From IMG/VR virus record IMGVR_UViG_3300009431_000640, positions 1 to 27,660 of that record: a DNA stretch of 27,660 bases; one strand, written 5' to 3'. The stretch is from a virus. The notes under the pieces were generated by a model. That model did not search any database. It saw only the letters and a program-made list of their open reading frames with translations, and was not told the origin of the DNA. Position numbers and translations under genes: made by a program. This document shows positions 1-27,660 of this stretch, in pieces (position 1 is the first letter of the stretch; each line of letters begins with the position of its first letter).

Positions 1-364
1 TGCAGTTCCCTGCGCGAGACCTCCGTTTGAGGGTGGGTTGCAGGTAGCTGCACACCGAACGGCACCCTGCGCGAGACCTCCGTTTGAGGGTGGGTTGCAG
101 GTCATGGCGCAGGACGGTCAGGGCACCCCCACCTGCGCGAGACCTCCGTTTGAGGGTGGGTTGCAGGAGCAACGGTAGACGTTCACACCGGCATAGACCT
201 GCGCGAGACCTCCGTTTGAGGGTGGGTTGCAGGGGCTGCACTCGCAATTCGAGGAGATCGCCCCTGCGCGAGACCTCCGTTTGAGGGTGGGTTGCAGGCG
301 AGCCGGTCGACTTCGACGACGCGCTGTTCCTGCGTGAGACCTTCGTTTAAGGGTGGGTGGCAGG
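1..364. CRISPR. CRISPR array, five 36-bp repeats plus one degenerate terminal repeat (left end truncated)
   Basis: Identical 36-bp repeats lie at 9-44, 66-101, 132-167, 198-233 and 263-298. A sixth copy at 329-364 differs at four positions (repeat positions 7, 15, 21 and 31). The repeat starts CCTGCGCGAG and ends GGGTTGCAGG, so its outer five bases are complementary; an inner stem CCTC/GAGG closes a CGTTT loop. Spacers are 45-65 (21 bp), 102-131 (30), 168-197 (30), 234-262 (29) and 299-328 (30); positions 1-8 are the end of another spacer. Spacer sequences are unrelated by eye. The degenerate copy on the right suggests that this is the leader-distal end and that the leader lies left of the window, but the transcribed strand is not settled. 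The array sits 71 bp upstream of a Cas12/TnpB-like gene. No adaptation genes are visible. Confidence 0.95.
329..364. repeat. Degenerate terminal CRISPR repeat with a compensatory stem change
   Basis: Relative to the other five repeats, position 15 changes C to T and position 21 changes G to A. These two bases face each other as the closing pair of the inner hairpin, so CCTC/GAGG becomes CCTT/AAGG around an unchanged CGTTT loop. The outer CCTGC/GCAGG stem is also kept. The other two differences (positions 7 and 31) fall outside both five- and four-base stems. Confidence 0.85.
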
Positions 365-435
365 GGGTGCATGCGAAAGCACTATTGCCCGCCGCCTGCA
401 TGACAACTCCAACTAGTAACGGGAGGATGTACGGA

Positions 436-1755
436 ATGTCGTCCAATCATGAAGCAATCCGCGTCTTGCGATTCGAGGTCTACACCATCCAAGGCGATCA
501 CCGCGCCGTGCGTCGCCGGTGGCATGACCTGGCGGATCAGTGCCAGCAGGCGGTCAATCTGATCTGGGAAACGTGGCTCGTCTGGCACGTGCTGCAAAAA
601 AGCGCGCCGGCGATCCGGGATTATCTCGACCGGTTGGCCCGGTGGCGCAAGAGCAAGAACGGCGTCAAGCCGAAATTGGCCGTCGTCGCGATGCCTGCGG
701 AGCTCCGGCGGCTCTGCTATCACCACCTGGCCGATGAGTTTCCGACGCTACACCAACGCCCGCGGGATCTGTTGCTCAACGACGTTGCCGGGAAGATTCG
801 CACACGAAAAGCCGCGAAAGGAAATCTGTCAGGCTGGATGGCCATTTTGTTGCACAACGAGGGCGTCCCGAGCACGACGCATCCGCCGCCGGTCCCATTC
901 GACAAGAATAACGCACACCTTTATTTCGATGCGGCCAGCGGGAATTTCGCGATGCGGATTCGGATCGACCGCCAGGCGACCGACGGAAAACACGCCACCA
1001 GCACGGTCGATGATTTCCAACTGTTGACTCGGCGAAAGGGGATCGCGCGGCACGCCGGCACGTTGCGACGGATCGTCGATGGCGAGTTGGCGTTCAAGGG
1101 CTCCAAGCTGCTGTGGCACGCGAAAAACAAAAAGTGGTTCGCCCTGATCTGTTACGCCAAGCCGAAGCAAATGGCCGGCGAGTTGGATCCCGAGCACGTT
1201 GCCGTGCTGCGCCCGGCCCGTTATCGGCCGTGGACGTTGCGGCTGCCGGGCGGTCGCGAAATCAAAATCGGCGGGGATGGACAGTACGTGGCGGGGAAAC
1301 GCAAGGCGGTCCTGCTGCAACGGTGGGGGCGTCAGGAAGGCTATCGACACGCTGGCTCGGCCAACAAGGGCCACGGCCGAAATCGTGCGTTGACGCCCCT
1401 GTTTCGGTTGTCCCTGGCATGGAAAGAGTTCGTCAAGAACGCGAATCATCATACCTCGGAACACGTCGTCAAGATTTGCCGGGAGCATGGCGCCGGCCGG
1501 CTGGTGTATTGCCAACCGCACGGCCCGAAACGAGACGCGCGCTTTTTGACGACGGCGGGCAAGATTCCGGACCGACGGGATTCGTCCGGCTGGGATTGGC
1601 ACCAGGTCGGCGCGATGCTCAGCTACAAGTGCGCGGACGTCGGAGTGCAACTGACCATCCCGGGCGCCTCCCGGAATCGACCTAGACCCATTCTCGAAAA
1701 ACCGCCGCCACCCCGCCCGTTTCGGCTTGACGGTCCGGCGCAGCGGTGTCTATAA
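436..1755 (+). CDS. Nuclease-dead Cas12/TnpB-like (type V-U-like) CRISPR effector
   Basis: A 439-residue protein probably acting as an RNA-guided DNA binder in the cytoplasm. The start at 436 is chosen because GGGAGG at 421-426 is 9 nt upstream; the open frame extends back into the array but only through repeats. Layout: an N-terminal segment with FEVYTI-type opening (residues 13-18) and helical region, a KKWFALICYAKPK strand (232-244) of the kind that precedes RuvC in TnpB/Cas12, then a RuvC-like core. RuvC-I should be a GhDxG-type strand; here it reads VAVLRPARYRP (255-265), with Arg259 in place of Asp. A basic GHGRNRALTPL segment (312-322) precedes a long helix. RuvC-II should be hhhhEdh; here it reads GRLVYCQPHG (354-363), with Gln360 in place of Glu. 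WHQVGAMLSYKCADVG (388-403) matches the TnpB YKA-x-x-x-G helix, but the Cys4 ribbon and RuvC-III Asp that should follow are absent, replaced by a Pro-rich tail. The family call is by motif pattern only. A TldR-like dead TnpB is the main alternative; the adjacent array favours a Cas effector. Confidence 0.75.
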   Translation: MSSNHEAIRVLRFEVYTIQGDHRAVRRRWHDLADQCQQAVNLIWETWLVWHVLQKSAPAIRDYLDRLARWRKSKNGVKPKLAVVAMPAELRRLCYHHLADEFPTLHQRPRDLLLNDVAGKIRTRKAAKGNLSGWMAILLHNEGVPSTTHPPPVPFDKNNAHLYFDAASGNFAMRIRIDRQATDGKHATSTVDDFQLLTRRKGIARHAGTLRRIVDGELAFKGSKLLWHAKNKKWFALICYAKPKQMAGELDPEHVAVLRPARYRPWTLRLPGGREIKIGGDGQYVAGKRKAVLLQRWGRQEGYRHAGSANKGHGRNRALTPLFRLSLAWKEFVKNANHHTSEHVVKICREHGAGRLVYCQPHGPKRDARFLTTAGKIPDRRDSSGWDWHQVGAMLSYKCADVGVQLTIPGASRNRPRPILEKPPPPRPFRLDGPAQRCL

Positions 1756-1798
1756 CGCGACGAAACGACCCGTTTCACACCGGGGGGTCACCCAGCCG

Positions 1799-2230
1799 AT
1801 GGCCGAACCATTGGAAAAAATCCCAGCACCCCCGCCCGATGCCGATGGGCCGGAGCGCCTCTCGCCGCTTGACCGCATCCGCACGGCGTTAGATGGTCAT
1901 TACGGCGACGATCAGCGACGAATCGTCGAGTCGGGCCTGCGGTGGATCGCGATGATACTTGCCAAGAACGCCGATTACGGCGGCAGCGCTTGGCGGCGCC
2001 CCGTCTTGTGCCGTCATCTGGACCCGGGCAGTGCCATCTTGGTCCGCATGTCCGACAAAATCGAGCGGCTGTTGCAACTCTTGGAAAAAGGGCAACCGCA
2101 AGTCGTTGCCGAAACGCTGGCCGATACGATCGGCGATCTTGGGGCCTACTGTCTTCTTTATCTGGCGCGGCCGGCTGACGGAACGGATCGCGAAAACGCG
2201 AAAACGCGAAATACGGCGGGAGAATCCTAG
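1799..2230 (+). CDS. DUF1599 / nucleotide modification associated domain 1 (Nmad1)-like protein
   Basis: A 143-residue protein. The segment with AKNADYGGSAWRRP, then ILVRMSDKIERL, then ETLADTIGDLGAYCLLYLA matches my memory of the DUF1599/Nmad1 family, which has a conserved YGGS, an R-x-x-D-K helix and a D-x-x-x-D-L-x-x-Y helix. That family is common in phages and is associated with genomes that modify bases, but its biochemical role is uncertain. The start is the ATG at 1799 with a G-run (1782-1787) upstream. The gene lies 43 bp after the Cas12-like gene and ends one base before the ATG of the next gene. Its C-terminal codons (DRENAKTRN region) are made of a repeat (2185-2210) found again in the leftward HTH gene near 8731-8756. 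Confidence 0.7.
   Translation: MAEPLEKIPAPPPDADGPERLSPLDRIRTALDGHYGDDQRRIVESGLRWIAMILAKNADYGGSAWRRPVLCRHLDPGSAILVRMSDKIERLLQLLEKGQPQVVAETLADTIGDLGAYCLLYLARPADGTDRENAKTRNTAGES
2185..2210 (+). repeat. 26-bp A-rich repeat, copy 1 (inside the Nmad1-like gene)
   Basis: A tract beginning GGATCGCGAAAACGC and continuing with a second AAAACGCG unit. The reverse complement of 8731-8756 matches it at 25 of 26 positions. Both copies lie in coding DNA at the extreme end of a gene: the C-terminus here and the N-terminus of the HTH gene there. Confidence 0.8.
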
Positions 2231-2231
2231 G

Positions 2232-3368
2232 ATGGGCCGCACCTCTCCCGAGATCGAGCAACCGGCCAATTGGCCCCGATCCCCGTGGGGACCCGTTTTG
2301 CTGATTCTCGGCCTGATCATCGTCGTCGCCGGGATTGCGGCATCCGCCGCCGGCCAACTCCCACAACCGTGTTACGGTCCGAACTGCCCCGAGCCCCAAA
2401 CCATGATCGCCCGACCCGTTTTGCCGTCGACCAGCGCCACGCCGCATCCGGCCGTCGTTCGCCTCTCTGCGCCCACGGGCCGTGCGCCTGGGGAACGTGG
2501 CGTGGGCGGCGGCACGCTGGTCTGGTCGACTGGCGGGGATGGGATCGTGATCACCGCCGAGCACGTCGTCGGCAACCAAATGTACGCCACCGTGAAGTGG
2601 CCGAGCGGCTATTGCTCAACCGGGCGCGTGCTGGGCACCGATCCCGACGCCGATCTGGCCGCCGTCCTGGTGACGCCTCCGAAAAACGCGGCGACGCTGC
2701 CGATCGCCGCCAAGAGCGAACATCCCGGCCCGGGGGATGCCGTGCGGATGTTCGGTTTCGCCGGGCCCACGGATCGCCAAAGGGTCTTTGCCGGCCGTGT
2801 GCTTGGCTACGTCAATCGCACGCGCTGTGGGCGGCATCATACGATCCGCGTCGATGGCACGGTCTGGAGTGGGGATAGCGGCGGCCCGATTCTGTTCGAG
2901 GACAAGGTGTGCGGCGTGATCTACGGCGGACCCCATCGCCCGGGGCGGCGCGATACGCGCCCCATCCATGGTGCGTGTGGCGTGCGGATTCGGGAGTTCC
3001 TGCGCCGCGTCGCTCCGCATTGTCTGACACAACCCGCAGTGCGCCCGGGTGTCGTGCCGGTCCCTAAGCCGCCGACGCCCGGGCCTTCGCAACCAGCGAA
3101 GCCGGCGGGGGTGTGCGTCGGGATTGCGGCGATGCGGGCCGAGCTGGTCAAGCTGCGGGCCGAGCTGGTGGCGGTCCGCAAGCTGGCCGCCACCGCAAAA
3201 CAACCAGGGCCGCCTGGTCGGGCCGGCAAGGACGGCAAAGACGGCGCACCGGGGGCGCAAGGTCCGCCGGGCAAGGACGGCAAAGACGGCGCACCGGCGC
3301 CGATTGGGACCGAGCCGGGCGGTTTGGTCGGAGCGCTGCGAATAAGGGTGACACCGGTTCCGAGGTGA
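2232..3368 (+). CDS. Membrane-anchored trypsin-like serine protease with coiled coil and collagen-like tail
   Basis: A 378-residue protein. A hydrophobic segment at about residues 20-41 looks like a TM anchor or uncleaved signal. The chymotrypsin-fold triad is visible: His111 in ITAEHVVG, Asp141 in DADLAAVLV, and Ser216 in SGDSGGPI, in the usual order and spacing. The protease domain spans about 85-262. A Pro-rich linker leads to a short heptad-like helix (about 299-323), then ten uninterrupted Gly-X-Y triplets (326-355) containing GKDGKDGAP twice. The coiled coil before a collagen run suggests trimerisation. By topology the protease would sit outside the inner membrane. It overlaps nothing and starts one base after the Nmad1-like stop. 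The substrate is unknown; roles in lysis, envelope remodelling or the virion are guesses. The protease call is firm, the collagen-like run is seen directly, and the localisation is inferred. Confidence 0.88.
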   Translation: MGRTSPEIEQPANWPRSPWGPVLLILGLIIVVAGIAASAAGQLPQPCYGPNCPEPQTMIARPVLPSTSATPHPAVVRLSAPTGRAPGERGVGGGTLVWSTGGDGIVITAEHVVGNQMYATVKWPSGYCSTGRVLGTDPDADLAAVLVTPPKNAATLPIAAKSEHPGPGDAVRMFGFAGPTDRQRVFAGRVLGYVNRTRCGRHHTIRVDGTVWSGDSGGPILFEDKVCGVIYGGPHRPGRRDTRPIHGACGVRIREFLRRVAPHCLTQPAVRPGVVPVPKPPTPGPSQPAKPAGVCVGIAAMRAELVKLRAELVAVRKLAATAKQPGPPGRAGKDGKDGAPGAQGPPGKDGKDGAPAPIGTEPGGLVGALRIRVTPVPR

Positions 3369-3390
3369 AAGGACCGATGGTCGGTATCTG

Positions 3391-3624
3391 ATGGCGACTC
3401 AACAATTCATATATTCGCTCAGACGCGGAAACCGGCATTTCTGCCCGCACTGCGGGCGGGGGTTCCATCACATAGCGGACCATCGAGCGCATCGAGCCAC
3501 CTGCGACGGCGACGACGTGCATCCGGAATCCGGTCGTCTACTCGGTGAAGTTGCAGCCGACGAAGATACACGAAGAGAACTGGGCGTTTACCTTCTCAAT
3601 TGCGACGAGATGGACGACCCCTAG
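3391..3624 (+). CDS. Small zinc-finger-like protein, function unknown
   Basis: A 77-residue protein. CPHCGRGFHHIADHRAHRATC (about residues 18-38) offers Cys and His ligands in a pattern like a C2H2 or C2HC finger, suggesting metal and possibly nucleic acid binding. The rest is acidic. The nearest Shine-Dalgarno-like bases (GAGGTGAAAGG, about 3360-3370) are rather far from the ATG, so the start is uncertain. It lies 22 bp after the protease gene. I do not recognise a named family. Confidence 0.6.
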   Translation: MATQQFIYSLRRGNRHFCPHCGRGFHHIADHRAHRATCDGDDVHPESGRLLGEVAADEDTRRELGVYLLNCDEMDDP

Positions 3625-3637
3625 ATTGCAGTCAACC

Positions 3638-3652
3638 GGGGCACCGCGCCCC
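3638..3652 (+). terminator. Small GC hairpin between two small genes
   Basis: GGGGC (3638-3642) and GCCCC (3648-3652) pair around the five-base loop ACCGC. Only weak T content follows (CTTGTTT, about 3667-3673), so this is at best a weak terminator or an attenuating structure ahead of the next small gene. Confidence 0.25.
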
Positions 3653-3687
3653 GAAATCTCAGTACCCTTGTTTGGTGAGGTGAAGAA

Positions 3688-3924
3688 ATGGCGTTTGAGT
3701 TGGGCGATATCAAGGACTTGTTGGGGGCCGCGTCCGGGGAGCGGATCGGGCGTCAATCCGATGCGTCGACGAACTTTCTGGCGGCCCTGGATCGGAAGTT
3801 TTTGCAGGTCTACACCGAGGTAGACCCGTTGCAGGGGGCGGCCGTCAAGGAAATCCAGCGGCCGATGAGCAATTTCCCGACGCAAGGCGCGACCGCTCCG
3901 ACCGTCGTGCCCGGCGGCAACTGA
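3688..3924 (+). CDS. Small hypothetical protein
   Basis: A 78-residue protein, MAFELGDIKDLLG... ending in ...VVPGGN. A good ribosome site (GGTGAGGTGAAGAA) sits just before the ATG. The first half looks helical and the second half is Pro/Thr/Gly-rich and probably unstructured. There is no TM segment or metal site. It is the first of a tight run of four small genes (3688-4948). The family is not recognised. Confidence 0.6.
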   Translation: MAFELGDIKDLLGAASGERIGRQSDASTNFLAALDRKFLQVYTEVDPLQGAAVKEIQRPMSNFPTQGATAPTVVPGGN

Positions 3925-3931
3925 TCGGGCA

Positions 3932-4111
3932 ATGATGGCCAGCGAAGAAAGTCGACGGGCGGCGCGCCAGCTCCTGGCGATGCCGCAAGATGAGCTGAAG
4001 GTGGAAGCGGTGGCCATCGTCCTGGACGTGCTCGACGCTGCCCGAGCGTCGGCCGAAGAGCTGAGGGCCCTGGACCGGGAAATGCTCGACCGACTATTGC
4101 CAACGGAGTGA
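3932..4111 (+). CDS. Very small helical hypothetical protein (59 residues)
   Basis: Reading ATG at 3932 to TGA at 4109-4111 gives a 59-residue charged, Ala/Leu/Glu-rich protein (MMASEESRRAARQLLAM... ending ...RLLPTE) that looks wholly alpha-helical, perhaps a coiled coil. It starts 8 bp after the previous stop and ends 4 bp before the next start, and its GGAG near the end (about 4105-4108) serves as ribosome site for the following gene. The tight fit between neighbours is the main reason to believe it. Function unknown. Confidence 0.6.
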   Translation: MMASEESRRAARQLLAMPQDELKVEAVAIVLDVLDAARASAEELRALDREMLDRLLPTE

Positions 4112-4115
4112 AGGC

Positions 4116-4568
4116 ATGTCCGACGCCGCCGAGCAATCCGACCGACCCCGCCGCATGACGATGGCCGAGCTGATGCAATCGCCGTTTGGCAGGGCGCATC
4201 GGCGGCTGCACAACGTGTGGATGCACGACGTCACCGATCGGCTGCGCCTGCGCCGGCGTGCGATCGCCCGGGCCGATGGGCTCGATCCGAACGACGTCGA
4301 GCACTATCCGACCAGCGGAGATACGATCGTCGTCGAGGGCGGTCGCGCCGGTTGGTTGACCGGGGCGCTGGCAAGCGCCATGCTGATGGCCATCGGTGCG
4401 TTGGCCGGGATCGTCGGCTGGCAACAGTGGCAGCCGGCGGGTGTGCCGGACGGGGCCGAGTATAAGGTGGAATTCTTCACCCAGGGCGGGGAGCCGATCC
4501 CGATCCAACCGACGCCGACGCCGACGTCGGGGACCGAGCGAGAATCAAGGGGCGAAACGCCCCGGTGA
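4116..4568 (+). CDS. Single-TM membrane protein, holin/spanin-like layout
   Basis: A 150-residue protein. A basic N-terminal region (about 1-60, many Arg, including DRLRLRRRAIAR) is followed by one clear hydrophobic segment (about residues 76-97, WLTGALASAMLMAIGALAGI) and a short C-terminal tail ending in Pro/Thr repeats. The charge distribution suggests an N-in orientation. Together with the next gene (another single-TM protein) and the preceding protease this could be a lysis-related block, but no endolysin is recognised in the window, so a holin or spanin role is only a suggestion from layout. Confidence 0.6.
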   Translation: MSDAAEQSDRPRRMTMAELMQSPFGRAHRRLHNVWMHDVTDRLRLRRRAIARADGLDPNDVEHYPTSGDTIVVEGGRAGWLTGALASAMLMAIGALAGIVGWQQWQPAGVPDGAEYKVEFFTQGGEPIPIQPTPTPTSGTERESRGETPR

Positions 4569-4624
4569 CGCCGAGCACGGGCCGTTCCCAGCGGCGGCCC
4601 GGCGCTCGGCGAAAGAGGACGATA

Positions 4625-4948
4625 ATGGACGCGCCAACCGCTGGGGTTGTCGTCGCCTCGATCCTCGGGGCGGTGGCAACGGTGATCGCCGCGATGTTCA
4701 CCAAACGCAAGGCGAACGGAAATGGTCAACCCAGGCGATGCGATGGTTGCCTCGATCGGGAGGCGCGGATCGTCACGTTGGAGCGCAACGGCGACGTCCA
4801 GAGTGAGCGATATAAGGTCGTGCATGATGTGCTGGAGCGGATCGGGGCCGAGGTGCACAGCGTGCGCTCGGAGGTCCGGGGGTTCCGGGTGGAGATCTCG
4901 CGGCGGCTCGACTCGGCGGGCGTCCGCGACGAACCGTCCGGCGGATAG
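4625..4948 (+). CDS. Small membrane protein with N-terminal TM and C-terminal coiled coil (holin-like)
   Basis: A 107-residue protein. The ATG at 4625 is preferred over an upstream GTG at 4565 because GAGG (about 4615-4618) is correctly spaced before it. Residues about 6-24 (AGVVVASILGAVATVIAAMF) form a TM helix, followed by a basic KRKANGNG stretch, a CDGC pair and a long charged helix (about 50-95) likely to be a coiled coil. The arrangement recalls small phage holin or XhlA-type proteins, but I cannot assign a family. It is the last gene before the packaging module. Confidence 0.55.
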   Translation: MDAPTAGVVVASILGAVATVIAAMFTKRKANGNGQPRRCDGCLDREARIVTLERNGDVQSERYKVVHDVLERIGAEVHSVRSEVRGFRVEISRRLDSAGVRDEPSGG

Positions 4949-5008
4949 GGCCGCCATTGGCGCCCCCCCACCAGCGCCAGCGATAGATCGCGGGTCCTTC
5001 CGGGGGGT

Positions 5009-5028
5009 GGGGTCCCTAACGGGGCCCC
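5009..5028 (+). terminator. Strong GC hairpin ahead of the packaging genes
   Basis: GGGGTCCC (5009-5016), loop TAAC, GGGGCCCC (5021-5028): eight consecutive pairs including one G-U. The RNA stem forms best on the plus strand, where the G-U is allowed. No T-run follows immediately (the nearest are at about 5043-5046 and 5061-5065), so it is an imperfect intrinsic terminator. It closes the 4116-4948 group and precedes the terminase region, so a packaging-recognition or attenuation role is also possible. Confidence 0.35.
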
Positions 5029-5100
5029 CTAAGGATTGCGTGTTTTGGGCGCAAATCGAGTTTTTGTTACACCACCACCATCATTATCTTTTGAGCAAAG

Positions 5101-5400
5101 ATGGCTCCCAGCATCAACGTTGCCGACTCGCACGACGAAGCCCTCGAGCATCGGCGGGACGTGGCCAATACCTGGATCCACGTGCGCCGTTGTCTCGCTC
5201 GGCGAATCAAGTCGTTGTCGCGACAACGCAAGGGCATACCGAAAGAGCTGGTCGACATGCTCAAGGTCGCCTCGGACCAGATCCGCCTTGACTTCCGGCT
5301 CGACCCGCCGCAAGAGCTGCCCGCCGCCGAGCCGGTTGACGAGTTGCCGGCCATCGATCCGCTCGACGAGATCCGGCTTGTGCCATCGGACGCTGCATAG
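5101..5400 (+). CDS. Small hypothetical protein upstream of the small terminase
   Basis: A 99-residue protein. The first two thirds are helical and basic (HVRRCLARRIKSLSRQRKG, about 43-61); the end is acidic and Pro-rich with a repeated ELPA motif. The basic helix could bind nucleic acid. No good Shine-Dalgarno is seen. Its stop is 3 bp before the terminase small subunit start, so the two are probably co-translated and this may be a packaging accessory protein. Family not recognised. Confidence 0.55.
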   Translation: MAPSINVADSHDEALEHRRDVANTWIHVRRCLARRIKSLSRQRKGIPKELVDMLKVASDQIRLDFRLDPPQELPAAEPVDELPAIDPLDEIRLVPSDAA

Positions 5401-5403
5401 TGA

Positions 5404-6111
5404 ATGATCCGCTTTTCCGACTTGGCGTTGCGCCTCGGGGTGACCCGCCCGACGGTCACCGGTTGGGTCCGGCGCGGCTTGCCCTGGCATGGGACCGAGC
5501 GATGCAAACAGTTCGAGCCGGCCGAGGTTCGGGACTGGCTGGTGCGCGAGGGCTTGGCCGATCGCCCAACACCCGCCGAGCCGGAGATCGACGCGCAGGC
5601 GATCGCCCGCAACCGCCACGAGGTGGCCAACCATTTCGGCGTCGACCTGCGAACCGTCGCGACCTGGTTGACCGATCCGACGTTTCCCGGCCGGTCGGGC
5701 AAACCGGGTCGGCGGGACGGATATTTCCCGCTCGGCGATATCGCAACCTGGTGGGCGGCCAAGCGCGGCAACACGCCCGGGGCCGTTCCGGGCGGCTCCG
5801 GTCCCCAGGACCGCATCGTCCTTTTCCGCGGCGACTTGTTGGAGCTGGACCTGCAAAAGCGCCGCGGCGAGTTGGTCGACGCGGGCGAAATGCACCGGCT
5901 GTTGGTCCGGCACATCAAACAAGTGCGCTCTGTCCTGGATTCGCTGCCGGAGGAATTCCTGGCCGCCCTGCCGACCAAGACGCCGCGCAAGCTCATGCAA
6001 CGGATTCGGAAGATCCTGCGCCGGCGATTGGACGCGGCCTATCATGCTTTTGCTGAAATGCTCGAAGGGGACACCGACCAGGTCGGCGACTCGAATGAAG
6101 GAGAATCCTAG
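5404..6111 (+). CDS. terS: Terminase small subunit, Nu1-like, with two HTH segments
   Basis: A 235-residue protein that should recognise the packaging site on phage DNA and hand it to the large terminase. The N-terminus has a winged-helix-type HTH (FSDLALRLGVTRPTVTGWVRRGLP, residues about 4-27), and a second similar HTH follows (VANHFGVDLRTVATWLTDP, about 74-92, then YFPLGDIATWW). The later helix LELDLQKRRGELVDAGEMHRLL (about 146-167) is typical of Nu1-type small terminases, where it sits before the oligomerisation region. The gene lies directly before a GpA-type large terminase, the lambda Nu1-A order. An overlapping frame (5400-6056) is a shadow. Confidence 0.85.
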   Translation: MIRFSDLALRLGVTRPTVTGWVRRGLPWHGTERCKQFEPAEVRDWLVREGLADRPTPAEPEIDAQAIARNRHEVANHFGVDLRTVATWLTDPTFPGRSGKPGRRDGYFPLGDIATWWAAKRGNTPGAVPGGSGPQDRIVLFRGDLLELDLQKRRGELVDAGEMHRLLVRHIKQVRSVLDSLPEEFLAALPTKTPRKLMQRIRKILRRRLDAAYHAFAEMLEGDTDQVGDSNEGES

Positions 6112-6135
6112 CGCCGTGAAAAACAACTGAAAGCG

Positions 6136-8103
6136 ATGATCACCACCACCAAAAACCTGCGAACGATTCGTCTTGCCGGCGCCAAAGCGTGGCGGCCGCG
6201 GGAATTCCCACCGACCCCGGTGTGGTGTGAGCGCAACATTCAGCTCCCGGCCGCGACCGAGGCGACGCCCGGCCGGTTCGACCTGGATCGGCGGCCGTAT
6301 TGGCGCGAGCCGTTGGCCATGTTCGACGATCCGGCCGTCGAAACGATCACGATCCAAAAAGCCACGCAGCTCGGCGGCACGGTGTCCCTGATGGCCGCCG
6401 CCCTTTCGCGTGCCGTGATCGCACCATCGCCGGGCATGGTGGTAACACCCGATCGGGATTCTTGTACCGAGATCCGAGATCGGATCTACGGCCTCGCGCT
6501 CGAAACGCCGGCCACCCGCCGGCTGGTCCCACCGGAGCGCTATTGGAACAACCGCCACGTTGACCTGGGAACAATGCGCCTCTATCTGGCGTTCTCCGGC
6601 TCGCGGCAACGGATGCGCGGGCGGCCCTGCCGATACGTCCTGATGACCGAGGTCGACGTCTACAAAAAGGACGCCCGGGCCGGCGCTGCGATCCGTGCCG
6701 GCCGCGAGCGGGTCAAGGCGTTCTATAGGAGCAAGATCCTCTTTGAGAGTTCGCCGACGGACGACGATTCGGATATCGCCAACCTGTATGACCAGTCCGA
6801 CCGCCGGCTCTGGTTCGTCCCCTGCCCGCGCTGCGGACGGTGGCAATTCCTGCGGTGCTTCTGCCACACCAAGGGCAAGCACGCCGGCCGGGGCGGGATC
6901 GGCTCGTTTCGGGATGATCACGGCAACTGGAACGATCCGGAACGGGCCAGGGCCGATGCTCATTACCTTTGCCTTTCGGGCTGTCGAATCGACCAGGCGG
7001 ACAAGGCGACTATGATCGAGGCCGGCCGGTGGGTTCCCCATGGCCAGACCGTCAACGAGCACGGGGAGCTGGCCGGCACGCCCACCAAGCCGGCCCGAGA
7101 CGTGGGCTATCAACTCTCCTCGCTCGTGTCCGACCAAGTTTCTTTTGCGGACATGGTGGGCGCCTACCATGCGCACAAAGAGGCCGGTCAACTGCCGGAG
7201 TTTTGGAACAACTGGCTCGGCCTGCGTTGGACGACCCGCCGCCCCCTGCCAACCTACGCGGAACTCGGCCGGCGCCTCTCGAGCACGAATCGTCGGGGCC
7301 ACGTGCCGACCGCCGCATGGTTCTTGACCGGCTCGGCGGACGTCCAAGAGGATAAGGTCTATTTCTCGGTCCGGGCCTGGGGCGACCGGCGAACGAGTTG
7401 GCAGGTGGACTGGGGCATCCTGGAACGCCAGCCGGAGATCGAGGGTGGGGGCGTCGCCTCCGACCTGGCCAAGCTGGACCGAATCGTCAACCGTCGCTAT
7501 CGGGTCGACGGCGCCAATCCGTTGGGCAAACGGGAGTTGCGGCTGCGCGTGTTCGGGATCGACGCCAACTACCGGCCGGCCGATATTCACGACTGGATCC
7601 AGACGCACGGCAAAACGGACCGCATCCGCGCGATCCGCGGAGACCATACGGTCAATCCCAAGGAAGGTTTCCGGATGACGGTCGTCGAGCGCAACGTGCG
7701 GACGGGCAAACGGTACGCCGGCGGCTTGCAGCTTTGGGGAATCTTCGTGAACCGTTACAAGCTGTGGCTGCTGGATCGTTTCGCATTCGGGCCCGGGCGC
7801 CCCGGATCGTGGCACCTGTCCCTGGACGTCGTCAAAGAAGGCGGCGACTACCTGCGCCAACTGGTCAACGAGCCCAAGATCCTGGAGACCGGGCGCGACG
7901 GGCGGACCCGGATGGTTTTTCGACCGCGGTCCCATTCGATCGGCGTCGACTGGTGGGACTGCGAAGTGTACAACGCGGCGCTAGCCGACATGGTCGTCGG
8001 GGATCTCGGCTGGTCGTGTCGCGCATGGGCGCCGGCGGCCGAGGTGCGTCCGCCAACGCCCAAGCAACCGCGCGGCGTCGCGCGGGAGTTCGCCGCATTC
8101 TAG
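6136..8103 (+). CDS. terL: Terminase large subunit, GpA family
   Basis: A 655-residue protein, typical length for the GpA family; it packages and cuts DNA into proheads. Seen: a Walker-A-like segment TIQKATQLGGT (72-82) at the place of KSxQxGKT, with Gly81 where many relatives have Lys; a Walker-B-like YVLMTEVD (167-174); a Cys cluster C230-x2-C233, C241, C243, C279, C283 likely to bind zinc; a nuclease segment GSADVQEDKVYFSVRAWG (399-416) matching the family GVDvQ strand; and later FGIDANY and IGVDWWD strands. It starts 24 bp after the small terminase. The nonstandard Walker A occurs in GpA relatives too, lambda gpA included, so I take it as functional. Confidence 0.92.
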   Translation: MITTTKNLRTIRLAGAKAWRPREFPPTPVWCERNIQLPAATEATPGRFDLDRRPYWREPLAMFDDPAVETITIQKATQLGGTVSLMAAALSRAVIAPSPGMVVTPDRDSCTEIRDRIYGLALETPATRRLVPPERYWNNRHVDLGTMRLYLAFSGSRQRMRGRPCRYVLMTEVDVYKKDARAGAAIRAGRERVKAFYRSKILFESSPTDDDSDIANLYDQSDRRLWFVPCPRCGRWQFLRCFCHTKGKHAGRGGIGSFRDDHGNWNDPERARADAHYLCLSGCRIDQADKATMIEAGRWVPHGQTVNEHGELAGTPTKPARDVGYQLSSLVSDQVSFADMVGAYHAHKEAGQLPEFWNNWLGLRWTTRRPLPTYAELGRRLSSTNRRGHVPTAAWFLTGSADVQEDKVYFSVRAWGDRRTSWQVDWGILERQPEIEGGGVASDLAKLDRIVNRRYRVDGANPLGKRELRLRVFGIDANYRPADIHDWIQTHGKTDRIRAIRGDHTVNPKEGFRMTVVERNVRTGKRYAGGLQLWGIFVNRYKLWLLDRFAFGPGRPGSWHLSLDVVKEGGDYLRQLVNEPKILETGRDGRTRMVFRPRSHSIGVDWWDCEVYNAALADMVVGDLGWSCRAWAPAAEVRPPTPKQPRGVAREFAAF

Positions 8104-8121
8104 CAAAGGAAAGGCACATCA

Positions 8122-8529
8122 ATGGCCAGATCAAAACCCAAACCAGAAAAGCCAAAACCATCCGGCACGGAACAGCGGGTCGAACCGCTGGGCGTCGACG
8201 ATCCCGAGGATCTCGCGCCGAAGACCGCTTCGGAAAAAACCGAGTCGGCGCCGGCCGAAAAGAGTGATCAGGAGCAAGGCACACCGCAGGTCGGCCGGCA
8301 GGGCGACCAGGTCCGGCCGATATGTCCCAATTGCAGCAAGCCGGGCGAGCCCGTCTTTTGCACGGCGCGGGGAGGCCGCAAAAGCGCCGGATCGATGTAC
8401 ACGGTCTATTATTGCCCGAACGGCTGCAAGCCGGGACACCTTCGCCAACGGCCGAATTTCCGCAAGGAAATCAAGGCGCGAATGGCCCACGCCGAAAGGC
8501 AACAAGGCGTCGGCCGGCCTAAGGATTAG
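8122..8529 (+). CDS. Small zinc-ribbon-like protein
   Basis: A 135-residue protein. The N-terminal half is low complexity (Lys/Pro/Glu-rich). The second half has CPNC (about residues 68-71), a further Cys, then a C-x3-C pair (CPNGC), a probable zinc ribbon, followed by a basic tail. AGGAAAGG provides a ribosome site. The stop (8527-8529) interleaves with the stop of the leftward gene (8526-8528), so the two genes converge with overlapping stops. Function unknown; nucleic acid binding is plausible. Confidence 0.65.
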   Translation: MARSKPKPEKPKPSGTEQRVEPLGVDDPEDLAPKTASEKTESAPAEKSDQEQGTPQVGRQGDQVRPICPNCSKPGEPVFCTARGGRKSAGSMYTVYYCPNGCKPGHLRQRPNFRKEIKARMAHAERQQGVGRPKD

Positions 8530-8762
8530 GACGGCGTCGGGCATCCGTCGTCGATCCACTGCTCGATCACCGTCGCCTTCCAATAGCTGGAACGCCCGAT
8601 CTCGATCGCCGGCGGCAACACGCCCGTTTTCTTCATACGGCGCACCGACCGCACCGAAACGCGCAGTAATCGTGCGACGTCTTTCATAGTGAACAACCGG
8701 CAATCGGCCGGCGCCGCCTCTTCCGCCCTCTTCGCGTTTTGGCGTTTTCGCGATCCCGGCAT
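8526..8762 (-). CDS. AlpA-like small HTH regulator, the only leftward gene
   Basis: A 78-residue protein. FTMKDVARLLRVSVRSVRRMKKTGVLP followed by IEIGRSSYWKATVIEQWID is the MerR/excisionase-type winged HTH of AlpA-family phage regulators or excisionases. The start at 8762 is supported by GGAAGG 10 nt upstream; a longer frame to 8879 exists but would translate the operator-like repeats. The N-terminus (MPGSRKRQNAKRAEE) is encoded in part by the 26-bp repeat also found at 2185-2210. Its upstream gap (8763-8914), shared divergently with the rightward head genes, holds three tandem repeats and two palindromes, so autoregulation or control of late head genes is likely but unproven. Confidence 0.8.
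   Translation of the reverse strand: MPGSRKRQNAKRAEEAAPADCRLFTMKDVARLLRVSVRSVRRMKKTGVLPPAIEIGRSSYWKATVIEQWIDDGCPTPS
8731..8756 (-). repeat. 26-bp A-rich repeat, copy 2 (inside the HTH gene)
   Basis: Reverse complement of 2185-2210 with a single mismatch; it encodes part of the basic N-terminus of the AlpA-like protein. Confidence 0.8.
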
Positions 8763-8782
8763 GGGGTGTCTTCCTTCCGTAA

Positions 8783-8830
8783 GTGGCCACACGCGGACAA
8801 CTGCGGACAACGGCGGACAAGTTTGCGCAA
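8783..8830. promoter_or_regulatory. Operator-like cluster: three tandem GCGGACAA repeats flanked by palindromes
   Basis: GCGGACAA occurs at 8793-8800, 8803-8810 and 8813-8820, exactly 10 bp apart, so all copies face the same side of the helix. The palindrome GTGGCCAC (8783-8790) lies on the left and TTGCGCAA (8823-8830) on the right. The cluster starts 20 bp upstream of the AlpA-like start codon and lies in the divergent gap. It is the obvious candidate binding site for that regulator. Confidence 0.6.
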
Positions 8831-8865
8831 GCTGCCACGGAAAACAAGACGAGGTATCAAAACGT

Positions 8866-8896
8866 TTGACATTTCGCATCGCCCATCACTTGCAAT
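8866..8896 (+). promoter_or_regulatory. Candidate rightward promoter before the head genes
   Basis: A perfect TTGACA (8866-8871) is followed 19 bp later by TGCAAT (8891-8896), a poor -10. It would drive the gpW-like gene at 8915 and the head genes, and lies just downstream of the operator-like repeats. The weak -10 and long spacer keep confidence low. Confidence 0.25.
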
Positions 8897-8914
8897 GCGC
8901 CGTACCATGCGCGC

Positions 8915-9124
8915 ATGGCCGACAACGAGACGATCGCCGACAACATCGAGGACGCGCTGGACGCCGCGGGGACCGCCGGCGCCAAGTCCCACCGGAGCGG
9001 CGACACTCACACCGAGTGGTATTCGCTGACCGAGATGGACAAGGTCGCGCGCAACCGCCGGCTTGACCAGGCCCTGGCCGGCAAGCGGCGCTGCCGTCCG
9101 ATCCAATTCCTCGACGACGTTTAG
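8915..9124 (+). CDS. Small gpW-like head-tail connector candidate
   Basis: A 69-residue protein with an acidic helical N-terminus, a middle segment with WYSLTEMDKVARNRRLDQALAG and an end with RRCRPIQFLDDV. Size, the helix-hairpin-helix-like layout and position between large terminase and portal fit lambda gpW. Similarity is by position and general pattern only. It is 11 bp from the portal gene. Confidence 0.5.
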   Translation: MADNETIADNIEDALDAAGTAGAKSHRSGDTHTEWYSLTEMDKVARNRRLDQALAGKRRCRPIQFLDDV

Positions 9125-9135
9125 GGGGCGCCGCC

Positions 9136-10746
9136 ATGATCCGCCGAGCGCTCCGACGCGAACGACCACCAGCCACGGCCGTCAGCGAATTCTTGCGCGA
9201 TCTTGCAGCTCGCGAGCAAAACGGCGCGCCGCGCGCCGTGGCCGGCAAAGAAGCCTACCAGGCGGCGCGGGTGACGCGGACGACCAAGCATTTCCAGCCG
9301 GACAACATTTCGGAAAACGCGGCGATCGCCGAATCGTGGCCGATGCTCATCGCGCGGGTGCGCAGCCTGCGCCGCAACAGCCCCAGCGTCAAGCAGGCCG
9401 TCCGGATGATCGTCGACCTGGTCGTCGGGACCGGGATCCAGGCGTGCCCCACAATCGCGCTGGAATTCATTCGCGCCAGTGGCCCCGAGCGGGACCAGAT
9501 GCTCGATTACAGCTATGAATCGGATTTGATCTTCACCGAATGGGCCATCGACGAAGCCGACGTCGAGGGCAAATTGACTTGGTGGGACATCCAACGGATA
9601 GCGCTGTCCGAGCTGGTCGAAACGGGCGACGCGCTCTTGTTGGAGTGTTGGGACGACTCGCCCGGGCGCAAGATCGGCCTGTGTTATCAGATGCTCGAAC
9701 GCGAGCAGTTGGACGCATCGAAAGATCGGCCCGCCTCCATGGGGCAAAACCGAATCGTCAACGGGATCGAGTTGGACGCGCGAAACCGGCCCGTTCACTA
9801 TTGGATTTATGACGCCCACCCCTACGATCATTCCGCGGCGTTTTCGGGCCTGATCACCTCATCGAGCCCGGTCCCTGCCAATCGCATCCGTCACCTGTTC
9901 CTGCCGTTCCGCCCGGTGCAATCGATTGGCCTTTCCTGGCTGCACGCGCTGGTCAAGTGCACGCGGGATCTCGATTGGTACCTCGACAACGAATTGACCA
10001 GCGCCGCGATCGGTGCGTTGTTTACGGCCATCCACAGCAGTGATCGCCACGATGGCAACCTCGGCATGGGTGATGATACCGACGATGAAGACCAGGACGG
10101 CAACGCCCCGGTCAAGCTGGGTCAGGGATTCATCTACGATGGCGGACCTAATGACGACTTCAAGATTGCCGAGTCCAAACGGCCGAACCGGGACGCGGCG
10201 CCGTTCTTGGACGTGATCACGCTTCAACAAGCGATGGCCGCCGGGCTGTCCCCGCATCGGTTCACCGGCGACTACTCGCAAACCAGCTATAGCTCCGCCC
10301 GCGCGGCCCATTTGGACGACGACAAGCGGATCCTGCCCTTGCAACAGTGGTTCGGTTACCGGCTGGTCTTGCCGGCCCGCCGCCGCGTCAACGCGATCGC
10401 CGCCGCCCGCGGTCGTTTCGCCGCGGTCACACCGCGGGAATTCGCCCGCGATGAGGATCGGCTGCAACGTTTCGACGTCACCGGCACGGGGCGAGAGCAG
10501 CTCAATCCCGACAAAGAACAGTCGGCCGCCGCCGCGCGGGTCCGTGCCGGCATGTCCACGCTGGCCATCGAGAACGCCCGCCGCGGTCTGAACTGGTTGC
10601 GGACGGCCATTCAACGGGCGGTCGAGATCGTTACCTACGACCACCTGGGTATTGTGGCGGATCTGTCGTCCGGCGGCGCGCAAACGGGTGCGCTCGCACC
10701 GGCCACGGTCGACGCCGTCGACGACGACGAAGCCGAGGAGGATTGA
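9136..10746 (+). CDS. Portal protein, lambda gpB-like
   Basis: A 536-residue protein expected to form the dodecameric DNA channel at one capsid vertex. The segment RVRSLRRNSPSVKQAVRMIVDLVVGTGIQA (about residues 74-103) matches the conserved start of the lambda-type portal family (R-x-L-x-R-N-P-x-h-x-x-A-h-x-x-h-V-x-x-V-V-G-x-G). Later come a clip/stem-like region, a QSIGLSWLHALVKCTRDLDWYLDNEL segment (about 257-282) and a C-terminal helix block with DDDEAEED acidic tail. Length and gene order (terminase, W, B, protease) agree with lambda. The stop is 4 bp before the next start. Confidence 0.9.
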   Translation: MIRRALRRERPPATAVSEFLRDLAAREQNGAPRAVAGKEAYQAARVTRTTKHFQPDNISENAAIAESWPMLIARVRSLRRNSPSVKQAVRMIVDLVVGTGIQACPTIALEFIRASGPERDQMLDYSYESDLIFTEWAIDEADVEGKLTWWDIQRIALSELVETGDALLLECWDDSPGRKIGLCYQMLEREQLDASKDRPASMGQNRIVNGIELDARNRPVHYWIYDAHPYDHSAAFSGLITSSSPVPANRIRHLFLPFRPVQSIGLSWLHALVKCTRDLDWYLDNELTSAAIGALFTAIHSSDRHDGNLGMGDDTDDEDQDGNAPVKLGQGFIYDGGPNDDFKIAESKRPNRDAAPFLDVITLQQAMAAGLSPHRFTGDYSQTSYSSARAAHLDDDKRILPLQQWFGYRLVLPARRRVNAIAAARGRFAAVTPREFARDEDRLQRFDVTGTGREQLNPDKEQSAAAARVRAGMSTLAIENARRGLNWLRTAIQRAVEIVTYDHLGIVADLSSGGAQTGALAPATVDAVDDDEAEED

Positions 10747-10750
10747 CCGC

Positions 10751-13297
10751 ATGGCAAAAGTCCGCTCCCACCAAATCCGAACCGTCGTGCGCGCCGTCAC
10801 GGAAACGCCTTGGGCCATTTTGCCGGAGACGATGGACACCGTGTGCGAGGTCTTGGACGCCCGCGCCGTCGGGGAGTTGACGACCGAGCAGCAATTGACC
10901 GAGCGGCTTGGCCTGACCCCGGCACCGGCCGAGGATCGCGGAATCGAGGTCGTGGACGGCGTGGCGGTGTTGTCCGTTGCCGGCGTCCTGTCGCCCCGGA
11001 TGAACCTAATCATGCGGATTTCCGGTGGTACCTCGGTCCCGCTGTTGGGCGGCCAATTCGATCAGGCGATTGCGGATGATGCGATCAAGGCCATCGTGCT
11101 GCGGATCGATTCGCCCGGCGGGAGCGCCCTGGGGATTGCCGAGCTGGCCGCGAAGATCTACGCCGCCCGTGGCCGCAAACCGATCGTCGCCGTGGCCGAC
11201 GGGGGCGTTGCCGCCTCGGCCGCGTTCTGGATTGCGGCGGCGGCCGATGAGATCGTTGCCTCGGCCGGCTCGATGCTCGGATCGATCGGCGTGATGCACA
11301 TCCACCGGGAAACCAGCGCCGCCGATACGGCCGCGGGTTTGAAGTACACGATTCTGTCCGCCGGCGAGTTCAAGGCGGTCGGCAATGCCCGGGAGCCGTT
11401 GGGCGAAGCGGCCAAGGCCACGCTGCAAGAGCGGGTTGACGACTTCTATCGGCTATTTGTTATGTCCGTCGCCGAATACCGCGGGACCACACCGGCGGAC
11501 GTGCTGCAAAACTTTGGCCAGGGCAAGGTCTATCTGGCATCCCGCGCCCTAAAGGCCAACATGATCGATCGCATCGGCACGTTGGCGGGCGTGCTTTCCG
11601 AACTTCGTGGCGCCGGCCCGGGTCGTTTCCGGATCGCCGCCCAAACCGACAATCCAACCAACCTGCAATTGGAGGTGAATTCGATGGATCCTGAACTTCG
11701 AGAATTTCTGGTGTCGCGCCATCTGGTCGAGCCGGAGGCGTCGGACCCGGTTTGCGAGGCATGGCTGCGCGCCTGGGCAACGGCCCGCGGCGAAACGCGG
11801 CCGATCACCGTGGCCATCCTGGAGGCGGGCCTGGCCGCGCCGCCGGCTGCCGATGATCCGCCGCCGGATCCGGAGCCCGCGCCGCCACCGACAACGGCCA
11901 CCGACCCGACCCCCGCGACGACCCCGGCGCCGGCTGCCACCGTGCCGGCCGATCAGCAAACGATCGAACAACGCGCGGCGATTGCCGAGCGCAATCGTGT
12001 GCTCGACCTGGAGGCGCGAGCCGGGCAGATTGGCATCGGTCCGGACGACTTGCGCGTCGCGATTGAATCCGGCACGCCCGCCGACGATGCCATGCGCTCG
12101 TGGGTCCGACGCTTGGCCACCGACCGGCCGCCGGTCACCACCGACACAGGCGGGCAGTCCCGCTCGGCGGTGGAGCAATTCGTCCAAAACTGCCAGATCG
12201 AGCTATTGGCCCGGTTTGGGCTGGGAACGCGCGAAAACCTGCCGGCCGCGGCCTCGCGGGATCTGTCGTATCTGAGCCTAGCGCAGATGGGCGAGCAGAT
12301 GCTCGCTTTTCACGGCGTCCGGCGCACGCAAGATCGGGAAATGAACGCCGTTCGCTTCCTGGAGCTCGGGGGAGCGAGCATTGCGCCCGTCGCAGCGGCC
12401 AGCGTCAACAACCCGGCCGATCATCCCAATCTACTGGCCAGCCTGGTCGGCACGACGATTGACCAGGCGATCGACCTGGCCGAGGTCACCTATTCGCAAT
12501 GGGCGGCCCGGCTCGCGGACGTGGACGATTTCAAGCCGCGGGACATTGTCTCGGTGGGCGCCTTCGACGCGCTGGACGAAATCGGCGACGATGACGACCC
12601 TCTGGAACTGTCGATCTACACGGAAGAAGCGGCGTGGTATCAAGTCGGGCAATACGCGAACAAGGTCGGCCTGACGCCCAGAATGGTCGTCGACGACAAG
12701 CTGGATGGGTTTGGTGAGGCGTTGCGCTCGTTGGGTTTCGCCCACGAAAACACCATCAACCGTCTCTGTGTGGCGCTTCTGACGACCAACGTCACGTTGG
12801 TGGACGGGAACTCGCTGTTTGACGACACCAACCACGGGAACGATCGGACCAGCGGTGGTGCGCCGAGCATCACCGAAATGGACGAAATGCGCAAAAAGCA
12901 CCGGGCCCAAACCGGTGTGGGTGGGGTTGGGTTCGTGAAGACGCCGCCGCGGATCGCGCTGGTTCCGAACGCCCTGGAAACCGACGCCGAACAGGTCTTT
13001 TTGCCGATGGCCGAGCCCAAGCGACCGGCGACGGACGCCACGATCAACACGTTCCGCGGCAAAGTGCGCCCCGTGGTCGAGGGGGAGCTGGACAGCGACT
13101 CGACGACCAAGTGGTACACGCTGGCCGACCCAATGATCCGCCGGACGATCGCGTATGTGTTCCAACGCGGCTATGGGGCTGGCCAGCGAACGACCTGGCT
13201 CGATCCGGCGCGCGGAACCAGGTACTACAAAATCGAGGGCCGTTTCGCCTCCGTGGCGATCACCCACCGCGGCATCGTCCGCAACGCCGGCGCGTGA
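10751..13297 (+). CDS. S49 (gpC-type) prohead protease - scaffold - major capsid protein in one open frame
   Basis: An 848-residue reading frame. Residues about 50-285 are an S49/SppA-like protease: the nucleophile Ser156 lies in GGVAASAAFW and the general base Lys208 in GEFKAVGN, 52 residues apart as in SppA. The region from 312 holds a short helical part, a Pro/Thr-rich linker (about 367-400) and a helical part like a scaffold. The rest (about 480-848) looks like a capsid protein of the Mu gpT/HK97-fold type, with PPRIALVPNALETDAEQVF and GQRTTWLDPARGTRYYKIEGRF segments. No stop or frameshift separates the parts. An internal in-frame ATG at 11684 has a perfect Shine-Dalgarno, so the full fusion is probably the minor product and self-cleaves during maturation. 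A lambda C/Nu3-type nested arrangement that also includes the capsid is the natural reading. Confidence 0.85.
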   Translation: MAKVRSHQIRTVVRAVTETPWAILPETMDTVCEVLDARAVGELTTEQQLTERLGLTPAPAEDRGIEVVDGVAVLSVAGVLSPRMNLIMRISGGTSVPLLGGQFDQAIADDAIKAIVLRIDSPGGSALGIAELAAKIYAARGRKPIVAVADGGVAASAAFWIAAAADEIVASAGSMLGSIGVMHIHRETSAADTAAGLKYTILSAGEFKAVGNAREPLGEAAKATLQERVDDFYRLFVMSVAEYRGTTPADVLQNFGQGKVYLASRALKANMIDRIGTLAGVLSELRGAGPGRFRIAAQTDNPTNLQLEVNSMDPELREFLVSRHLVEPEASDPVCEAWLRAWATARGETRPITVAILEAGLAAPPAADDPPPDPEPAPPPTTATDPTPATTPAPAATVPADQQTIEQRAAIAERNRVLDLEARAGQIGIGPDDLRVAIESGTPADDAMRSWVRRLATDRPPVTTDTGGQSRSAVEQFVQNCQIELLARFGLGTRENLPAAASRDLSYLSLAQMGEQMLAFHGVRRTQDREMNAVRFLELGGASIAPVAAASVNNPADHPNLLASLVGTTIDQAIDLAEVTYSQWAARLADVDDFKPRDIVSVGAFDALDEIGDDDDPLELSIYTEEAAWYQVGQYANKVGLTPRMVVDDKLDGFGEALRSLGFAHENTINRLCVALLTTNVTLVDGNSLFDDTNHGNDRTSGGAPSITEMDEMRKKHRAQTGVGGVGFVKTPPRIALVPNALETDAEQVFLPMAEPKRPATDATINTFRGKVRPVVEGELDSDSTTKWYTLADPMIRRTIAYVFQRGYGAGQRTTWLDPARGTRYYKIEGRFASVAITHRGIVRNAGA
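11671..11686 (+). promoter_or_regulatory. Internal Shine-Dalgarno and ATG for the scaffold-capsid product
   Basis: GGAGGTGA (11671-11678) is fully complementary to the 16S rRNA tail and sits 5-6 nt before the in-frame ATG at 11684-11686. The only other copy of this octamer I saw before a start is at 16933-16940, before the tail tube gene. Confidence 0.8.
11684..13297 (+). CDS. Nested scaffold plus major capsid protein from internal start
   Basis: Starting at the internal ATG gives a 537-residue protein (MDPELREFLVSRHL...). The first roughly 170 residues resemble a delta or scaffold segment with a Pro/Thr-rich stretch and would be removed by the upstream protease; the remainder is the capsid fold. 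In lambda, the scaffold Nu3 starts inside the protease gene C in the same frame; here the nested product appears to run on through the capsid protein. Independent initiation solves the stoichiometry problem of one protease per capsid subunit. The internal start is inferred from sequence and has no direct proof. Confidence 0.7.
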   Translation: MDPELREFLVSRHLVEPEASDPVCEAWLRAWATARGETRPITVAILEAGLAAPPAADDPPPDPEPAPPPTTATDPTPATTPAPAATVPADQQTIEQRAAIAERNRVLDLEARAGQIGIGPDDLRVAIESGTPADDAMRSWVRRLATDRPPVTTDTGGQSRSAVEQFVQNCQIELLARFGLGTRENLPAAASRDLSYLSLAQMGEQMLAFHGVRRTQDREMNAVRFLELGGASIAPVAAASVNNPADHPNLLASLVGTTIDQAIDLAEVTYSQWAARLADVDDFKPRDIVSVGAFDALDEIGDDDDPLELSIYTEEAAWYQVGQYANKVGLTPRMVVDDKLDGFGEALRSLGFAHENTINRLCVALLTTNVTLVDGNSLFDDTNHGNDRTSGGAPSITEMDEMRKKHRAQTGVGGVGFVKTPPRIALVPNALETDAEQVFLPMAEPKRPATDATINTFRGKVRPVVEGELDSDSTTKWYTLADPMIRRTIAYVFQRGYGAGQRTTWLDPARGTRYYKIEGRFASVAITHRGIVRNAGA

Positions 13298-13341
13298 TCA
13301 CTGAGAACTGATCACTGAGAACTGATAACTGAAAACTCCCC
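13295..13341 (+). repeat. ACTGANN heptad tract, copy 1
   Basis: Three 14-bp units follow each other: TGATCACTGAGAAC at 13295-13308 and 13309-13322, and TGATAACTGAAAAC at 13323-13336, then TCCCC. The underlying period is 7 (ACTGANN). The capsid stop codon TGA is the first three bases of the tract. Confidence 0.85.
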
Positions 13342-13362
13342 ACGTACACAAGGATCTTTGTT

Positions 13363-14079
13363 ATGAGCAGCAAGCGAACCGTTGTGGATCGGTTCCATTT
13401 CAACGGTGGCATGATCGTCCCGGCCTACGGCTCCCCGGATTCGGGCCCGTGGGTGTCCCGGACCGTCGAGACGGGCGGGACGCCCACGGTGGCCATCACG
13501 GGCGGCGTGTGCTCGTTGGATCTGGACAACACCGAGGAAGTCCAGAACGCCTGTCTGTACATGCTGGACAAGAAGCCGTTCGACATCGACGACCTGATCC
13601 GCGTCGACTTCAAAGCTGCGCTGGCGGCTGCCGCGGTCGATACGGCGATCGAGGCGGTGGTCGGCCTTGCCGGTTCCTACAACGCCACGCCCGATTCGGT
13701 CGCGCAAAACGCCTGGTTCAAGATCGTGGGCACCGGCACTGCGCACACCGTAGCCGTCGAATCCGACGACGGCACCAACGACAACGACGACAAGGCCACC
13801 GGCTTGGTCTTCACCACGACGTTCCGCCGGTGCCGCATCGACTTTGTCACTGGGCATCAAACGATCGGCCCTCCCGGCACGTCCAAGGCGGGCACCGGCG
13901 CGGTCTGGTTCCTCATGGAAGACGGCAACGGCGTCATGCGCCGCGTCGCCTCGGGGACGAACTTCGACATGAGCAACTACACCTCCGGGCTCCAGTTGTA
14001 CGCCCAAATCAAGAAGACCTCCGACACCGGCGAAAACACCCTGAAGGTCAAAGATTTCGAGGTCACGCACATTGTCTAA
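13363..14079 (+). CDS. Putative capsid decoration or head-associated protein
   Basis: A 238-residue beta-rich protein with an acidic loop (DDGTNDNDDKATG), directly after the capsid gene. The even spread of short beta segments (IDFVTGHQTIGPPGT, AVWFLMEDGNGVM, LQLYAQIKKTSD) suggests a jelly-roll or lectin-like fold. Position fits a decoration protein or head fibre. AAGGATC about 10 nt upstream can serve as ribosome site. No named family is recognised. Confidence 0.6.
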   Translation: MSSKRTVVDRFHFNGGMIVPAYGSPDSGPWVSRTVETGGTPTVAITGGVCSLDLDNTEEVQNACLYMLDKKPFDIDDLIRVDFKAALAAAAVDTAIEAVVGLAGSYNATPDSVAQNAWFKIVGTGTAHTVAVESDDGTNDNDDKATGLVFTTTFRRCRIDFVTGHQTIGPPGTSKAGTGAVWFLMEDGNGVMRRVASGTNFDMSNYTSGLQLYAQIKKTSDTGENTLKVKDFEVTHIV

Positions 14080-14102
14080 CGGCCGTCTTGTCACGCTCCG
14101 CG

Positions 14103-14153
14103 CGGCGGCCGGAGCTGGGACCGGCCGCCGGCGGGGGTGATGAAGCGATTTTT
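14103..14153 (+). terminator. GC-rich hairpin with delayed T-run after the head block
   Basis: CGGCGGCCGG (14103-14112) and CCGGCCGCCG (14121-14130) form a perfect 10-bp stem around the loop AGCTGGGA. A run of five T residues follows at 14149-14153, about 18 bp later, so this is terminator-like but not canonical. It follows the capsid and decoration genes and could reduce expression of the downstream minor proteins. Confidence 0.45.
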
Positions 14154-14174
14154 GATTCGGGATTTGGGATTGCA
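14149..14174 (+). repeat. GGGATTT-type simple repeat, copy 1
   Basis: A tract with TTGATTCGGGATTTGGGATTG lies right before the next start codon. A longer relative is at 26591-26622. Such GGGATTT tracts are typical of some planctomycete intergenic regions as far as I recall. Confidence 0.6.
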
Positions 14175-14176
14175 GC

Positions 14177-14596
14177 ATGTCCATCGCCGCAAATCGCGCA
14201 CGCCTGGCGGCCGCGGCCACCCGTGCCCGACTCCAGGATCTGGTTTATGACCCGGATTCCGAGGCGATCAGCTACATCCCGCACAACGGGCCGGCTCGGA
14301 CGATCCGCGCCAACGTCGATCGGAATCGCAGCGTCGAATACCAGGACGGGGGCACGGAAACGGACCAGCACACGATCGGCGTGCTGGTGGGCCGGGACGA
14401 AACGCTGGTCGATCCGGAGGGTAACCTTGTCGGCGGCGTCGCCTTGCCGCGCCCGGGCGACCAGGTCCGATTGATCGAGGACGCCGACCCGGACGATCGA
14501 CCCTACGTCTACTACGACACCGAAATGGCGGCCCCGGAAAAGTGGCGACTGGTGTTTGCTCGAACCCGAAAAACCGCCCGCGGGATCGAATCGTGA
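14177..14596 (+). CDS. Head-tail connector / stopper candidate
   Basis: A 139-residue protein with an N-terminal helix rich in Ala/Arg and a beta-rich C-terminal part (QHTIGVLVGRDETLVDPEGNLV then LPRPGDQVRLI). The G-D-x-h near the end of the strand pattern is common in phage stopper or head-completion proteins, and the location after the capsid genes agrees. The assignment is by context and layout. Confidence 0.5.
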   Translation: MSIAANRARLAAAATRARLQDLVYDPDSEAISYIPHNGPARTIRANVDRNRSVEYQDGGTETDQHTIGVLVGRDETLVDPEGNLVGGVALPRPGDQVRLIEDADPDDRPYVYYDTEMAAPEKWRLVFARTRKTARGIES

Positions 14597-14615
14597 TGAT
14601 CCGGAGCAATGACAC

Positions 14616-15803
14616 ATGGCGTTGACGAAGACCAAAACGTTTTGGCGTAACGTGCCGACGTCCTCGGGTGTCGGCGGCGGAAAGCTCGATGCGAACTTCG
14701 AGGCCCTCGACGATCTGTTTGGTCCGATTTGCATTCGCCACGAGGACGGCACGGCGACCGGTTACCCGCCGGCGGCCGACACGGACTTAGCCCGAGGCGT
14801 CGCGTTGCGGACGGCCGTCGAGGCCATGGTCGATTATGACGCGCTGCAGTTGGGCGCCGGTGTATTCGAGATCAACGACGACGGCGACCCGTTGTATCCC
14901 GGCGGTTCCGCAGTGTCGCCCGCGGTCAACGTGGCGATCATCGGCTCGGGCCGAGATGCAACGCACGTCAAGCGGTCCGAGCAAAAAGAGGTGCTGTACA
15001 TATCGGCGGGTTCGGCCTATTCCGGGATGACGATCGAAAACACCACGGGTCTTGCGTCGGCCGAGCCCTTGCTGCCGTGTAATACCTGCGCCAACGCCTG
15101 GGTTCGCGACGTGCGATTATTGGACGACTGGATTTCCCAGGGGCTCTGGCTCCACAACGCCAATCAGAAGTTGACGCTGATCAATTGTGAGGTGCAGTCG
15201 GGGTTCTATTCTTTTGGCAGCATCACGGCCCACAACTGCATTTTCGGCCGTTCGTACATCGCCGAGGGGAGCGCCGTTCAATCGTTGACCGCCTATGGCT
15301 GTTTGTGGCAGGCCGACGACGCGGACGCCAGCTTGTTGGTGATCGAGGCAGAAAACGCGGCGGTCGAAATGCACGATTGCGCGTTTTCCTCCACGGACGA
15401 CAACGCCGAATACGCCGCGATCGAAATCCAACGCGGCGCCCTGACGATGCACGGCGGCCGGATCTTACGATCGAGCGGCGGCATCGGACTGTACGTCAAA
15501 ACCGACTTGGACCAGACGCCGACGGCCACCTTGTACCAAGTGCTCCTGAACGGCGGCACCAAGGACGTCACGGTCAACGCCAACGGCACGGCCAACCTGC
15601 ACAACTGCACGTTCGATCCATCGAAGGTGACGAACAACGGCACGCTGAACTACCTGGGCGGCACGGGCCCGCAACGGACACTCGAATCGGCCCTGGCATC
15701 GGTGCCGACCTACGCCGACAACGCCGCCGCCAAATCCGGCGGCCTGGTCGACGGGCAACTCTACCGAACCGCGACGGGCGATCTGATGGTCGTCTACACG
15801 TAA
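14616..15803 (+). CDS. Right-handed beta-helix virion protein (fibre or spike)
   Basis: A 395-residue protein. After an N-terminal domain, residues about 105-350 form repeated short strands with N-C and T-a-x-N-C turns (LTLINCEVQSG, ITAHNCIFGRS, LTAYGCLWQ, VEMHDCAFSS, ANLHNCTFD), the regular rungs of a parallel beta helix as in phage tailspikes and pectate lyases. The end (AAAKSGGLVDGQLYRTATGDLMVVY) is a short motif seen at the C-terminus of many phage structural proteins. Unusually it lies between the neck candidate and the tail completion genes, so it may be a head or neck fibre. The catalytic residues of a depolymerase cannot be identified by eye. Confidence 0.75.
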   Translation: MALTKTKTFWRNVPTSSGVGGGKLDANFEALDDLFGPICIRHEDGTATGYPPAADTDLARGVALRTAVEAMVDYDALQLGAGVFEINDDGDPLYPGGSAVSPAVNVAIIGSGRDATHVKRSEQKEVLYISAGSAYSGMTIENTTGLASAEPLLPCNTCANAWVRDVRLLDDWISQGLWLHNANQKLTLINCEVQSGFYSFGSITAHNCIFGRSYIAEGSAVQSLTAYGCLWQADDADASLLVIEAENAAVEMHDCAFSSTDDNAEYAAIEIQRGALTMHGGRILRSSGGIGLYVKTDLDQTPTATLYQVLLNGGTKDVTVNANGTANLHNCTFDPSKVTNNGTLNYLGGTGPQRTLESALASVPTYADNAAAKSGGLVDGQLYRTATGDLMVVYT

Positions 15804-15804
15804 C

Positions 15805-15840
15805 AACTGATCACTGACTACTGACTACTGAAAACTCCCC
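15805..15840 (+). repeat. ACTGANN heptad tract, copy 2
   Basis: Heptads ACTGATC, ACTGACT, ACTGACT and ACTGAAA in tandem, then ACTCCCC, starting two bases after the stop codon at 15803 and running right up to the next ATG at 15841. The last 15 bases (AACTGAAAACTCCCC-like) match those of copy 1 except for the base before CTGAAA. Confidence 0.85.
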
Positions 15841-16410
15841 ATGGTCGCCGTACTCGATTGGCACAACCTGACCGAGGATCAATGGAACGATCTCACCGAG
15901 GACGAGTGGGGCCGCCTTTATGACGCGGAATCGCCGTTGTTGGTGGCGCTTCAGGCGTTCGAGGACTTGGTGGTGTCCTCCGTCGTGTTCCGGTCCCGCG
16001 TCGGCACCGATTCGACGACCGAGGCGAAACGGCACGTTTACTACGATTGGCAAGAGGGCGATGCGTTGCCGCACAACGCCCCCATGCCCCTGGCGGTGAT
16101 CCGCGAACAGTCGTGGGCACACCGCCAAATCGGACAAGGCGACGGCCCGGAGCTGGACAACACGGGCGGGATCGTCCTGATGCTGGTCGACGAAGCGCGC
16201 GAGCGAACCGACCACAAACAGAGCAGGATCGACTTCGTCCGCTGGGCCGGCCGGGTCTGCGATGAAATGGCCGAATTATCCGGCTCGGACGGCGCTTTCC
16301 AGATCGCAAGCCGAACCATGGAAATCCCGTCTCATCGAACGTTGCGCAAAGATCGCGGCAAGGACAACGATCACTGGGAGCTGGTCTGCCTTTTCGAGTA
16401 CAACCATTGA
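15841..16410 (+). CDS. Tail terminator/completion candidate
   Basis: A 189-residue protein. The N-terminus has a duplicated LTEDQW/LTEDEW motif. The rest has a long helix (ALQAFEDLVVS) and strands ending in HWELVCLFEYN, like tail terminator proteins (gpU/gpZ group) where a final strand has W-x-x-x-h-x-F. No Shine-Dalgarno precedes the ATG, which abuts the ACTGANN tract. Function is from location between neck and tail tube and this general pattern. Confidence 0.5.
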   Translation: MVAVLDWHNLTEDQWNDLTEDEWGRLYDAESPLLVALQAFEDLVVSSVVFRSRVGTDSTTEAKRHVYYDWQEGDALPHNAPMPLAVIREQSWAHRQIGQGDGPELDNTGGIVLMLVDEARERTDHKQSRIDFVRWAGRVCDEMAELSGSDGAFQIASRTMEIPSHRTLRKDRGKDNDHWELVCLFEYNH

Positions 16411-16931
16411 TCCCCGTAGCCATCACCACCGAAGTGCAAGGGTTATCCGCCTTATCGATCCGCAACGCCCGGGCAATTCAACGGGCCGCGTGGAAGGCTC
16501 TTGGCCTGCACTGGCAGCGCCGGTTCCTGCCGGTACACTTCAAGCGGGGAGCGGCCCAACGATACAAATATCAGCGGCGCCGGCCTGGATACCAGCGCCG
16601 AAAACGATACTACGGGCGCGTTGGCCGCGACGACCAGGGCCAAAGCGTCGTCAAGCGCGGTCGGGTCGACCTGGTCTATTCCGGGACGTTCGAGCGGTTG
16701 GTTACCCGGCCCCAAATCGTCCGGGGGTATCCCAGCCGATGCACGATCCGGATCGCCGGACCGCGTCACGTCACGATGCGGCCCAAGGATCCCCGCAAGC
16801 CGCATATGGCGGCCGAAGCCTTAGAAGTGCATCGCAACGAGCAACGGGTTCTGACCGAGCGCATGGCCGAACGAATGATGCGCGCCATCGACCGGGCGCC
16901 CAAACGAAAAACGACAATGGTCCGACCATAA
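16407..16931 (+). CDS. Basic minor tail/neck protein, HK97 gp10-like candidate
   Basis: A 174-residue, strongly basic protein (RYKYQRRRPGYQRRKRYYG, about 52-70). The start is TTG at 16407, overlapping the previous stop in TTGA, so translation is probably coupled. Its place just before the tail tube gene and its basic helical character fit neck or tail-completion proteins. Family is not certain. Confidence 0.5.
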   Translation: MIPVAITTEVQGLSALSIRNARAIQRAAWKALGLHWQRRFLPVHFKRGAAQRYKYQRRRPGYQRRKRYYGRVGRDDQGQSVVKRGRVDLVYSGTFERLVTRPQIVRGYPSRCTIRIAGPRHVTMRPKDPRKPHMAAEALEVHRNEQRVLTERMAERMMRAIDRAPKRKTTMVRP

Positions 16932-16944
16932 CGGAGGTGACACC

Positions 16945-17865
16945 ATGTCCCTTGCGAGTCTTTTCAAGCTACACGCCATCACCTCCGACAGCGGGACGAT
17001 CGGGCTGCTGAGCGATTTGACCGCCGCCTATAACTTCTCGGACCTGACCGAGTTCGCGGCCGGTCACCCGGCGCCCCTGTTCGTCGGCGCCGCCGGCTCG
17101 GTGCCGGGCTTTCGATTTAGCACCCGCGACGTCGGCGGCATCCTGGGGTGGATCGACACGGCGGGCATCGCCAAGGATCTCTCGGCCGACAACTGCGACC
17201 TGACGTTCCGGCAATCCAAGAGCCACGGGACCCGAGAGGCGAACGCCACGGAAACCCACATCCGCGGCCGGATGACTTCCAACGCGCTATTGATCTGGGA
17301 CAGCGTCCGCGCGACGCAGGGGCAAGCCGCCGAGGTGACCGCGCGGCTGATTCCCGTCTGGGACGGTGTGAATGATTGCCTGATCTTCACGAACGACGTG
17401 GCTCTTTCCGGCACGATTTCCGTGGCCAATACCTGGACCCTCGGGCCGGTCTCGCTCAACGGCTCGGCCGTCCCCGGAGTCCAGGAATGGGAATGGTCCA
17501 ACAATATCGTCCTGGATGAAGAGGCGTCCGACGGTGAGGAGTTCAACTCGTGGGCGTCCGTCGCGTCGTTCCAGCCGGTCTTGCGGTTGCGGACCCGCGA
17601 GCTGGACGTGATGGCCGACTACGGCCCGCGCGGCACCGCGGTGTCCGCGTCGGCGCCGGTCGCCTACCTGCGAGCCCGTAAAAAAGGCGGGATCAACGAG
17701 CTGGACGCGACGGAAAAGCACGTCAAGCTAACGGGCGTCGTCAGCCACGGGGTGATCAAGGCCCGCGAAATCGCCAACAACATGGCCGAGGTGACCGTCG
17801 AATATGCATCGGCCGACGATTCGGCCGATCCGTTCACGCTGGCGGTTAATCAGGCGATTACGTAG
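16945..17865 (+). CDS. Major tail tube protein candidate
   Basis: A 306-residue, mainly beta-strand protein. It has a perfect GGAGGTGA (16933-16940) before the ATG, marking high expression. Position after the tail completion genes and before the frameshifted gene and tape measure is that of the tail tube protein. The final part (HGVIKAREIANNMAEVTVEYASADDSADPFTLAV) has the closing strand pattern expected of tube-like proteins. Confidence 0.7.
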   Translation: MSLASLFKLHAITSDSGTIGLLSDLTAAYNFSDLTEFAAGHPAPLFVGAAGSVPGFRFSTRDVGGILGWIDTAGIAKDLSADNCDLTFRQSKSHGTREANATETHIRGRMTSNALLIWDSVRATQGQAAEVTARLIPVWDGVNDCLIFTNDVALSGTISVANTWTLGPVSLNGSAVPGVQEWEWSNNIVLDEEASDGEEFNSWASVASFQPVLRLRTRELDVMADYGPRGTAVSASAPVAYLRARKKGGINELDATEKHVKLTGVVSHGVIKAREIANNMAEVTVEYASADDSADPFTLAVNQAIT

Positions 17866-17897
17866 GGAGTCGTCAGTCGTCAGTTCCCAGTTTTCAG
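17866..17897 (-). repeat. ACTGANN heptad tract, copy 3 (inverted)
   Basis: Read on the minus strand it has CTGAAAACTGGGAACTGACG then ACTGACG and ACTCCC, the same heptads as copies 1 and 2 but in opposite orientation. It starts immediately after the tail tube stop codon. Confidence 0.75.
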
Positions 17898-17912
17898 AAA
17901 GGCGGTGAATCG

Positions 17913-18197
17913 ATGGTTTTGAACGAAACACAGATCAAGGCCCGTGCGCTGATCAAAGAGGCGACCCGGACAACCGTCGCCTATGCGTCCCAGGTGGTCG
18001 TCACGCTCACGCACGACGAAGCGGCGCAGATCATTGCCGCCGGCGAAACGCCGCGGGGAAAGGCGCGCGACGTGAAGATCCAAGCCGTTCTCGACGCGGC
18101 CGCGCTCCGACGGAGCAAGATCGAAACGCCCCCGCCCGATGCGACGGCGGAAGTGGACGACGCGGCGGCCGAAGTGCCCGGTGAAGTGGTCGCATAA
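17913..18197 (+). CDS. Small protein between tail tube and tape measure
   Basis: A 94-residue helical protein (QIKARALIKEATRTTVAYASQVVVTLTHDEAAQII) with an acidic, Pro/Ala-rich C-terminus. Ribosome site AAAGGCGGTGAA. It occupies a tail-assembly position but shows no named motif. Confidence 0.5.
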   Translation: MVLNETQIKARALIKEATRTTVAYASQVVVTLTHDEAAQIIAAGETPRGKARDVKIQAVLDAAALRRSKIETPPPDATAEVDDAAAEVPGEVVA

Positions 18198-18208
18198 CGA
18201 AAGAAAGG

Positions 18209-18264
18209 AACAGGAGAGAACAGAGGGGACGGAGATCAAAAGGAACTCCGCATATTCTCTGTTC
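18209..18264 (+). repeat. Nested inverted repeat, AACAGGAG family copy 1
   Basis: GAACAGAG (18218-18225) pairs with CTCTGTTC (18257-18264), and CGGAG (18230-18234) with CTCCG (18246-18250), giving a two-part hairpin in the 102-bp gap before the next gene. The left arm (18209-18236) matches 26738-26765 at 23 of 28 positions. Confidence 0.7.
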
Positions 18265-18299
18265 AATCCCCTTCAATCCCAGCAAACCCAAGGTGAGCG

Positions 18300-19151
18300 A
18301 TGAGCGGTTTTTGGTACTACTTGCCCGGGATCACCCGGGAACGGCTTGTCGGCGCCGCGCCCAGCGGTCCGGTGGATCGTGAGGTCCTGGAGGCACGCGG
18401 CCTGGCGGACGTGTTGGCGGACGTCGAGCAAAGTCCGCGCGACCTGATCTGTGCGAACGTCGCCAAGGCCCCGGACAAGGGCGCCGGTGCATTGCTCTAT
18501 CCGGTCAACCAGGTTGCCGCGGCGCCGGAGAATGTAACCTATCAGCCCGCGGCGCAAACGTGGTCCCCGGTGGGCGATGGCAAACAACGGTGGATCGGCG
18601 TCGACCCGGCCGCGCCGCCGACGCCCGACGATTTGCAGCGGCGCCTGGTCCACTTCGGCTACACGGTCACCGCGGCCGACGGCCAAGGATGGCAGATCCC
18701 GATCGCGCGGCCCGCCCCCGGTGGAACGGTCAGTTTGCCTTGCGATTACTACTTCGACCAGGACGGCGCCGCTGTCCGAGCCCGAAAACCCCAGTTCGAG
18801 GATATCTGGACCATTTCGGGCATCGTCTTCGACTACTACCACAAGCCGCCCGCCGAGGTCGTGGACCCCGGGGACGCCTACTTCGCCGAAGCGGCGGTCA
18901 GAGTGTTGGTCATCAACTATCGGCTCGGCCCGGCGGAGCTGACGGCCCTCTACGAACACGGGGTGGGGGTCCTCGACCGCAACTCGGTGCAGTGGATCCT
19001 GATGGCCCTGATCGATCAGCAGATCGAGCGCGAAGCAGAAAAAAAAACGAGTCCGGACATTGGCCCATCAGCGCCCGATGGATCGAGTTCTGGCGATGGC
19101 ACACCGGCCGAAACCCCGACCACCGACCCAGCCGCGGCGAGCTGTTCGTAA
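18300..19151 (+). CDS. Pre-tape-measure protein, zero-frame form
   Basis: A 283-residue protein with a good ribosome site (AAGGTGAGCG). A positional equivalent of a tail assembly chaperone, although much larger than lambda gpG. The beginning (GFWYYLPGITRERLVG) and a segment with DLQRRLVHFGYTVTAADGQGWQIPIARP are well formed. After residue 249 the zero-frame tail becomes low-complexity Ser/Pro/Thr (TSPDIGPSAPDGSSS...), whereas the -1 frame has a structured sequence. The A-run at 19039-19047 is the presumed frameshift site. Confidence 0.65.
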   Translation: MSGFWYYLPGITRERLVGAAPSGPVDREVLEARGLADVLADVEQSPRDLICANVAKAPDKGAGALLYPVNQVAAAPENVTYQPAAQTWSPVGDGKQRWIGVDPAAPPTPDDLQRRLVHFGYTVTAADGQGWQIPIARPAPGGTVSLPCDYYFDQDGAAVRARKPQFEDIWTISGIVFDYYHKPPAEVVDPGDAYFAEAAVRVLVINYRLGPAELTALYEHGVGVLDRNSVQWILMALIDQQIEREAEKKTSPDIGPSAPDGSSSGDGTPAETPTTDPAAASCS

Positions 19152-19222
19152 GCGCCCTGTTGGATTGGGAAGATCGCAACGCCCGCGCCGGCGGGGACAA
19201 CCATTTCTATCTGATTCGTTGA
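18300..19222 (+). CDS. Pre-tape-measure protein, -1 frameshift form
   Basis: Reading in frame to 19046 and then -1 from 19046 to the TGA at 19220-19222 gives 307 residues. The shifted C-terminus (58 residues) contains WPISARWIEFWRWHTGRNP, ELFVSALLDWEDRNARAG and NHFYLIR, far more protein-like than the alternative. The stop is 6 bp before the tape measure ATG, which has no Shine-Dalgarno of its own, so tape measure translation may depend on ribosomes that shifted. This mirrors the gpG/gpGT slip before the tape measure in lambda-like phages, although here the first product is larger. Inferred, not demonstrated. Confidence 0.6.
19040..19046 (+). promoter_or_regulatory. Programmed -1 frameshift heptamer A AAA AAA
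   Basis: Nine A residues at 19039-19047. In the zero frame the codons are GAA AAA AAA ACG, so A-AAA-AAA at 19040-19046 is a correct X-XXY-YYZ type slippery site. The palindrome GTCCGGAC (19051-19058) and a small hairpin CCATC/GATGG (19065-19069 with 19077-19081) follow downstream and could act as stimulators. Confidence 0.65.
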
Positions 19223-19228
19223 CGCACC

Positions 19229-20623
19229 ATGTCGTTTCTCAAACAGACCTTCGATGGTGACACGAGCCGGATCGAGGCGGCGTACGGGCGCATCCAACGC
19301 GACAACGCCAAGTTGATCGCGCAAAACCAACAGCTTGCCCGCCAGTCGGCACGGTCCCAGCGAAGTTTTTCGTCCGGAATGCACAGTGGAGCCCGGCAAA
19401 TCCAAAACATGGCGACACAATACATCACGTTGACCGCGGGCGTCGATATGGTCACCAGAGCCTACGCCGGGTGGCGGGAAGAAATGCAAAACCTCGGCGA
19501 CGAGCACACGAAGTTCGCCGCGAAAGCAATCCGCGCCATCACGGAAACCGGCGACTTGGCCAGCTCTAAAAAGATTCGCGGCCGACTGGAAACCATGCCG
19601 GGCGCCACGGCGGAGCAAGCGCTGGCAGCGTTCTCGGGCGTATCGGCCGGCGTCCCCGAGGCGGACCTCGAACGCCGGTTGAAACTGGCTCGCCGCGTCG
19701 CTCGCCAAGCGCCAACCGGCGTTGACCTCGAACAGGTGGGCGAGCTGGCTGGCGAAATGGCCAAGCGGATGCCCGGCAAGAAGGCGGGCGACATCGTCGA
19801 CTTGGCCACCAAGCTCCGCGCGGAAGCGGGAGGCAACATCCAAAAGGTTGCGACCGGTCAGTTCTGGAAAGCCGTCGGCATCCTGCAAGACACGGGCGCC
19901 GCAACTCCCGAGCAGGCGATGGGCATCACGCTGGAGGGGATGAAAAAGGGGATGCGTGCCGAGGCGGTGATCACCGCGGCGGCCAAGATTGAAGACTTCA
20001 AGCCATCGAAAACCGACCCGCTCCACAAAACGTTCGCCGCGGCGGGACCGAAAGACCGACTCGAAATGTTGCTGTCCGACAAGGCGATGGCAACCTCCAT
20101 CCTCGGTGATCAAGGCGTGCGCCTTTCGCAGATCGATCGGGGGGAAGCGATGCGGTTGGCCGGTGCCTTCGGCCAAGCCCAGCGCGAAGACTTCGCGTTC
20201 CAGCAAGTCCGCAACCTCAAGGAATCCGTCTGGGGCCAAGAGGCGCTGCGAGAGCATCAGACCGCGCTCAAGCTGGACCGATCGACGCGCGCGGCGGGAC
20301 TTCGCGAAGCCCAAACACAACGTGCAATCGACATCGTGAAGGCCGAAACCCAAGACGAAGGGTGGTGGGCGCAAGCCCACGCGCAGCGCTTTGCTAAAGC
20401 GGATCGCTGGCTTGGTGCGTCCGCAAAGCAGATCCTCGAAGCGACGATGCACCGGGGGTATCTTGGCGAAGGCCAAGTTAAACAGTTCGTCGGACAAGAG
20501 GCCGAAATCACCAACGAGATCCAGCGCCAGACCGACATCCTGAAGGGCGTGACCGAAGAAGTCGGCCGCAAGCTCGAAGGCGCCGCTGCCGCCGCCGAAG
20601 TTGGCCGCCACCTGGAGAACTGA
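19229..20623 (+). CDS. Tape measure protein
   Basis: A 464-residue, almost entirely helical protein with a charged coiled-coil N-terminus (RIEAAYGRIQRDNAKLIAQNQQLARQSARSQ) and many Ala/Gln/Lys-rich helices, the usual tape measure composition and gene position. At about 0.15 nm per residue a tail of roughly 70 nm would be implied, a short siphovirus tail. There is no obvious transglycosylase or peptidase motif. Confidence 0.75.
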   Translation: MSFLKQTFDGDTSRIEAAYGRIQRDNAKLIAQNQQLARQSARSQRSFSSGMHSGARQIQNMATQYITLTAGVDMVTRAYAGWREEMQNLGDEHTKFAAKAIRAITETGDLASSKKIRGRLETMPGATAEQALAAFSGVSAGVPEADLERRLKLARRVARQAPTGVDLEQVGELAGEMAKRMPGKKAGDIVDLATKLRAEAGGNIQKVATGQFWKAVGILQDTGAATPEQAMGITLEGMKKGMRAEAVITAAAKIEDFKPSKTDPLHKTFAAAGPKDRLEMLLSDKAMATSILGDQGVRLSQIDRGEAMRLAGAFGQAQREDFAFQQVRNLKESVWGQEALREHQTALKLDRSTRAAGLREAQTQRAIDIVKAETQDEGWWAQAHAQRFAKADRWLGASAKQILEATMHRGYLGEGQVKQFVGQEAEITNEIQRQTDILKGVTEEVGRKLEGAAAAAEVGRHLEN

Positions 20624-20650
20624 AACTGACAACTGATCACTGACGACTTC
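20619..20650 (+). repeat. ACTGANN heptad tract, copy 4
   Basis: Units ACTGAA, ACTGACA, ACTGATC, ACTGACG, then ACTTCC. The tape measure stop codon (TGA, 20621-20623) is inside the first unit. Same orientation as copies 1 and 2. Confidence 0.85.
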
Positions 20651-20662
20651 CACCTTTCCCCG

Positions 20663-21070
20663 ATGATCAAATACTCCATAGGCCCGTTCATTTTCGCCTC
20701 GCTGACCGGCCCCCCACCGGGTCCGACGGAAAACATTTCCGTTTGGGCGCGGGCCGGTGCCGACGGTCAGACGGTGATCAAGACGGGCCGACGGGCCGGC
20801 CCGATCCGCGTGGTGAGTTTCGTCAACTGCGCTTCGGCCGTGGCCGGCTGGAGCCTGTTGCGCTCGTATGAGCGCATGGTCGGGGCCGCTCCGGTCAATA
20901 TTCAATGGGCGGGCCGATTCGAGGGGGAATGGCTGGTTCAAATCCTCGGCGTGCAGCCCGTCCCGGGCGGCATCCGGACGATCAGCATCGGCGTGGGCGG
21001 GATCGGCCTATCGCCGAGTTACGGCATCTGCCGGTGCCAGTGGGAGCTGTTGCCGGTGGAAATGGTGTAA
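20663..21070 (+). CDS. Minor tail protein candidate
   Basis: A 135-residue beta-rich protein (IKYSIGPFIFASLTG, ENISVWARAGADG, NIQWAGRFEGEWLVQILGVQPVPGG). It directly follows the tape measure, the place of distal tail proteins. No clear Shine-Dalgarno before the ATG. Family not recognised. Confidence 0.5.
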   Translation: MIKYSIGPFIFASLTGPPPGPTENISVWARAGADGQTVIKTGRRAGPIRVVSFVNCASAVAGWSLLRSYERMVGAAPVNIQWAGRFEGEWLVQILGVQPVPGGIRTISIGVGGIGLSPSYGICRCQWELLPVEMV

Positions 21071-21096
21071 CCGAAAAACAGGAAGGAAACAAACCG

Positions 21097-21621
21097 ATGG
21101 CTCTTCCCGAATCCATCAATGCAACGATCCAATTGCTATGCACGGTCCGCGAGGTGTTGGCCGACGCGGACGTGCCCGGCGCGGCCGAGGACAGCAACAA
21201 GACGATCACGCATTCGAACTGGAATTTCAGCGACACGCTCAACGCCAACTCCGACCCGGAAGCCGACGTCTTGGTGGTCCAAGAGGTCACGATCGGCGGC
21301 AGTCCGACGGATATCGATTTAACGGCGGCACCGCTCGGCGTCGGCCGGACCGCGGACTTGACCGGCAAGAAGCTGGTCGGCGGTCTGTTGAAGACCAAGA
21401 GCACCAACGCCGGTGCGGTGACGGTCGGCGTCTCGGGCGCCAACGATTACGAACTCTGGGGCGCCTCGAAGGATTTGGTGATCGCCAAAGGCCGGACGAT
21501 CGCGTTGGCGGACGCCGAGGAGCAATACGCAGCCGTCGGCGCCTCGGACAAGATCATTCGGATATCCGGCACCAACGGAGACACGCTGTATCTGTTGATG
21601 GTCTTCGGAACGCAAAGCTAA
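21097..21621 (+). CDS. Tail-region beta-rich protein
   Basis: A 174-residue protein from ATG 21097 (AGGAAGG site 10 nt upstream). Its segments (ADVLVVQEVTIGGSPTDIDL, GLLKTKSTNAGAVTVG, LALADAEEQYAAVG-like helix, KIIRISGTNGDTLYLLMVFG) suggest a beta-sandwich with Thr/Asn-rich loops. Position near the tail tip suggests a structural protein. The upstream open frame to 20905 is not used. Confidence 0.55.
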   Translation: MALPESINATIQLLCTVREVLADADVPGAAEDSNKTITHSNWNFSDTLNANSDPEADVLVVQEVTIGGSPTDIDLTAAPLGVGRTADLTGKKLVGGLLKTKSTNAGAVTVGVSGANDYELWGASKDLVIAKGRTIALADAEEQYAAVGASDKIIRISGTNGDTLYLLMVFGTQS

Positions 21622-21632
21622 GGACTTCCATC

Positions 21633-21953
21633 ATGCAAATTGAACGCAAATCGTACGCCAAAAACATCACGTGGTCCGGCGCGACCGATTCGGCGGCCGT
21701 CGACGGGCTCGGCGGTGCTTCGGCGTTCCACCTGTATTTGCCCGCGACGTTTGCCGGGACGGCGTTGACGTTCAAGGCCAAGGTCGGCTCGGCGTACTAC
21801 CTGGTCCACAACAATGGCGCCGATCTTACAGTGACGGTGGCCGCGGCCAAGGTCAACGTGTTGCCGGCCGAGCTGTTCGGCGGGTTCGACGCCGGCAAGT
21901 TCGTCTCGGACCAAAGCGAAACGTGCGTCGGCGAGCTGCACGGGCAGTCGTAA
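21633..21953 (+). CDS. Small tail-region beta protein
   Basis: A 106-residue protein, ATG at 21633, 11 bp after the previous stop. Segments FHLYLPATFAGTALTFKAKVGSAYYLV and TVTVAAAKVNVLPAELFGGFDAGKFVSD give a compact beta fold. It resembles the preceding protein in its final strand-turn-strand layout, so the pair may be related, but identity is low by eye. Function unknown. Confidence 0.55.
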   Translation: MQIERKSYAKNITWSGATDSAAVDGLGGASAFHLYLPATFAGTALTFKAKVGSAYYLVHNNGADLTVTVAAAKVNVLPAELFGGFDAGKFVSDQSETCVGELHGQS

Positions 21954-21970
21954 GAAGAGAGTGATTTCCG

Positions 21971-22696
21971 ATGGGTTTGTCACGACTTCGCACCGGCGGA
22001 CTGTTGCAACCGGCCCCCGGCGCGCACGCGATCTGGGGCGGGTGCGTCGCGTTCTGGAAGCTCGAAGAGGATTCGGGCAACGACCGGGTCGCCCAGTTCG
22101 GCGGATTCGAGCTGGCCGAAACGGGCGGGGTGATCGCTCGGGCCACCGGCAAGCTGGGTTACGGTGTCGATTTCGAGGCGGACGATTCGCGCCTCTTGCT
22201 GTGCGATGCGTCGTGTTTGCACCTGACAACGTTTACGATCGCCGGCTGGGCGAAGATGGAAACCAAGCCGGCGGCAAGCGGTCGATGGGCCGCCCGGAGC
22301 AACGGCGCCGGCAAGCTGGTGTTTCGGATCGGTCGCCGGCACGATACGGACCGGGCGGAGTTCGCCGTCTCGACCAACGGCACAAGCTGGGGCGCCACCT
22401 GCACCACAAGCCTCGCGGGCATTGCCGCGGGGACCTGGTTTTTCTGGGCCTCTCGTTACAACGACACGACCAAAAAGGCCGACTTGCGGGTCAACACGAC
22501 CGACGCGGTGCAACAGACGCTCGGCGGCGCGATCAATGGGTCGGCCGACGCGGGTGTCACGCTCGGCGCGTTGCAATCGGGCGGCCAGTATTTCGACGGC
22601 GTGGTGGACGCGGTCGGCGCGTGGGCGAAGGTCTTGACCGACGCCCAATTGACCACGCTCTACAACTCCGGCACGGGCCGGGAGCATCCGGATTGA
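21971..22696 (+). CDS. LamG/concanavalin-like tail protein (putative glycan binding)
   Basis: A 241-residue protein with the LamG_3 pattern: an early G-C-V-A-F-W-K-L-E-E-D-S-G segment (about residues 23-36), LTTFTIAGWAKM (about 85-96), AGTWFFWASRYNDTTKKADL (about 152-170) and a closing YFDGVVDAVGAWAKVLTDAQLTTLYNSG-type helix end (about 205-233). Such domains usually bind sugars or other surface ligands. Its place between tail genes suggests adsorption or tail-tip decoration. Confidence 0.75.
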   Translation: MGLSRLRTGGLLQPAPGAHAIWGGCVAFWKLEEDSGNDRVAQFGGFELAETGGVIARATGKLGYGVDFEADDSRLLLCDASCLHLTTFTIAGWAKMETKPAASGRWAARSNGAGKLVFRIGRRHDTDRAEFAVSTNGTSWGATCTTSLAGIAAGTWFFWASRYNDTTKKADLRVNTTDAVQQTLGGAINGSADAGVTLGALQSGGQYFDGVVDAVGAWAKVLTDAQLTTLYNSGTGREHPD

Positions 22697-22699
22697 ACA

Positions 22700-24901
22700 A
22701 TGGCCGATATCAAGATCTTTGGCGCCAGCCACGCGGTCACGGCGCAGGCCCACCGGATCTACACCCGTGCGGCCTGGTCCAACGAATGGACCGAGCAACC
22801 GTGGCTCGAATGCGATTGGCTCGTTTGGGCGACTGCCCCGAGCACTCCGCAGGCGCAAATGACGTGGGACTACGGCAAAATCCGTCGGCCCAACGCGGTT
22901 AAGTTCGCCGACGTGGTCCGGTGGGAAATGGGGCAAGACGCCAACCCGTTCGCCACGCAAACGCACTGGTTCGTCAAGATCTCGGTCGACCTGGCCGCCG
23001 GCGGGACGCTGGATTGGTACGGCCAGCTCGAGCTGACGGCGGACATGATCGCGGGCACGCGGTTCGAGCGGGACAACGACGGGGACCTGGTCGGCAGGGC
23101 CGCCGGGACCGAATCGTTTCTGTGTAACGGCCTGATCCAGATCCTCGATTTCCATCGGGTCCTGCAAACCTGGTGGGCCGAGGGGCGCGGGTCGCATGCC
23201 GGACCGACCGATCGGGCCGTCACGTTCAACGCCGACGGTCTGCCGAACCGCGCCGGCCAGCAAAACCGGTTCGTCGGCCTGATCGGCGACGAAGCGACTG
23301 CCTGGTCCACGCGGGACGTCGTCAAGTACCTGGTCGAATTCCACACCCAAGACGCCGCGTTCCCGAACAGCTCGCCCCCGTTCACCCTGGCCGCCAACGT
23401 GGACGACGTGGTGCCCGACTTCGACTCGCCCGTGCTGCCGGCCCACGGCCGTCGGACTCGGTCCCTGTTGGACCAGCTCCTGGCCCGCCAACGGTTGCTG
23501 GGGTGGTATCTGGCGGTCGATGGCAACGAAAACGTCGTGGTCACCCCGTACAGTCTGGCGGATGCGGTCGTTCCGGTCGCCGACGGTGTCCGGCTGGAGC
23601 GGAACCCGGACCGCCGGCAACTGGTCTTTGATCGGGATTCGAGCGCCGAGGTGGGCCTGAAGACGAGCGGCCTGGACGTCGTCGACCAGGTGGTGGTCAC
23701 CGGAGCCCGCCGGCGGAGCTGCTTCACCGTGAGCCACACCGATTCGACGTTGGCCAAGGGGTGGCCGGCGGCGCTCGAAACCGAATACGAAGCGGGAGCC
23801 AGTGGCGCCGGGGACTACCCGGCGGCCGCCGAGCGCGACCAGCGGCAAAAGCGCAACGCCGAAGCGCGGAACACCGATCGGCTCTCCGCGGTCTTTTCCC
23901 GGTTCGTGCTGAATTTCTCCGGTTACCCGATGGCCTGGGACCTGAAGGCGGGCGACGGGATCGGCGGTGCGACCAACCCGATCACCCCCAAAGACGGCGC
24001 GGTCGACCAAGTCTATGAAATCTATCGGCCGGAGATGTTTTTGCTGCCGACGCTGCCGTTGCTCGAAGGGTACGACTATTCGGACAGCCGGATCGATTCG
24101 GGCACGGTGTCGGATTTTGCCGAGCCGCCCTTTGACGAGCTATCGCCAATCGTCGCGATCCGGCTGCCTGAGGACGCGGCCCGGTGGGTGCAGATCGAGC
24201 GCGTCGGCATGTCGGCGCACGTCGAAACCGAAAACAAGGACACCAACAAGAAGTGGTCCGGCACGGTGCGCGTTCCGCCACAGTCCCAAGCCCTGGAAAT
24301 CCAGATCTCGGGCCAGCCGCAGCATGTGATTGCCGCCTCGGACTTTTCGGGCCAGACCGAAGATCCGGACCTGGGGGATTTCGATTGGCAATACATGGTC
24401 TGCACCGTGGCGATCGAGGACGATCGGCACGCCGAGGGCCGCTATCCGGCCGATGGGGACCTCTGGCCGGGCGCCGCGGTGCAAGGCATCCGCCGGATGT
24501 TCATCGACGCGGGCGCCGGGTTCAAGCGGGACTACGTCGTGCCCGGGACCGTCGTCGGCGTCGACGGAACGACCGGCGCGTTGAAACGATCCACGACGGG
24601 CGGGTTCGTGCGCGACGACACGCCCGCTTTGGAGCGGATGGCCCGCATGGCGTATGAGTGGTACGCCACCCGCCGCGCGGCGCTGCGGTTCTCCACCTCG
24701 ATCATCACCGATGCGATTTCGCTGGGGGACATGATCACGGCGATCGGCGATACGACAGTCACCGGCAACCATCAGCAATCCGTCAACAGCGTCGTAACCG
24801 AGCTCCGCCTGGACATGCCGCGCGGTGAGGGCGTCCAGCCGCCGCCGCACCGAATCCAGTACCAAACCCAATACGGCCAGCTCGACCCGTTGAGGGTCTG
24901 A
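22700..24901 (+). CDS. Large tail hub / tail-tip protein candidate
   Basis: A 733-residue protein, the longest tail-tip gene here. The sequence is mixed alpha/beta. The C-terminus (ARMAYEWYATRRAALRFSTSIITDAISLGDMITAIGD) has the pattern of baseplate hub/Tal-type proteins, where strand pairs follow a Y-x-x-x-R helix and an h-G-D-x-I turn. Residue loops rich in Asp/Arg are widespread. It likely forms the tail tip that meets the cell, but no receptor or peptidoglycan hydrolase motif is identified. The gene begins 3 bp after the LamG-like protein and ends inside the start of a 10-bp repeat tract. Confidence 0.65.
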   Translation: MADIKIFGASHAVTAQAHRIYTRAAWSNEWTEQPWLECDWLVWATAPSTPQAQMTWDYGKIRRPNAVKFADVVRWEMGQDANPFATQTHWFVKISVDLAAGGTLDWYGQLELTADMIAGTRFERDNDGDLVGRAAGTESFLCNGLIQILDFHRVLQTWWAEGRGSHAGPTDRAVTFNADGLPNRAGQQNRFVGLIGDEATAWSTRDVVKYLVEFHTQDAAFPNSSPPFTLAANVDDVVPDFDSPVLPAHGRRTRSLLDQLLARQRLLGWYLAVDGNENVVVTPYSLADAVVPVADGVRLERNPDRRQLVFDRDSSAEVGLKTSGLDVVDQVVVTGARRRSCFTVSHTDSTLAKGWPAALETEYEAGASGAGDYPAAAERDQRQKRNAEARNTDRLSAVFSRFVLNFSGYPMAWDLKAGDGIGGATNPITPKDGAVDQVYEIYRPEMFLLPTLPLLEGYDYSDSRIDSGTVSDFAEPPFDELSPIVAIRLPEDAARWVQIERVGMSAHVETENKDTNKKWSGTVRVPPQSQALEIQISGQPQHVIAASDFSGQTEDPDLGDFDWQYMVCTVAIEDDRHAEGRYPADGDLWPGAAVQGIRRMFIDAGAGFKRDYVVPGTVVGVDGTTGALKRSTTGGFVRDDTPALERMARMAYEWYATRRAALRFSTSIITDAISLGDMITAIGDTTVTGNHQQSVNSVVTELRLDMPRGEGVQPPPHRIQYQTQYGQLDPLRV

Positions 24902-24930
24902 CCTGATCTCACCTGATCTGACCTGAAACA
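24901..24930 (+). repeat. Three tandem 10-bp ACCTGATCTN units
   Basis: ACCTGATCTC (24901-24910), ACCTGATCTG (24911-24920) and ACCTGAAACA (24921-24930). The stop TGA of the hub gene (24899-24901) enters the first unit, and the next gene's ATG begins with the last base of the third. This is another family, parallel to the ACTGANN tracts. Confidence 0.8.
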
Positions 24931-25700
24931 TGCCCGCCAACCGCCACGACCGGATCGTTGACCTGGAGCAGCAAGTCCAGGATCTGCGCCGCGATCTGGA
25001 CGCCTACCGCCGCCGCGACCTTTTCCATCAGACGCCGCGTCAGATTCGGACGGCGATCACGTGCGCCATTTCGGCCAGCTATCCGACCGCCCCGGCCGAC
25101 ACCTACGGGATCAAATTCGTCGACGGGACATTCACCGAATCGGCCGGCGACCAGACGCCGACCGACACGAACCGATCGGCCACTTACCAGCGGATCGCGC
25201 ACGACCGCACCCCCGGGCGTTTCCTGGCCGAGGGGACGCTGGTCCAGGTGTACGAGGAAAATAGCCGGTGGTGGATTTTCCACGCCGATCAGCTCTTGGC
25301 CTGGCTCGAATTGGACGCGACGCTGACCCCGGGCAGTTCGGCGTCGGCGACGCTCTGCGTGTGGAACGGCTCAATCTACGGCACCACCGGCGGATCGACG
25401 ACGCTTTATGATCCGCACAATCGCAATTTCGGACTGGACGGCGAGAAGATCCTTTGCGGCCGGCTCAACGGTCGATGGGAAGCCCTCGGCGAAAACGGAC
25501 TGTTGCGCCGCGGGACGCCCGACTCGAATATCAGCTCCGGCAGCTCGGGCACCGTCTCGATCGCCGGGTCGAGTGTAAATATCACCGGCTACGTCGATTG
25601 GGCCGAGGGCGGAGAACAGGTGTCCGCATCGAAAGAAAGTTGGTGGAAGTACCAACCGGACGAAACCCAGTGGTACTGGCTCGGCGGGGAATGTGAGTAG
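24930..25700 (+). CDS. Tail-tip protein with N-terminal coiled coil
   Basis: A 256-residue protein. Residues about 6-28 (DRIVDLEQQVQDLRRDLDAYRRR) are a coiled coil that could make a trimer, followed by beta-rich parts and Ser/Gly-rich repeats (SNISSGSSGTVSIAGSS). This is a typical layout of fibre or tail-tip proteins. No Shine-Dalgarno precedes the start. Confidence 0.6.
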   Translation: MPANRHDRIVDLEQQVQDLRRDLDAYRRRDLFHQTPRQIRTAITCAISASYPTAPADTYGIKFVDGTFTESAGDQTPTDTNRSATYQRIAHDRTPGRFLAEGTLVQVYEENSRWWIFHADQLLAWLELDATLTPGSSASATLCVWNGSIYGTTGGSTTLYDPHNRNFGLDGEKILCGRLNGRWEALGENGLLRRGTPDSNISSGSSGTVSIAGSSVNITGYVDWAEGGEQVSASKESWWKYQPDETQWYWLGGECE

Positions 25701-25715
25701 CTAAAGGCAAAGTTC

Positions 25716-25740
25716 GCACGAAGACACAAAGACACGAAGA
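25716..25740 (+). repeat. ACGAAGACACAAAGACACGAAGA-type intergenic repeat
   Basis: Two GACAC units in a GCACGAAGACACAAAGACACGAAGA-like tract lie between the tail-tip gene and the Cys-rich gene. I recall similar tracts in intergenic DNA of Planctomycetota and some other phyla. Confidence 0.6.
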
Positions 25741-25747
25741 TTGAACT

Positions 25748-26188
25748 ATGGCCGGCCGCCGCCTCTCCCGATGCTGTTGCCTCTGCCCGGGCTGCACATC
25801 GCCCCGCCCGGCCGAATGGCAAGTCACGCTCGCGGGGATCGCAAACGATGCGTGCGACGATTGTACGAATCTCAACGGCATCTGGGACGTGCCGTGGCAG
25901 ATCAAGTATTTGGGGATTTGTCACTGGCAGGAACAAATCGACTCGATTTGCGACGGCGATGAGCCGTGCTTTCTCAATATCGTGATGCACCCTGGGCTGC
26001 TCGGGACGCCGTACATCCAAGTGCAACTTAGGGGCGGAGTCCTCGACGCCTACCCGCAGATCGTGTGGACAAAGGAACTCTCGACGCCCCTAGACTGCGA
26101 AAACGTATCTGGTTTGAGCCTTCCCTTGACGCTCGACGACCATCTTTGCGACGGCAGTTCGGCGACCTGCAACATAACGGCCCTGTGA
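25748..26188 (+). CDS. Cys-rich tail-region protein
   Basis: A 146-residue protein with about thirteen Cys, including CCCLCPGC near the start (residues 9-16) and a C-x2-C pair in NDACDDCTNLNGIW. The pattern of a T-L-x-G-h strand, a C-x-x-C and an N-G-h turn is one I associate with unnamed proteins of planctomycetes and their prophages. Metal binding or disulfides are both possible. It overlaps the next gene by one base (TGATG), so the pair is probably co-translated. Confidence 0.6.
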   Translation: MAGRRLSRCCCLCPGCTSPRPAEWQVTLAGIANDACDDCTNLNGIWDVPWQIKYLGICHWQEQIDSICDGDEPCFLNIVMHPGLLGTPYIQVQLRGGVLDAYPQIVWTKELSTPLDCENVSGLSLPLTLDDHLCDGSSATCNITAL

Positions 26189-26592
26189 TGCGAATCTCGT
26201 GCGCGATGGCACCGATCGATCAACCGAATGCCACCGGCCTGCTCCGGTATCGGTGCCAGGTTTGCGGGCGCGAAACGGCCCCGACCCCGAGCCCGGCCGA
26301 ACAAATCCATTTTCGGTGCCGAGGCCGTGCGTGCGCTCACCTCGGCCCGCCGACCGGCCGCCGAGTGCCGATCCAAGGCGGCTGCAACAAGCGGCGATCG
26401 TTGGACCTGGTCTATCACTGTGGCAAGTTCGGCGAATGCGTCCTTCATCGGCCCGCGCTGCACGAACGGCTCGGATGCTGCAAGATCTGCCCGGATCGCA
26501 AAACACCCCAAAAACACGGGGAAAACGACGTTTCTATAACGCACCTTTCGGCACATTTGGCGCCCGTAGGTAGTATGCCACGGGGTGAATAA
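26188..26592 (+). CDS. Second Cys-rich protein, zinc-ribbon-like
   Basis: A 134-residue protein, ATG at 26188 overlapping the previous stop by one base. RYRCQVCGRE (about residues 20-29) and a second group (RCRGRAC, then GGC, YHCGKFGEC and CCKICPDR near 99-106) look like two metal-binding centres. The sequence after that (KTPQKHGENDV) is polar. Probably functions with the preceding Cys-rich protein; role unknown. Confidence 0.55.
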   Translation: MRISCAMAPIDQPNATGLLRYRCQVCGRETAPTPSPAEQIHFRCRGRACAHLGPPTGRRVPIQGGCNKRRSLDLVYHCGKFGECVLHRPALHERLGCCKICPDRKTPQKHGENDVSITHLSAHLAPVGSMPRGE

Positions 26593-26622
26593 TTTGGGAT
26601 TTGGTGTTTGGGATTGGGGATT
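26591..26622 (+). repeat. GGGATTT-type simple repeat, copy 2
   Basis: TTTGGGATTTGG, then TTTGGGATTGGGGATTG: repeated GGGATT units in the gap before the second beta-helix gene, related to 14149-14174. Confidence 0.65.
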
Positions 26623-26643
26623 GTCAGAACAAGGAGCATGATC

Positions 26644-27642
26644 ATGCGAAGGTACGTTTGGGAGTGGTTGGTTTTGTTGGTGGTATCGGTCGCCGGCTTG
26701 GGCACCGGCGTGGCGGTGGACATGACCGCCGCGAACCAACAGGAGGGAACCGAGAGAACGGAGGTGGAATCGAAATCAATCACCTCTCCTGTTCAAGAAA
26801 ACCGTTTCGGTCTGGTCCCCAACGATCCCGAGCACGACAACGGCCCGATTCTGGCCAAGGCTCTGATGGCCGGCCGGCGCGTCGAGCTGGCGCCGGGAAC
26901 CTACTGGACGTCCGAGGTCAAGCTATCCGGCCGAAAGCCATGGCACCTGGTCGGCCGCGGGATCGGCTGCAATCTGCGCCGGCCCGCCGACGCCGTCGTG
27001 TTGCGCGCCATGCCCGGGACCAAGACGATCCTCTCGGTCCGCGACGTCGCGTCGGGTTGCCGCATCGAGCGGCTCGCGCTGGAGGACAATGCGTCGCTGC
27101 CGGCCGAGAAGCGGGCCGATGGGATCGTGATCCGCGGTTGTGAATCGTGGCGGATCGCCGATTGCACCTTTTCCGGCCTGGGCACCGGCTTGGCGGTCAT
27201 CAACACGCCCGGGCCGGACGGTGCGCCGGGCAAGCGGATCTGGAGTCTGGCGCTGCGGGGCTGTTTTGCCAAGCAGTGCGAGGTCGGCTTTTCCCTGAAC
27301 GGACGCGGCAAGGGGACGATGGGCTGCGTCGCGATGACCGATTGCCTCACCGAGCTGACGCCGGTGAGTCTGACCGTCGAATCGTGGCGCCGCGGCCTGT
27401 CGATCCGCAACTACGCGGCCCACCGCGGGCTGATCGTCCTGAAACGCTCCCGCGTCCTGGTCGACGGAATGTATGCCGAGCTGGTCGCCGACGATCCACG
27501 AGCGTATCCGATCCGGCTCAAGCGGACGGAGTACAGTTTCCGCGGCGTCTTGGGCAAGGTGCGAATCGAGGACTCGGTTGCGTGCGACGGCAACCAGCTG
27601 GGTGTCTACCGCCCGCCCCGGAGCCTGATCCCGTCGGAGTGA
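26644..27642 (+). CDS. Membrane-anchored or secreted right-handed beta-helix protein
   Basis: A 332-residue protein. ATG 26644 is chosen because AAGGAG (26631-26636) is 7 nt upstream; ATG 26638 is too close. The N-terminus (residues about 5-24, VWEWLVLLVVSVAGLGTGVAV) is a signal peptide or TM segment, unusual for a virion protein. A polar linker (about 30-52) is encoded by the AACAGGAG inverted repeat. From residue about 60 the protein has pectate-lyase-like rungs (GRRVELAPGTYWTSEV, RIERLALEDN, WRIADCTFSGL, WSLALRGCFAKQCEVGF, GCVAMTDCLTEL). It may alter the host envelope or be exported. No catalytic site is identified. Confidence 0.7.
   Translation: MRRYVWEWLVLLVVSVAGLGTGVAVDMTAANQQEGTERTEVESKSITSPVQENRFGLVPNDPEHDNGPILAKALMAGRRVELAPGTYWTSEVKLSGRKPWHLVGRGIGCNLRRPADAVVLRAMPGTKTILSVRDVASGCRIERLALEDNASLPAEKRADGIVIRGCESWRIADCTFSGLGTGLAVINTPGPDGAPGKRIWSLALRGCFAKQCEVGFSLNGRGKGTMGCVAMTDCLTELTPVSLTVESWRRGLSIRNYAAHRGLIVLKRSRVLVDGMYAELVADDPRAYPIRLKRTEYSFRGVLGKVRIEDSVACDGNQLGVYRPPRSLIPSE
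26738..26793 (+). repeat. AACAGGAG family copy 2, inverted repeat inside a coding region
   Basis: AACAGGAG (26738-26745) pairs with CTCCTGTT (26786-26793), and GAGGTG (26761-26766) with CACCTC (26781-26786, sharing one base with the outer arm). The left arm matches 18209-18236 at 23 of 28 positions. It encodes the linker just after the signal/TM segment of the second beta-helix protein. Confidence 0.7.
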
Positions 27643-27660
27643 TGCGCCTTTGCGTGATCC
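27642..27660 (+). CDS. Start of a further gene (truncated by the window)
   Basis: An ATG at 27642-27644 overlaps the preceding TGA (TGATG), as at 26188, and the frame stays open to the end (MRLCVI). Only six codons are visible, so nothing can be said of its product. Confidence 0.35.

Follow-up and report, generated by a model that had tools for sequence, protein, structure and literature searches.

A family of divergent tailed phages, represented here by one 27,660-bp IMG/VR virus record (analysed over its whole length and referred to as the window) and nine relatives, carries directly before a tape-measure-like gene a presumed tail assembly chaperone gene that is laid out in two frames joined at a run of exactly nine A residues (A9). 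The two frames probably encode a G/GT-type pair of chaperones in which the shift is most likely brought about by slippage of RNA polymerase at A9. With slightly more reserve, comparison of the ten sequences leads us to favour the wider reading that this phage family sets the ratio of its two chaperones by polymerase slippage at a run selected for its length, and not ribosomally. The frameshift of tail chaperones is among the most conserved recoding events of phages and is regarded as ribosomal. If the proposed slippage is true, the protein logic of the lambda G/GT pair would here have been reached at the level of transcription, and selection would act on the ratio of the two proteins and not on the machine making it, as is known for dnaX. 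Predictors of frameshift genes that are based on ribosomal signals would then mislabel such genes. The annotation rule for this phage family is that the frames are joined at A9, and the prediction of polymerase slippage is open to plain RNA sequencing.

The Two-Frame Gene and Its Relatives

The genes and sites around the junction in the window are the following.

16945..17865, plus strand: upstream gene, 306 aa, presumed major tail (tube) protein, without Pfam or PHROG match
18300..19151, plus strand: zero-frame ORF, 283 aa, presumed tail assembly chaperone (G-like product)
19039..19047, plus strand: A9 slip site in the context G-A9-CG, with the heptamer A_AAA_AAA in frame at 19040-19046
19046..19222, plus strand: -1 extension, 58 aa plus stop, T-like tail with two predicted helices
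19047..19151, plus strand: zero-frame-only extension, 34 aa, rich in Thr, Ser, Pro and Ala, overprinted on the -1 tail
19229..20623, plus strand: next gene, 464 aa, tape-measure-like, 6 nt past the -1 stop, no Shine-Dalgarno (SD) sequence

The zero-frame codons at the run are GAA AAA AAA ACG. The zero-frame product of 283 aa and the -1 fusion product of 307 aa have 249 aa in common, and the final 34 residues of the former belong to the zero frame only. A first-pass annotation of this DNA had described the ORF at 18300-19151, the A9 run, the heptamer at 19040-19046, the 58-residue tail and the stop at 19222, and all of these details were correct when checked. Its description of the zero frame after the site as Ser/Pro/Thr filler agrees with the Ser/Pro/Thr/Ala-rich composition of the final 34 residues, and the tape-measure start does lie 6 nt past the -1 stop without a ribosome site of its own (start at 19229, no match to AGGAGG of at least 4 nt). 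A9 is the sole A-run of at least seven residues in the window. Taken alone, a single A9 in a window of such composition is not very rare, since a run of at least nine A's arose in 5 of 40 third-order Markov simulations of that composition, and it is therefore not strong evidence. As chance could give one A9, the evidence beyond chance is its conservation in relatives.

A search with the terminase led to the first relative, IMGVR_UViG_3300028830_000092 (L006), in which the gene at 10077-10880 is about one third identical to that of the window and agrees with it in A9, frame relation and tail. Eight further IMG/VR records were found from alignments of the fused proteins, which brings the total to 10 members including the window. 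The search queries were terminase or chaperone/tail peptides and not the A-run, so that the member set was not selected for the presence of the run. The fused proteins of the ten members are mostly 26-40% identical, the exception being L007 and L011 (65%). All nine relatives are laid out in the same two frames, their -1 tails are homologous, and the next gene starts beside the -1 stop. The final viral scan revealed no further members, and direct searches found no close relatives of the chaperone, the upstream protein or a 733-aa protein; no relatives were obtained from the phage and plasmid records searched directly or from the genome contigs scanned. The first-pass annotation had proposed to compare relatives for a conserved shift. 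A9 with the -1 layout was encountered in 10 of 10 members, and a relative without the A-run but with both frames unlinked does not occur among the ten.

This recurrence also bears on the idea that the run is a homopolymer sequencing or assembly error and the gene really one continuous frame. Homopolymers are in general prone to errors, but A9 and the same frame relation are present in ten records of different IMG/VR accession prefixes, and L007 and L011 have the zero-frame extension conserved as well. We therefore consider such an error highly improbable.

Probable Chaperone Identity and the -1 Tail

We infer a chaperone function for the first product with modest confidence, from its position and from one modest fold match. 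The AF2 model of the part shared by both products (pLDDT 85.8) has one significant match in BFVD, the tail assembly chaperone A0A6J5LCU1 (E 9.5e-4, prob 1.00), and two more BFVD chaperones were found lower down with non-significant E-values. The match to A0A6J5LCU1 is partial (TM-score 0.29 by query and 0.50 by target), so that a further domain is probably present in the 249-aa shared part in addition to the chaperone core. Fold searches of the PDB with the model returned nothing significant, a structure profile search matched no PDB sequence, and no match to the chaperone protein was found in Pfam, PHROG or NCBIfam. The phage family is divergent and matches no model of these three collections; known tail chaperone families are very diverse in sequence.

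The gene order of tube-like, chaperone and tape-measure-like gene holds in the window and the relatives, although the neighbours are without family match. An upstream ORF of similar size (ca. 300 aa) is present in several relatives, e.g., L006, L011, L013 and L015. In the window, a 94-aa ORF (17913-18197) separates the chaperone gene from the presumed tube gene. An extra ORF directly upstream of the chaperone gene was likewise observed in L009, L016 and L017; it is absent in L006, L011 and L015.

All ten members have homologous -1 tails, which share the motif [YH]RP[ST]xG[DE]L, with W, G, R, P, G and L invariant in their alignment. A -1 transition leading from the gene ahead of the tape measure into a genuine, conserved tail, as claimed, is well supported. 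The AF2 model of the window tail consists of two helices (pLDDT about 90 over residues 11-50); a viral fold search with the tail alone gave nothing meaningful. In L009, L015 and L017 the zero frame ends as soon as 1, 4 and 11 codons past the site, respectively, which indicates that in these members the tail is itself coding sequence. The zero-frame-only extension is, consequently, nearly missing in L009 and L015 (1 and 4 aa, respectively) and would be dispensable in the family. For the closely related pair L007 and L011, the differences amount to 12 of 100 bases past the run and to 88 of 300 bases before it (12% vs 29%; Fisher p 5e-4), a slowdown as expected from two overlapping coding frames. 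A codon-position test on this pair did not separate the frames (5/2/5 in the -1 frame), as both of them are constrained, and only the overall slowdown is informative.

The tail could also be a separate small protein, independently started or coupled, with no shift taking place at all, and short overlapping genes are indeed common in phages. The tails, however, have no plausible start or ribosome site (those of L009 and L015 do not even contain a Met), and a separate protein leaves A9 at the junction of 10 out of 10 members unexplained, which makes this option very unlikely. The two-frame layout, the homologous tails and the chaperone fold match, evidence from sequence and modelling, argue well for a G/GT-like pair of a chaperone and its -1 fusion.

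The first product was claimed to be larger than lambda gpG, and this is the case: gpG is about 140 aa, whereas the first product is 283 aa in the window and 236-292 aa across the members. The added tail is small (29-60 aa across the members), and no sequence similarity was found between the lambda G/GT proteins and the members described here. As in lambda, the gene is situated directly before the tape measure gene, the -1 transition is near the 3' end, and the long product is a fusion with a distinct added domain (passages in PMC5009743).

Run Length and Codon Phase

All ten members have a run of exactly nine A's at the same junction. Lengths of 8 or 10 do not occur, and each run contains A_AAA_AAA in the zero frame. 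The codon phase is, in contrast, free. The run begins at codon position 2 in six members (the window, L006, L015, L016, L017 and L018), at position 3 in three (L007, L011 and L013) and at position 1 in one (L009), and approximately three phase changes are needed on the (weakly supported) tree while the length stays at nine. If only the heptamer were under selection and its flanks were free, the probability of a length of nine would not exceed 0.19 in any one lineage, whichever flank probability up to 0.5 is assumed, and would be <1e-6 across nine lineages when these are taken as independent, an approximation since some of the identity is inherited. The ten records, taken whole and on both strands (307 kb), contain only six other A-runs of at least eight residues, and in seven of the ten the junction run is the only one of that length. 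Outside the junction runs (that of L018 is located at G011 11587-11595), the only A-runs of at least nine in the ten records are an A10 run at G011:C1:5173-5182, in the record of L018, and an A9 run on the minus strand at G004:C1:31215-31223, in the record of L007.

Programmed transcriptional realignment is characterized by a conserved A or T homopolymer of at least about eight residues at the transition and by a length independent of phase, and both are found in this family. A fixed length combined with a free phase points to an agent that is blind to frame, most simply a slipping RNA polymerase. The first-pass annotation had recognized here the conserved tail chaperone frameshift. The two-frame pair is upheld by our comparison, but the role of the ribosome as its agent is called into question since it is the length and not the phase that is conserved.

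The constancy of the run also has consequences for phase variation, in which a contingency tract of varying length in the population would switch the fusion on and off. Poly-A tracts are mutable, which would suit such a tract, but every member has nine residues and both products are expected to be needed in each infection. We give this explanation hardly any credence.

Polymerase Versus Ribosomal Slippage

In the mechanism that we propose, transcripts would mostly contain nine A's and yield the 283-aa chaperone. The host RNA polymerase would add one A at A9 in some of them, and these A10 mRNAs would be read straight into the -1 frame, so that a fraction of the product would be shifted at A9 and become the 307-aa fusion with the conserved small helical domain at its end. 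The analogy with lambda suggests that the chaperone would coat the tape measure and that the fusion would recruit the tail tube. We infer that both proteins are made and that the polymerase is the main agent, and polymerase and ribosome may both contribute. Slippage of E. coli RNA polymerase on poly(A) starts from about 8 A's and proceeds by insertion, with no deletion signal seen (PMC6260861). One inserted A results in the -1 frame and, as the E. coli enzyme inserts without deletion on poly(A), a single direction of shift is expected; the direction is -1 in 10 of 10 members.

The same two products could be formed by -1 ribosomal frameshifting at A_AAA_AAA, as happens in lambda and in most known tail-chaperone pairs, which we regard as a serious though less probable explanation. 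Ribosomal slippage is possible in every member, as each of the ten has the heptamer in frame. The single direction can be read in this way as well, since the authors of GeneTack consider one shift direction among orthologues a sign of ribosomal shifting (passage in PMC3711429), and for phage tail genes the ribosomal route is the established one (as treated in parts of PMC5009743). Moreover, long A-runs can let ribosomes slide without strict phase, and a stimulator is not needed at every site. However, a ribosomal heptamer does not need exactly nine A's in three codon phases. The second AAA is, furthermore, never AAG in the ten members, although, of these two ribosomal sites, A_AAA_AAG is by far the stronger in E. 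coli (PMC5009743). Neither an SD nor a downstream structure is consistent across the members: no excess of folding was detected in the 71 nt after the site (mean z -0.14), and no SD-like stimulator is consistently placed, a 5/6 match occurring in only 3 of the 10 members and at varied spacings.

Slippage by polymerase, the explanation that we prefer, has parallels in cellular genes. The dnaX gene of Thermus thermophilus also uses an A9 run to make two products from one gene (passages in PMC3711429 and PMC5009743), and slippage does occur at that A9 (PMC3711429). It differs in that slippage yields the shorter product in dnaX and the longer one here, and in that dnaX is cellular. Poly-A slippage giving two length variants has also been described for the type VI secretion genes tssM1 of Citrobacter rodentium (A11) and tssM3 of Yersinia pseudotuberculosis (A9), which encode a component of a phage-tail-like machine (passages in PMC4256274). 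With tssM1, both variants are required, and neither an SD nor an RNA structure was found. Slippage in the tssM genes proceeds at A9-A11 without ribosomal signals (PMC4256274). TssM is, in contrast to the proteins considered here, a membrane protein and no chaperone, and it is bacterial and not viral. The lambda pair has its own heptamer, whereas the site here is A9 and polymerase slippage is likely. No description of a tail chaperone made by transcriptional slippage was found in the titles, abstracts and passages of the open-access literature, a body of text that mostly excludes subscription papers, and we do not claim priority.

The Tape-Measure-Like Gene and Its Possible Coupling to the Shift

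The next gene occupies the same position in the relatives, where it encodes 386-714 aa. The 464-aa protein of the window has no match in Pfam or PHROG, and it is consequently named tape measure for its position and the character of its sequence. The start of the downstream gene could be placed in nine members, where it ranges from 14 nt before to 6 nt after the end of the -1 stop. An SD is lacking in the window, L009 and L015, and their zero-frame stop is located 77-131 nt upstream of the start (77 nt in the window), which fits coupling of tape-measure synthesis to the shifted frame. It was previously suggested that synthesis of the tape measure is coupled to the shift and, judged from the sequence, this is plausible for the window. 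It is not general, however, since L007 and L011 have a GGAG and a zero-frame stop directly adjoining the tape-measure start; in L013 the zero-frame stop is only 9 nt from that start.

Other Features of the Window

The window encodes a gpA-type terminase and a lambda-type portal, and an 881-aa ORF at 10652-13297 combines S49 peptidase and phage capsid domains in a protease-capsid fusion. A CRISPR array at its left end (9-364) has six repeats of 36-38 bp and spacers of 21-30 bp, for which no convincing targets were found among the loci of this analysis. The array is followed at 430-1755 by a gene for a Cas12f-like protein (PADLOC Cas12f, E 4e-17; PDB 9i8y, Cas12f1, E 4e-9), so that this virus record carries a compact CRISPR locus of type V-F. 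The ORF at 1959-3368 contains, by eye, a trypsin-like stretch and then collagen-like GPPGKDGKDG repeats. In the tail region, the stretch 21971-22696 carries a Laminin-G/concanavalin-like domain (Pfam PF13385, E 4.5e-14), a possible adhesin.
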